NCBI RefSeq assembly: GCF_019649055.1
Contig: NW_026570357.1
Location: 186,001 to 250,000 of the forward strand
Reading direction: 5' to 3'
DNA from: Paramacrobiotus metropolitanus
Lineage: Eukaryota; Tardigrada; Eutardigrada; Parachela; Macrobiotidae
Length of the DNA stretch: 64,000 nucleotides
The notes below the pieces were generated by a model, which was not told the origin of the DNA, ran no database searches, and saw nothing but the letters and a program-made list of their open reading frames with translations. Both the position numbers and the translations under genes were made by a program. Of this stretch, positions 1 to 64,000 are shown piece by piece. Within the stretch, counting starts at the first letter, position 1. Every line of letters begins with the position of its first letter.

Positions 1-3000
1 ACACATCGGCGCCGTTGAATTCCGCATTGTAGAAACTAGCTTGCCGGCCGTCGACGCGCACATCGGGGAAGTTGGTTTCGGTCGTGAGAAGATGGTTCCA
101 CAGTGAACACACCCGCCGACAACGGATGCGCTCGATGGAGTCCAACGACTGGAAGACCTCCACCAGCAGTGCAACGGGCAGCGGCAGGCTTCGTCCTTTG
201 CCGCTAGTACGCTTCTCCTGTGGTGTGCTAAGCGTGCCGTGACGGCGGATCCACTCCTGTGTCGACAGTGAGCAGCCACGGTCGTTCTCCTTCCACGCGC
301 TATCATACAAGGGTTTCTGTAAGCGAAGAGCTGGTTATACTTTAAGGGAATTATGCTGGTATATGACTTAATGCAATCTATAGATATACGTAGATATGGA
401 CGACATCGTACGCGTTAAATTTTTCGAGGCATGGTTTTGTACTTGCATCTGTAGTATCCCGCCGTATGCCATGGTATCCTCTAGGTATCCCAAATGTATC
501 CTTACATTTTTTTACTTATCTTTGCTTAATATACCTACGTATCTTTGCAGTATCTTTTACGTATCACACATATGTGTGATAACATATGTGTTACAAGCAT
601 GTAACCCTATAAGAAAGCTTAGAAAGCCTAAAACAAATTAACGGGATACAGCAGGATACACGAAGCATACGGTGAGGATAAGGCGAGATTCGCTAGCTAG
701 AAAATACTGTTCGCAATGCGTGCAGAACACTACTACAGTACTAAATGCTATTTGAATGCGTATCATCTTCGAAAGCAACAGTATTCCAGAGTATCCTGTA
801 TGTTTTTTTTTTACTGAAACGTAGCATGGGACCGGTAAGAATGACCTATAAGCTACGCACTGCCCGTTGTTATATAGAGAAAGGGTTGTTGACTGAATTC
901 GACAGTATGATCCGTGATTGCCTTTCTGCAATTGCCAACGTCAACATCACTGACACGAACTGGACACAGGCATCACTTCCGGTTGCAGAAGGAGGCCTCG
1001 GAATCCGGAGTCTGGAGAAGTTTGCCCTTCCGGCCTTCTTGGCCTCGGCTTACTCAGTGACCGGGCTGGCAACCGAAATTACCTCCTTCGACCCGGAAGT
1101 GTACTGCGGCGGCGCCGAAGCAGAATGGCAGCGAGTGGCGGGAGCTGATCTTCCAGCTGTGGAAGCGCGAAAATTTCAAAAAACATGGGATGAACCAGTT
1201 ATCCAAACTTCCGTGAAGATGCTTTCTGAAACGGCCCAGTCTGATATCTCTAGCCAAGCGCGTCTTTTAGGTGTAAGCACCAAGGACAACGGCGCACGGC
1301 TGGATGCACTACCAGCTGCATCACTGGGAAACCTCCTGAATGATTCCGCATTAAGAATTGCGGTTGGCCTGCGCCTGGGAACACCCATCGTTACTCCGCA
1401 CCGATGCATTTGCGGTGAATGGGTGGATGCTCGAGGCTATCATGGCTTGAGCTGTAAGAAAAGCCGGGGCCGGAAGTCAAGACACAGTAGCTTAAACGCC
1501 ACCTTTAAACGAGCATTCGCCTCAGCCACCATTGAGACAGAACTCGAGCCCCTGGGAATATCGCGAATCAACGGCCTACGCCCGGACGGAGTCACCCTAG
1601 TGCCCTGGGAACGAGGCAAAATGTTAACATGGGATGTAACTTGTGTGTGTACGATGGCCCTTTCACATGTTGCAGCAACATCCACCCAAGCTGGCGCAGC
1701 AGCTGCACAGGCCGAACGGAAAAAAACCGCGAAGTACCAGAACATCACGCAGGACTACCTGTTCCGTGCGGTGGGTGTGGAGACAGTGGGACCCCTCGGA
1801 CCGGAAGCATCCCGGCTGCTCAGCGAAGTAGGCAGGATGATATGGCAGGAAACGGGCGAGATACGCGCAACGGAGTATCTGCGCCAGAGGTTCAGCATCG
1901 AAATTCAACGTGGAAATGCGGCATCCATCCTGGGAACGACACCAGCCTCGGCTAATTTGGATCAAATGTTCTCTGTGATTCGGCCGCACGTTTCCGCAGT
2001 CTTTTGATGCAGTGTGACGCTTGTCTGTGTTTTGGATGTTTAAACTGGCTTAGCATAATTAATTAAATCAACATCCTGTATGTAACCTTTATGTACTCCG
2101 CTGAGTACAGTTTTCAGCGTTATTAATAACTGCAGTAGCCCAGCGTATCTTCGCGTATCATTTGACTTTCTGTATCCGGCGAGTATCTTTTAAGTATACA
2201 GATAATTTTTTACTGTTTCTTACAGGAAGAATTCAGGATACGTTAAAGATGCTGCAGAAGTATGGTGGAATACGGCAGTGATTAAAAATATAGAAAATCT
2301 GGAGGATACGGTGCGATATTGTGGATACAAGTTAAAACACATGCCCGGAAAGTTTAACTTGCACTGACCGTGCTATAAATGTAGATAGAGTACCGCAAAG
2401 ATTCGCGTTAAATTACGGTATATTTTGTTTTTCTACGTACACATTGATGAAAAACACAATCACTGCAGTACGTAATACACTTCGTCCAACCTCTTACCGT
2501 TGCAGACCGCTTAATGCGCGCACAGGCAGCATTACCTCGCGTTAATACAATAATGATTCACTGCTTCAAAAACACGGTGGACTGCTTTTCTCGTTTCCGC
2601 TCAAAACGTATCGCTCCGAACGCAATGATCTTGCATTTACGCAGCTTCTTTACCCCACCCACCCATTGTTTTAAAAACCAGAGGAGAAAAAATTTAATTA
2701 TCTCGTTAAATCCATGCTTTTGGTTTTTCTTTGCCTCCCAAACAGTTTTTTCTTTGCATGGTTTTTTGGGGTTCAACAAGAAAACCATTGGAATAAATTG
2801 GCATAAAAATGGTTTGTGGGCGCAAGATCTAGTTGGGAAATCAAATATAAAAGAAAACTGCAAAGGGTTTAAACGCGCAGAAGTGTATTTATCAAAAGAG
2901 TTGTAATTTTTATTTTTTTTTAAATGAACCGATCCGGGAATTAATACTCCATATGGCCGGGAATTAGAATTTAAAAACAATCTTTGGCCGTCTTCGAAGA

Positions 3001-3711
3001 GAAAATATTAAACTAAACTAGATAATATGAGGAAGTATTAAATATAAATTAGTCAAAGCTTTTTAACAGAATGCGCGCACGCCAAGCAACATCTACAGTA
3101 TAATGATTAAAAAATGAACTCACCATGTCCTTAGTTTTCAGCAACCTATCCGTCGGGCGTTGCAAGTAGAGAAAGGACCCAGCCTGCAGGGACGTACACA
3201 CGGCATTGTGAATGGACGCATTCAACTGGCATTTGAAGATCTCCCCGAGCATGCCAGACCAGTTGGCGCCGGGCAGCTGACACGAACGGATAATAAAGTC
3301 CCCCGGCTTCACATGCTCCGCCCCCGCCAGATCCTTGTCCGTGGGCGGCAAGCGCAGCTGCGCCTCGCGCACTAGCTCCCGGACGGTGCCGTGCGGCAGC
3401 TGCACATCCACGCATTCCGCTCCGTCATAGTTGTCGTAGTCGCCCAGCGAGACGACCTTGCCCGGGTACCACTTCCAGACATCGTTGGGATGCGATCGCA
3501 GCAGAACCAGCACGTCGTCCTTCCAGGAATCCCGACACTTCGCATGGAAGATGTTCCCGTATTGGACAAACTCGGCGCGCCGTGCCGCACTGCCGAAATC
3601 GACGATCAGGCCGCCCTCCGCCACGTTGACGACGCGGCCATGCTGCAGGAGCCCGTCGACGAGGACGTCTACGGCGTTCCATGCGGTGACGTCTTCTTTG
3701 AAAATAAGCAT
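1..3711 (-). CDS. AF family gene 1 (Agenet-like + F-box), partial at left edge
   Basis: Exon 1 is 3711-3124 (196 codons) and begins with an ATG followed by the family hallmark AWNAVDVLVDGLLQHG, then a VDFG strand, a WKWYPG segment and VRELV. The donor GTGAGT follows codon 196. The most likely exon 2 is 316 to the window edge: it starts after a CTTACAG acceptor in phase 0 with a KPLYDSAW opening and contains an F-box (residues like LLVEVFQSLDSIERIRCRR then VCSLWN). If both belong together, intron 1 is 2.8 kb and holds a reverse-transcriptase fragment in the opposite orientation. The exon 1 wording (VKPGDF, SLQAG, FLYLQ) is closest to genes 11, 12 and 14. The expected role is a substrate receptor of an SCF-type ubiquitin ligase, inferred from the F-box only. 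The pairing of the two exons is inferred from order, strand and phase. No lesion is visible. Confidence 0.7.
790..2007 (+). mobile_element. Non-LTR-like retroelement fragment, post-RT C-terminal region (copy 1)
   Basis: An open frame of about 400 codons starts in sequence homologous to the region just after the reverse-transcriptase fingers and palm of copy 2 (8850-6839). It lacks the RT core, so it is 5'-truncated, as is usual for LINE-type insertions. Visible landmarks are ASLPVAEGGLGIRS, a Cys/His cluster (CICGEWVD, then YHGLSCKKS, then GR and RH) and a PD-(D/E)xK-like pair, RPDG followed by LTWDVT. The Cys/His cluster plus PD..D order is what restriction-like endonuclease domains of R2/R4-type LINEs show. 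Alanine-rich and ERKKTAKYQ helices follow. It lies inside the presumed intron 1 of AF gene 1 on the opposite strand. The family name is not recognised. Confidence 0.75.
2008..3123. other. Rest of presumed intron 1 of AF gene 1
   Basis: This is AT-rich sequence with two opposite open frames at 2514-2906 and 2558-2980. Neither resembles a known protein and both are dominated by aromatic and lysine codons typical of AT-rich noncoding DNA. No gene is called. Confidence 0.5.
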
Positions 3712-4504
3712 GGTGCAATTGTTCGGTAGCTGGTTACTGAAGGTAAGCTAACGCGATTTTCGACTTTTTTAGTGAAGCACGATCGTTGCAGCTCGAAGTC
3801 TATCCAAATCAGCCTTTCAACAGCTTTTAATAATGCGTGCGAAATGTTTTATCAACAGAAACTCCCAACACATAAACCATTCGATTCACTGCGGTAAGTG
3901 GCAAGCAGCCGGGATGATGATGAGCAGAAGCAGAAACTAATTTATTCCCTAGCAACGGCGGTGCACATGCGCCGGCTAGGTTGTTTCTACCTACTTCTAC
4001 TTGTCAGATATTGTGTACCAACAAGTTACTTATTCGATGGCAATAGTAACTTATAACTTCTGATGGATCCAGTGGGCAGCGAGGGAAATTTACAGTTTCT
4101 TCCAGGATTCAGTTTGCACATGTGCTGCATCAACCGCATTTGCACACAGCACAAGCGGGCATATTATCGGTGGCCCTAACCCCATCGAGACGCTGGTGTT
4201 CTGTGGATGTGCATTAGGCCATAACGTGGTCTGATCACGACGAACAGGAACTCCAGTTGAATTAGATGTAGTCTGGAAATAAGCCGCTGAACATCAGATC
4301 AGCTTTATTGCACACACACAAAGAAAAGCACACATGTACGGTTTACCAGAAAACGCGGAAAACTGGCAGATAGTCTGTATACCTTGCACCACGAAGGTAT
4401 TCCAGTATCGGATGAAACAAAATATTTTGACAAAAGTTGTCAGTCAGTAAGGGTCATTCACCACCATAAACCATCAGTAACCTTACGCTATCTAACAACC
4501 ACAT
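3712..4504. other. Intergenic, 5' side of AF gene 1
   Basis: No gene, repeat or RNA was recognised. It should contain the promoter of AF gene 1, but no clear TATA box was picked out. Confidence 0.4.
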
Positions 4505-4608
4505 CCCGCGGACGCTGCTGACGGCATTCGTGGCGCAGCACTCGATCGTCTGTCAGCCCAAACCACAGCTACACAAGCAGCTGTAGGATCTCTTTGAGAC
4601 GCATCGTC
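4505..4608 (+). pseudogene. Relic of an AF exon 2 (gene 4/6 type)
   Basis: About 100 bases match the late part of exon 2 of AF genes 4 and 6: the translation reads RTLLTAFVAQHSIVCQP, then LHKQL, then DLFETH. A TAG replaces the tryptophan of the LWDLFE motif. Nothing of the F-box itself remains upstream. It lies on the strand opposite to its neighbours (genes 1 and 2), so it is a separate dead copy. Confidence 0.65.
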
Positions 4609-4780
4609 GATGAATCACTCTCTTCGACGAAGTTAGCGGATCTGTGATCCGTCAAACAGGAATGAAAAAGCGGGGATGGGAATCCCGAATCAGCCAAGCA
4701 GAACATTGAGTCGAAGGGCTGAGTCAGGGCAATACGTAGCTCCGTCCTGACACATCTCATGGCTCTCGCGACGGAGGCTG

Positions 4781-6373
4781 CTATTGCGCTTTCCCCATAA
4801 TGCAGCGCATAACCGCTGCGGCCAATAGGCTTAGTTTGTTAACGTCCAAACCGGCAATGACCGAAACCGTCCACCGGCAGCGACGATACTGGTTCGACGG
4901 CCGAGGATCCGCGGTCTGATAATCATAGAGAGCCTATAAAAAAACAACACTTCAATTACCCTTCCAGCACCTTGCCCGCATTGGTACGTTTAAAGACATG
5001 ACGAAAAAAATTCTGGAACCTGAGATATAGCCAGGAAAAGTATTTGTAAAGGAGCGAGTGTACTAAGTTGTGGTAATAAAATTAAATACACTGCTGTATT
5101 CTTGTTTACAGCTTGATCTGAAATACTGTGTTCTCTAGAGAATTCTTGTTGTTGTGGGTGTCTGCTGCTTCGAATTAGACTCTGCCCTGAATGTGTGCGG
5201 ACGTTAAACCATTGAACCCAAAACCAACCAGTTTTGCTCACCTCTGTAATGGTTCCCAGTTGGCCGCGCTCGATGCAGTGAGCAATCCATTCCGACAGGA
5301 TGCTGCGATCCACCGGTGCCTCCACAACGATATGCTTCTCAAAGAGATTCCACAGCTGAACTTCCAGCTCTCCTTGCGGTTGGCAGGAGTGCGCCCACTG
5401 CGAGACGACGGACGGCAAATGTTTCTCCTCAATTCGGCACTGCAACCACATTGCGCGATCCGCCATGCTGCAGATTCGCAGGATGCTGCCATGATTGTAT
5501 AACGTGTCGTCCCAAGTCAAACCCGGATACGGCCAGGAACACCGATAGAACACCAGCGTCCCGACGCGGCCGATCAGGTGACGGATCATGGAGGCGGCGT
5601 GGTCGCCTTCGCCGAAATTCATGTGCATAAGAACGATGACCTTGGTGCGACGGGTAACGCAGTGCAGCAGCCCCGCCAGTATCCAGAACCGGGGATGTGT
5701 CCAGGATCGCGGACAGTCCTCGGCCCGCCAGGAGACCCTAACATCCGTGTGATATAATTCGGTGGTGAGCAGAACGTTCCACAGAGCGCAGATGCGCCGG
5801 CAGCGGGTGCGTTTGAGAGAGTCCAGCGTCTGGAGCACCTCCGCCAACAGTTCGACTTGTAACGGGAGGCCGCTGACCATGTGTTTTCTCTTCGCAGCCG
5901 GCATGGCAACCGCGTTGAATGGCTCCTCCTCATCTTGCTGTACCAGGGTCATCCTGGGCACGGAGAACCGGCGCCTCTGAAATTCCTCCGGTCGCACCTG
6001 CCGGCTGAGCAGGTCGACGTCGGAGGGCGGTCGCCGCACTTGTTGCCGCGGTAGCAGCTCCTTGATGACGCCGTACGGGAGCTGCGCCGTGACGAGGTAA
6101 ACACTGCCCAGAAAGCTAAGGCCTCCTTCGAGGACCAATTCACCCGGGAACCACTGCCAAGGTCCATCGCAGGCCGCTCGCAGCAGTACTTGTACAATAC
6201 GGTCTTCACTGGCATTCCAGACAGAAGGCGGTTCGATGGAGTGAAAGAGGCGCCCGTACTCGACAAACTGCGCGCGCTGTTTCCTGCATCGAAAATCAAC
6301 GATCATTCCCTTCTCAGTCACGCTGATCACGCTGCCGTGCTGCAGCCCCGTGATTCTGCCCGTACACAAACAT
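4781..6373 (-). pseudogene. AF family gene 2, intron-1-less, with damaged start
   Basis: Modules 1 and 2 lie in one exon (6373-5242); a GTGAGC donor and a TATAG acceptor join it to exon 3 (4933-4781, 51 codons, opening ALYDYQTADPRPS). The usual boundary between exons 1 and 2 is replaced by a short linker containing MPAAKRKHMV (NLS-like), so intron 1 and the end of module 1 were lost together. The family start ATG with MFVYG is present at 6373-6371, but about 50 bases coding for the AWNxVDVLVDG segment are missing and MFVYG is out of frame with GLQHGSVISV. The remaining frame, open from 6369, covers module 1 (GMIVDF, PWQWFPG, GVIKELLPRQQVRRPPS), the F-box (LQVELLAEVLQTLDSLKRTR) and the tail to WIAHCIERG. 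It could only be translated from a non-canonical or internal start. It may be a young pseudogene or a gene using an unseen upstream exon. Confidence 0.7.
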
Positions 6374-6605
6374 GGTGTGAGCTTGTTCCGGTCGGATCAG
6401 TTCAACTGCTCCCAAATTCCAAAACGTCTAACGTTGCTGTAATAGAGATATGATTTACTTTGCAGATACACCTAAAGGCAGCGCGGAGGGAATTGCAGAA
6501 GTGCATTAAAACTAATACAGCACTCTTAAATTCTACTTGTTGCTCGTTACACTGTGGGTAATATAAAACAGAACTGCTCAAACTATAACAAAAAAATCTC
6601 TGTAA

Positions 6606-6835
6606 GGGGGGATCCATAAATTACGTACGCAGCGAACCAGGGAGGGAGGGGTCAAAAAATTGTGACAAGCTGTGACGGCCTCGACGAACCCAGGGGGGAG
6701 GGGTGGTCAGCTCCATGTATTACGATTGAACGAACCAGGGGGGAGGGGTCACGCAAACGTGACGGACCGCTACAAAGGGGGAGGGAGGAGTGAAAAAATC
6801 GTGGTTTTCCGCGTACGTAATTTATGGATGCCCCC
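6606..6835. mobile_element. MITE-like element with TAA target duplication
   Basis: Inverted ends read GGATCCATAAATTACGTACG on the left and the near-complement CGTACGTAATTTATGGATGC on the right, with G/C runs at the outer tips. TAA flanks both ends (6603-6605 and 6836-6838), as in PIF/Harbinger-type nonautonomous elements. The interior holds repeated GGGGGAGGGG blocks. It abuts the 3' end of retroelement copy 2. Confidence 0.75.
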
Positions 6836-6838
6836 TAA

Positions 6839-8850
6839 GCTTATCCACTCCATCCATGGTGCCCAGTACTGACGCCGCGTTCCCTCGTTGAATCTCAATC
6901 GACAGGCGCTGTCGAAGAAATTCGTGCGAGCGTACTTCTCCGGTCTTTTACCCAGCTCCTTGACGATGGCGATGGCCGCCGCTCCCCAAGGGCCCAGCAT
7001 TTCAAAAGCGATTGGGACAAAGATATAGCGGCCGTTCAGATAGGAATACAGTCTGATTTTCTTTTCCTCGGCTTGCGTAGCGGCGGCTCCCGCTGTGGCG
7101 GACGTTGCTTTAACATGTGACGCGGCCACTGTGTCTACGCATGTCACATCCCATGCTAGACACATTCCGCGTTTCCAGGCGAATGTCGTACAGCCATCTG
7201 GGGGGCGTTCCGTTGTAGGAGATGTTCCGCGCGGCTCTAACTTTGCTGGTACACCCGCAGACACGCATGCTCTGCAAATGATACTGTTTAATCCACCGTG
7301 ACGTGGATGCCTTCCCGCGGAAAACGCGCATGACAATCCGTGGTGACCATAGCCATCGACGGGTTTGTGGCATTTGTTACAATCATGAGGATCACAGATC
7401 GTAGCACCTAGACGCAAACCGACGCTGATTTTCAAGGCATCGTCGTCCAGCAAGTTTCCAATGTGAGCTGAAGGCAATGCGTTCAACCAGATGCCGGCTT
7501 CTGGCCTTGACTGGGCAAGCAAGCGGGCTGTATTCACTTCGTCACCTCGAAACACGTCCAATAATGTTGACAATGAAACGTTACAAAGTGGCAGATCCCA
7601 CGCTTTTTGGGACTTCCGGAAGGCGGGGTCTGGGATATCAGGCTGACGGGAACCTAGTTTCCATAAATCAAGGGCTTCAGTAACGTTTACTACACCGTAG
7701 TCTGGAAGCAGCATGGACACCAAGCCGGATACGGAATGAATCGAAGCCAAAAAGGCTGGGAGAGATAATTCTTCCGACCGGCGGATGCCGATTCCGCCTC
7801 TGCTAACAGGTAGGGATGCCTGACGCCAGCACGGATAGTCGTCGTGATTGGTACGCACATTGGATAACTTCTGGAAACATTCGCGCAATGTTTCATCTAA
7901 CTGATAAAGCAGCTTGGGATATCTCCACGCGTTATAACATCGTAGCATTTAGATAATTTTCGGTGCGCCGAGGCAGTTTTTTAGGAGAAACAGCGCATGA
8001 TGGCTTGGAAGTACTTGCAACCGTTCACAGACCAATGTCAACGTTTTGGCTTTTTCGTCCAGTAATGGTCCGACAGCTTCGTCCAGTACAGGAGCACCGA
8101 GTAATGACATGGTAGATTTCGACAGAATGCGCAGTTTGGGATAACGTTCAAGAAAGTTCTCTGTGACTTTACGTTGGGACTCAGCTGATCCACCGAGAAC
8201 AAGCAGTTCGCATTTAGACTTGTTCACCTGCAAGCCTATGGCCATCGCGCCTTCAATAATTTCGGCAAAACTCTCGGCAACTGCCTCTGGTGTTCCGCCC
8301 ACGGTTCCGTCATCGAGAAACCACGCGTTCAACTTCAACCGCAATGCGATCAGCACTGCTCGGAGGGCCAGGCTGAACAGTAAAGGGCCTAGAGGATCGC
8401 CCTGTTGAACGCCGGATTCGGAGGACAGCAATAATTCCTCGAAAAATAACACAGAATGGTGGCCGTAGGCACTACGTAGAAATTCACTGTATTCAGGAAA
8501 ATGCTCATGCGCTGCGGCCAGGACGGCGTCCCGTGAGACTGTGTTGAAGGCGTTCTTGAAATCGATTTTGAGAACCACCTTCGTCGTATCAGCATCCGAT
8601 TCCAAGAACAACCTAGTGGCATGCACGATAGCCTCGGCGCCGCCACGCACGTTAACTCCCAGCTGCTGTGGAGACAAGATGGCGGCTGTTCGGTCTGTTA
8701 AACGTGCGCCGATGATCTTGGCAGCCAGCCGGCGGATGGTCAGACCAATCGCGATAGGGCGCAGACCGCCGTCCTTCTTCCGCAAGGCGATAAGTTTCCC
8801 TCCGAAGAGTACGGGTTGGTTGGTTGTTGTTAAATTCTACTTGGTTGTTG
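6839..8850 (-). mobile_element. Non-LTR-like retroelement with RT, zinc cluster and nuclease-like region (copy 2)
   Basis: The reading frame runs leftward. It starts inside the RT domain near GGKLIALRKKDGG, so it is 5'-truncated. RT motifs are visible in order: LRPIAIG, VVLKIDFKNAFN, GVQQGDPLGPLLFSLAL, WFLDDGTVGG (an LDD-type active site in place of YADD) and LQVNKSKCE. One in-frame TAA at 7949-7951 interrupts the frame. The rest matches copies 1 and 3: RQASLPVSRGGIGIR, a CNKC / HHGLSC cluster, then RPPDG and LAWDVTCVDT. It ends near 6839, next to the TAA-flanked MITE. The element is dead in this copy. The RT identity is certain; the nuclease assignment is inferred from motif order. Confidence 0.85.
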
Positions 8851-10289
8851 ATACAGTACCGTTGCCACGCTGTGGATGCCCAACATGCAGAACAAAATTC
8901 AACAAATCCAATACTTATTGCGCTTGCCGTACAGCAGCTGACCTTTGCTCGGAAGCTCAACAGTTATCCAGCCGAAATAAATATTTAAATAAGATGCACT
9001 GCTGTAAGTGGACTCTACCACTCTATCTGCAAGCGGGATCTTATCATGGCGCATCCGAACCGATGTTTGCTCTGCGTAAACAGAATTTAGTCTGATTCGT
9101 ACAAGTATGCACGACACCGTGTAGTTTATTAGCGAAATACAGCACATTTTTGCAAGCAGCCGGTATTGCTTGGCTCAAAACGACAAAAACAGAAACACCG
9201 CTAGCAAAACCTTTCTACAAAAACTCTATCCGTGCATCCGTAAGTTCGATTTCCCATACAGAAAAGACTAGTACGAGACAACGTAAGAACAAATCCGGGT
9301 TAGAAAATACTTGTGCTAGCGACAGCGTGACAGGGCAAATGCATTTAAACAGATGGTTTGCAATAGCGCGACAAAGACAGAGAATCGGGGTTAGGCTAGT
9401 GGTAAAGGTCATGCGGTTAGAAAGTCGAAAGGCCGTGCACCCGGAATTGAAAGGGAAGTGGCTGCTAAACGTCATCATCTAATGATACCGGGTCGCTTGG
9501 GGCAACTGATGGCCCGGTGGTCCTTCCCACAAAATCCGCAGACATGTGGAAAGAGTCACGGAGTCTGAAAGCAGGATTTTTGTTTGTTGTAGTTGAAACA
9601 ACAGTAAACATCGAAACGGCATGCTGAGGATATCCTGATCTGGCGTAAGTGAAAAAGAGCCTTAGCGACCATCTCCCTTGGGGAATCCGAGGTTGGGCGG
9701 ATATTTGCCAAGAAATGCGCGCCAGCTGTGGAGCCGTGGCGGGAATACTCGCCTAGACATAACCCAAATTCACAATCAAACAGAAAAACTGTATTCCTGT
9801 CTGCAAACACTACGCTTTTGCGTCAAATACAACATTGTAACGACAGGGTCGCGTACGCATTCAAAGAGTACGCATGTGGCACATTGGCTCTGCACGTTTT
9901 GAAAACCGGCATTTGGGTTGGCTAAAGCGCGCTAAGCTGTAATACCGAGTGGTCTGGTGGAGCGCACGACCATTCCTTCTAAATTGTATTACAAGAATTT
10001 AGTAAGAGACGCACGCGCAAATCCGTCACCGAAAGGTCATCTGACATTGCGTCACTCGTCCGAGCCGGACTAAGAGCGCCCTTAGTGTTAGCGAACACCG
10101 GCGAATTGTTAATCCCATAATTATCATTTTATAAGCCGTATGGGCTGCTTTTACGAACGACTTGAACTTCGTAAAGTACAGTATTAAGTATTGGGTCTGA
10201 TTCTCACATGAAGGGGAATGATGACGCTTGCCGAAAAAGCCTTGCCGTTGGTGACCCGCCGCGAACAATAGATTTCCGTTGCATCCCGG
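8851..10289. other. Intergenic, no gene recognised
   Basis: Open frames at 9150-9482 (+), 9215-9478 (-), 9556-9810 (-) and 9678-9925 (+) overlap one another on opposite strands and show no family features. Nothing can be supported here. Confidence 0.4.
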
Positions 10290-10797
10290 GTGATATGGTG
10301 CGCAAACTCGTTGGAGAACAGTCATTTGAGGTCGAGGAACGATCCCTTGACGGTACAACGACCGATGAAGAACAAGCAACTTGTTGAGCAGCGAAAATTT
10401 CAACGCGATCGCGGTCTCGGGAATTCGTCCAGTGATGAAATCCAGATTGTCGGGGAATTTCCTGACTTTAGCCGACAAGGTCAAATCATCCGCCAAATCA
10501 TCCCTTGCCAGTCAGTTGAGCGGCCGATTCGGCGGATATCCCGACCAAAGAGCCAAGGTCAAAAGGAGCATCATTGTCTTCCGCTCCGCCAACGGCTTGG
10601 TCGTCTTCTGCTTCTAAGGCGGCATCCGGATGGAGCAGCTGGAAGAAACGGTTCACCAGGTCTTGTTTCGTCTCCACTTTCGGATCAAACGCTTGTTCTC
10701 CCTCCAACTCCACAATGAACCGCTTGATCTCCTGCAGGTTCAAGCGCGCAAGTTGCTTCTTCTTAAACGTGCGAACAGTATCGACAGTTACCGCCAT
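10290..10797 (-). CDS. Unrecognised protein, possible retroelement ORF1 or gag remnant, frameshifted
   Basis: An ATG at 10797 opens MAVTVDTVRTFKKKQLARLN and continues with a charged, helical composition (QEIKRFIVELEGEQAFDPKVETKQDLVNRFF, given here only in part by key residues K, E and D) and an acidic stretch before a TGA at 10498-10500. One base out of frame the composition continues smoothly (DDLADDLTLSAKVRKFP then LDFITGRIPETAI) to about 10290. This suggests one original coding region with a single-base lesion near 10505. No domain is recognised. Lack of introns and the neighbouring RT element allow a retroelement origin, but this is a guess. Confidence 0.35.
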
Positions 10798-11869
10798 GCG
10801 CAAAGGGACACTTATGTAAAATACAGATATCGAAGAGCGGCGAAAACGTCCAGTACTAAGAAAGATCACGCTCGAAATTTCTATCAAAAATAAAAATTCT
10901 TAACGGGAGAGCAACTGAGTAACAGCGGAAACTGTTATCGTTCGCGTATAGTTATGACAGCCGCTGTACGCAGAACATATATACATGCATGCTAAACAGG
11001 ATGCGGCGTTTTACGTCGCAATACGCGGATTCTCCGGTGTCCAAGGATTTAATCCGTTGCGTTGCCATTACCTTCTAGCGTAAATGCACTCGACTACTAG
11101 TACAGACAACTAATACAAAACAGCCGCTGCCTGACAGAGAGGGATTTGTCTGGCTTGCGATGGTACTTGTGTTGACACCGTTGCGCCTTACCGCAGTAAG
11201 TCCACTGCAACTAGCGCAGGTGCAGCGGCGGTGGAAGCCAAACAAAAATGTTTCGGGCTACTCTCGGAGTCGGCTATACTCACACTTAAGCGGCAGATAC
11301 TAGGTAAATTTCTGCTCCGAAAACGTTTGAAACAGTGTGCCTGTCAGAGCGGGCCTCATTTGGCAGATTTTTTGCGAGTGTCTGTGCGAGCCTTGTCAAG
11401 ATCTTGGAGACCGTCAGTTATCGCATTTGTGAAAGCGCTGGAAAAACGACTGGAGCAACACAGACGAAAGGCGTCGCTTAATACAGAGGAAATTTGAGCA
11501 ACGTGCCAACTGACACTTTTTCCGCGTTTAGTAATAACGGTACTCTTACTGAACTGATAATTAGCAATCTTAGCGCACCGCAGTGCAATTCTGTAATTCC
11601 TAAATACGCACGCGGCCAAAGGTTGTTCAAGAGTGCTTTTTGTTAGTGAACCATGCCTTGGGCACAAAAGACAGAAGTAATATTATAATCAGGGAAATAT
11701 CGAAATATTGTTTCCAACATGGGCAAACTATCCATGCTCACCGGGGCCCAGGTGTATCTCTTAAATAAACCGCTAAAAGACATTCATTTACTGATATAAT
11801 GATACGCCCGTACTTTTAGGGGTACCAGCCAAAGGTAACAGCAAACCATGAAGTAAGAGACGTGAACAA
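10798..11869. other. Intergenic, 3' side of AF gene 3
   Basis: Overlapping open frames at 11231-11497 (+) and 11356-11667 (-) show no recognisable family. No repeat boundary was found. Confidence 0.4.
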
Positions 11870-13785
11870 TTAGCGCGCTCTCTTTAGCTCTTTAAATAAA
11901 GCCGCCGTGGTGATTTTGGACAATTTGGCCACATCGAGATCGCGAATTTCCGATGGTCTCCACTGACAGCGGCGATAATGCGTCGAGCAACGTGGATCCG
12001 CACTCTGGTAATGGTCCAGTGTCTATCAAGAATAAACACATCAGAAGATATAATAAATTAATGAGTTCAACGCACAAGAATAGCCACAAACAGTATGAAA
12101 AGGTAAACATGATGGAGCTCAGTTACATAATCCTTGTGTCCTATTACAGTTGTTGTGGCTTAAGATCGTGACCACTTCCTAGTTCTTACTGTAGACTTAG
12201 AAGTCAGCACATTCTCTATACGAGTATGTATCGTTAAAGTACCATGCGTGTTACGCTTTCTAAAATCCTGCAATACCTTCTCAAGCGTGTCCAGTTTGTT
12301 AGACTGCATCAACTGGGCAATCCACTCCGACAAGACCGCCAGATCCACCGGTTCCTCCACAACGAGATTCGCCTGAAAGAGATCCCACAACTGCACGGCC
12401 AGCTGCTTATCCGGCTGACAAACGACCGACTGCCGCGCCACGATGCTCTTCCACGATGCTGCACCGGGTCCAGCAGGCGCGTTCGGCTACGCCCAGCATC
12501 TGCTGGAGGTAGCTTAAGGTCCAGCTGGTATATTGCAGCGAACACGAGCCAAACACCAGCGTCCCGATGCGGCGACTGTGGCCAAGAATGTAGCGAAGAA
12601 TGGTGACAGCATCACGGCATTTGCTCATGTCCATGTGCAGCAGCACAACCGTCGTCGTGAGGCTGTTGACACAGTGCAAGAGACACGTTAACGCCCAGAA
12701 CACCGGCGGCTTGCAGCCGTCTGTGGTGAGAAGAGCATCGCAACGCGGGCATGTGCGCCGACAACGGACGCGGCTAATACTGTCCAGCGAATGCAAGATT
12801 TCCACTAACAACTCGCTGGGTAACGATTGAACTAGTGCATCAGCACAAACAATGGTCTGACGGGTTTCCTCGCGTCTTTCAGCCGCAATCGGAGGCGGAA
12901 CGATCTGGTTCCGTAAGCTGTCAAACAGCTGCTCCTGCAGAAATATTAATTCTATAGCCCTATGATTTGTATATATTGGCGTAAAAGCCGTCTGTGCGCC
13001 CAACATCAGGTCTGTGAGTTATGGCTATACGAAAATTCTGTACAGTTCAATTGATTCAGGTATGCAAGAACTGTCATTTTCGACCAATCAGCTTTAAATT
13101 TTGCATATAACCGCACATATGTTAATCTGAATTACTAGTAGCCGTCTAACATGATTCGAGCACAGTCTGCACAGCCACCGCCTAGAAAGACTTCAACAAA
13201 CCGCACCAGTGAAGACGGAAGTAGCCCACCGCAGCGTGGCTGTACGTAAACCAGCGCGTTGCTGAGCACCGAAACGACGAGAACGTTTGAAGCCCGGGGC
13301 AGACTGGAGAGGAAGGCCTCGCGATGTTCTGGCGATGCGCCTAACCAACCCGCCGGCAAGGGGCAGCCTCGGATAAGGAAATCTTCCTCCCACACGCCGC
13401 GATTGATCAACTGGGTATCCGAGGGCGGTCGATGCACTTGTTCCCAGGGCAACAGTTCTTTGACGACGCCGTGGGGCTGCTGCACCTCCACCAGGCATAC
13501 GCTGGCGAAATAGCCATCGCTACTAAGAGATACCTTCTTGCCGGGGTACCATGTCCACGGCCTATCAGGACTCACTAGCAGGAGAGCCTGTATATTAGAG
13601 TCCGGACGTGTGTCCTGCGGTGTAAACGATTCCCATGGGCGAAAAACGCGCCCGTATTCCACAAACTGCGCGCGTTGTGGAGCACACTGGAAATCAATGA
13701 TCAGGCCGTTGTCTAACTTGTTGATGACCTTGCCGTACTGTAGCAGGCCGTCAATGCGGACGTAGACGGTGTTCCATGAGGACAT
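11870..13785 (-). pseudogene. AF family gene 3, lost start and exon 2 frameshift
   Basis: Exon 1 is 13785-13207, exon 2 is 12934-12277 and exon 3 is 12022-11870. The family start should lie at about 13821, where the codon for the initial Met is ATC (then FIY, matching MFVY of relatives). The first usable in-frame ATG is 13785 (MSSWNTVYVRIDGLLQYG). Module 1 is otherwise complete (LIIDFQC, WTWYPGKKVSL, VVKELLPWEQVHRPPS). Exon 2 has the F-box at LPSELLVEILHSLDSISRVRCRR; the following CALWN is altered to CPRCD. Near 12445 a deletion removes the residues between SIVEE and VARQSVVCQP and shifts the frame; the second half stays open in the new frame. Donors are GTGCGG and GTATTG, acceptors CTGCAG and GATAG. 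Two independent lesions make a functional product unlikely. Confidence 0.8.
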
Positions 13786-13833
13786 AAAGCGTCGCGACAG
13801 CTCGTCCTCACTGTAAATGAAGATGGCGATCAC

Positions 13834-15230
13834 GAGTCTGCGTGAGTGTGTATCTGCCTGCTTCCGGATCTTACAGCATGAAAGAGTATTAAGTATTAAC
13901 GTCGCGATTTACAGCAAAACCGAACTAACCGAAGCAATAGAAAAACACACTGGAACACTAGTTTTGTAAATTTTCAGCTTCCGTTGACTCGGTTAAAATA
14001 GACCGAGCAGCATCGCTTATTTTGGAGAACCGGCAGCGGATGAAACGACATCACGCAGCTGTGCGGACTTTACTTTAAAACAAGGGATGGGTTTGCAACA
14101 AACTGTACCAAGGATCGGGTATAAGTAAAGCAGTCAATCGATAGCAGCACAAGGAAGCATTCGGCAATCGGCTGTAGCCTGTAGAAGACTGTATAAACCG
14201 GTCCAGTTTTCAGCGTCAACGTACTATGTAGTACGTGTGTGAGCTGAAATTCCGGTTAGAAAGACCAACGCAAGAGATGAGGCGGGAGAGACTCCGCCGG
14301 GAGGCTTGCGATCTGCGTGTTGACATCATTGCCGGTATGTGATAGAGATTTCTGGAATTGAGTTATGCGAGCAACGAGTAAGCGTTACGTTACGCAAGCA
14401 GGGAGGGAGCTGGCAGATTTGCGCTCAACGTGCTTTGAGCGGCTGGCTACAGCGTTGTAAGGATCCAATGCAAGCGTTCATCGCGACGTCGCTTTTTTCT
14501 CCTTCAATGTCGGCTGTTCCTATCATACAGTTGCAGCTGGCGGCAAGCGTCGGATTGTTCGCCCGTTAATAGGCAACGTGAGCTGGGTTTAAACCGCCAC
14601 GAGACATGATTGTTAGTTTTACCCTAGTTATGACAAACTGACATTGCAGTTGAATTTGATGGAACGGGATACCTTTGCAAATGAATCAGCGCAGACAGCG
14701 AAAACCGATCCTAACGCGGTACAGGGGTGAAGTTGAGTTAAACTACCTGAGCATGTCACTTTTGGCATGGGTATTGTGTATCTCACACTTATCCACCGGA
14801 GCGCAATCGTATGCCAGGTTCGAGTCAGATGCCTGTTCGAGTTAGATGCCTGTGGCACCGCACTGCAGCTGATGTGATCGAGCTTCTCGTGCTTTATGGT
14901 GTTGAAAAGAGTACCTTTATTAACCTGTACTCATGACTCACAAGCCTTATGAGTCATGAGTAGAGGTAAGTAACTCGAATAGAGTAGGTGATAACTCACT
15001 AGCTAGATTGAGCTCGAGGTACTGATTGTTGGACGCCTAATGCAGCATTTCATCCATACAACACATTTTAACTTTATTAACTTTACGCTGTACCTTTTCT
15101 AACTCTGTTGCAAGCCGACTTCTAACTCTGTTCCAATCATCAGTGTTTGTGCAGTTTGCACAAAAGCAGAAGCACACAACAGATTTAGATACTTGAAGCT
15201 GGCTGAAATTTGGTGAAAGAAAACTGTAGA
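13834..15230. other. Head-to-head spacer between AF genes 3 and 4
   Basis: This should contain both promoters. The segment from about 14860 onward (CCGCACTGCAGCTGATGTG and TGGTGTTGAAAAGAGTA) is similar to 21620-21690 upstream of AF gene 6, so the duplication of genes 4 and 6 included the upstream flank. No gene is recognised; the open frame at 14339-14569 has no support. Confidence 0.5.
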
Positions 15231-17621
15231 ATGCATGTTTACGGAGAGAACGATCGGCATCAGTACGCGTGGAATACAGTGGACGTTACTATCGACGGTC
15301 TGCTGCAGCACGGCGAAATAGCCGACATTGCCGAGAAGGGATTGATAATCGATTTCGGCTGCGAGGGACAGCGCGCACAGTTTGTCGAGTACGGACCCAT
15401 CTTCCATTCGCAGAGCTCCCATCGTCGTCTGGACCTACCTTTCTACTCTTACGTGCAAGCTCTTGTGCGAGCTGGTAGGGACCCGTCCTATGAACCTATT
15501 CGAAAAACTAACGTGCAAGTCCTCATGCGAGCGGGGCAGAACTATCCCTGGAAATGGTACCCCGAGAAGGCGTTTTCCCTGGGAAACGAACGCTGCCTGG
15601 CCAAGGTGTGCCTCGTGGAGGTGCAGCTCCCGTACGGCGTCGTCAAGGAGCTGCTGCCTGAAGATCAAGTGCGGCGTCCGCCCTCGGAGGCCGACCTAGC
15701 CAGGTGGCGCGTGGTTGAGAAGGAGTACGTCGTCCGCGATTGCACGCTGCCGGCGGTCTGGTCGGAGGGGGCACCGTTGCTGCGCGAGCTCTGCAAACTG
15801 AATTTAGAACGAGTGCGATGCACGAAAGCACTGGACGAGAAGCTGTGCTATGTTCAGCGCTACGCCAGGAAGCCGGCACTGTATTCGTGGAAACTGGTGA
15901 GTTTCGCAACGTAGAATGATGACTAGCATCTTTGTCGAATACAGCCAATCTGCATGTGATTGATGCAGTTTCAGGATAACCAACGTTTGCCTTATACATT
16001 CCACTTTTTTGGTTCAAACGGACTCAGTAGAGTGTGATTGATATAAGTCCTTTAATGGTGATCAATACGTACTGACAGGGCCGTAGCGAGGGGGGGGGGT
16101 GCGCTGTCTCTGTTCTCGGTACTTTTTGCAACCTGGTAGAGAAGGAAAATGTGTATTTTCCCTTTCAGTTAGAGTGTGATTGTATTGGCCATGGTGCTTG
16201 GTGTACAGATATTATAGCGATAGCACTGTACGACCAATAAGACCACCCAGTCAGATCCATCGCGTTATGAATTTCTGTCCACTTTACCGGCTAGCTTTCC
16301 TTCTCATGATTTTCTAGAATTCAGTCTTGTTCTCAGCTTGCTACAGCTTGCACCATCTACTTGATAAACTTCTTGCCCTAAACCTTGCTCCGTTTCATAA
16401 ACGCCCTTGTCATTAAACATGCCTTGAGTTACGTTCTTGTGTTTGACCGCTTGGGATGAACCTGTGTCATCCCAATCGGAGCCACCTGTGTAATCGTGTT
16501 ACATCAGTAAGAGCTTCCTCAGCCAGCATTGTTGCAGGCCGTGCCACCTTTTATCCTAACAGCCGACAGATCGTGGTAAGGTGGAGTAAGGTGGATCCAC
16601 CAAAACAGCAGCCAGATAGGCTGTTGTTAAAATATTGTACTACCGCTGCACACTGACTTTTGATCTGAATGGATGTGTCTGTATGTGAATGGACACTGTC
16701 GAAGCATTCTGATTCTCGGTAAGGCTGTGTATAAGCCACATCTCTTGGTTCTACCTCTGAACCAAAAATTAGGAAACAGACTGTATAATCTAACCAGATG
16801 AGCAGTAGTAGCCCAAAGCATTTTCTGCAGTTTCCAATGTGTTTCTAGAGCGATTATTGTACCAAAATTAAGTTAAACGCGTTTGCAGGAGGACCTGTAT
16901 ATGACGGTGAAGGTACAGCTGGAGAAGGGCGAATTAAAACCCGAGCTACGCGGTCGGCATCTACTAACTGCCACAGCGCGCATGGACCGGGTCAGTGATG
17001 CTCCAGACCAGTATCTGCCATGCGAACTGCGGATCGAAGTCTTCGGTTTTCTGGACAGCATTGGCCGCATCCGCTGTCGCCGCACGTGCGCCCTCTGGAG
17101 CACGATCATCACCACGGAGGCCTCCTTGTCCGAGGTGCAAGTTTTCGGTGGTAAAGAGAGCGATTTATCCGACAGACAACCGCGGTTCTGGATGCTGGCC
17201 TCTCTCCTGCATTGCGTTAACGCCGGCACGAAGAAGGTGGCCTTCGTGCAGATGAACCTGGCTGAATGCGCCTCTGCGGTCAAAATCGTTGACTATGTTC
17301 TCGGCGACAACAACCGCATCGGGACGCTGATGCTGATGTAAGTGTTCATTGCGTCTTGACGAAGGAGGGGATCTTAATGGGCTCGTAGCCGGCTTGCTGC
17401 CGGTTTGCGGTATGGCGGATCGCGCGTGCTGGCTAAAGTGCCACTTCGGGAATACGCTGCTGACGGCATCCCTGGCACTACTCTCGGTCGTCTGTCAGCC
17501 GGCAGAGCAGCTGCACAAGCGGATGTCGGATCTCTTAGAGAAGCATCTTGCCGACGAACTGCGCTCTAGGCAGGCATTATCCGCCAGAACCGTTTATAAC
17601 GCCTGGAGAAAAGTGTTTTAG
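15231..17621 (+). pseudogene. AF family gene 4, frameshifted and lacking exon 3
   Basis: Exon 1 (15231-15896, 222 codons) is open from ATG (MHVYGENDRHQYAWNTVDV) to a GTGAGT donor. It carries an in-frame 60-bp tandem duplication (starts at 15451 and 15511) that repeats the VQ-L-RAG segment between the two Agenet-like parts. Exon 2 starts at 16889 after TTTGCAG (EDLYMTVKVQLEKGELKPEL) and has the F-box LPCELRIEVFGFLDSIGRIR. Near 17339 the frame is broken by a TAA; gene 6 has an in-frame TGTAAG at the matching site, so this is a 1-2 base lesion. The second half continues in a new frame from 17349 (PVCGMADRACW, SVVCQPAEQL). After about 17565 the sequence jumps to ALSARTVYNAWRKVF, which resembles the last residues of gene 6 exon 3; intron 2 and most of exon 3 have been deleted. 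It is very similar to gene 6. Confidence 0.8.
16264..16650. repeat. Dispersed repeat, copy 1 (intron 1 of AF gene 4)
   Basis: About 390 bases match 32554-32935 in the same orientation, with long shared blocks such as CCCTTGTCATTAAACATGCC and GGATGAACCTGTGTCATCCC. No protein family is recognised on either strand and no clear terminal repeats were seen. Confidence 0.75.
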
Positions 17622-18187
17622 CTCTAGGCATCCATGTTAATAGGCAGTTGATTACGGTGGCATACTGCCACACTGTACTGATTTTATACCCGATCGTTGT
17701 CGCGATCTTAAAGTGGCTGACGCACGCTCCCGTACAGTCTGTAACTGTGAAATGTTACCGGTAAATTTGAATACTGTGAATGGTGAAGTGATGTCTTGGT
17801 CTTGCTCCGGAATTTATGTGCACAGTATACTTCGGTATCATTAGCAAACTGGTCAAGTTCACCGTACGGGTCAGCAGATTAATCACCTGTGGCGCGGTAC
17901 AGACAAATGAGACAAAACATAAGAACATACGCGTTTCGAAGCCAAATAGCTACAAAGAAGTAGAGCAAGTAAAACAACTCTAAAAGAAGTTTAATCAGCC
18001 TGTCTGCTCCCGATACATGAATGAATGACCGGTTTAAGGATTATTTCAGCAATTGTATCGCAACGGCACTCAAAGCAGATTTATGCTTCATCAAACCAAA
18101 CTCCCAAAACTACCGAATTTTAACAGCAGCAGTTCTGTTTATCATCGAAGCCAATTTCGAGTCGCTTTCACTATTAAGAAAAAAAGT
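17622..18187. other. Convergent intergenic spacer between AF genes 4 and 5
   Basis: The first 150 bases resemble the 3' flank of AF gene 6 (TTTTATACCCGATCGTTGTC against TTTTATACTCGATCGTCTAT near 24429), again marking the segmental duplication. No gene is seen. Confidence 0.5.
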
Positions 18188-20572
18188 TCATGGTGGACGA
18201 GATGGTGCCAGCCAGTGCGATCCCTTCAGCACACGGTACATTGCCGCGGCGGTGATTTTGGTCAGTTTGTTCACATCCACATCATTCCGGGGGGAAGGTA
18301 GTGCCCACCAACGGTCGCGATAGTGCGTTGACCGGGGATCCACGCGCTGGTAAAGGTCCAGAGTCTGCAAACACATCGAAAAATACTCAAAAGCCGTTCG
18401 TCTAGTTAATTCCCAGCCAGTACGAATACCGGTACTACGGTAAGCATGTCGTTGGAAACCCTTTCGCCGCCATACGGACGCTCTGCTTATTGATCAGTTA
18501 ATTCAGTTCGAGGCAATATCCGACTGCGCTTCTGTTTGAGAGATGACTGAATGCGCTAGCCCACTTACTCGCATTAAGCTTGGGTAGCACGTCAGATTCA
18601 CTGACCTTCGTTTTGTTTTGGACAATTTGCTGACCGACATATTGCTGTTGACCAATAAGCTGCAGATCGATAAGAAAATATGTTGTTGACCAACAAATTG
18701 GTTACTAACTTACCTATCTGGTTTCTGGGTTTATTAGCTTTCTGGGTGTTTTCTCATGGGTTTCTTAGCTTTCTTTGGTTTCTTAGGTTTTATTATGTTT
18801 TTTTATTGGTTGTTTTCTCTTTTCATACGCCATCTTATGAGGTTCGAGGTTCAACGAACTGTCGTTCAGCAATTTGTCGATCATCGGGTTACTGTTTCTG
18901 CAAAAAGACGTCAGCAAGTTGCCGGTCACAAAGTGTCGGTTTGCCGTAAGCTTGTGTTTCCATGAGTGGCTGGTGTTTTCAATAATTATCATACCGTACA
19001 CGGCGTACAGAGCATGAGTTTCTAATAATATGATTACCGACAGCATGGCAAGAAACAGACAGTCATTCAATTACCTGCCAAAGCTGGTCTGAATAATTCT
19101 GCTGCATCGTCCGGGCAATCCACTCCGACAAGAGCGCTAGATCCACCGGTTTCTCTATGACGAGACTATTTTCAAACAAATCCCACAAATGGACGTCCAG
19201 TGGCTCCGGGGGCAGACAAAGGGCCCAATACTGCGTCACGATGGCCGTCAGGCGCTCCTCTGCGATGCGGCACCGTATCCAGCCAGCCCGCTCCGCTACG
19301 CCACACACTTCCAGCAAACCGCCGATAGTATTCTGCAAACACCAGGCTTGTAGAGAACACCCAACGAATACCAGCGTCCCAACGCGGCCGTTTCGGCCGA
19401 TGATGTAGCGGACCATCTTGGCCGCATCGGCGCATTCGCTCATATCCATATACATGAGGACGATGCTTTTGGTGCTGCTGTTGGCGCCGTGGAGAAGACC
19501 CGTCAGCGCCCAGAATAAGGGCGGCGTACAGGTCGGCGGACTGTCGTCCACGCGGCCGGAGACCCGCACCTCGGGGAAATGGACATCCGTGGTGAGTGTC
19601 GTGTTCCACAGAGCACACGTGCGCCGGAAACGGGTGCGGTTGACGCTGTCCAGTGACTGGAAGACTTCCACTAGCAGCTCGCTGGGTAAGAATGGGAATA
19701 CTAGTTCACAACTGTCACCGGCCTTCCGTTTCGTCCCGCGTCTTGAAACCATCAGGGTTTGTGAGATTTGGTTGTTATTATATTTTTTCTTCAGTCGGTG
19801 GTAAACCTCTTCCTGTAATAACAACTGGACTTGTATCCACAATATCCTTACGTATTCTTTTTTGTATCCTGCAAAAAAATTTAACATGTACGAAGTAGTC
19901 CATATCAAAGTAGCAAATGCAATTCACTATACTGTTAAAAGTAATGTCACCCACTAGTTCTTGCGGTTGCATTTCTCGGTCCAGGCGACGCTGCAGGTAC
20001 AGCAGCGTCTCGTTGAGCACCTCCGTACATAACACTCGCCGCATTGGAGGCAAGTTGGACGCCAACAGATCCCCAAGCTCACGTGGTGCGGCCGGCAAGG
20101 GACATCCGCGGATTACGAAGTCCTTGTCTTGGACGCGGCGGGCGGCTAAGTCGGCGTCCGAGGGCGGGCGCCGTACTTGATTCCTGGGTAGCAATTCCTT
20201 AACGACGCCGTGAGGCAGTTTAACCTCCACGATGTACACACACCCGAAATAGCTTTGCTCCCCAAGCGACACCGCCGTCCCGGGATACCATGCCCAGGGG
20301 CGGTCGGGGCCCGCTCGGAAGAGAACTTGCACATTACGATATTCACGGTATTCCTGATAGGTATTCACAGGATGAGGCGATCTAGCTTTACACGCGTGGA
20401 AAATACGCCGGTATTCGATAAACTGTGAGCGCTGCGTGGCGCAACCAAAATCAATGACCAGACCTTTCTCCACTACGTTGATTACTCTACCTAGCTGGAG
20501 CAGGCCGTCGACGAAGACTTCGACGGCGTTCCACGCGTACAGAGATTGTTCAAGTGGGTCGTACACAAACAT
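18188..20572 (-). CDS. AF family gene 5 (Agenet-like + F-box), intact
   Basis: Three phase-0 exons: 20572-19955 (206 codons), 19812-19075 (246) and 18364-18188 (58 plus stop), giving 510 aa. The start is the ATG of MFVYDPLEQ; no ATG lies further upstream in frame. Module 1 has AWNAVEVFVDGLLQLG, LVIDFGCATQRSQFIEY (residues about 20-60), PWAWYPGTAVSLG and VVKELLPRNQVRRPPSD (about 95-145). Exon 2 opens EEVYHRLKKK, has an NLS-like RRGTKRKAG and an F-box from about residue 247 (FLPSELLVEVFQSLDSVNR ... CALWN), then VGTLVF, AERAGWIRC and LWDLFENS. Exon 3 has TLDLYQRVDPRSTHYR and VNKLTKITAAA. The F-box should bind Skp1; the N-terminal part may read a modified peptide or RNA-binding partner if the Agenet resemblance is real. 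No lesion was found, so it is a good reference member. Confidence 0.85.
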
Positions 20573-21903
20573 GGTGAAAATGTACTGCTTGTCCAAATTG
20601 TGTAGGGACTCGCTACAGGGACAGGGACTGTCATGCTTCGCTACGACCAGGGATGAGATTTTGTCCGCAGACTTTTAAAGAAACACTTGCAATTACGACG
20701 TTGATTTCACATACAAATAACTACTCTAAATCGCTTCCAGATCACCATATACAGATGTATATTACTGGATCGGTAACTTTGTTCATAAAGTCGGAACGGA
20801 AGTTACGGAACGACAGGAAATGAAAACTGGCATCAGTAATAAAACTAAAAACTAAGACAGCCGATAACGGCGTTATTTCCAATAATGCCAGAACTTACCT
20901 GTTCCCCACGTTCCGTAGCTCAGTAAAAAAGTCTTTTCGTTTTCGTCAAATTCTCTGAGAAACTCTACTCATAATAAATAAAGAGGTTATCGACAAGCTC
21001 CAAACTGAGTCAAAGAAAACATTGTCAGTTCGCAACGAACGTAATTAACGTATTCGTTATTACGGGACGACTGCGTCTACGCGCTGCTTACAAGGAAACG
21101 TGATTCAGTAATGTGCTCTTGAAATGGATTATTTATTTAAATTATGTAGGCGCCGCCATGTGAAAATCCACTTGTACGGAATAAAGAAAGCAGCACACTG
21201 GCATGATCATCAAAAAATTTTAAACAAGTTCGGCCGATGATCATAAGTCGGAACATATTCCGATGAATATGTTAAGTCTTGCGATCAGACATACAAGCCG
21301 GGCACGTCTGTTACGAGTCTGCGGCATTTAACAGCAGTTTACAAGGTACCGGTAGCGGTATCTACCGGTAGCTGGCATACCGGTAGCTGGCATGCAACCT
21401 GCCAGCTCGCTGCACGTTGGCAGCGCGCTAAAGTAACGCTTATTAATTTTAGTACTCAGTGCTCACATAAATCATTATAAATGTCATCGTAACATTGCGG
21501 TACAAATCGCATGCAGCGATATTAATTTTCTATGTTGTCCTCGGTCTAACGGTTCGGTAGTCATTTGTCAGGTTCAAGCCAGTGAGTCACAATAATTCAT
21601 GGTCTCATAGATGCTGGGAGTCATCGCACTGCGATTGATGTTTAATCGAGGTTGAAGTGCTTTTATGATGTTGGAAAGAGTATGTACGGAAATAAACTTC
21701 TTTCTCTGGACGTTTTGCCTTTAGATCTCAACGTCGGTCGATGCATCGAGTGAGGAAAGTTTACTGCGCCATTTATATACCTATACCACCACGTTGTGCT
21801 TCCAAAGCCTTAGAAAGCTTAGATTATCATCGACAGGTTTTAATCTTTGTGCAGTTTAAATCAAATCGGCTTAATTCGATGCCGGCTAGAATTCGGCTGT
21901 AGA
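20573..21903. other. Head-to-head spacer between AF genes 5 and 6
   Basis: No gene is seen. It includes a patch of repeated TACCGGTAGC units at about 21345-21392 and, from about 21620, sequence duplicated upstream of AF gene 4. Confidence 0.5.
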
Positions 21904-24381
21904 ATGCACGTTTACGAAAACGATCGACGTCGGTCATTGCACGCGTGGAACACCGTGGACGTCCTCATCGACGGTCTGCTGCAGCACGGCGAAGTAGCCG
22001 ACGTTGCCGAGAATGGACTGGTCATCGATTTCGGTTGCGCTCCACAGAGACGCAATTGGTCGAATACGGTCTTATTCTCCATTCGCAGAATGTCTGTCAG
22101 CGTCTGGACATATCTTTAGCCCCAAATGTGCAAGTCCTCTTGCGAGCAAGCCCCGACGATCCCTGGAAATGGTATCCCGGGAAGGTGTCCCTGGGAAGCC
22201 AAAGCTGCTGGGCTGGTGTGTGCTGCGTGGAGGTGCAGCTCCCTTACGGCGTCGTCAAGACACTGGTGCATAGAAACCAAGTGCGGCTTCCGCCCTCGGA
22301 AGCGGATCTGGATAGCCATCGCATCCGGGAAAATGATTACGTCGTCCGCGACTGCTCCTTGCCGACGGCCTGGTTCGAGGGACCTGCGCTGCTCCGCGAG
22401 CTCTGCAAAATGAGTTTAGAACGAGTGCGCTGCACGACGGTGCTGGACGGGAAGATGTACTATGTTCAGCGCTACGCCAGGAAACCGGCGCTGTATTCGC
22501 CGGAATTGGTGAGTAACGCAACGTAGCATCTTGGTCGAATACCGCCAACCGGCATCATGCAAGTAATTGATGCAGTTTCAGGATAAGTAGCGTTTTTTTT
22601 TACAAGATAACTAAAGATAAGCAATAGTAACTAAAGCATTTTCTGCAGTATACGGGGTTACTAACCAGGGCTCGGTCACCGCCTCCACCCTCAGAAAAAT
22701 TTCGTTTTTTGTTTGAGGACAGAAGAGGTATGGGGAACACATAAAAAAATACTTTCATCGGCAATGGTCCACTGGGCGTGGCCAAACACAAATTTGATGG
22801 TTGACATTATAGCATGTATTGCCATTGTTGGATTGCGGTATCGTAAAACTATGGTATACAGATTACACTGAAAATTAATTCCAGAAGACTGTGTTACCCA
22901 TTACATATTATTATTACCACTGCACTATTTCATTTCATATTATGTACTTCCTAAATAACTGTTTTGAAAAAGTAAAACTTTTACTAATCTCGCCACTTAT
23001 CAAGCTCCAACATGCATGGATTTCAGTACACGGGCGTCTGTACAGTCGCTAGTGGCGAATTCTCTAACAATTTCATTTTTTAAAAACAGTGATTTAGGAA
23101 ATAAATCAATGAAAAAATAAAAACTTCAGTGGTAACGGATAACACAGAACTCGGAAAATAAAGTTATCAGTGTAATCTGTATTCTGTAATACTCGTATCA
23201 TATGACGCATAATAAAAAATACGGCAATAATGTCGACCATTAAATTTGTGTTTGGCCACGCCCACTGCACCACTGCCGATGAAAGTAAGTATTTTTTAAG
23301 TGTTCCCCATAACTCTTCCGTCCTCAAACAAAAAACGAAATTTTTTTGGGGGGGAAGGCGGTGACCGAGCCCTGGTAAGTGATTAGTGTACCGAAACTGA
23401 AGGAAACGTTTGCAGGAAGACCGTTACATGACGCTGAAGATACAGCTGGAGAAGGGCGAATTAAAACCCGAACTACGCGGTCGGCATCTGCTTTCTGCTA
23501 CAACGCGCGTGGACTGGCTCAGCGATGCGCTGGACGAGTGTTTACCCTGCGAACTGCTGATCGAGGTCTTTGGTTTCCTGGACAGCATCGGCCGCAGCCG
23601 CTGTCGACGCACGTGCGCCCTCTGGAACACGATCATCACCACGGAGACCTCCTTGTCCGATGTGCTAGTTTTTGGTGGAGAACAGAGCGATCTGTTCTCC
23701 CACAAGCAACCGCGGTTCTGGACGCTGGCCTCTCTCCTGCATTGCGTCAACGTCGACACGAAGAAGGTGACCTTTGTGCAGATGAGCCTGGCCGAATGCG
23801 CCACTGCTGCCGAAATCATTATCCATATTCTCGGTGTCAGGAACCGCATCGGGACGCTGACGTTTTGTAAGTATTTATTACGTCTTGAAGAAGAAAGCTT
23901 TCTAAAGGACACCACAACCGTCCTCGGTCGGGTCTGCGGTTTGGCGGAGCGCGCGTCCTGGATAAAGTGCTACATCGCGGATACGCTTCTGACGGCATGC
24001 GTGGCGCAGCACTCGGTCGTCTGCCAACCAGCAGAGCAGCTACACGGGCACCTTTGGGATCTGTTTGAGAAGCATATTGTCAACGAAGCGTGCTCCCTGA
24101 TGGAATTATCCGCGATGATAGCCCGTACGCAGAGTGCAGACGTCCTGGAAGAGGTGCGTGGCTCCTTTCTCGTTCGTTTGTACGCGACTGGTGAATGCAT
24201 TGCGTGTTAAATCTGTTTCCAGATACTGTTCAATTATCGGAGCCTGGATCCGCGCTTTCCAAGGGATAGCTTTGTTTGCCCGTGGTCGACTGAAGAACTG
24301 CGCCAATTGGATCTGGCGGAATTGCCACGCTTAGCCGTTATGGCCGTGTACTACGCCTGGTTTAAAGCGCTATGGTTCTAG
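21904..24381 (+). pseudogene. AF family gene 6, single-base frameshift in exon 1
   Basis: Exon 1 is 21904-22508 (ATG, MHVYENDRRRSLHAWNTVDVL), exon 2 is 23416-24153 (246 codons, EDRYMTLKIQLEKGELKPEL) and exon 3 is 24223-24381 (ILFNYRSLDPRFPRDS ... AWFKALWF). Splice signals are GTGAGT/TGCAG and GTGCGT/TTCCAG. Exon 1 is 605 bases, one short of phase 0: near 22050, after DFGCAPQR, the frame shifts and the rest of module 1 (LVEYGLILHSQ, WKWYPGKVSLG, VVKTLVHRNQVRLPPSE) is in another frame. Exons 2 and 3 are clean, with the F-box LPCELLIEVFGFLDSIGRSR followed by CALWN. It is a close duplicate of gene 4. A sequencing error could make this gene intact; otherwise it is a recent pseudogene. Confidence 0.75.
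22665..23375. mobile_element. 711-bp element with about 165-bp inverted ends, TAA duplication
   Basis: The ends are CCAGGGCTCGGTCACCGCC on the left and its complement on the right, and the inverted match continues inward for roughly 165 bases (GTTTGAGGAC; GGCCAAACACAAATTT). TAA flanks both sides (22662-22664, 23376-23378). There is no transposase frame inside. It sits in intron 1 of AF gene 6 and is absent from the matching intron of gene 4, so it arrived after the duplication or was lost from gene 4. Confidence 0.8.
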
Positions 24382-25211
24382 CCTGGACTGTTTACAGGCA
24401 GCTGAGTATGTTGGCATTGTTGATTTTATACTCGATCGTCTATCCCGATCTTGTGACGGTCGGCGCATGGACCCGCACTGTGAAATTTTTCCGGTGAAAA
24501 TTGGAAATGGTGACATGATATGCTTGTTTCGGAATTTACATGCATAGTACATACAGATATATACTGACTTCGGAGAATCGTTACTTTGACAACGCGTAAT
24601 AACTTACACCACAAGTGCGGCGAAATAAATCGGTATACCGTCATCATACTCAAGGCAGTCGCGCGCACTCGGACGGCGTTGACGACGGGCTGACAACGAG
24701 GCTGCGAACACAGAAAAACGGGGAGGTGGCGCCGTGTAGGCCCGTAATCTGTGGAAGCACCCTCGTCGTTAAAGCGGTAATTTTCAAGAAAATGTTGAAT
24801 AACTGTTGTTCCATTGCGTTGTTCTCCATAGCCGCATTAAACTTTAAGCACTTTTATTCAGTTTCACGCCATCGCTGTCTCAAAGGGCTATCAAATGTAC
24901 CAAACGAGTATCAAATTCTGCATAATAATAGTAATTCTAATGGTGTGATAGAGGGTATGAATGCATGCAAAACGATTCCATTCCTAGCTGATTAACCAAC
25001 AACCAACAAGATCTACAGTTACAGACGCGCCCATTGTTCAATTTCGTTGCTAAGGAAAGCCAGCGACGCACAAATGAAGTAACAGACACGCTTTTTAGTT
25101 TCTAGACGTAAATATGACGGCCAATTTTTTTTTTTTTTATGGTACACCCATTTTGTTTATTATTTTTCCTCACCAAAGCATTTACAGTAACTTAGAAGGC
25201 AATTACTCTTA
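24382..25211. other. Intergenic, no gene recognised
   Basis: The segment lies between the 3' ends of AF gene 6 and retroelement copy 3. The open frame at 24615-24995 has no recognisable feature. A T-run lies at 25127-25139. Confidence 0.4.
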
Positions 25212-26176
25212 TTAAGCATCAATCGAGAGGGGCGGCCTAATTACAGAGAAAATTTGATCTAAATTTGCTCCCAATGGCGCTGTCCCCATGATCGATGCCG
25301 CATTTCCTCGTTGTATTTCAATGCTGATCCGTTGGCGAAGGTATTCCGTGGCACGTTTTTCGCCAGTTTCTTGTTGTATGAGCTGTCCAAATTCCGTTAT
25401 CGTGCGGGCAGCTTCCGGTCCGGGCGGCCCGAGCGTTTCAAAACCCAGAGGACGGAACCAGTACTCTTGGCCGATATCGCGATATTTCTCGATCTTGCCC
25501 TGTTCGGCCTGTGCTGCTGCTGCTCCCGCTCGTGCGGATGTCGCAATAATATGCGATATGGCCATTGTGTTGACGCAAGTAGCATCCCATGCCAGCATTC
25601 GTCCTCTATCCCATGGTGTCAAGGTAACTCCGTCTGGTCGCTTACTGTCTGTTGGAAAGATAGCTTGCGGTTCCAGTTCGCTTTCGAAACCAGCAGATGC
25701 GAGGCTACGTTTCACAATGGCGTTCAGGCATTTATGTGTGGGGATTCGTCCTCGGCTTTTCTTGCAGCTTAGACCATGGTAGCCTCGAGCATCCGCCCAT
25801 TCACCGCATACACAGCGGTGTGGGGTAATTACCGGTGCACCCAGACGCAAACCAACGGCGATTCTTACCACGGAGTCCGTAAGAAGGTTGCCAAGGGAGG
25901 CAACCGGCAGCGCTCTAACCATGCCCCATTTTCTTTCGTGCTCACACCTCTCAGCCTTGCCTGTTCGGAGATGTCATTCCCGGCTGTCGCTCGTAGCCGA
26001 TCTGCGGTGTCGCGAATTATGGGATCGTCCCAAACTTTCTGGGTTGGTCGCGCGTCCAGGTGTGGGAGGTCATGTTGGGTTATTTGGAGCCATTGTGCAG
26101 TAGCATCACGACAGTAGACGTCCGGTTCGAATACAATAATTTCCGATGTTAGTGGAGCTACCGAGTAAGCTGACGG
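25212..26176 (-). mobile_element. Non-LTR-like retroelement fragment (copy 3)
   Basis: It is homologous to the C-terminal region of copies 1 and 2. An upstream part (about 26176-25912; SAYSVAPLTSEIIVFEPDVY ... STKENGAW) and a downstream open frame (25922-25212; LPVASLGNLL, CVCGEWADARGYHGLSC, RPDG, LAWDATCVNT) are separated by a one-base frameshift at about 25911. The RT core is absent, so the copy is 5'-truncated. Its left end sits directly at the stop codon of AF gene 7, so it now supplies that gene's 3' flank. Confidence 0.75.
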
Positions 26177-28979
26177 TCAATTATCGGCAGGAGGGGACAG
26201 CCACGGCTCAACTTCCAGCCTCCTGCACAAAACCGCTGCGGTGATTTTGGTCAGTTTGTTCGTATCCATATTGCGCAGGTCAGACGCTGTCCACTGGCAG
26301 CCACGATAGTGCGTTGAGGAACGCGGATCGACGCTCTGATAGTGGCAGAGACTCTGCAAACAGTCAAACCCTTGCAACACCCGGCTGGAAACGACATTTT
26401 TAACAGGAATTTCCTGGCTGCTTTAAAGCATATTGCAACCGTTTAATAATCTTCATTTTCTATTTACTTCCTTGAGTGTCTCTTGCTGTAGTGTCGTTCA
26501 CGGTGGCTCATGTCTCACCACTGCTATTTGCTAGGTTTAAATTTCTACGGGTATTTTCCAGATTTGAACTCATCGCTTCAAATAACGTCTAAGTTTCGAG
26601 TTTCAGACGATTTTACTGTGTAGTTATCATGTTCAGTCCACTGTAGCATTTATTGAGATGTCTGCCTGCCGTGCAATAAAATCAATAAACCCAGAAAGAT
26701 ACTCATTTACCGGTCCCAGTGCGTAGTAGCGCTCCTCAGCAACCGCCTGGGCCATCCACTGCGACAGGAGCGCTAAACGGACCGGTTGCTCCACAAGATT
26801 CTTCTCGAAGAGATCCCACAGCTGCATTTCCAGCTGCTGGTCTGTCTGACAGATGATGGAGTACCGCGGTACGACGGCAGTCAAGCGCGATTCCTTAACA
26901 CGGCACCGTGTCCAGCACACACGCTCCGCTATACCGCATATTCGCGCCAAGCACTTCAGGGTCTCCGTTATGCGCCAGTTATCGTGGTGCTCCAGCGAGC
27001 AGCGACCAAACAGCAGCGTTCCGACGCGGTTACCGCTGCCGATTATATATCGAACCATGGTGGCCGCAGCGTCGCAATCGCTCAGCTCCATGTGCATCAG
27101 AACGACGATCTTGGTTTGACGGTTGACGCAATGGAGAAGACACGTGACCGCCCAGAACAAGGGCGACATGCCAGGCGACAGGCTTTCCTCGCGGCGGCCG
27201 GAGACCCACACATCGCGGAAGGAGGCGTCTGTGGTTAGAATCCCATTCCACAGAGCGCAGACACGCAGGCAGCGTGTGCGGTTGATGCTATCCAACGACT
27301 GGAGGACTTCCACCAACAGAATGGGTAAGAATGGGAGTTCACAACTGACACTCTCCGTGCATTTCGGATCCAGTCTCATGGCTGCCGTTCGAACGAACAG
27401 GTGTGCTGAGATGCCGCCGTTTAAATTGCGCTGCAGTTTCAATCTCGCGTACACCTCGCTCTGTAAAATAATTTTATTTTTAATTACGCAGTGCTTGCCG
27501 ACTTTTCTAATATTTCTCAATAACCAGTCCGTTTGACTAGTATATCTTGAGCAACCCGTCTGCACAATATTTTGTTTTCTACTCGACCCTTTTGTACCAG
27601 TTACAGATAGCCGCAAAGCTGTTTTAAGAGAAAAATTAAATTAATTGACTTCCTTAGTACATGTTATTTCAACCGCGATCATCTGTTATATGTTAGGTCA
27701 AATGACCTATGGTTGCTGGTCAGTGGTCCTCAGTAGCTAATCTAGACTGATTTCGGAGGGAGGCCGGAGAACTACCACCAAAGCGGGCGGTATTCTCTCG
27801 ATTTTTCGGCTGACTTTAAGGGGGCCTTCAAGTATTACGTAATGCTCGAGGGGTAGGGGGTGGTGTCGGCTTTTTGTTACACTGTGCTACATGGGGTAGG
27901 GGGTCCAAAAATTTTTGTTACGTGCGGGCCGACACCCCATAAAAAATCGAAAATAAATAATACATTTTAATTTCAGTTTTATGGGGGGTGGTCGGGCTTT
28001 CCATTACGTATTCGGCTGGGGGGGTTGAAAATTTTGCTATCCTGCTGTTACAACTTACAAGGGGTAGGGGGTTGTTAAAAACACGAAAAACTGCGTTACG
28101 TAATACTTGAATCGCGCCTTAAAAAATTTCGCAATGTACCATCCACTTTGCTAATTTTTTGACGCCCAAGTTACCGGCCGCGGGGAATAACCCCTCGAGC
28201 TCCCCCCCTCCCCACTAAAATGGAGACTGAGACGGTTGGTTTATAATATATTTAAAGTACGAGTATCCGGTTGCTGAGAAATGCCGTACTTTTGTCGATA
28301 GAATCAGAAAATTCAAAATTCGGTGAATCAAGAATCGCACCAATTTATCCGGTTGCAACGCAGTGTGGAAGCCAAGCTGCAGGTACTGCAGGGTCTCATT
28401 GAGCACTTTGATGCAAAGTACTTCTCGCTCCTGAAACAGCGTTGCCGTCAAAATCTCGAAGGGCACTGGAAGCCCGGTTGCGCAGGGCGGCAAAGGACAG
28501 CTGCGGATAACAAAATGGGCCCGATGCCGAGAGAGTTCGGCGTCGGTGGGCGGCCGGCGCACCTGTTCCGTGGGCAACAGAACTTTGACAGCGCCGTACG
28601 GCAGCTGCGCCTCCACGATGAAGGCATTGGCAAAAGGGGGTTCCTTTCCAAGGGACCATGCCCTCCCGGGGTACCATATCCAAGGGCAATCAGGGCCAGC
28701 TCGCAGGAGGACCTGCACAGTGGGGTCCTTGTTTACATCCAAATCGATCCCCTTCAAGCCACGGACCAAACGATCCATGGCTGCCCACCACGTCCACAGC
28801 ACACCCGAATGAAAGACGCGACCGTATTCAACAAATTCCGAGTGCAGGCCAGTGCAACCGAAATCGATGATCAGGCCGTTCTCCGCCACGTTGATGACTT
28901 TGCCCAGCTGCAGCAGGCCGTCAACGAAGACCTCCACTGTGTTCCATGTGTACTGTTCGTGCTCGGTGTAAACAAACAT
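26177..28979 (-). CDS. AF family gene 7 (Agenet-like + F-box), intact
   Basis: Exons are 28979-28341 (213 codons), 27460-26711 (250) and 26353-26177 (58 plus stop), all phase 0, giving 521 aa. The start ATG gives MFVYTEHEQYTWNTVEVFVD. Module 1 has LIIDFGC, WIWYPGRAWSLG and AVKVLLPTEQVRRPPTD; it carries an insertion (WTWWAAMDRLVRGLKGIDLD) between the two Agenet-like halves. The F-box begins near residue 257 and reads LPFLPILLVEVLQSLDSINR; two residues (SE in FLPSELL of relatives) are missing from its first helix, which could weaken Skp1 binding. The tail has WAVTCLLHCVNRQTKIVVLM, VGTLLF and LWDLFEKN. Exon 3 has SLCHYQSVDPRSSTHYR. Intron 1 contains a MITE (27816-28122). The stop is followed immediately by a retroelement fragment, which may provide the polyadenylation region. 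Confidence 0.83.
27816..28122. mobile_element. MITE-like element with TTAAGG ends
   Basis: It starts TTAAGGGGGCC-TTCAAGTATTACGTAA and ends with a near-complement, TTACGTAATACTTGAA, then CGCGCCTTAA. About 25 bases at each end are inverted, and the interior has several GGGGTAGGGG blocks like those of the 6606 element, so the two may be relatives. No coding frame is present. It lies in intron 1 of AF gene 7. Confidence 0.7.
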
Positions 28980-29807
28980 TGTGCGCGTCGAATAGGTACC
29001 GCTACCTCGCGATGGGACAGTACTCTTCAAAATGATTCACAGAAATAAAAAAAGTTTTGAAAGGAATCTGTAGTCGTAAAGCAAAGACAATTTTTAATGG
29101 GAAGGAAATTAAATTTAAGGAATATAATTCGAATATTACCGCTTTCTCCAAGGTAGTCGTCGCTATGGGCGGCAGCCTAGCACTTCAGCACGTAACTTGC
29201 ACAGGTATCTCGATCAGAACTTCATGCCAGTCAATACGAAAAGTCAGACATCTTTCTCTGTTGGCTGGTGTACAGTCAGTGCAGCGCATAAGTTATGATT
29301 CTTAGAAATAAGAACGGGTATATTAAAAAACGGAGCTGTGCAGCGCGGTATCTCGAATACGTGCGGTATAGTTGTTTTGACCATTCAGAGCGTAGATAAA
29401 CCCCGGATCGTGATGACACACGTTACCAGTCGTTTCTACTGCGCAAAATGCACAAAAAACCTACACAGGCGTTGGAAGTTACCCGAATGTCTGAATCTGA
29501 GCAATGGCAGTCATCAACACCTGCAGATTTGTCACATTCTTTGGCAACTTGTTAAACGAATGATTTTTTTGTTGTTAATGGTACCTAGTCATTGGTAGAA
29601 ACTTGTTTTTCTGATCCTTGCGCAGAGTTGGCCATACATAATGTGAAATTTTGTGAAACGTACGCGAGGTTAGTCTGCATGCAGAAAATAACAGTGTCTC
29701 TCTCTATCGCGCTCTATTCAGTTGGCAGCGTGGTTTCTACTGGATTTTCGTACCTGTACGCCTGACGGTAGAGAACTGATCCAACCTGAGCCAGCGCCAA
29801 CGGCATC
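28980..29807. other. Head-to-head spacer between AF genes 7 and 8
   Basis: It is 828 bases and must carry both promoters. Open frames at 29057-29305 and 29338-29598 have no support. No clear TATA box was identified. Confidence 0.45.
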
Positions 29808-32152
29808 ATGCACATTTACGGTGTGGACGATAAGGCCTTGCATGCGTGGAACGCCGTGGACGTTCTCGTTGACGGATTGCTGCAGCACGGCCGCGTTATC
29901 GACGTAGCGAAGAAGGGACTGATAATCGATTTCGGGTGCGAATCCCAACAGGCGCAGTTGATCGACCACGGACACATCTTCCACTCCGTCAAACCGGATT
30001 ACAATGTGGATGCCCGTCAGGACCGCAGTGTGGAAGTGCTTCTGCGCGCCACCGCGAACAGCCCGTGGACCTGGTTCGCGGGTACCATGGACCCCGGGAA
30101 CTCTCTGAACTGCTGTGCCGATGCGTGCATCGTGGAAGTGCGGCTGCCGTACGGATCCTTGACGGAGCTGGTGCCTCGCCAACAAGTGCGGCTACCGCCC
30201 TCGGGCGCGGAGCTTGTCAGACGCCGCGTGGGGGCGGAAGAATTCCAGATGCGGGAGTGTGCGTTGCCAGCGGCTTGGTCCAGGCCGCTTGTGTTTGGAA
30301 ATTGCGTCCGATTGCTCCTGCAGCGAAGGCATCCCGTCTGGTTTGGGAGCGTTAGCCAAGGCACGCTGCGCTACATGCAGCGGGCCCGGGAGCGTCCGTT
30401 GCAGCCCTATGATCTGGTGCGTAGACCGTTTTTCAAGATGAACTTTCTTTTGTTGTAGCTTTTTATTTCTCTCGCTCTTCGTAAAGACCTTCAAGTAGCT
30501 ACCGGTGTTAGTGTTAAGGTGAATGGGTGACGTATTTTTAAGTAGCCAGGCTTGAATTTATTTGCTCTAGAACCGATTTTCTTCGCGTTTTTTTTCTGTT
30601 AGCGTGTCAAGCACAGCTTACTGTTTACTGAGTACTTGATAATTTTTAATTCACTGGAACCGTTTCTTCGGTTAATTACGTTGTAAAAAATGAGTAATGA
30701 AGGGGTTGATTTTTAGTTTGAAAATGTTTTTTTTTTTTGGTTCGATGATCTCCAGACGAATAATTTTTATCCAATAACATCAAACCAAAAATAACTCAAT
30801 TTTGCAGGAAGCCGTCTGCATGGAGGCGTGGAAGGAGCAACAAAATGAAATCCCACGTCAGCTAACCAGTGCGGTTGCCGAACCGCCCGCGAAGCGACAG
30901 CGGACATCCAGCGAGACCTGCGAAGCGGCGCTGCATCTTCCCAGTGAATTAATGGTGGAGATCTTCCAGTCTCTCGACTCCATCAACCGCTTCCGCTATC
31001 GCCGCGTCTCCGCCTTGTGGAACGCCATCCTCACAACGGAAACCTACTTCTCCGATGTGCACGTCTCCGGCCGCCCAGCGGACTACCCGGCATCCTGGAC
31101 CACGCCCGGCTTCTGGTTACTAGCCACAATGTTCCACTGCGTTAATAGTCGCACAAAGACCCTCATCCTCACGCGCATGAACGTCGGGCAGTGCGACTGC
31201 GCAACCCAGATGATCCGCCACAAAATCGGGGGCATTGGAACGCTGGTGTTTAAGCAGTGTGCCTGGTCCTATCCGAGCTTTGCGGTGGGGGAAATCCTGT
31301 GGCGTCGCGGGACTGTCATGCGAGTGTGCGGTACTGCGCAGCGCGTGGTGTGGTCGCACTGCCGGATTGAGGAACCCCGCCTGACGGCTATTATTCCGCA
31401 GTATGCGCATAGTTGCCAGCGGGAGCAGTTGGAGATGGAACTGTGGGATGTTTTTGAGAAGCATCTCGTCCTGGAGGAACCAGTGGATCGAACTGTTTTG
31501 GCGGAATGGATTGCGCAGTGCGTCCAGCATGGTGGGTTCAGATATCTTACGACGGTAAGTCGTCATTTCGTGTAGTTTGTGCAAGCACATGCCATAATTT
31601 CTATCGCATTAACACAGCAGAAAGTACCAAAGTCACTGGTTACGCCAGTACAGTCGAAAATACAGAATCTATAACTTTCGCGTTAAATACGTGCTACCTG
31701 TACAGAACCTTTATGTTACAAATTTCGGGAGAAATTTGTATACTCGTACATAATGTTAATGCTGCATTGCTACACAGATATTAAGCATAATAAATAAAAT
31801 TCAAAAATACTCTGCAGATCGATAAAAATTCATAGCCGAGCATCGAGCAGGTCTGTTGCTGTGATCGGAGCAATGGCAAGTTGTCAGGCCTGTCACTTAG
31901 GCGCAACAAGGTGTAAGAAAGAAAATGTGACCTGGGGGGAATATACACATGAACCGTACTCTACAGATGGGTCATGGATGTTATGTCGTCTCGTAGATGC
32001 TCTACACCTATCTGCAAACGGATCCGCGCCCTTCCAACCCCTATCGTCACTGCTGGTGGACGGCGCCCACCGTCGCGGGTCTGCAGGTGGCCCAACTGAC
32101 GCCGCTGGCCGCGGCGGCTCTCCGCTGTGCCATGAAGGACAAGCAGTGGTAG
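29808..32152 (+). CDS. AF family gene 8 (Agenet-like + F-box), intact
   Basis: Exons are 29808-30416 (203 codons), 30808-31554 (249) and 31997-32152 (51 plus stop), giving 503 aa. The donors are GTGCGT and GTAAGT and the acceptors TTTGCAG and CTCGTAG. The start gives MHIYGVDDKALHAWNAVDVL. Module 1 has LIIDFGCESQQAQLIDHG, WTWFAGTMDPG and SLTELVPRQQVRLPPSG. Exon 2 has an NLS-like PPAKRQRTSSE about 15 residues before the F-box (LPSELMVEIFQSLDSINRF, from about residue 246; the following C of CALWN is S). The tail has IGTLVFKQCAWSYP, AQRVVWSHCRIEE and LWDVFEKHLVLEEPVD. Exon 3 has LYTYLQTDPRPSNPYR and QLTPLAAAAL. Wording is closest to genes 2, 10 and 13, which form a subgroup with WFAG/WFRG and RQQVR. 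Confidence 0.85.
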
Positions 32153-33934
32153 GCGCCTATGCGTCGGGGTTCTGCTGATTCGCGTTGTCATTTTGGGCCT
32201 TGCAGCTAAAGACGAACGATGCCCTACGGGCTTAGTGTAACTGGAATAAACCGATGAATTGAGTTTTTTTTACTACCCTCCATGGAATTACTTTTAGTTT
32301 TAGCGAAGGCCTACCCTAACTGATTGGCTCTTCAGCGGCCGGTTAACAAGTTTGATAAGATTTCAGACGTACCGGTAGGTTATTTTATTGATTTTATTAG
32401 TAGACAAATATGTGGTTCCTGCAGATTCTTTTGTTTGGGTCGCGTCAGTTTCTAACTTTCTAAAAGCCATTACAGACTGCAGTAAACAGTACTGTAGGGA
32501 TAGTATTTGTACGAACGATAATACCACTCCGTAATGATTCATCTTCCATCTCGTTACGAATTGTCCACTTTACCGGCTAGTTTCCTTTCTCATGAATTTC
32601 TAGAATTCAATCTTTTACTCAGCTTGCTACAGCTTGCATCTACTTGATCAACCTTGTCCTAAACTCTTGCCCTAAACCTTGCTCCATTTCTTGAACGCCC
32701 TTGTCATTAAACATGCCTTGAGTTACGTTGTTGCGTTTTGACCGCTTGGGATGAACCTGTGTCATCCCAATCGGAGCCACCTGTGTAATTGTGTTACATC
32801 AGTAAGAGCGTCCTCGGCCAGCATCGTTGCCGGCTGTGCCACCTTTCGTCCTAACAGCCGCATAATCGTGGTAAAGGCTGATCGCCACCCCACTAGAACA
32901 GCAGCCAGATAGGCTGTTGTTACAGTATACAGTAAACGCTCGGTTACCGGCGTCCGGCTGGCACGCGCCACCACGCACATACGGCTAAATTGCCACCGGC
33001 AGCATGCTTGGCGGCTAGCAGCGCAGATGTCCTGAACGTATCCCAGCGGTTCAGAATTAGCGCCTATAGCTTGTAGGTTTTTGCACTAGTAATTTCTTTT
33101 CCCTTGTCTCTTGTTTCTGATGCTAAACAAAATGCGCTAAGAAGCACTGAAAACTTCGACAACGTCCTAATGGTAAGGTATGAGACGTATCTGACACTAT
33201 GCTAATTACAGACAACGAGCATATTTAACTAATGCGTACATTAATAAAGCGCATATATATACGTATATTAAGCGTACTTAACTTACTATTTGATTGTTTA
33301 CTATACTAATCGTATTAAAAGTAAAATTAATTGTCTGATATTCCAGCATCTAGAAAACCAAAAACAGTTCACTATGTGTAGGCTGTAGTTACTTCGATAC
33401 GGGTAACTGTCAAATGTCGATATTCAGCAAGTTTTATCACCGCAGCGGGGAAACTACGCATGCCGCTTTATGCCGCTTCTGTTATTGGTACCGTGGAAAA
33501 CGTTGTTTTGTTTAATAAAAAAAATTTATTAAAATAGTACAGATTTTATCCTACTCAGTGATCTAAGTTTCAATTTTTGAGAATACAGTATTGCACCTAT
33601 GCTGGTATCACTGGTCAGTGACTCAGTAGAGTGTCTCAACCGCCCCAGGGCGGCGCGTCGGTACAAAACAAATTTTGATTCTGAACCATCAACTTATGAA
33701 GCTGCTAATCGTTGTCATGACAACGATGCATCATGCATCAGGTTTAAACTGCTTTCAGTGTTTACTCTCGGTACGCTTTTTGGAAAACAGTTGTGTTCAG
33801 TATTCTGTTTAAAAACTTTTGAAGTAATCAGGCGTTTCGTTTGTAAGGTCGCTTAAAATTAGCGTTACCCCAAAAGCTCACAGCAATCTCTACCGGAGAG
33901 CCTGACAAGCCATTATACACATTATACGATCACG
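32153..33934. other. Intergenic between AF genes 8 and 9
   Basis: It contains the second copy of a dispersed repeat (32554-32935). The rest is AT-rich with no supported gene; the open frame 33599-33856 shows no family features. Confidence 0.45.
32554..32935. repeat. Dispersed repeat, copy 2
   Basis: It matches 16264-16650 in the same orientation with point differences and small gaps. Shared blocks include TTACATCAGTAAGAGC and CAGCCAGATAGGCTGTTGTT. Confidence 0.75.
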
Positions 33935-34793
33935 ATGTTTGTTTACAATGAGGCGGAGCGCTGGCGGTCGCTCTACGCGTGGAACGCCGTGGAGGTCCTC
34001 GTGGACGGTGTGATGCAGCTGGGCAAAGTAGTCAACTTAGCAGAGAAGGGTCTGATCGTTGATTTCGGCTGTGCTGGACAGCGCTCCCAGTTCGTCGAAT
34101 ACCATACCGTCTTCCAATCGCAGAGACTCTTGACTTCTGGAGGCGCGCATGTGAATCCTGGTGTGCAGGTCCTCCTGCGCGCTGGCCGCGATTGTCCCTG
34201 GGCATGGTATTCCGGGAAGGCGCTGTCCCTTGGCACTGACAGTGAAGGCTATTTGGCAGGTCTGGTCGTCGTGGAGGTGCAGTTGCCCCACGGCATCGTC
34301 AAGGAGCTCCTACCCATGAATCAGGGGCGCCGACCGCTTTCGGAATCCGATTTGGCACTGTTGAGCGTGCGGGACGGAGGCTTTGTTATCCGTGAATGTT
34401 CCTTGCCGGCGACATACTCAGGCGGATTTCAGCCACCCTTCGAGATTCACCCCATCAGGCTTCCTCGAACGCGGAGAGTTTTGTGCACGGCGGTGCTCGG
34501 CGATAGGCTGTTGTACTTGCAGCATGGTGTTGACCGTCCGCTGCAGCCTGAAGAGCTGGTGGGTTTTATAAATATCAGGCGATTATTGTAGTATGTACCA
34601 TAGCAGCGCTCATTATACTATAACTTGAAACGAATTTTGTTTTTTTGTGGCCGCGTGCTAAGTTGTGGATGTTCTGTATTTTAAAGGAACCCACTGAGTT
34701 CCTTTACTTGAAAGATCACGTGAAAATTTCGAATTTGTTGGCTGCTTTTTTTTTAAAGCAGGATTGCACTTTAACTTATAGAGCAATTTAAAG

Positions 34794-34822
34794 CCTTAAG
34801 GTTTACAGTGTAAACCTTAAGG
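34794..34822. repeat. 29-nt perfect palindrome
   Basis: Fourteen bases CCTTAAGGTTTACA, a single central G, then the exact 14-base complement. It lies in intron 1 of AF gene 9 and is followed four bases later by a second perfect palindrome. Confidence 0.9.
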
Positions 34823-34826
34823 TCCT

Positions 34827-34849
34827 GTCGGTGTAAACTTTACACCGAC
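34827..34849. repeat. 23-nt perfect palindrome
   Basis: Eleven bases GTCGGTGTAAA, a central C, then the exact 11-base complement. Both palindromes share a TGTAAA core. Confidence 0.9.
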
Positions 34850-36341
34850 CTGATTGCGTGTAGAGTCTAATTAAGTACCAGTACAGAATAAATAAATAAA
34901 GCGTGCATACGTCATAATACGTGCCGTGCGCGCATGTTGTACGCTTTATTTTCGACGGTTAGGTATCTTGGAATGCCGTGAATAAAAAAGGTATTCGGCC
35001 GAGAAAACATAACTGATTACGTTTTGCAGGAAGAGTTGTACAATCGAATGAAGAAAAACGGCGACATCCCAGAAAACTTGATCTTTTCGACCCAGATTAC
35101 AGTTAAGGGACAAGACAGACACCGTCAAGCCAAGGCCAGCTGTCAGCTATTCCAGTTCTTGCCCAGCGAGCTGTTAAGGGAAGTCTTCCAGTCCATGGAT
35201 AGCATCAACCGCATCCGTTGTCGCCGCGTCTGCGCCCTGTGGAATACGGTCCTCACCACGGACGCCAACTTGCCCGATGTGCGGGTCTCCGGGCGAAAAG
35301 AGGACTCTCCGTCGTCCCGTATGCCGCCGTTATTCTGGGCCCTCAACTGCCTACTTCACTGCGTCAGTGGTCGCGCGAAGTGGATCGTTCTAGCTAACAT
35401 GGAGATGAGCGAATGCGACCAGGCTGACACGTTGATTCGCTACAGCGCCGGCCGCATCCAGACGCTGGTGTTTAACCGGTGTTCGTGGATTGGCAATGCC
35501 TGGTCCAGTTCTTTGGGGACCATCATGGAATGTCTGCGGCGGGTGTGCGGCACCGCGGAGCGCGCGGTGTGGAAACAGTGTCACATCGGGGAGCGGCGCC
35601 TGACTGCCGTCGTGCCGCAGCACTCGATCGTCTGTCTACCCGACGAGAGGCTTTTAGAGCAGCTGCGGGATATGTTCGAAAAGCATCTGGTTGTGAAGGA
35701 ACCGGTAGATCGGGCGCTCGTGCCCGAATGAATTGCCCTCTCGGTTCAGCATAATTAATCGGACCAGCTGTGGCATGTAGGTGCTAGTAATTCGTTCTGT
35801 TTTCGGCATTCTTTGATTTTTCCGAATTCCCGTTGCTTACACAATAAATATTTGCATTCCGAACAACACAGACATGGAATTCTCCGCGATTTTCTTTTTC
35901 TAAAACCGATGAGGTGGTCATCGATGTCTGTACACAAGCATATATATGAGATTCATAAAAAATTATCAAGTCTTTTGGGAGCAGCGCGCGCATATAGGTA
36001 ATTCAATTTTCTCACTTATTGTGAAAGTGTCCGGAATTCAAAAAACCTCGAAGAAATGTTTATGGATGTGTTATATTCTTGATTACCTATCCCTAATTAA
36101 TTTCCTTTGGTTTTTGCGATTTTTAGTCGCTGTACTACTACCAGACCGAGGATCCACGCAGCTCAACGCATTATCGTGGCCATCAGTGGATATCGTCCCA
36201 CATCCGCGATGTGGATGCGAACAAAACTGACCATAATCACCGCAGCGGCCCTGTTTGAGGGGCTGAAGGAAGCGCGCTGGTTGAAGCAGTATCGTCAGTC
36301 GTAATTATTCTTTTTGATTCCGTTAAGCTATGCAGGCTTGT

Positions 36342-37484
36342 ATCCGGCATTCTCGTTAACTCGGATGATGGGATATTTCACATATTTGCTTTTGTACTCA
36401 GTAACAATTTGTAGTAGTTTTTGGATAACAGGTTTAATTAGCGGCATTGGAAAACTGATTTTTATTCCAGTCGTATGTTGTACAATTCTCTTGAGTACTT
36501 GTACATTTGCTGCTGCTTTCGGTATTTACACCCCGTTCACGCCAAGTCCGACCTGCTGCGTTTTGATTTTTTTCTAAGTGTGTGCACTATTTATCCTGAA
36601 TCATTTTCTTGTTTTTGGTAGAACTTCTTCTTGCGCATCTTATGAGTATAAAAGCTTCAGTTTTTCTGCAACGATGCGCCGAGAAACGACGCCCGAAGCA
36701 AAAGCATCGATCGAGCTGAGCGTGGCACCCATCCCAAAAATTTTAATTTAATAAGAAATTAAGGAACGACTTCCGGCGCTTGAAGCTGAAGTCAGTTTGT
36801 GGCCAATCCGAAGGGTGCTTCATGGAAAAAAATCGTGATTGCCAAAAGCTGACCAAACCTTCAAAACGCGTTGGCGAACAAAACCTTCGATCGTCCCAAA
36901 CCAAGCGCTGATCGAAAGAAGTGATGGTGGCCAGTGAGATTGCTTTTGTATGAAATGTTGCGCGCTTCCATAGCAGACACTGGTACAAATGTTGAAGCCC
37001 AGAGCTTTGTGGATCGTATTTTGTCGGGCATAGTCAACGGAAACGTCTCACGGTTGTACGGTGACCTTTCGAAGGTTGTCGCTCACGAATTTGCCCACGC
37101 CCAAAGTTATACCTCTCCCCTAACCTTGGAGTGGCTTCGAATCACCGGTGTGAAGTGCGTCCCGAAGGGCCACTGTATAGCTAACTGAGCGCATTTAGTG
37201 CCGTTGGACTAAGGCATAAATGGGAATTTTAAATGAATTTCAAGTAGAGCGAAGACAACCACGGAGGAAATCAGGGCATGGCTGAGCGATGCTTTTTAAA
37301 AATTTAGTGCTTGATGTAATTACATGTACACTACGATAAACACTCGGATCCCCAAAGCTACAATAATCATCAGCACTGCAATCCAAAACGGTGATTTTAA
37401 AAAGTTTTCCTGGAAGTTCTGCCGCACGGAGGATTTCCCGGGTTTCTCAATGTCATCGTCTCGTGGTTTTTGTGCCCGGCTGCG
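36342..37484. repeat. Large inverted repeat, left arm
   Basis: This 1.14-kb arm is the reverse complement of 38607-39738 with only scattered differences, such as an 11-base indel near 36374 and a few substitutions. It starts 38 bases after the stop of AF gene 9. It contains the open frame 36934-37188 and the 3' part of a BTB-type gene remnant on the minus strand. Confidence 0.9.
36934..37188 (+). CDS. Hypothetical small ORF inside the inverted repeat (left copy)
   Basis: 84 codons (MRLLLYEMLRASIADTGTNV ... AHEFAHAQSYT ... KCVPKGHCIAN) are encoded identically in the right arm (39157-38903). It includes HEFAHAQ, which superficially recalls a metalloprotease HExxH helix but is HEFAH with no other support. 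No family is recognised. It could be an exon of a duplicated gene or chance; identity between arms reflects recent duplication, not selection. Confidence 0.25.
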   Translation: MRLLLYEMLRASIADTGTNVEAQSFVDRILSGIVNGNVSRLYGDLSKVVAHEFAHAQSYTSPLTLEWLRITGVKCVPKGHCIAN

Positions 37485-38606
37485 CGGTGGAGGACGGTTC
37501 GTGTATAGCGGAGGAAGGTTCGTATTAAGGAGATACTGAGCTTCCCTTCTCAGTCTATCCAGCTGCCGTTGCTCCGCGAAGGCGAGATACCTACAGTGGA
37601 ACCTCCTACTCTGAACACCCCCGAACGCTGAACACCTCTGAATCTTGAACAACTTTTTTCGTACCGGCGCTTCTCGTAATGTATAGCATTAGGGGGGACC
37701 TCTGAACCCTGAACACCTCTGAACTCTGAACCGTGAACACTCGGCTGTGTACCGCAGAATATTTTCTTATTGAATTAGACCTCCAGACATGAACAGAGCG
37801 GTTCACCAAAACATCCGAGAAGATCAAGCGTTCAAGGTGTTCACTTAGAGCATTCGTAACCACTCGTCTGCCGTTCAGTGTTTTTATTTCGTGATCAAAT
37901 TTCTAGTTTTTAAATGAACATCAAGGTAAGAAATGCGTCCCAGACAAGTTCACCGCTGCTCATTCTGATGAAAAAAATCTATTCTCGATAATTTTTCGGC
38001 CGACGAATATTAAAATTTTAATTTTTGAATTGTAAAATTGAATATTAAAATTTTAATTTTTTGAATTGTAATTCCCATGTTAAACTTTTATCTTGCCCAA
38101 CACGATACAAATCATAAATTAAGCTTTTTAACTAGCTATATATAAATTATACGAAGTCAGGGGCCCCCTTAAGAAAATCTCCGCCCCTGGGGGCAGTACC
38201 TCTGAACCATGAACACCTCTGAACCCTGAACAAGAAACTGCGTACCGAGGGTGTTCAAGGTCGGGAGGTTCCACTGTACCAGCATTCTGCCCGCTGAGCA
38301 GCATTTGTTCGCTGAAGGAGCGCAGATCCACCACATCATAGATTCATACTTATTCGCCATAATCAACACCTTCTCCGCATTGTTAGGATTGATCTTGGTC
38401 ATAACACATCCGTAGAGGTAGTCGAGCAAAACTGCAATTGCTTCCCCGTCGGTGTCCTCTACTTCACACAGCACCTGCTGCTTTTCTTTGAAATCGTGAG
38501 TTAACATGACAGCGAAGACCGGCCAATACGGCATCAGCAGAAAACGATGTACAGGGAAGTCTTTCCCGTCCTGGAGCGAATTATAAAGTCTGTAGAATCA
38601 TAATCA
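37320..38606 (-). pseudogene. BTB/POZ-domain gene remnant split by a transposable element
   Basis: On the minus strand the part 38606-38277 encodes a BTB/POZ core: DGKDFPVHRFLLMPYWPVF, then VLCEVEDTDGEAIAVLLDYLYG and NAEKVLIMANKYE; a frameshift near 38345 precedes VDLRSFSEQMLLSGQN. A 683-bp element (38276-37594) then interrupts the gene. The frame resumes at 37591 with RYLAFAEQRQLDRLRREAQ and ends at 37320 with a C-terminal hydrophobic segment (FWIAVLMIIVALGIRVF), a likely tail anchor. The true N-terminus is missing because the right arm of the inverted repeat begins at 38607. The product would have been a small BTB protein anchored by its tail. The gene is dead through truncation, insertion and frameshift. 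Confidence 0.75.
37594..38276. mobile_element. 683-bp nonautonomous Tc1/mariner (pogo-like) element, TA duplication
   Basis: The ends are CAGTGGAACCTCC and the complement GGAGGTTCCACTG, flanked by TA on both sides (37592-37593, 38277-38278). Both ends carry short repeats of the type CTCTGAACCCTGAACAC. TA duplication, the CAGT start and the GAACCTC motif suit pogo/Tigger-type elements. No transposase frame is present. It interrupts a BTB gene remnant. Confidence 0.85.
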
Positions 38607-39738
38607 CGCAGCCGGGCACAAAAACCACGAGACGATGACATTGAGAAACCCGGGAAATCCTCCGTGCGGCAGAACTTCCAGGAAAACTTTTTAAAATCAC
38701 CGTTTTGGATTGCAGTGCTGATGATTATTGTAGCTTTGGGGATCCGAGTGTTTATCGTAGTGTACATGTAATTACATCAAGCACTAAATTTTTAAAAAGC
38801 ATCGCTCAGCCATGCCCTGATTTCCTCCGTGGTTGTCTTCGCTCTACTTGAAATTCATTTAAAATTCCCATTTATGCCTTAGTCCAACGGCACTAAATGC
38901 GCTCAGTTAGCTATACAGTGGCCCTTCGGGACGCACTTCACACCGGTGATTCGAAGCCACTCCAAGGTTAGGGGAGAGGTATAACTTTGGGCGTGGGCAA
39001 ATTCGTGAGCGACAACCTTCGAAAGGTCACCGTACAACCGTGAGACGTTTCCGTTGACTATGCCCGACAAAATACGATCCACAAAGCTCTGGGCTTCAAC
39101 ATTTGTACCAGTGTCTGCTATGGAAGCGCGCAACATTTCATACAAAAGCAATCTCACTGGCCACCATCACTTCTTTCGATCAGCGCTTGGTTTGGGACGA
39201 TCGAAGGTTTTGTTCGCCAACGCGTTTTGAAGGTTTGGTCAGCTTTTGGCAATCACGATTTTTTCCATGAAGCACCCTTCGGATTGGCTACAAACTGACT
39301 TCAGCTTCAAGCGCCGGAAGTCGTTCCTTAATTTCTTATTAAATTAAAATTTTTGGGATGGGTGCCACGCTCAGCTCGATCGATGCTTTGCTTCGGGCGT
39401 CGTTTCTCGGCGCATCGTTGCAGAAAAACTGAAGCTTTTATACTCATAAGATGCGCAAGAAGAAGTTCTACCAAAAACAAGAAAATGATTCAGGATAAAT
39501 AGTGCACACACTTAGAAAAAAATCAAAACGCAGCAGGTCGGACTTGGCGTGAACGGGGTGTAAATACCGAAAGCAGCAGCAAATGTACAAGTACTCAAGA
39601 GAATTGTACAACATACGACTGGAATAAAAATCAGTTTTCCAATGCCGCTAATTAAACCTGTTATGCAGAAACTACTACAAATTGTTACTGAGTACAAAAG
39701 CAAATACCCCATTGTCCGAGTTAACGAGAATGCCGGAT
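38607..39738. repeat. Large inverted repeat, right arm
   Basis: It is the reverse complement of the left arm (36342-37484). Its outer end lies inside the reading frame of exon 3 of AF gene 10, so the last codons of that gene are made of repeat sequence. The spacer between arms is about 1.12 kb. Confidence 0.9.
38903..39157 (-). CDS. Hypothetical small ORF inside the inverted repeat (right copy)
   Basis: Same 84-codon frame as 36934-37188, in opposite orientation. No function is assigned. Confidence 0.25.
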   Translation of the reverse strand: MRLLLYEMLRASIADTGTNVEAQSFVDRILSGIVNGNVSRLYGDLSKVVAHEFAHAQSYTSPLTLEWLRITGVKCVPKGHCIAN

Positions 39739-42184
39739 AAAGCAGAGTCTGCTTTGCGATTACGTGGGAGCGGCGGCTCCTTTTCCAAGAGGCAGAATAA
39801 AGCCGCGGCGGCCAGTGGTGTCAGTTTGTTCACATCCAAATCCTCCATGTCTGAGGCTGTCCATCGACGAGAGCCGTTCTGGCTCGATGGACGGGGATCG
39901 GCGTTCTGGTAATCGTAAAGAGCCTGCAATCACAGCAGTCACTGTGCAATTGCAAACAGTGGAAACCGGTCAGTAGGTTCACGGAAAATTTCTTAATAAA
40001 TCGACAAGTGCAACAGGAAAACAGCCAATGAGCATGAACCGCCCGCACTGCGTATGGACAGAGCGTCTGTTGGTGCGGAAGGCGTTAAAACATAGCATCA
40101 GCTTTTATAAGGTCGTACATTTTACACCAGCGACTAGTCCAAAACGGTAGTTGCCGGCCGTATATTATACGGCCGGCAATTCGTTATCGTAAACCTAAGT
40201 CGAACAGACAGGATATCGATCCATCGCTAATTCGAGCTCGAGTTTTGCTGAACCATCTCACATTCTTAGGGTTTCTTAGATTTTGTAGTTTTCTTAGGGT
40301 TTTTTAAGCCATATTTTCGCCGCAGTCGACAAGATGTGTGTTGTAGTGTCGGTAAATCGTTAAAAAACACGCGGACATAAATTTTCTTACCAATTCCAGC
40401 TTTTCAAATAAACCATGCTCAACGCATTGCCTAATCCATTCCGACAAGATACTCCGATCGACCGGTTCGTCCAACACAATATGCTGCTCAAAGAGATCCC
40501 ACAAATGCCATTCCAACTGCTCCGGTGGTTGACAGCAGTGCGAATGCCGCGACACGACGGCAGTCAGAAGCGGTTCTTCGATCCGGCACTTCGACCACAC
40601 CGCGCGATCCGCCATGCCACAGATTCGCATGATACTGCCGTGACAGTACAAGGTTTTCTCCAGATGAAAACTCGAGTGGGGCCAGACACACTGATACAAC
40701 ACCAGCGTCGGGATACGGCCGACCGTGCAGCGAATCACAACCCCGGGGTGCTCACTGTCGCCTAGATTCATGTGCATAAGAACGATCATCTTCGTGTGCC
40801 GGTTAACGCAGTGCAACAGACCAGCCAGCCTCCAAAACAGGGGATTTGTCCAGGACAATGGATAGTTGTCGGTGCGACAGGAGACGCGCACATCCGGGAA
40901 GTAGGCTTCGGTGGTGAGAAGGCGGTTCCACAGGGCACAGACACGCCGGCAACGAGTGCGGTCGATGGAGTTCAGCGACTGGAAGATTTCCACCAGCAGC
41001 TCACTAGGCCAAGGCCGTTTCACTCTGGAATTGGTGCTGACTACGCTCGGTTGCATGCCCAGCTGTCTGGATGGCTTCTTCCCGTTCAGTCCCTTCTCCG
41101 CCTCCCTGTACACGGCCTCCTGCAAATCAGCGGCCAGTTCCTATTTGGCAGGGCCTCGTCGGCAAACATTACAGCAGTCGTACTCAGTCGTGCAACATAT
41201 GATGGTGTTATGATTACTGCTCGTAGTACTATTATTGAGTGCCCTGAACGTGCTCTTCTGTGATCATGACTGACGTTAAGGATTTGGATGTTTATTCAAT
41301 GTTTAATATTTATTCGTTTTATTTAGCTTATACCTACACAAACGCGTAGATACAAGCCAAATTGCTATGTAACTACGAAGTACAGCAGCTAAACTTCATT
41401 TCGTGGAGCTTGCTTGCCAGACAACTGCAAAAATCTTTTTGATTAATTTTGAAATAAATTATTTATCATTTTAATTTTTCAAGGTAATTTTTCAAAGTAT
41501 TTTCCAAGGTTACGCGCTCTAGGGATTCATCCCCTGTAGACAGTTTAAGGCGTAACGCCAAACATAAACCACGTACCACTTCCTCCGGTTGGAGCGGAGG
41601 GCCCGCGAGCGCTGCACGTACAGCAGCGTCCACTTACGTACTCTCGCACACCAGACGTCGCGCAGTCGCGGCAAATACAACCCACAAGCTTTTTTCAGCC
41701 GCATACGCGACATGCCGGACCACACGGCTGGCAGTTCGCACTCCCGCATCACGAATTCCTTGGGCCACACCTGGGCAAGTTGGTCGTCCGAGGGCGGTCG
41801 ACGCACTTGTTGGCGGGGAAGCAGTTCCTTGATGGTACCGTGTGGCATCTCCGCTTCCACGATGTACGCATTGACGCGGGAGCTAAGGTCTCCGCCGGGA
41901 ACCATGGCACCCCGGAACCACCTCCACGGACCCTCGGGATCCGCGCGCAGAAGGACCTGGACATCACGGTCCCGACGTGCATCTAAATCATACGGTGGCT
42001 TGATCATGTGGAAGGCGCGTCCGTATTCGATGAACTGGACGCGCTGGATGCGACATTCGAAATCCACGACCAAGCCCGTCTTCGCCGCGTTGATCACTCG
42101 GCCGTGCTGCAGAACACCGTCGACGAGGACGTCCACGGAGTTCCAGGCGTACACAGCACCATCCTCGTGGCCGTAAATATGCAT
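39675..42184 (-). pseudogene. AF family gene 10, frameshift at end of exon 1 and replaced C-terminus
   Basis: Exon 1 is 42184-41577 (MHIYGHEDGAVYAWNSVDVL, LVVDFECRIQRVQFIEYG, WRWFRGAMVPG, TIKELLPRQQVRRPPSD). Its best donor, GTACGT, gives 608 bases, one less than a phase-0 exon, because a base is missing near 41605 where relatives read PLQPEEL. Exon 2 is 41119-40391 (243 codons; EAVYREAEKGLNGKK, F-box WPSELLVEIFQSLNSIDR, then VCALWN, LWDLFEQHIVLDEPVD) with a GTAAGA donor. Exon 3 is 39923-39675 (ALYDYQNADPRPSS, VNKLTPLAAAALF). It lacks the usual stop and reads about 30 codons into the right arm of the inverted repeat. The upstream open frame to 42259 is probably untranslated. It may still be expressed if the exon 1 lesion is a sequencing error. 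Confidence 0.75.
40151..40179. repeat. 29-nt perfect palindrome
   Basis: TTGCCGGCCGTATA, a single central T, then the exact complement. It lies in intron 2 of AF gene 10 and has the same 14+1+14 design as the palindrome at 34794. Confidence 0.9.
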
Positions 42185-43747
42185 GGCTTCGCGTTGGTCC
42201 TGGTTTTCGATACCGTCGGACTCGGTCTGAGATGGTGGTTCGCGTGAGCTAAACCACATCCGAAGAAAAACTCATATGTTTCTGATGCTGAATACACAAC
42301 GTTCAAAACTTCAAGCACAGAACGCGATAGTGGGAGAAATCTGTAAACGCCTCGTCTATTTTATTTCAACATGTACGCTGTTCGATATCCAGAAGATCGG
42401 AAATTCAGATTTACATCAATTTATTTCATATTCCGCGTGATAAATCGTAACCAAGTGTAGCAGTTTTTCCTAACAATATGTACCGATCAACGTAGACAGC
42501 CCTCGCTGCGGGCGGTATATACCGCCCGCATCGGTACATATGTCATTTATGCCCCGTCTGAGACGTTTTTTGTTGGTACTTGGTAGTGGGTACTAACTTG
42601 TAAATGTAAATTGACGTAAATAGTGTTTTTATTGGCTCATGTACTGTATTTTACCGATTCTCGTGTTCACGGGAGTTCGAAGTTCGCCGGCAAGGTAGCT
42701 CACCTAGCCGAAAACGCGACGCACCGGAAGAACTACACCTCGTAGAAATATCGATACTTCTTTTATCCTTTAATGGTTGAAAAAGTTTGATGCTTTCGGC
42801 CCGGCTTATGCGAACTTTTGCATTTTATGGACCGAAAAATTCATGCATTCACTGGTTCTTCAAAGGGCGTTCTACTGCTACTACTTTCAGTTTGGCTGTG
42901 ATTAAGGAAAGCGCTACGGCTGCGTTAAGTACGTTACCTTGTAACTCACGGGAGGATAGAGATTTTGTTTGTTTCTGCAATGGATACGTTTTGATTGTGA
43001 AATAGTGTGCCCGCGTCTGTATTTTGTCTATTAAAAATTTGGTATCTTACTCTGGGCTTAGAAGGTACGCTCGTTAGAAGCGATGCGCTCTCCGTGGCCT
43101 TATTGTAACTACAGAATCACACACCGGACACCGATAGCGGTAGCCGCAGGAATGTTCAGTTTTTACTCAGGAATCGTATGAGTCAGCCGCTTCGGTAGAG
43201 GATGACTTCGGTTTTGGATTGTATCGTTCCCATTTAGCAAGAAGGCTAGTAAAATTTTAGATCCCAAAATCTGGCCGTCAAATGTTTTTATACGGGACTG
43301 GGTTTATTGATCCATCTGCGTTATCGTTTCCCTTGTCCTGAAACATGCTGTCGACTATATCTTGAATGTATCCCAGCCATCAAAAATGAGCGCCATTTTG
43401 GTAACCACCAATACCATTATGTAGTGGCAACCAAATGGACATCCATCCGTGTTCTGTTTGAATCCTCGTTCTGTCTCTTCCAGTCTTAGCTTCAGCTTTT
43501 AAAATAATGAGTTGAAGTTGCTGTTTTACGCTAACATTATGCCGACTAACATTCGTCGAACGTCACAAGGGCGACGACTAAGAAAATTAAGAAACACAAC
43601 AATTCAGGATGATAATCTAAGGAATCTGAGAAATATTCCGGGCATCCACATCGGGCTTACGAAAGTCATTGGTTTCATAGACTTCTTGCCCTATCTGCAC
43701 AGTGAAATCCAGTTTAACGACTCGCCTTAATCATCATCATCTCGAGA
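42185..43747. other. Intergenic between AF genes 10 and 11
   Basis: No gene is supported. It contains a 24-nt perfect palindrome (42507-42530). Short open frames at 42787-43005, 43307-43489 and 43512-43730 lack features. Confidence 0.45.
42507..42530. repeat. 24-nt perfect palindrome
   Basis: Half-site TGCGGGCGGTAT followed directly by its complement. Outside it, GTACCGAT (42480s) and ATCGGTAC (42530s) are also inverted, giving a larger imperfect hairpin. Confidence 0.9.
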
Positions 43748-45263
43748 CTATAGTAACGCCGCCTTGAAGTCGCCAATCCATTTCAAAACGGAAGGCCGCT
43801 TATCCGGGTCCCTGAGAGTCATACTGTTTTCAACAAGATCCCACAGCTGCATCTCCAAACCTCGCCTTGATGGGAACTGCCAGCAGTGAAGCTGCGGTAC
43901 CAGAGCCTTTAGACCGTCATCCTCGATGCGGCACTGTTGCAACACAATTCGGTCGCACGGCGCAAACTCGTCGGGTAGGCTAGCCAGCCGGCTTATGATA
44001 CCATTGACACGTTGATGCCACAGACGAAAATCGCAGTCGCGAAGCACCAGCAGCGATACGCGGTAAATATTCTCGCTCTCAGTACTCATTGCGGCTAATT
44101 GTCGACATCCGGCCATACTCAGACTTGTGATAACCACCACTTTGGTGTAACGGCTGCGACATTTCAGCCATCCGCAAACCACCCAGAACGAACCTTTGAC
44201 GGAGCAGTACCTGTCAGTGATGTCACCGTCATAGAATCCATCGCGACCGGTCAGGCGCAAGTCGGGGAAATTGGCTTCCGTGGTGAGGAGACTGTTTCAT
44301 ACGGGATGAACACGCCGACTGCGGGTGCGCTCGATGGAGTCCAGCGATTGGAAGATCCCCAGCAACAGCTCCGCTGGCAACGGTAGGCTGCTGGAATGCG
44401 TGACGTCAAAGGTCGGCTTGTTGTTGAGCGGACTAAGCGGTTCGCGGCAGCCTGTCCAGGAATACGTCGGTGGAGCCCAGCCTCTTTTCATCCTGCTCGT
44501 CGCCGTGTCGTATGCTGAGTGCTGCAGCGACACGCGAGACTGTCAATGTTATTGCTATCGGACGTTTTGTTTGTGCTCATTTAGTAGCTTTGCGTTGCCA
44601 GTTAAAATATTCTATCTATGCATTTTCACATCAAATAAATAATATTTACTATGTGCTCCGCTGTTAAGGGAATCCCGTGGTTAGGTTGCAAGTAAAAAAA
44701 CGTTTGCGGGAGCACGGATGTACACAGCGAAGAGTACTCCTGGCACAGCACGCGCTGGAACGTCTTCCCGATGGTCCAGTGGGCGGCCGACACCGGACAA
44801 CATCGGATCATAAAATCACCTGCTTTCACTCGCACGAAGTGAACATTCTTCTCCGTGTAGGGTCGGGATATTTGCTGCCCTGGAACCAGCTCCCTGACCG
44901 TTATGTGTGGGCGCTGCACTTCCACGAGTGCCGCTTCCGGAAAGTTGCCGTTACCCAGCAGGGAGACGGTCGTGCCCACATACCATGTCCATGCCTTATC
45001 GAGCTGCCGACGTAGCAAAACGAACACCGGCGCTCCAGCCTCATAGAGTGCGGTAAACCTGCCATCGCTCCGCTGGAAAACGTGCTCGTACATCTCCTGA
45101 AAAATGTGCTCGTACACGACGAACTGCAAACGTTGTCCGGGACAGTCGAAGTCAATAATCAGACCCCCCTCCGCCACGTTGATGACGCTCCCATGCTGTA
45201 GTCGGCCGTCAACGCGAACCATTACGGCGTGCCACGCCGATACTCTGCCTCCGTAACAAGCAT
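43748..45263 (-). pseudogene. AF family gene 11, damaged start and nonsense in the F-box
   Basis: An ATG at 45263 opens ATG-CTT-GT.. like the MLVYG start of relatives, but one base is missing within the next codon, so AWHAVMVRVDGRLQHG is out of frame; translation could restart at the ATG at 45222. Exon 1 (to 44650) has LIIDFDCPGQRLQFVVY, WTWYVGTTVSLLG and TVRELVPGQQISRPYTE. The donor is GTAAAT. Exon 2 (44521-43748) follows CTGCAG and has the F-box LPAELLLGIFQSLDSIERTR; a TGA at 44299-44297 replaces the tryptophan of CALWN. The rest is open (LLTTEANFPDLRLTGRDGF, MQLWDLVENSMTLRDPDKR) and ends in exon 2 with its own stop; no exon 3 was found. It is a divergent member, closest to genes 1, 12 and 14. 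Confidence 0.75.
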
Positions 45264-46118
45264 GAACCTGCCGTTACCGCTCACGGCTTACATGTAATAG
45301 ATGAACAGTCAGGTGGGAGAATTGTTATTAGAGACGGATGTTTTCTGTTCGCAATAAATCGACCCAACAACTTATCCGTTAGTAGTCCGTTTTCAGAAGG
45401 GCAGTAGCAACACTTATCCACTTCTGGCAAGAAAATTATATTATGGTTGCGCACTGCGTGATCGAATACTATCCCCAACGGTCAACGAGAGCCCTCACTC
45501 AAAGGCATAGATCATATGTGGCGAAGTGCGCGAGCAGGTGTGTTTGGCCCAGCATGCACCTACTGTAATATGCCGTCGCGCGAGAAGATAGCACTTCTAG
45601 ACGGAAATTGCATTAGTAGGAGGTGCACTCAACACACGGCAACTTCACGGCAGCCCTGCCGGAGGCTAACAACGTATCAGCAGTCAGCAGACCATGTCGT
45701 GGTAAAAATAATGTCAGTTTTTTTGAAGTACCTGCGCTCTTCATTATCGCTGTGAGCGCTAGGTTCATACACATGCACAATACGTGATCGTTATTATTAC
45801 ACATGTAGTGTACAGTGTGCGACAAAAACTAAGTGCAGTACCGGCGTACTGCATTTAATTAAATGCACATGTACCGGCGTTAGCTGCGCTATTTCTAAAA
45901 CACTCACGATAAGTTGCCACAGTTTCGGACTGGTACTTACGGTATAGCGCTTCTTCGAGACAGCCGAAGCACAATAAGTCGCACGTACGTATGTAAACTA
46001 TAAACGTGAAAATTACTGTAATGTCAAAAAAGAGATCGCAGACAGCTAGTTTACAGTATAACACTGTAAACTGCCGCATGGTGCCATAGCTGCCGCATGG
46101 TACCATCAGCGAGTACAC
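45264..46118. other. Intergenic between AF genes 11 and 12
   Basis: No gene is seen. It contains an 18-nt palindrome TGCATTTAATTAAATGCA (45850-45867) and a 10-base-arm hairpin with AGTTTACAGT (46048-46072). Confidence 0.5.
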
Positions 46119-46885
46119 TCATTCTTGCAGGAAAATAATGGAGGGCCAAATTTCAGGTAGAAGAATTTTACAGCGTGGTTTGCTTGACATGTTATTAGCC
46201 CCAAGCAGTCGTCTTTGAAAGCGGGTATGAGTTGACTGTGTTTCACTGGTTCCGGCTGGTAATGAGTACGGATTAATGGTCCGACACTGCAGGTAGAGCA
46301 CTGTTTGACGGGACGAGACGGTGCACAACGCCTGATATTCTTCGCGTCGGTGCGTCCTCTCGAGCAAGCGGAAGGCGCGTGATCAATTTATCGCGCATAA
46401 TTCCGCTGCTGGGCTCTTGTTCGACAACTTGTTGCCACAGGCCCGCAGTGCACCACAAAGTCATCCTTCTTCACGCTCTGTAGCGCGGGATCCAAATTTC
46501 TCGTTGCTGGCCGTACCTGCGACCAGGGTACCAACTCTCTGATGGTACCATTCGGCACCTGCACTTCCACGAAGAAAGCTGGGTACAAAGATTTTTCGTC
46601 CTCCACAAAAGTAATCGTGCCGCTGTACCATCTCCATGCACCGTCCGGCTGTCGACGCAACAATACGTTCACTGGCGTACCGAGGGAAGGTCGCCAGGAT
46701 TAGTCGGCGCTCCATTGAAAGATGCACCCGTACGCGACTAACTGCGAGCGTTGTGCCCGGCACCTGAAAAGGCTGAAATCAATCGTCAGGCCGCCGTCCA
46801 CCAAGTTGATCACGTTGCCGTGCTGCATTTGGCCGTCGACACGAACGTACACAGCATTCCATGCCTCGTCTCCGTAGATGAGCAT
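46119..46885 (-). pseudogene. AF family gene 12, solitary exon 1 remnant
   Basis: ATG at 46885 gives MLIYGDEAWNAVYVRVDGQM, then LTIDFSLFRCRAQRSQLVAY. A TAA at 46702-46700 interrupts the frame, which continues as MNVLLRRQPDGAWRWYSG and TIRELVPWSQVRPATRN to a stop at 46388; the end of the module (EEYQALCTVSSRQTVLYLQC) is in another frame from 46367. No F-box exon follows before gene 11. It is dead. Confidence 0.8.
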
Positions 46886-48063
46886 TGCGCCTTACCGGGT
46901 TATGCCAGTAAAAGATGGACATTAACACGCAGTACCAGTAAATCGGATAGTGTGGCCACCTATTCTGCCGCAGTCAGAGATAGATTTCGCTCGTTCCATT
47001 ACTCGCATTGATCTTTTCAAAGTACTTTGAAGAACAACCTGCAGAAGTAGTTTTAAGGTCTGTACGAGTAGCAAAGAAGAGCAAACATTAAGTATAAACC
47101 TAATACCTGTCATCCTCGACGGGTAATCCATCTTACGAGAGTGGTTGCTCACAGGAATGGATCGAATATTTGGGCAAGCACCAAGTCAGCTGATGTGCAT
47201 TATGGCCTGACTTGAAAGTATTGTAGAAATAATAATATATATAATTAGCTGGAGATTGTACTGCGCTTGACGCCGCCGCTTGAAGATGTGAGTTTTTTCA
47301 GTGAATCTCTAGAAAAAAGGCAAGCACTACGCTCACGTACTGCACACATGCGCAATACGTGAGCGCAGTTATTACACGCCATGTACAATACGTGATCAGC
47401 GATCGCAGTTATTTTACACATTTACACTGCGAATAAATAATTACCGGAATTAGATCTTAATATTGTTATCACGCTATTGAAATAAAGATACACCATTTGA
47501 AAAAATTACCGGAACAGGAATGAGCAGTTATCGGCGTCAGCTGTGCTATTTCTACAACACCCAAAACGGCAGATACTATGCACTGCAGCAGAGAACAAAA
47601 CAAATCTTTAAAAGGCGGCTGCCTAGTAGGCATATCGTTTTACAGAAGAAATACTTCTGTGCAAAATGCAGTTGTCAAAGAATTTTTCGCGTTAGAGAGC
47701 CACACTGAGTGCTGTCAATGGGAATCTGAGAACAAAAATTATTCGGCAATAGCTAGGACACATATGAAGTACGAGTAATACCGACAATTTTCCTGCGCAG
47801 GATGATCGCATCGACGTCATTTATTGCAAGAAAGAAGTTTTAAACATTATAAAAACGTCAAGCATTTAATAAGAAAGTTTTGAACATTCAAACCGTTAGT
47901 ACCATTGCAATTTTTAAAAGAATGAAGAGCTCCAGCACTGGCAAGTCTGCAAATATGATTTCCATAGCGGTTAATAAGTGTGCAGATCGGTTAGCGCACG
48001 AAGCCGATAAATGCAACTATTCGTAGTTAGCTGGAATACTGATAAAAGTGAGAATCGAACACT
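46886..48063. other. Intergenic, no gene recognised
   Basis: Short overlapping frames at 47520-47778 lack features. Repeated ACGTGAGCGCAGTTATTACAC-like units occur at 47330-47420 and resemble 45775-45800. Confidence 0.4.
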
Positions 48064-50941
48064 TTATGCATGATGCGATGGCGGCAGCCAATGCGCTTGT
48101 TTCATGCCGTAGTGCAGCGCCGCCGCGGCCAGGGGGGTCAGTTTGTTCGCGTCTAAACCCGCGATGGCCGAGGCCGTCCACCGATAATCCCGATAGTGGT
48201 TGGACGGGCGCGGATCCTCTCCCACATAATCCCAGATTACCTGTAACCCACACAATGTACCGTAATTATCGAATCTGTGGCACACCCCTGCAATAAGCGC
48301 AGCGCCGCATTATATTTGAAAAATAATGTCCCCCCCCCCCCCCCCCGAAATTACGGCACCCGGTGCCGTAATGAAATGTCAAGTCCAATAAACCGGCAAC
48401 CTCCAACTTAAACTTCGTGTCATAACTACGAGGCATTTTTACTGATTGAACGATACAACAATATAGCAACGAGAATATATATGGATGTATCGAAGAAATT
48501 CTTAATTGTTCAAGGGGGGATTTTAAGAGTACGAATATAATAGTACGGCGGTAAACGAATAAGTATGCACGTACGGTTGTACTGCTGGCAAGGCAAGCAT
48601 TGGCTTACAGAAACCGGGATCTGCATTCAAGTTGTGTAATTCCGTATTGCTGGCTAGCCATATACCCGGTAACAACTGCACTCAGTTTTAGTAGAGCAGA
48701 ATGCGCCGTTGTTTTGAAACATAAATAATTAAATTTCTTAAATTTAAATTTCCCTTCTTACATTTATTGTTTGAAAAATAATGGCATCTGAAATTTATTG
48801 TTTGAAAAAAAGGCGCACCTGCTCCATGGTATTGGAACGATTTGCCGTTCAGTGCGGCAAATTCGATAATTGCGGTATTTGTATATGCTAGTAACTGACC
48901 CAGTCGCCTCGAAATGCTTACCGTTGCCAAACGACCAATTAAGTCATACTGTACGCAATGAGCAATCCATTGTGCCAAGATGCTGCGATCTACTGGTTCC
49001 TCCACAACGAGGTGTTTCTCAAAGAGATCCCACAACTGCATTTCCAGCTGCTGTTCTGGTTGGCAATGCTGTGAATGCCGCGGGACGACGGCCGTCAGAA
49101 GCGCCTCCACCATGCGGCATTTATACCATACCACGCGCTCCGCCGTGCCGCAAATACGCGCAATAACGCCGGTATGTTCCACAAATTGTCCCGCCTTCGA
49201 ACTCGGACTAGACCAACAGCACTGGTGCAAGACCAGAGTTGGAATGCGATTGCCATGGGCTGCGTAACGGATCATATAGGCGATGCCGACACACTCAGCC
49301 AAATCCATCTGAGTAATAATAATCAGTTTCATGCGGCGGTAAACACACAAACGGAATAAACAAGCCAGCGCCCAGAACATGGGCGGCGGGAAGGAGGGTA
49401 GGTAGTCTTCTCTCCGGCAGGAGACGCGCATATCGGGGAAGAAGCATTCGGTGGTGAGAAGAATGTTCCACAGGGTACAGATGCGTTGGCAGCGGAAGCG
49501 GTTGATGGAGTCCAGCGACTGGAAGATCTCCACCAGTAGCTCTCTAGGTAAAAGCAAGCTCGCCTCGCAACTAATGCTGGCCGTATGCTCGCTCTTCGCT
49601 GAGTCCATGCCAACGGCACTGAGTAATTGACGCGATAGGTCTCCCTCCTTATGCTTCTTCAACGCTTCCAGGCACAGGGCTTCCTGCGGAAAAAAGGAAG
49701 AACTATTTTACGTCTCCTTTTCATCAAATAAGTTTAGTAAGGACATGTGAGCGTGAGGTGTCTGCTCCATTGCCATTATTGCAGTCCAAAATAAGGAATA
49801 CAGTAATGGCAATAGGACAGACGCAGGTGAGCATTAAATGCTAACATATGTACTTATTTCCCGATGGTGCTGTTGTCATGTACAGTTAAGTATTCCAGAC
49901 ATGGGAGTTAACCTTTACTGGTTGGTTACCAGCTGTAGTTTTAAACGTCACATTCAGAAACATTATAAAACACGTAGAGTAAGAGAGTGAGCTGAATTCA
50001 GCGGCGGCTGGATAATGGCTGGATAATGGCGCCAGCGGCGGCTGGATGGCCAGCCGCGGCCGCCGCTGGCGGCGGTTAATTGTTGTGAGTGAGTACCATT
50101 CAGCGGGGTTGCGGAACAAACCGTATTGCGGTTATACCCGGATGCGCACTTGGAAGGGCGCAAAATGGGCGAGTAGAAGGTCACTACGTCTAGGGCACAC
50201 TTTCCAACACTGCCGCGCACCGGCCATAACCGCTTGCGGTATTTCTTCTAGTCGAATTCCGATGAGCGATAGTAGCATAAGAAGCCCGCCTTTATATAGA
50301 AGCTAAAACATACTATAGACGCAACGCACCAGGTCCTGCGGTTCCAGGGGAGGATCGCGGGAACGCTGCATGTACCCCAGCGTCCCGTGTTGCTCCGTCG
50401 TACACCAGACGGGCCGCACTCGCTGCAGATGCAATCGGCAGATGTTTCGAAGCAAAAGGGAGGCATCGCACCACACGGCTGGCAATGGGCAATGACGTAT
50501 CTCAAAATCCTTGGCCCGCACGCGGCGGCTAGCAAGTTCGGCGTCCGATAGCGATAGGCGAACTTGCTGCCGGGGCAGCAGCTCCATGATATCGCCATGC
50601 GGCAACTGCGCAAATACAACGTAAGCACTGACCGGCTGCGTGAAGCAGCCGCCGGGAATAAACCTCCCCGCGAACCACTGCCACGGGCCAGAGGAAGTCG
50701 CTCGTAGAAGGACTTGCGTAGTGCGGTCTTGGCGGGCGCCCCACTCATCGGTTAGCTGGATCGAGTGGAATATGCCTCCGTATTCGGTAAACCGCGCGCG
50801 CTGTGTCTCACCTCCGAAATCAATAATCAAGCCCTTCTCCATTACGTTGATCACGCAGCCGTGCTGCAGTACACCGTCAAACAGGACATCCACGGAGTTC
50901 CACGCGTTCACGGCGCCCTCAATATGTCCGTATACAAACAT
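48064..50941 (-). CDS. AF family gene 13 (Agenet-like + F-box), intact
   Basis: Exons are 50941-50330 (204 codons), 49683-48922 (254) and 48240-48064 (58 plus stop), all phase 0, giving 516 aa. Donors are GTGCGT and GTAAGC, acceptors TTCCGCAG and GTTACAG. The start ATG gives MFVYGHIEGAVNAWNSVDVL. Module 1 has LIIDFGGETQRARFTEYG, WQWFAGRFIPGG and IMELLPRQQVRLSLSD. Exon 2 opens EALCLEALKKHKEGD and has the F-box LPRELLVEIFQSLDSINRFR then CTLWN (from about residue 248), followed by IPTLVLHQCCW, AERVVWYKC and LWDLFEKHLVVEEPVD. Exon 3 has DYVGEDPRPSNHYR and ANKLTPLAAAAL. Intron 2 contains a 616-bp TIR element. It belongs with genes 2, 8 and 10. Confidence 0.85.
48260..48875. mobile_element. TIR element CCGTAATTATCG, long copy, TA duplication
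   Basis: It begins CCGTAATTATCGAATCTG and ends with CAAATTCGATAATTGCGG, flanked by TA (48258-48259, 48876-48877). A GCAATAAGCGCA unit lies near the left end, GGCGCACCTGC near the right end and a run of 17 C at 48330-48346. It sits in intron 2 of AF gene 13. A shorter copy is at 53157-53310. Confidence 0.85.
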
Positions 50942-51658
50942 GTTGCAGCCATCGATGGCTCAGTTCTACGTAATTAGTTCCCTACGAGTACCGATAGTGA
51001 TAAAACGGCGACTGACGTCGAATCTAGGCCAAAGTGAATAATACCGCGTGATCTTGCGGTATCTACCGTATTTGTAATGATCTGCTAAACCGGCAAACTT
51101 TAAGCTAGTAGTCCTGATGTGGCGCATCCATAACAGTTATTCTTAAAATCCGATCCTAATTTAAACTCTGGAAAAGTGATAATGCAGCAAAAAGAACGTC
51201 CCGGATGCCCTGCTGTCATCAAGATTATATAAGCCGTAGAAAATTCCAGTCTGCATCCGCCTTGACTTCTATTACGAAGCGAACGCGACAGATCCGTCTT
51301 TTTACTATTGATTGTGCAATGTCGGTATACTCGTAATGATGAACTTTAGGCTGTTAGATCGCAGTGGTAAGCAGTTAAGCATTCGGAAAACTTGCTAGTC
51401 AACTCGCGGAGTATGAGAACGTGCGACTCAGCCACTGCCCACCGTAGATACCACAGGTGCCGCAGTGTTCCGCTCCTTGATTGATACAAGTTCACGATTC
51501 TATTCCTCATACAAATCACTACACTTTGACGTGTACTGGCGTCCCTAAGTACACATCGGACTACTACTTTGCTACTTCTACCCCGAGGCTTAGGCTTTAC
51601 TACAACGACTACTCGAGACATGACCCCGACTCACAGTCACAGAAACGACGTGCCTACC
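50942..51658. other. Head-to-head spacer between AF genes 13 and 14
   Basis: No gene is supported; presumably holds the gene 13 promoter. Confidence 0.4.
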
Positions 51659-52263
51659 ATGCATATTTACGCAGACGCTATGTACGCGTGGAACGCCGTG
51701 GACGTTCTCCTTGAACGGTCGCCTGCAGCATGGCCATGTAATCAACGTGGTGGAAGGTGGCCTGATCATTGATTTCGGATGCCCCACACAGCGCTCGCAG
51801 TTCGTCGAGTACGGGCGCATCTTCCACTCGAACACCGACAACTTAGCATTACCCGGGGGCTCCAGCTTCCGTGCTGTTGTGTCGGCAGCCCGACGATGAA
51901 AGTGAGTATGGTATCCCGGCACGGTCACTTTCCTGGGAGACTACCATGGAATGCCATTTGTTGATGTCCAGCGGCCGCACGGCACCGTCAAGGAGCTGGC
52001 CCTTTGGCAGCAAGTACGTCCAACGTACAGGAAAGAAGATTGCGCGCTGCACGACTGCAGTGCGTGAAAAAGGATGGTTTTGTGATCCGCTGTTGCTCGG
52101 TAACGGACTGGAGCCGGTCAGCGGCCATCCATTGGTCGCTCGCTTTCCGTGAACTCCGTGAGACGTTCCAATGTAGGCAGTATCGTGCGTTGTGCGCCAT
52201 GTCGCTCCGTCAAACACTTTAGCTGCAGCGGCGGGAAAGCGAGCCATTAAACGACGAGAACAT
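51659..52263 (+). pseudogene. AF family gene 14, exon 1 remnant with several frameshifts
   Basis: ATG gives MHIYADAMYAWNAVDVLLE, then the frame shifts; the next pieces are NGRLQHGHVINVVEGGLII with FGCPTQRSQFVEYGRIFHS (to about 51840), LLCRQPD, VEVQRPHGTVKELALWQQV and KKDGFVIRCCSV with ALCAMSLRQTL, each in a different frame. A TAG replaces the tyrosine-like residue before LQ. A GTATGT donor-like site follows ENM at 52263, but no F-box exon was found downstream. It is dead and belongs with genes 11 and 12. Confidence 0.75.
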
Positions 52264-53156
52264 GGTATGTGTACTGTCGTAGAGTCCTGCGTCGACAGAA
52301 AGAATACGAATACGAACTGATAATCTCAGCATGGGATAGCAAAGCCCACACGAAGCGAGAATCAGCTAAAACTTACCGGCACATGGCAGGGAAAGGGAAA
52401 CCTAAATAAAATTTTGATGTTATAAGTTTAACCTTCAGCTGCTTTTTCTCCAACCGTACCGGTTCATTCTGATTACTGTTTTATTTGTGGTATATATGAT
52501 AGCCTTGGTAGGGGTGTACGTTGCCGATCTTCTGAAATGCTTCAGCTCTCGTACCATGATTATTGTTATCACTGACCTGGATTTGCCCTGCTGGCCTAAA
52601 CTGGCCAGGGTCAAAAAGAGGGAGGGAAAACTAAAGGAAGGGATTTTGAGCGGTCGAAAGAGGGAGGGAATTTGTCTGGTCAAAACGAAAAGCCTAGTCA
52701 AGTGTTTGAAAACAAGTATCTGTAGAACAGGGAAATTCGGGCACCACCATTCGGAAAATGGAACCTATTTACAGTACAGTGAACACAGTTATTCGAATTT
52801 TGTACTACCATTCTTCAGCTACAAGATAATAAATATAATGATTATTATCATAAAGAGAACAAAGTATGCCGCTCCGCTATGTTTCAGTATCGATCATAAA
52901 AATAAGTACTTGTTTACACACCTCGATCAGGATAGCATAAAGGAGGTTTTTTTTATGAATGCGATTTTGTTATGATACTTATTAAAGGTATTGAACAGAG
53001 GTACTCTGTACTTATTTACACAAAGTCTTGATTATTTTGGCAGATGTTTGAGCATGAGTTACATGAATATCTCCTGTATTGCACATCGCTGCGTATAAAC
53101 CTGTGTATTGTATAATTATACTGTATGCATTGCCTTCTTTAATCGTAATGCATATA
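52264..53156. other. Intergenic, no gene recognised
   Basis: The open frame 52487-52975 (+) is lysine- and isoleucine-rich and has no family features; AGGGAGGGAA occurs twice around 52617-52670. Confidence 0.4.
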
Positions 53157-53310
53157 CCGTAATTATCGAATTTGTGGCACCCACCGCAATAAGCGCACCC
53201 CCCGCAATAAGCGCACCCCCCGAAATAAGCGCACCTCCCCGAAATAAGCGCACCTGCTTTATGGTATTCGAACTATTTGCCGCCCATTGCGGCAAATTCG
53301 ATAATTACGG
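53157..53310. mobile_element. TIR element CCGTAATTATCG, short copy, TA duplication
   Basis: It has the inverted ends CCGTAATTATCGAATTTG and its exact complement, flanked by TA (53155-53156, 53311-53312). The interior is four tandem units of about 18 bases built on AATAAGCGCACC. It is a deletion-type MITE of the family at 48260. Confidence 0.9.
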
Positions 53311-53654
53311 TAGATATGAATAGTACCCTTCATAAGCACTACGCTTGAACCCAGATTTTATCACTGAGATTAATTTTCATGTTATAATATTAAGATTCTG
53401 TAAAAAAGCAGGCGCCTCACTCATGCAGCCATGCTGATAACTCACGTACGGCCGTACCGTCACGGTATATAGTCCCTGCTCCCACTTGAACGGTGCCGGA
53501 CTCTTTGTAGTTGTGATGAGGGTGTCCGTTCATTTCGAAAACCATTCATTTCGGAAACCATTTCGGAAACCATTCATTTTGTAAACCGTGCATTTTAAAA
53601 TATTTTTTTCGGTTTTCTTATGCTCTCTTGTTACGAGTACTATTCAAATGACCC

Positions 53655-53945
53655 TTAGGTTTCTTAATTTTCTCTAGTTTTTAATTAGGTTTCTTAATTA
53701 GGTTTCCTAATTAGGTGGTTTTTCTAGGTATTATTCAAATGTTTTCTTAGGTTTCTTAAGTTTTCTTAAGTTTTTAATTAGGTTTCTTAATTAGGGTTCT
53801 TAATTAGGTGGTTTTGTTAATGAGGTGGTGTTATGCAAATGTTTTCTTAGGTTTCTTAGGTTTCTTTGGTTTTATTATGGTCTTAATTAGGTTTCTTAAT
53901 TAGGTTTCGTAATTAAATGGTTTTCTTAGGTTTCCTTATGTTATT
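53655..53945. repeat. Imperfect minisatellite built on TTAGGTTTCTTAATT
   Basis: Units TTAGGTTTCTTAATT and TTAATTAGGTGG recur many times. A higher-order spacing of roughly 90-100 bases is marked by TTCAAATG-type words at about 53643, 53733 and 53834. Shorter patches of the same wording occur at 18735-18795 and 40268-40308. Confidence 0.8.
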
Positions 53946-54433
53946 CTTGTTTTTTAATAGGTTCTCCTATTTTTGTATAGATTTTGTAGTCTAGATAGTT
54001 TTATTGTATAGATTTTGTAGTATAGATCTTTCTCTTGATAAATGATTCTGCACCTGCACAATCAGTGCGTACACATGTACTGTAATTCTTTAAGACTATT
54101 GGGGATGTTTTCATATGCACTCGTGTTTTTAATAATAAATCCTAAAACTAGATGTTAAAAGTGCCAGATGATGCCGAGAAAAACAACGCTGGTCATACAA
54201 TCTTTGCTCTAACCTGCGCATAACGCTTGATCACATCCTCTCAGCGTTAGAAGATATAGCGCTAGTTTACCGTCAGCTCCGAATCGGTCCGGTTTTCGAC
54301 CGGTCCGCGGTTCGGCTTGTAATCGGTTCGGTTTTCAGTCGGTTTGAACCGGACTGGAGCCGATTGTCCCCTTTCTTTGGTTTATTTTCCCCCACCCTCT
54401 TTTATTTATTCATGACATTTTATTTTATGGTAT
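53946..54433. other. Spacer left of the ARH-BIR gene
   Basis: It includes a CGGTTCGG/CCGGTCCG-rich patch (54285-54365) and, on the minus strand, AATAAA signals (TTTATT on the plus strand at 54381-54410) that fit polyadenylation of the leftward ARH-BIR gene. The left Polinton end may lie here but no terminal repeat could be proven. Confidence 0.4.
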
Positions 54434-55657
54434 TTACAAGTGAAAATATAAATTATCAGGACCATTGGAGGCAGGACAGTTGTGCTTCTTACATAAATGA
54501 TCCCAACGCGGATCAGAGAGAGGCTCAAAATCTCTAAGTTTACAGTTGCAGTAATAACACTGAACACAATCTTGTGTGCCAAAATGAAAAAATCCATCTC
54601 CAGCTAGTTCCATGGGTGAGGGTTTCAGATGTGGCCATCCTTTGAACGATTCCAAACGTGACTCTAAAGTGTCGTAGTTGCCGAAATCATCTATTTCGCG
54701 ATTGGTTAGGGTGTTGCTGGCGTGTTCGGCAAGTTTATCGGCGAGCGTAATGCTGTTCTTGTATCCATCACACAGTTGTAGCCATGCCTGCGGTATACTT
54801 TTGAGACCGTGCCAAGCTCCGGCAATAGCACCCGCCAAGGTTGCAATTCCGTCAGTGCATCCACCAACCCGTATTGTAAGCGCCATGGTCGCTTCAAAAG
54901 CATTTTCAGGCGCCAGACTGGTTCCTTTTAGTACGCAGTAAATAGCCATAGGTACTGCTTCTAGTCCCGCGGAATCATTACCAAGGGCTTTCACCACGAT
55001 ATTTGTTTCTTGCGACAGCAGCGTTTTTAAATGAACTAGTTTTGGTTGATACAGCTGAAGGTTAATGCCTGAGTCACACAGCGTGATTAGCATGTCCAGA
55101 AACTGTTCTGGAGTAAAGTAGGGGTATTGTAGGGCTACGGCAATAGCGTAGGCTTGAAGTTCACATGCTCCGTAAGCTTCCATTGCGGGATGTGTGAGTT
55201 CGGCAACGCTACGTACGTTGCGGATCATCAGCTCTGTCTGATGTCTAAAGTAAAGTGGGTACGCTGGAATCCACGCAGCTGGGCCGTATCCTTTGAGGAA
55301 CGTTTTCGGTACAATGTTTTTCGGTAATGTGTCAAAGGTGTTGTAATTGCTCCACTTCCAGTGATGTATTATATCCTTAAGCTTCCCAAAAGCCGAGCGT
55401 ATGACGGGATGTGCGCTGTAATAAGCTTCAACGCACGCTCGAGCGGCAGACACTGCATCATAACCCCCATCATCCAGCAATGCATTACCCAGCGCGTTTG
55501 TTAAGACGGTCTTCTTACGATAAGAGCGGTAGTCTCGTGTATCAACGAACAACTGCGCAACCTTGTGAACAATGCCATGATACGCCTCCAAGGGAACGCA
55601 TAAGCATTCCCCCAGCATACCCCCAACTAAGCAACCACGAAATTGGTCCTTCTCCAT
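54434..55657 (-). CDS. ADP-ribosylhydrolase (ARH3-type) fold fused to a BIR domain
   Basis: Intronless 407-aa protein. Residues 1-285 follow the ARH/DraG fold: FRGCLVGGMLGECLCVPLE at the N-terminus, ELTHPAMEAYGACELQAYA near 153-171, GNDSAGLEAVPMAIYCVL at 226-243 and GGCTDGIATLAGAIAGAWHG at 265-284. Active ARH3 enzymes use a TDDT motif and GGDTD to bind metal; here the first is replaced (TVLTN at 50-54) and the second reads GGCTD, so hydrolysis is doubtful and ADP-ribose binding without cleavage is possible. Residues about 331-396 form one BIR: ESRLESFKGWPHL, LAGDGFFHFGTQD and the zinc pattern C367-x2-C370-x16-H387-x6-C394. BIR domains in IAP proteins bind caspases or IAP antagonists. It is divergent from the Polinton genes across a shared promoter region; single-exon structure fits a Polinton cargo gene, but a host neighbour cannot be excluded. 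Start: ATG at 55657; AATAAA follows the stop. Confidence 0.85.
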   Translation of the reverse strand: MEKDQFRGCLVGGMLGECLCVPLEAYHGIVHKVAQLFVDTRDYRSYRKKTVLTNALGNALLDDGGYDAVSAARACVEAYYSAHPVIRSAFGKLKDIIHHWKWSNYNTFDTLPKNIVPKTFLKGYGPAAWIPAYPLYFRHQTELMIRNVRSVAELTHPAMEAYGACELQAYAIAVALQYPYFTPEQFLDMLITLCDSGINLQLYQPKLVHLKTLLSQETNIVVKALGNDSAGLEAVPMAIYCVLKGTSLAPENAFEATMALTIRVGGCTDGIATLAGAIAGAWHGLKSIPQAWLQLCDGYKNSITLADKLAEHASNTLTNREIDDFGNYDTLESRLESFKGWPHLKPSPMELAGDGFFHFGTQDCVQCYYCNCKLRDFEPLSDPRWDHLCKKHNCPASNGPDNLYFHL

Positions 55658-56056
55658 TTTCCTTGCGAATGATAGATTTTCCAGTGCAACTCGAGTTTAA
55701 ATATTCTATAGAATAAAGTTACTTTGTTTACAACCAATCACCGCTCTCATTTCTAAAACATTTTTGAGTTTCCAAGCTACGTCACGTACGGTTTAGCCAA
55801 TCGATAGGAGCTTACAGTATATAAGGGCGTAGCTATTTTTCGATTTTTCAGCCAATCATAGATGAAATAAAGTGTTTTTTTGTTTTGAATGACGTAAGTG
55901 TGAAAAAGGCGGAGTCTGATCGGAATTTACGACCAATGGGGTAAGCGGTTGGTTTTCTCAGACACAGCTGGTGAGTATAAAAGCGACGCGACTGGCCTTT
56001 TCCAAATCAGTCTGAAAAAAAGTTGAGAGCAAGTTTTTTGCCATATCTCAAGAGAA
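55658..56056. promoter_or_regulatory. Bidirectional promoter region with CCAAT and TATA boxes
   Basis: Four CCAAT boxes lie at 55734, 55797, 55852 and 55933. TATATAAG at 55818-55825 lies about 160 bases before the leftward ARH-BIR start; being near-palindromic it could serve either strand. TATAAAAG at 55976-55983 lies about 74 bases before the rightward ATG at 56057. Spacing suits eukaryotic Pol II core promoters. The function is inferred from motif and position. Confidence 0.6.
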
Positions 56057-56503
56057 ATGGATTTCGCACGCATTTTAGATGTTGTTGGTGATCATGATGG
56101 CTACACTGTGTACAAAGTCAATAGTGTGGTTAGCCTGTTCTGGAATGCTAAAGAAGTACGGGCATTTCTTGTGTTCGAAGCAAATGCGGATGCTGAGGGC
56201 TTGCGTAAAGCATGGAATAAAGGAATCCGATTCGGATACAATGAAATCACTGAATTGCTAAAGATCCTGAAGAGTGGACATTTGAAAGATTCGCTGGATA
56301 ACGCAGCATCTGAAGGCAAACAGGAGAAAATGAAATTCGATGGCCCCGCTTGCCTGGAATTGACTTTGAAGGTGCACGAAAAGTACGGGCGCACAATCAG
56401 GTTTTCTCAGCCCGGGCGCTCTGTTCAGCTACCATACATGGGATTCATCGATGTGGCTCGAATCTTGGACGATAGCTTTAAAGCGCAATCTCTTATTGTT
56501 TAG
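56057..56503 (+). CDS. Unrecognised 148-aa Polinton protein
   Basis: ATG 74 bases after a TATA box. The protein starts MDFARILDVVGDHDGY and ends with a similar phrase, IDVARILDDSFKAQS, so the two ends echo each other. It is soluble-looking, has no membrane segment and no Cys-rich motif. Its place as first gene after the strong promoter suggests an early or abundantly expressed product. No family is recognised. Confidence 0.6.
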   Translation: MDFARILDVVGDHDGYTVYKVNSVVSLFWNAKEVRAFLVFEANADAEGLRKAWNKGIRFGYNEITELLKILKSGHLKDSLDNAASEGKQEKMKFDGPACLELTLKVHEKYGRTIRFSQPGRSVQLPYMGFIDVARILDDSFKAQSLIV

Positions 56504-56673
56504 CCGCTCTTCTCATGTTTTGTAACACTATAAAAATGTTGCTGTTGTTATTTTTGTTTGTTTTTTATTAGTCCCTTTTGTTATGAGAAAAAAAAAGGCT
56601 GAAAAACGCCATTATTTGCGACAGTCTCAGCAGTGAAGCATATAAAGCCTTCTTGCTGACACTGTTGCAAGTA

Positions 56674-57258
56674 ATGCGTTCAGTCATGGATATCCACAAC
56701 ATTATTCTGGCGGTACAGCTCAACGAAAAAGTTGATCTGCAGCATGTTTTAGAAGTTTTCGGGGAACATGCTACGAAGGTGAAAAATTTCAACGCAGTTA
56801 ACATCAGACTTGTAGACCAGTCACATACATTCTGCCAGATCTTCCAGAATGGTAAGGTAATCGTAATAGGTGGCAAGTCCATAGAAGAATCAAATGGGCT
56901 ATTAGAACAGCATTTAAGAATGTTGAGGGTAAACTGCATCGACGTGACTATTAAGGAGCGCTTTGTGGCAAATATAGTCTGTACGTATGCTTACAGTGAA
57001 ATAATAAATTTAAATAAGCTGTATAGCCAGATTTTGAAAGAAAAGCCAACGGGTGTCGCATTTTTCTATGAACCTGAGCTTTTTCCAGCGATCAAACTGC
57101 GGTTTCCGTTATTGAAAACTACCGTAAACGTTTTCCATACTGGAAAGTGTGTGGTTCTCGGAGCGAGATCACTGTTGCAGATTCAACGCACAATTGAACA
57201 GATTAAAAACCTCCTTGAAAAGTATACCACTACGGTGTGGAAAAGTGAAAAAATCTGA
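56674..57258 (+). CDS. TATA-binding-protein-like protein (TBP fold, two repeats)
   Basis: From the first ATG the protein is 194 aa, the size of a bare TBP core. It has two repeats, residues about 8-85 and 97-182. Repeat 1 has NFNAVNIRL and FQNGKVIVIGGKS; repeat 2 has VAFFYEPELFP and FHTGKCVVLGARS, matching the SYEPELFP and SGKVVLTGAK signatures of eukaryotic TBP. All four DNA-intercalating phenylalanines of TBP have counterparts: F39 and F57 in repeat 1, F137 and F154 in repeat 2. A second ATG at 56686 is equally possible as start; a TATA-like CATATAAAG lies at 56639-56647. It lies between the 148-aa gene and the packaging ATPase on the same strand, so it belongs to the Polinton. Expected role: redirect Pol II initiation to element promoters. 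Confidence 0.85.
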   Translation: MRSVMDIHNIILAVQLNEKVDLQHVLEVFGEHATKVKNFNAVNIRLVDQSHTFCQIFQNGKVIVIGGKSIEESNGLLEQHLRMLRVNCIDVTIKERFVANIVCTYAYSEIINLNKLYSQILKEKPTGVAFFYEPELFPAIKLRFPLLKTTVNVFHTGKCVVLGARSLLQIQRTIEQIKNLLEKYTTTVWKSEKI

Positions 57259-57348
57259 TCGTTTCAAAAGCAACATTTGAGAGTTTTTGCAATTGAGTGC
57301 ATTGTGAAGTGGCCGATAGTTAGCAGCACAAATCAGGAGAAATTAAAA

Positions 57349-57984
57349 ATGGAAAAACTGAGTTTTGATTTCCGCTTTAAAACTCCCTGCGCGATATATA
57401 TTTCTGGTCCAACTATGTCAGGAAAATCGACTTTTACAATGAAGCTCTTGCGAAATCTTACGGAGAGTTTCAATCCACCCCCTGTTAGAATAGTATATGC
57501 TTATGGTACTTGGCAAGATGCCTTCCAGGATTTTGGAAAAGATATTGAACTTGTCCAAGGTCTTAATCCCATCGTAGAAGATGAGAATTTTTTCGACAAA
57601 GACGTCCCGAGCCTGCTAGTTTTAGATGATCTAATGGAGGAAATTGCTGGAACGCCAAGGTGTTCCTCGATTTTCACTCGCGACGTTCATCATAAAAATG
57701 TTTCTGTAACTTTTATATCTCAAAATTTATACAAACAAGGAAGGAGCATGCGTGATATCGCTCTGAATTCTCAGTACTTGGTAATTTTTAAATCAGTTCG
57801 CGATGTTCAGCAAGTTAAAACACTTGCACGTCAGTTAGGTATGCCACATATGCTGGAGGCCTACCGAAAGGCTATAAAGGAACCCTTTGGTTATTTACTG
57901 ATAAACCTTAGACCCGAAGCTCCAGACAATGTTCGTCTTCAGTCGCACGTGTTTGAGTACAGACGCATATATGTAGAAAAATGA
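57349..57984 (+). CDS. Polinton packaging ATPase (FtsK/HerA, A32-like)
   Basis: 211 aa from the ATG at 57349 (AAAAATGG context); the open frame reaches back to 57277 without an ATG. Walker A is GPTMSGKST at residues 20-28 and Walker B SLLVLDDLMEE at about 88-98. SVTFISQNLYKQGRSMRD follows, typical of the sensor/arginine region in viral genome-packaging ATPases of Polintons and poxvirus A32 relatives. It would pump the element DNA into capsids. The stop overlaps the next start by ATGA. No lesion is seen. Confidence 0.92.
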   Translation: MEKLSFDFRFKTPCAIYISGPTMSGKSTFTMKLLRNLTESFNPPPVRIVYAYGTWQDAFQDFGKDIELVQGLNPIVEDENFFDKDVPSLLVLDDLMEEIAGTPRCSSIFTRDVHHKNVSVTFISQNLYKQGRSMRDIALNSQYLVIFKSVRDVQQVKTLARQLGMPHMLEAYRKAIKEPFGYLLINLRPEAPDNVRLQSHVFEYRRIYVEK

Positions 57985-58301
57985 AACCAGAAGAAATTTT
58001 TCGACTTATTGAAGCGTTAAAGCTTCTGACACCACGTCAGAGAAGAAGCTTTTTCCAGCTGGCAACTAAACAACAAATAAGCGCAATCGAAGAAGCCTGC
58101 CTAAACCTAGTTAAGCAACCCACCGGTCTTAGCAAAGTTGATTTAGCTCGGGCTCGAAAACATTCTTCAACAATCAAACGTCTAGCTGACCGCAGTACAG
58201 ACCGTTCAAAGAAACGTAAAACATTGCAACAAAAAGGAGGATTTCTCAACGTTTTGCTTCCAGTATTAGGAACGTTAGTCTCCACTTTTCTAGCAAAATG
58301 A
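57981..58301 (+). CDS. Small basic Polinton protein with hydrophobic C-terminus
   Basis: 106 aa: a helical N-terminus (MKPEEIFRLIEALKLLTPRQ), a basic middle (RSTDRSKKRKTLQQ) and a hydrophobic end after KGGFLNVLLPVLGTLVSTFL. The QKGG-F site resembles adenovirus-type protease cleavage sites, and the released hydrophobic peptide could act on membranes during entry, as similar small proteins are thought to in Polinton-like viruses. It overlaps both neighbours by ATGA (57981-57984 and 58298-58301). The function is inferred. Confidence 0.7.
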   Translation: MKPEEIFRLIEALKLLTPRQRRSFFQLATKQQISAIEEACLNLVKQPTGLSKVDLARARKHSSTIKRLADRSTDRSKKRKTLQQKGGFLNVLLPVLGTLVSTFLAK

Positions 58302-59398
58302 AGACGTACGTTTTAGTTCCCGAAACCGAGTTTTTAAAACAGAAGCATGCTCGGGAAGGTGTTCCCGCGCCGACTGCTTGGAAAAAGGCTCAAGACATTG
58401 GTCATGAAATTACACAGCAGCTCATGGCGAAGGCTGCTTTGGATTACCAGCGTTTAAACAATACGGGTAACGCTCCAGTCGCGACTCCATTGTTGGAAAC
58501 AGTGCAAGTTGAATCTGGTGCTCCTGCTACCAATACATCACCCATAATGATTGATAAAAGTATACAAGCTCATTCTACAGGTGTTCTTAAAGATCAATAT
58601 AGTCAAGCGGGTCCAAACGTAACCCATCAAGTTGTGCAGGCTGTTCCGACATTTCATGAACAGGGTACTCAAGCAACAGCCCCACCGTTAGTTGAATATA
58701 AGTATGTCGAGGTACCATCACAACCAATTGTACAATATGTACAAGTGCCTGGTGAGCCGCAAATACAAGTCGTTCCAAGCAAACCGGTAGTCAAACATGT
58801 TTATCGGAAACCGAAAAAACCTCCTTTGGTCAAAAAAGTCCATGTTAGACGCATTCCGAAATCCGATAACACTTTAAATGCCGCTATAGAATACGCTCCT
58901 ACTCCGCCTAGTGTTCCGATAGTGGAATTTCCTGCTGATGGTGTGTTAGAATATCAAGTACCTGACAATGGATCCGTTCCGGCTGTGGAAAAAAACCAAC
59001 TAGCTATTGAAGGGTTAAAAGCGCTGGCCGTTAAACCGAAAACTTCAAACCGGCTCCGGCAAAAGGACAAAGATCAGCAACTTGCTATTGAAGGGTCGAA
59101 GACGGTGGCAATTAAGCCAAAAACCTCTAACAAGCTCCAAGAGGCCACACCAAAACCTAAGCAAAGGGCTGCAATTGCTAGTGGTTCTCAAAGACTAGCA
59201 ATAGAGGCCAGTGAGAAAGAGCAGGCAGCTATTACCGACACACCGCCGCTTAAGGCTTTAACATTCGAACAATCAAATAAAGCTGAAAGTTCAGGTCAGA
59301 ACAAAATTCAGTTGAGAAAACGTAATAAACCGTCAGGACCTCCCGCTAAAAGACACAAAGGTGGTATACAAAGAGGTGGCTGGCTCTCGTACACATGA
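58298..59398 (+). CDS. Repetitive, Pro/Val-rich Polinton protein of unknown function
   Basis: 366 aa. After an N-terminal helical part it has PSQPIVQYVQVPGEPQIQVV-type Pro/Val/Gln repeats (residues about 125-165), a basic KPKKPPLVKKVHVRR segment, and three copies of a LAIEG-K-A-KPKTSN unit at about 231-310. It ends with a basic KRHKGGIQRGGWLSYT tail that carries GG motifs like those in the flanking small proteins. It could be a virion fibre, scaffold or core protein; no homology is recognised. It overlaps its neighbours by ATGA on both sides. Confidence 0.6.
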   Translation: MKTYVLVPETEFLKQKHAREGVPAPTAWKKAQDIGHEITQQLMAKAALDYQRLNNTGNAPVATPLLETVQVESGAPATNTSPIMIDKSIQAHSTGVLKDQYSQAGPNVTHQVVQAVPTFHEQGTQATAPPLVEYKYVEVPSQPIVQYVQVPGEPQIQVVPSKPVVKHVYRKPKKPPLVKKVHVRRIPKSDNTLNAAIEYAPTPPSVPIVEFPADGVLEYQVPDNGSVPAVEKNQLAIEGLKALAVKPKTSNRLRQKDKDQQLAIEGSKTVAIKPKTSNKLQEATPKPKQRAAIASGSQRLAIEASEKEQAAITDTPPLKALTFEQSNKAESSGQNKIQLRKRNKPSGPPAKRHKGGIQRGGWLSYT

Positions 59399-60466
59399 TG
59401 AAGCCCACATTAGATGATTTGTATTTGAATCCTGTTTCTCAAGGAAGTTTAGGTGGCATAGACCGCTTGTACAAAGAAGCCAGGAAACATGGATATACAC
59501 GAAAGCAAGTTAAGGCTTACTTAGAAACCAAAGACGCATATACACAACACAAACCTTTTCGGTCTAAGTTCAAACGCCGAAAAATTATTTCCGTTAATGT
59601 GGGTGACCAACATCAAATCGATCTTGTGGATTTTCAAAAATTTGCTAGTTATAACGATGGGTTTAAGTATATTCTTATGTGTATCGACTGCTTTTCTCGT
59701 TATGCATGGGCAGAGCCGGTTAAATCCAAACGGCCTGCTGATATTTGTGGAGCGCTTTTGAAAATATACAAGAGTGATTATCCTCCATTACGCGTTCAAA
59801 GCGATAATGGCAAGGAAATTGTTAGTAAAGACATGCGTAAGTTTTTTGAAGAATGTAATGTTACATTTTTTACAACAAAAAACGATGATGTAAAATGTGC
59901 GATGGTTGAACGTCTAAATCGTACCATTGAAGACCGGTTGTATGTGTTCATGACCGAAAACAACACATACCGATTCATAGATATCCTTCCTAAGGTTTTA
60001 TCCGCTTACAATTCTACAAAACACTCGGCTACAGGAGTAGCCCCTAAAGACGTCGGTCCTGATGAAGCTGAGCAAATTCTCCAGAAGATGGATGATGAAC
60101 AAAAAGGTATGAAAAATCCAAAACCAACATTTTCTTTTGGTGATCATGTACGTTTGGCAAAAAAAGAAACAGACATTTGAAAAAGGGTACGAGACTCGTT
60201 TCACAGAAGAAGTTTTTAAAATAACCCACGCTACACGAAGCGGGAGCCATTACCTTTACACGGTCGAAGATTTAGCTGGCGAACCTGTAGACGGTAAGTT
60301 TTATCCGGAAGAGTTATCTAAAGTCACAATGGCAGAAAAGCCATATCATAGGATCTCTAGGATATTAAGGGAAAGGAAACATAAAGGAAAAGTACAATAC
60401 TTAGTACGTTGGTATGGATACGGTCCTGCTTAAGACTCGTGGGAAAACAAAAAAGATTTGAAATGA
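59395..60466 (+). pseudogene. Polinton integrase with chromodomain, frameshift and nonsense
   Basis: A retrovirus-type integrase core: VGDQHQIDLVDF (first Asp, residues 76-79), FKYILMCIDCFSRYAW, VQSDNGKE (second Asp, 137) and MVERLNRT (Glu 172). Near 60163, in a run of seven A, the frame shifts; the continuation holds GYETRFTEEVFKI and a chromodomain (KPYHRISRILRERK, YLVRWYGYGPA). A TAA at 60431-60433 cuts the chromodomain, and the following DSWENKKDLK ends at a TGA (60464-60466) that overlaps the next ATG. The exact ATGA overlap shows the original end. Integrase inserts the element DNA and the chromodomain guides target choice. Two lesions make this copy inactive unless both are sequence errors. 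Confidence 0.9.
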
Positions 60467-61206
60467 GTTTTTACATGACATTGCCGTCTTCGGCGTCAGA
60501 CGGGTTATACCCTGAAAACTGCCCTGGTAAATTTACAACGCTGCTCGCTAGACCTATAGATTTAGACGGTGCGTGGGAAGTAGGTCTTTCGGAAATTATT
60601 CTACCGCCTATGCGGATAAAGTTTAATACCGGATTATCCATTGCTGTCTCGCGTGACGGTATGCCGTCTAGAACTCATAGATTCGTCGATCAACATGCTT
60701 TTGAGGATGAAAATCATTTAATTCGGACGGTTAACAAACTGCTGAGGGAAAACGTAGATGATAGGGACTCGAAAACCTACGGCCAGATAATAGCGAGTGG
60801 TCAAGCAGCTCAGTTAAACATCACGCCGGGCCTCGCTTTAACTTTTACGGGCTCCGAATACGCGCGCGCACTAGGTATACTACACCAGTACACATATAAC
60901 AGCAGAGATGCTCTGTCTCATATGTTATATCCGGGACTGCATAATCGTCTCGTGCATGTGTATTGTGACGTGATTACACATGGGTTGGTAGGCGACTCAA
61001 TGGTGCCTTTACTACGCACCTTATCGACTCAAGCGAATTCATTTCGAGAGACAGTAATTCGTTTTGAAAATCCGCATTATATGCCGCTAGCCTACCATAC
61101 GTTTCAAACTATAGAAATAGCGATGCGCGATGATTTAGGGAAGGAGGTACTCTTTCATCCAGGTACATCAGTAATTAAATTACACTTTCGACCAAAGAAG
61201 CATTAA
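60463..61206 (+). CDS. Penton-like minor capsid protein of Polinton
   Basis: 247 aa from ATG 60463: MSFYMTLPSSASDGLYPEN, then FTTLLARPIDLDGAWEVGL and a C-terminal VIKLHFRPKKH. This wording recurs in invertebrate Polintons next to the major capsid gene, and I take it to be the minor capsid (penton, single jelly-roll) protein; an alternative is an accessory virion protein. The gene is complete, overlaps the integrase stop by ATGA and is followed after one base by the next ATG. Confidence 0.7.
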   Translation: MSFYMTLPSSASDGLYPENCPGKFTTLLARPIDLDGAWEVGLSEIILPPMRIKFNTGLSIAVSRDGMPSRTHRFVDQHAFEDENHLIRTVNKLLRENVDDRDSKTYGQIIASGQAAQLNITPGLALTFTGSEYARALGILHQYTYNSRDALSHMLYPGLHNRLVHVYCDVITHGLVGDSMVPLLRTLSTQANSFRETVIRFENPHYMPLAYHTFQTIEIAMRDDLGKEVLFHPGTSVIKLHFRPKKH

Positions 61207-61207
61207 A

Positions 61208-61591
61208 ATGGTTCTACAGGAGTTAAAATTTGACGAGCACCGCTACACCCAGATCTTCACCAAACAGCATGGGTACGGCATGCCATATTATCGTGGCGCA
61301 CCCATGAAAGGTGGTAGTTTCTGGGGACGTGTGATTGGATTTGCAAAGGGTTTGTTCAGCAAAGCTGCGCCGCATATAAACAATTTAATTGCAACGGCCC
61401 AACCTCACATGAAAACAATGGCCAGCAAAGCTGTGGAATCCGTAATCGATAAAGCTGTTGAGCGTGTTAGCGAGAAATTACGCAACACGGCTCAACAACA
61501 GGGGTCGGGTATTAAGGGTCGTCGTCGAAAGAGAATGATCAAACCCACGAAACGTCAACGCGCAATAGACGCTATAAAAGACAAATTGTAA
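61208..61591 (+). CDS. Basic core-like Polinton virion protein
   Basis: 127 aa. After an N-terminal GYGMPYYRGAPMKGGSFWGR it has an amphipathic segment (FAKGLFSKAAPHINNLI), a long helix and a very basic end (KGRRRKRMIKPTKRQR). MKGG-S fits the adenovirus protease consensus (M/I/L)xGG-x, so maturation cleavage is plausible. Size, site and basic tail recall adenovirus pVI/pX-type proteins. The stop is two bases before the major capsid start. Confidence 0.65.
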   Translation: MVLQELKFDEHRYTQIFTKQHGYGMPYYRGAPMKGGSFWGRVIGFAKGLFSKAAPHINNLIATAQPHMKTMASKAVESVIDKAVERVSEKLRNTAQQQGSGIKGRRRKRMIKPTKRQRAIDAIKDKL

Positions 61592-61593
61592 CG

Positions 61594-62939
61594 ATGGCTC
61601 TTATTGAAGCTGGCTCAGAACCCTCCATGCTTTTGGAAAGTCACTTGTTTTATCTTCCAGCTACGCTAACGGAAAGGTGGAATACACATGACTATGACTT
61701 GGGCCCGTCTCAAGCCGTAACCGACGATTCAAACGATATTGTATTTACAATTTCACCGTGTCAAACCGAGCTGATCAGCTTAGCTGACATTAGATTTTCA
61801 TGTGATTTACACGTTGCTAATTCTGCTGGTACTGTTCCAACAGAAAAAGACTGTCTTGCACCAATTAACAATATTTTGCATAGTTTATTTCAATCAGTTA
61901 CGGTTTCATTGGGAGGTCGCAACATAACCGATAACAGTCCCTTGTATCACATTCGAGCGTACATTGAATCCCTTCTGGGTTTCACTGTTCAGGCTCAGAA
62001 CAGTCAGTTGAGCTTGTGTGGATTTGCGTTGGACACTGACCTTGACAAAGACTCGTTATACATGAATGAGATAAATGGGGCAACAACATTTCATAGTAAG
62101 GGTGCCGAAACGCGAAGAACATGGTTGCAGACTTTCCGTCCGTTGCAGTTGTCTGGTAAACTACACTGCGATTTGTTCCAGCAAGACCGTCCACTAATTC
62201 CTGGTGTAGAGTTGAGCATTAAACTAATACGAAACAGGGCTAATCTTTGTTTTCTTACTGATAATGATCTAGCGGCTCCGAAGGCTTTTGCTATTCGAAA
62301 CCCCAAGCTGAAAGTTCGAAAGTATGAACCTTCTCCAGACTTTTTAGCAGCCATGACAAAGCAACTAGTCACAACTAATGCAAAATATCACATCGAACGG
62401 GTTGCTTTAAGACAAACCACAATGCAATCAGGCCAGCAGCAACTATCCTGGGCGAATATTGTTATTGGACAGTTACCCAAGGTAATGTTCTTTGCAATGT
62501 CACCCAATCGCTCATTCGTTGGCGATTTTAAGTCAACTCCGTTCAATTTTCATCATTTCAACGTATCTAACTTAAGTGCTGAAATTGATGGACAGCTTTT
62601 TCCTACACGGGGTACAACTTAGATTTCCAGGACGGTGCGTCAATTGAGGGTTATGAAGGGTTGTTAGATACTCTAGAGCGGCTGCATGAAGGTCATGGTG
62701 AACTACCGTTTGACAGGTCCGTATTTAACAAGGGTGGTTTCAATATTTTTGGGTTTGACTTCACTCGCGGCCACACGGGCAGAGGAGCCTTGTCACTGAT
62801 AAGGCAAGGTAATTTAAACATCAATGTTAAATTTGCAAAACCGCTACCTGAAGGTATAGTTTGCATAGCTATGATGGTCTTCGATAACATTATCGAAATT
62901 AACAACAATCGCCAAGTACTTTTCGACTTTGCGCCATGA
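61594..62939 (+). pseudogene. Polinton major capsid protein, single-base frameshift
   Basis: The first frame (342 codons to a TAG at 62620-62622) contains the double-jelly-roll capsid wording SHLFYLPATLTERW, INNILHSLFQSVTVSLGG, LYHIRAYIESLLGF and GKLHCDLFQQDRPLIPGVEL; it resembles proteins annotated as F54H12.2-like in invertebrates. From about 62600, in a G run, the coding continues one base out of frame (LDFQDGASIEGYEGLLD, VFNKGGFNIFGFDFT, FDNIIEINNNRQVLFDFAP) to the TGA at 62937-62939. The total of about 448 codons is normal for the family. The missing base in a homopolymer may be a real lesion or a sequencing error. Confidence 0.85.
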
Positions 62940-64000
62940 ACAGCCTACAAATAGATTCAGCGCTGAAACAAGATCCTAACGTTCGCGACATTTTTGTCGG
63001 AGTATTTGCCAGTGATACGATTACTTCAGGATGGCCAACCGGGTATGCCTTGGTCTTGTTTACGAATGGGTACAAGCTAACAACGTCATAGTGCCTAATT
63101 TCTTCGTCATCTTTCACTTGGTAATACAAACGACTGGCATTCGTTCTGCCTCCTTTGAAGGCGTCACGAGGATTCATTGGCTCACGAATGTTCATATTTA
63201 GCAGAAATGCGGCAATATCCGGATCTTGTCGTTCTTTAAGCCACTCACAGCTCCATTTCACCTCCACAGTGTATCCCTGACTTTCAAGGAAGCGTTCGCG
63301 TTCCTGGAACTCTTCGTAAACTTCGCGCATTTTCTTCTTGGAGTATGGTACAACATCGTTTTCTTCAGTACAGAAAGGATGTCCATGGAAGACGCAGCCG
63401 TTATACTCGTAAACGGTTTGTGTCTCCTTGTCAAAACCGTCTACAAAGTATCGCCCAATTTTAACTTCTTTACCGTTCCGACCATGGCGTATACGGCCGT
63501 TTGCGCTCATGTTCTCCCATTCCAGCCATTGCGTGGCTTGAATACTAGTCCGTCGGTTTCGGTGCGGTCCGTGACTGGATAACGCGGCAACTTTGTTCTC
63601 GGGAAGGTGAAACATTCTCCAGTACCGGTAGCAGGCCGAAGGCATGGTCATACTTTCCGTTGGATTCAGCGACGTCAGAGCTTGGTAATCGCTGATAAAC
63701 TTTAACGCACACACACGCAAAACCGTAACATCGTTCGAGCAATATGTCATCATCTGCTCGCGAAAATTGAACACCCCATTGGCGGCCGCTTTAGCTTCAG
63801 CGTGCCACTTAAGAAATTCTTCTTTTTGCTTTCTTCGCATTCCATCAATCATATACTGTTCCGGCTCGGGCCAGGGCAAATCAGTTTTATCCCAGTTTTC
63901 AGGCTTATTAAATCGATGTGGGAAGTCGCCTTTCTGCACTTCGATTTCCAGATAACCGCTTTTGGTAACTGACTCAACTTCAAAGCCAGAAAGTTGAGGG
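62940..64000 (-). pseudogene. Polinton protein-primed DNA polymerase B, C-terminally truncated, partial
   Basis: The frame enters from the right edge and runs left. It has the exonuclease motif YCSNDVTVLRVC, an ACYRYWRMFHL region, VYEYNGCVFHGHPFC (a nuclease-like insert), FKGGRTNASRLYY and palm motif A, HYDVVSLYPFVNK. Just after YPVGHPEVI the family pattern ends near 63040; the frame then runs through unrelated residues to a stop at 62899, inside the end of the oppositely directed capsid gene. Palm motifs B and C and the thumb, several hundred residues, are absent from the window. The enzyme should copy the element from a protein-primed end; this copy cannot. It is convergent with the capsid gene. 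Confidence 0.88.

Follow-up and report, generated by a model that had tools for sequence, protein, structure and literature searches.

A diverged TATA-binding protein gene is carried by a Polinton lineage in the tardigrade Paramacrobiotus metropolitanus

Results

The window analyzed here (i.e., 64,000 nucleotides of the P. metropolitanus assembly GCF_019649055.1; contig NW_026570357.1, positions 186,001 to 250,000) contains the left part of a Polinton. The element starts with a terminal inverted repeat (TIR; 54249 to 54409; 161 bp), the inverted partner of which (151 bp; 91% identity; 10 gap positions) ends at C137:260957, giving an element of approximately 20,709 bp. The TIRs are flanked by a 6-bp target-site duplication (TSD; AGCGTT), with the left copy at 54243 to 54248 and the right copy just outside C137:260957, past the window end. 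Most of the other copies in the genome start matching the window at position 54249 (i.e., at the TIR start). Six-base-pair TSDs composed of different hexamers were also found in the elements on C146 and C25, and all three elements checked are clean insertions. The TIRs, the 6-bp TSD, a family B DNA polymerase (PolB) gene, and an rve integrase gene mark the window element as a Polinton; with the ATPase and capsid candidates described below, it has most of the Polinton gene set, the capsid part being putative.

The first gene after the left TIR (54434 to 55657; reverse strand) encodes a 407-aa protein in which an ADP-ribosylglycohydrolase domain (Pfam PF03747; E = 2.5e-30) is fused to a BIR (i.e., inhibitor-of-apoptosis) domain (PF00653; E = 2.5e-13). 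An anti-apoptotic or anti-ADP-ribosylation function is possible for this protein. In a related element, the BIR protein occurs alone, without the glycohydrolase fusion (L026:3119-3733). On the forward strand, a box reading TATAAAAG (55976 to 55983) precedes the gene for a 148-aa protein of no named family (56057 to 56503; no Pfam match; homologs in elements L025 and L026), and a second box, ATATAAAG (56640 to 56647), lies upstream of a TATA-binding protein (TBP) gene (56674 to 57258); a like box at equal spacing is present in L049 and L060. The TBP gene is followed by a candidate for a DNA-packaging-type ATPase (57277 to 57984; first ATG at 57349), which has weak Pfam and PHROG matches, had no match in the PDB below an E value of 0.2, and represents a conserved family within this genome.

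The next genes, all on the forward strand, encode a 106-aa protein (57981 to 58301), the homologs of which adjoin the ATPase in other elements; a 366-aa protein (58298 to 59398), the Pfam match of which (PF23886; E = 1.9e-5) is barely over the cut-off and probably reflects composition; and an rve (i.e., retroviral-type) integrase (59395 to 60180; PF00665; E = 1e-13). The chromo-like part of this integrase is in another frame (60137 to 60433); rve and Chromo share one frame in the relative L026. A 265-aa protein (60409 to 61206), which has homologs in other elements and no family match in Pfam or PHROG, is a minor-capsid candidate by position only. The frame of the gene that follows (61594 to 62622) is broken and resumes at 62661 to 62939, while in several close relatives it is a single open frame of 466 to 474 aa; it had no Pfam, PHROG, or PDB match, and we infer its major-capsid label from position and length only. 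The PolB gene (62899 to 64000; reverse strand; PF03175; E = 4.2e-22) runs past the window end. An adenovirus-type protease scored barely above the cut-off in the relative L017 and was not identified in the window element. In the window copy, the capsid candidate is interrupted (62622 to 62661) and the integrase and chromo frames are split (60137 to 60180); the TBP gene is intact. Outside the element, the window contains a fragment of a 28S rRNA gene (14461 to 14611; forward strand; RF02543; 93 bits).

The open reading frame (ORF) at 56674 to 57258 is unbroken and translates to 194 aa. A first-pass annotation had described it as a protein with both TBP repeats, and this description is borne out: the Pfam TBP profile matched it in two stretches corresponding to both repeats (E = 4.3e-26; 91 bits; cut-off, 22.9), and a profile of 41 element TBPs matched eukaryotic TBPs in the PDB over nearly the full core length (E = 1.1e-39 to 2.2e-35) and archaeal TBPs as well (E = 8e-33 to 2.6e-28), the first non-TBP molecule appearing only at an E value of 0.54. 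When the window protein was used as a single phmmer query against the PDB, 38 matches were returned at E values of ≤10. TBPs and fusions containing a TBP account for the 35 best chains (E = 4.4e-11 to 5.6e-9; one is labeled only "ECU04_1440 protein"), and the three remaining matches had E values of ≥0.63; no other fold gave the best structural-database match. The sequence signatures that had been noted are all present (i.e., YEPELFP, two GK..GG/GA motifs, and F39, F57, F137, and F154). The four phenylalanines line up with yeast Phe 99, 116, 190, and 207, the intercalating positions of TBP-DNA structures. Judged from these profile, PDB, and residue matches and from the tree described below, the window gene is a two-repeat member of the TBP fold family. 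Homology among the relatives starts at the second ATG (56686), and the in-frame first ATG is common to only some of them; the second ATG may be the true conserved start.

Across the 170-Mb assembly, 150 scored matches to the Pfam TBP profile were obtained among 493 candidates; 138 contain no internal stop, and 12 (one in the host gene) contain stops. The Pfam list and the matches to the window-protein query, merged at 3 kb, gave at least 194 TBP-like loci, a figure in which broken copies and the host gene are counted too. Matches listed for the element ATPase, PolB, or capsid candidate lay within 5, 10, and 20 kb of 152, 174, and 176 of these ≥194 loci, respectively; the DNA within 10 and 20 kb of the element matches listed amounts to 3.3% and 5.8% of the genome. 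Conversely, a TBP was listed within 20 kb of 90 of the 110 PolB loci (the other 20 being without one) and of 97 of the 109 loci of the window-type capsid candidate. Polinton genes were present at all 17 TBP loci whose surroundings (up to 10 kb) were read; these loci were hand-picked from the Pfam list, with the window and the host gene kept apart and one locus (L020) cut by a contig end, and all TBP copies with readable gene context belong to one genome. That the TBP gene belongs to the Polinton, as first proposed, is supported by its location inside the TIRs and TSD and by the proximity of element matches to TBP-like loci within 10 kb. It is not a stray host exon, because it lies inside a 20.7-kb Polinton bounded by TIRs and a TSD; the many copies and the existence elsewhere of an intron-bearing host TBP likewise rule out a stray exon or a chance neighbor.

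No element match was listed within 20 kb of 18 TBP-like loci. Among these are the host TBP (C4) and L040 (C66:349000-349900), a divergent TBP-like ORF away from the listed element matches that is possibly a host TBP-related factor. Two others (C185:142922 [L022] and C140:250272 [L024]) have no listed element match within this distance, yet they showed Polinton genes on reading. The assignment of the other 14 of the ≥194 loci to this class is by coordinates.

At the loci read, the TBP gene occupies three positions: immediately upstream of the ATPase in the same orientation (position 1; the window, L025, and L026), divergent from the ATPase (position 2; L015, L016, L019, and L023), and between the capsid candidate and PolB (position 3; e.g., L017 and L027). 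In most copies with positions 2 and 3, a conserved ORF abuts or overlaps the TBP start (22 of the 32 loci with enough upstream DNA); it was not seen before the TBP gene in the other 10 loci, which include those of the window kind, namely L009, L020, L024, L025, L026, L035, L037, L038, L040, and L041. Examples of this ORF are L017:4406-5122, L015:5147-5617, and L011:5578-6090, with the motifs LDxDWF...HSHGLxW...KGLEK...GCP. There was no significant Pfam match for the three ORFs checked and no PHROG match for the one checked (i.e., that of L017). Coupled translation of the upstream ORF and the TBP gene is possible. In L013 and L014 the two share one frame, which arises where both loci diverge from their relatives close to the junction, so that mutation or assembly error is as likely as a fusion.

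One element group (L011, L013, L017, L020, L027, and L028) carries a PC4-like protein gene between the capsid candidate and the TBP gene. Six of eight proteins chosen by position matched Pfam PC4 at E values of <0.001 (three of the eight over the cut-off), and 8 of the 10 PC4 matches in the genome are within 2 kb of a TBP gene. PC4-type proteins can also act as single-strand DNA-binding proteins, and the PC4-like protein could be either a cofactor or a protein of that kind. The TBP frames of L026 (4620-5741), L034, and L046 extend at least 100 to 190 aa beyond the TBP domain, with TBP as the only Pfam match above the cut-off.

The host TBP gene (C4) has an intron ahead of the core, and its product falls within Metazoa in the tree; over 151 residues, the window TBP and the host TBP exon share 28% identity. 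Close to the 5' end of the host core exon (L021, about position 5120; reverse strand), the frame appears to be broken, with one TAA in the Pfam match; this is perhaps an assembly error. No COX1 gene was found in the assembly. A homolog search with the window protein alone returned no match at an E value of ≤1e-3, and a search with the element TBP alignment returned 188 matches. As the family of relatives, we took the best 56 among 120 listed of these 188 (P0122 to P0177; E ≤ 2.9e-34), a line that we set ourselves; 17 of the 56 were used in a first tree, 10 in a second tree, and 46 (i.e., those of 160 aa or longer) in residue counts.

In the first tree (maximum likelihood; 65 rows), the window TBP grouped with 34 copies from elements and 17 relatives from metagenomes in one clade (support, 100/99). 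The branch leading to this clade has a length of 1.2 changes per site, and within the clade the metagenomic and element rows are intermingled. The second tree (47 rows, with a TBPL1 row added) recovered the same clade (100/99). Both trees, which were built without giant-virus and mirusvirus TBPs, carry warnings of long branches, and the single TBPL1 row is on a long branch. On this grouping, we regard the element TBPs as one old family that is also represented in metagenomes, and because of the long branch, the element TBP is not a recent copy of the host gene. In a topology test, the p-AU values were 0.103 for the host TBP joining the clade, 0.103 for Metazoa, and 0.53 for TBPL1, and none of these was rejected. 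The phylogenetic comparison with the host TBP, recommended at the outset, therefore gave a divided answer: the element TBPs form one clade apart from the host TBP, but a join with the host TBP, Metazoa, or a TBP-related factor was not rejected.

These data bear on whether the gene is a host TBP-like paralog that lies beside the element or was recently picked up by it, a reading that we consider highly improbable and that is largely excluded for the window copy. The p-AU value for the host TBP is in its favor, as is a database record titled merely "TATA-box-binding protein-like [Paramacrobiotus metropolitanus]" (P0169). The first 113 of the 131 residues of this record are those of the L013 element copy. 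The gene is nevertheless enclosed by TIRs and a TSD and repeated in elements at distinct places, and the intron-bearing host gene stays in Metazoa while the element TBPs group with metagenomic relatives on their long branch.

Scans of IMG/VR for relatives of the element TBPs returned none; canonical TBPs found none there either, though viral TBPs are known, so this absence says little. The capsid candidate had no match in IMG/VR, and PolB had one distant match, in a 316-kb contig.

Among intact copies, the median dN/dS of the TBP gene alone was 0.16 (range, 0.07 to 0.73), based on the 34 pairs with a dS of 0.05 to 1.5 among the 595 pairs of 35 intact copies. Because the same copies recur in several pairs, the pairs are non-independent; the highest value belongs to a distant, saturated pair, and the choice of copies by TBP score and open frame favors low dN/dS and flatters conservation. 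On these estimates, the intact element TBP copies appear to be under purifying selection. Some TBP copies are heavily broken; others, with TBPs that are 97 to 98% identical, have clean TSDs. It is improbable, in our judgment, that the TBP genes are non-functional relics of past elements. The interrupted capsid candidate and integrase of the window copy and the stops in 12 of the 150 Pfam matches would fit relics; the 138 stop-free matches, the low dN/dS among intact copies, and the near-identical copies with clean TSDs, which point to fairly recent movement, would not. Pairwise TBP distances were correlated with those of PolB (r = 0.94; 9 loci; 0 of 5,000 permutations as high) and of the capsid candidate (r = 0.79; 11 loci; 3 of 5,000 permutations as high). 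Since the TBP distances track those of PolB, the TBP gene travels with the element core.

We compared the contact residues of the 41 element TBPs with those of canonical TBPs, using yeast numbering and the residue roles of TBP-DNA and TBP-TFIIB structures. The intercalating positions are kept (F99 in 40 of 41; F190 and F207 in 41 of 41), with position 116 (F57 of the window protein) being Phe in 12 and Tyr in 29 copies. The central asparagines are also retained (N69 in 38 and N159 in 39 of 41; both in the window), as are several phosphate-contact residues. For contact with TFIIB, E188 is kept in 39, L189 in 31, and E186 in 21 of the 41 copies, and the window protein has E, E, and L at the three positions; since position 186 is not Glu in 20 copies, the TFIIB contact may differ between lineages. 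The TFIIA-contact lysines 138 and 145 are each Lys in only 5 of 41 copies.

The DNA-reading groove is changed. L114 is replaced by Q and T215 by L in all 41 copies, S118 by N in 38, T124 by N in 37 (by I in the other 4), V203 by T in 34, and V122 by T and V213 by N in 28 each. The canonical set of TATA groove contacts (i.e., Thr124, Thr215, Leu114, Val122, and Val213) is not found in the window TBP, which has I124, L215, Q114, and I122 and retains V213. The 46 longer metagenomic relatives show a like pattern (e.g., T215 to L in 44 and T124 to N in 45). As predicted contacts, these changes bear on the claim of TATA reading, not on the fold.

For comparison with the plant TBP variant TBPm3, we took plant positions 152, 161, and 163 to be yeast 194, 203, and 205, an equivalence assigned by spacing. 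The TBPm3 changes at these plant positions (Ile to Phe, Val to Thr, and Leu to Val, respectively) are reported to permit use of a TGTA box (PMC4466886), and a review describes triple mutants of the second TBP repeat that read TGTAAA (PMC10005294). V203T and L205V occur together in 16 of the 41 element TBPs and 33 of the 46 metagenomic TBPs but not in the window protein, which has T203 with N205. The third change, I194F, was found in 0 of 41 element and 0 of 46 metagenomic TBPs. The shared changes are a lead to an altered specificity suggested by residue identity, not proof of it.

The TATA-like boxes that the first-pass annotation had placed at 55818, 55976, and 56639 are present in the window, the third at 56640 (ATATAAAG). 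A putative initiator-like TCAGTC, read by eye, follows the TATAAAAG box at a distance of 33 bases (its A is at 56009). The proposal that the element TBP would naturally act on ordinary TATA boxes such as these is not supported, given the changed groove residues and the counts at element genes: among 93 element starts defined by homology, a TATA-type motif was present between -130 and +30 in 12 in the sense and 9 in the antisense orientation. Without the MCPc and chromo queries, which are internal pieces (17 of the 93), the counts were 9 and 6 of 76, respectively; 8.6% of random 160-mers contain such a motif. There was no general enrichment of TATA motifs before these 93 starts, and widespread TATA boxes as targets of the TBP are not supported on this ground.

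A few promoters (i.e., those of the 148-aa gene and the window-lineage TBP gene) do have a TATA-like box. The box before the window-lineage TBP gene recurs as TATATAAAG or CATATAAAG in L009, L049, and L060, at -45 to -47 from the conserved ATG. L026 and L034 have a TATA box at -86/-87 before the TBP gene, and TATTTAAR or TATAAATAG precedes the ORF upstream of TBP in some groups only. Because that ORF abuts the TBP start at 22 of the 32 loci, the promoters there are to be sought further upstream. No single alternative promoter motif common to the element groups was established.

Changed groove residues and element genes without general TATA enrichment would also be expected of a decoy or competitor, which would bind TFIIB, initiation factors, or host promoters and damp host transcription (e.g., of defense genes). 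The largely kept TFIIB-contact positions beside a changed DNA-reading surface agree with such a protein, and the BIR domain in the window element could fit host suppression. We still consider a decoy unlikely: a pure decoy would need none of the intercalating aromatics, the central Asn pair, or the phosphate contacts that are kept, and a core function fits better with a TBP gene that is present at most of the counted element loci and co-diverges with PolB.

It is unlikely that the TBP fold has been reused as a DNA-bending protein of the element for replication, packaging, or integration (e.g., for TIR binding). Bending alone gives no reason for keeping the TFIIB motif E-P-E-L, which is intact in the window and largely so in the family, and we know of no use of a TBP for bending in replication, packaging, or integration. 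Such a role would accommodate the changed groove residues, the PC4-like neighbor in one element group, and the fact that the gene mostly overlaps the conserved upstream ORF in two groups.

The Pfam TFIIB profile gave six matches at three loci in the genome. None is linked to an element, all three loci being on contigs with no listed TBP or element match, although a very divergent TFIIB could escape this Pfam search.

Discussion

In this study, we describe a Polinton lineage that has its own diverged TBP. We consider it probable that the protein is a private TBP of the element, with an altered preference, which takes over from the host TBP at the promoters of the element and works with the TFIIB and RNA polymerase II (Pol II) of the host. 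The TBP gene would be an old part of the element lineage rather than a passenger. Its product would substitute for the host TBP in binding and bending the core promoters of the element, with a sequence preference that has probably changed, and its TFIIB-binding stirrup would recruit host TFIIB and Pol II, so that the element genes would be switched on by a factor under the control of the element. We infer from sequence that the protein binds DNA, has an altered target, recruits TFIIB, relies on host Pol II, and benefits the element. The first-pass suggestion that the element steers Pol II to its own promoters thus survives as the best reading (given the TFIIB motif in the window copy, the selection, and the finding of no element-linked TFIIB with Pfam), but without TATA boxes as the targets. 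A fuller version of this private-TBP reading is plausible but more tentative: the lineage may have acquired a TBP once, long ago, and rebuilt its DNA face in a partly TBPm3-like manner to serve private promoters on host Pol II and TFIIB that are orthogonal to the host TBP, with a PC4-like cofactor in some lineages.

The element shares its TIRs, 6-bp TSD, PolB, and rve integrase with Polintons/Mavericks and adintoviruses (i.e., their viral form), as does its relative L026 the chromodomain on the rve integrase; the ATPase of the element and the adenovirus-type protease of L017 are candidates for further common features. It differs from them in having a TBP as a standing gene. The first reading knew of no TBP described in Polintons, and we found no earlier report of one in the open-licence literature searched.

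Compared with the cellular TBP (i.e., the TFIID subunit), the element TBPs have the same two repeats, four intercalating aromatics, central Asn pair, and YEPELF stirrup. Unlike it, they have no N-terminal region, T124, T215, L114, and S118 are replaced, V122, V203, L205, and V213 are often replaced, and the TFIIA lysines are mostly lost. TRF2/TBPL1 is likewise a diverged TBP paralog, and a sister relation to it was not rejected in the topology test with the one long-branched TBPL1 row. In the product of TBPL1, a single cellular gene, three of the four intercalating sites are not Phe, whereas the window TBP keeps all four. The element TBPs also offer a natural parallel to engineered TBPs of altered specificity: they share V203T and L205V with TBPm3 in part of the family but differ from it in the missing I194F, in T203/N205 of the window copy, and in many other groove residues.

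To our knowledge, general transcription factors are rare on small mobile elements. The first-pass statement that giant viruses encode TBPs agrees with two reports, which place TBP among the genes conserved in Mimiviridae and their relatives (PMC3620924) and in Bodo saltans virus (PMC5871332). One survey gives TBP in 59% of mirusvirus and 0% of Nucleocytoviricota genomes (PMC10132985), and TBP is reported to be sporadic in the mirus-like elements of Cymbomonas (PMC10675990). Giant viruses and mirusviruses thus resemble the Polintons described here as DNA viruses with their own TBP; they differ in being large, in having protist hosts and no Polinton gene set, and, in several cases, in encoding their own RNA polymerase. 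ORF24, a herpesvirus mimic of TBP, and VITF-3 of poxviruses are reported to stand in for TBP at viral promoters (PMC12529657 and PMC12917281); these are described there as mimic or atypical partners, whereas the element protein is recognizable as a TBP by sequence.

For annotation, our results are a warning that a gene labeled "TBP-like" in this host may belong to a mobile element. The many natural TBP variants with changed DNA contacts would permit a direct test of how TBP specificity evolves. If the private-TBP reading is true, the retention of a TBP by selection across many lineages would imply that Polintons can set their own start sites and perhaps evade the transcriptional control of the host.
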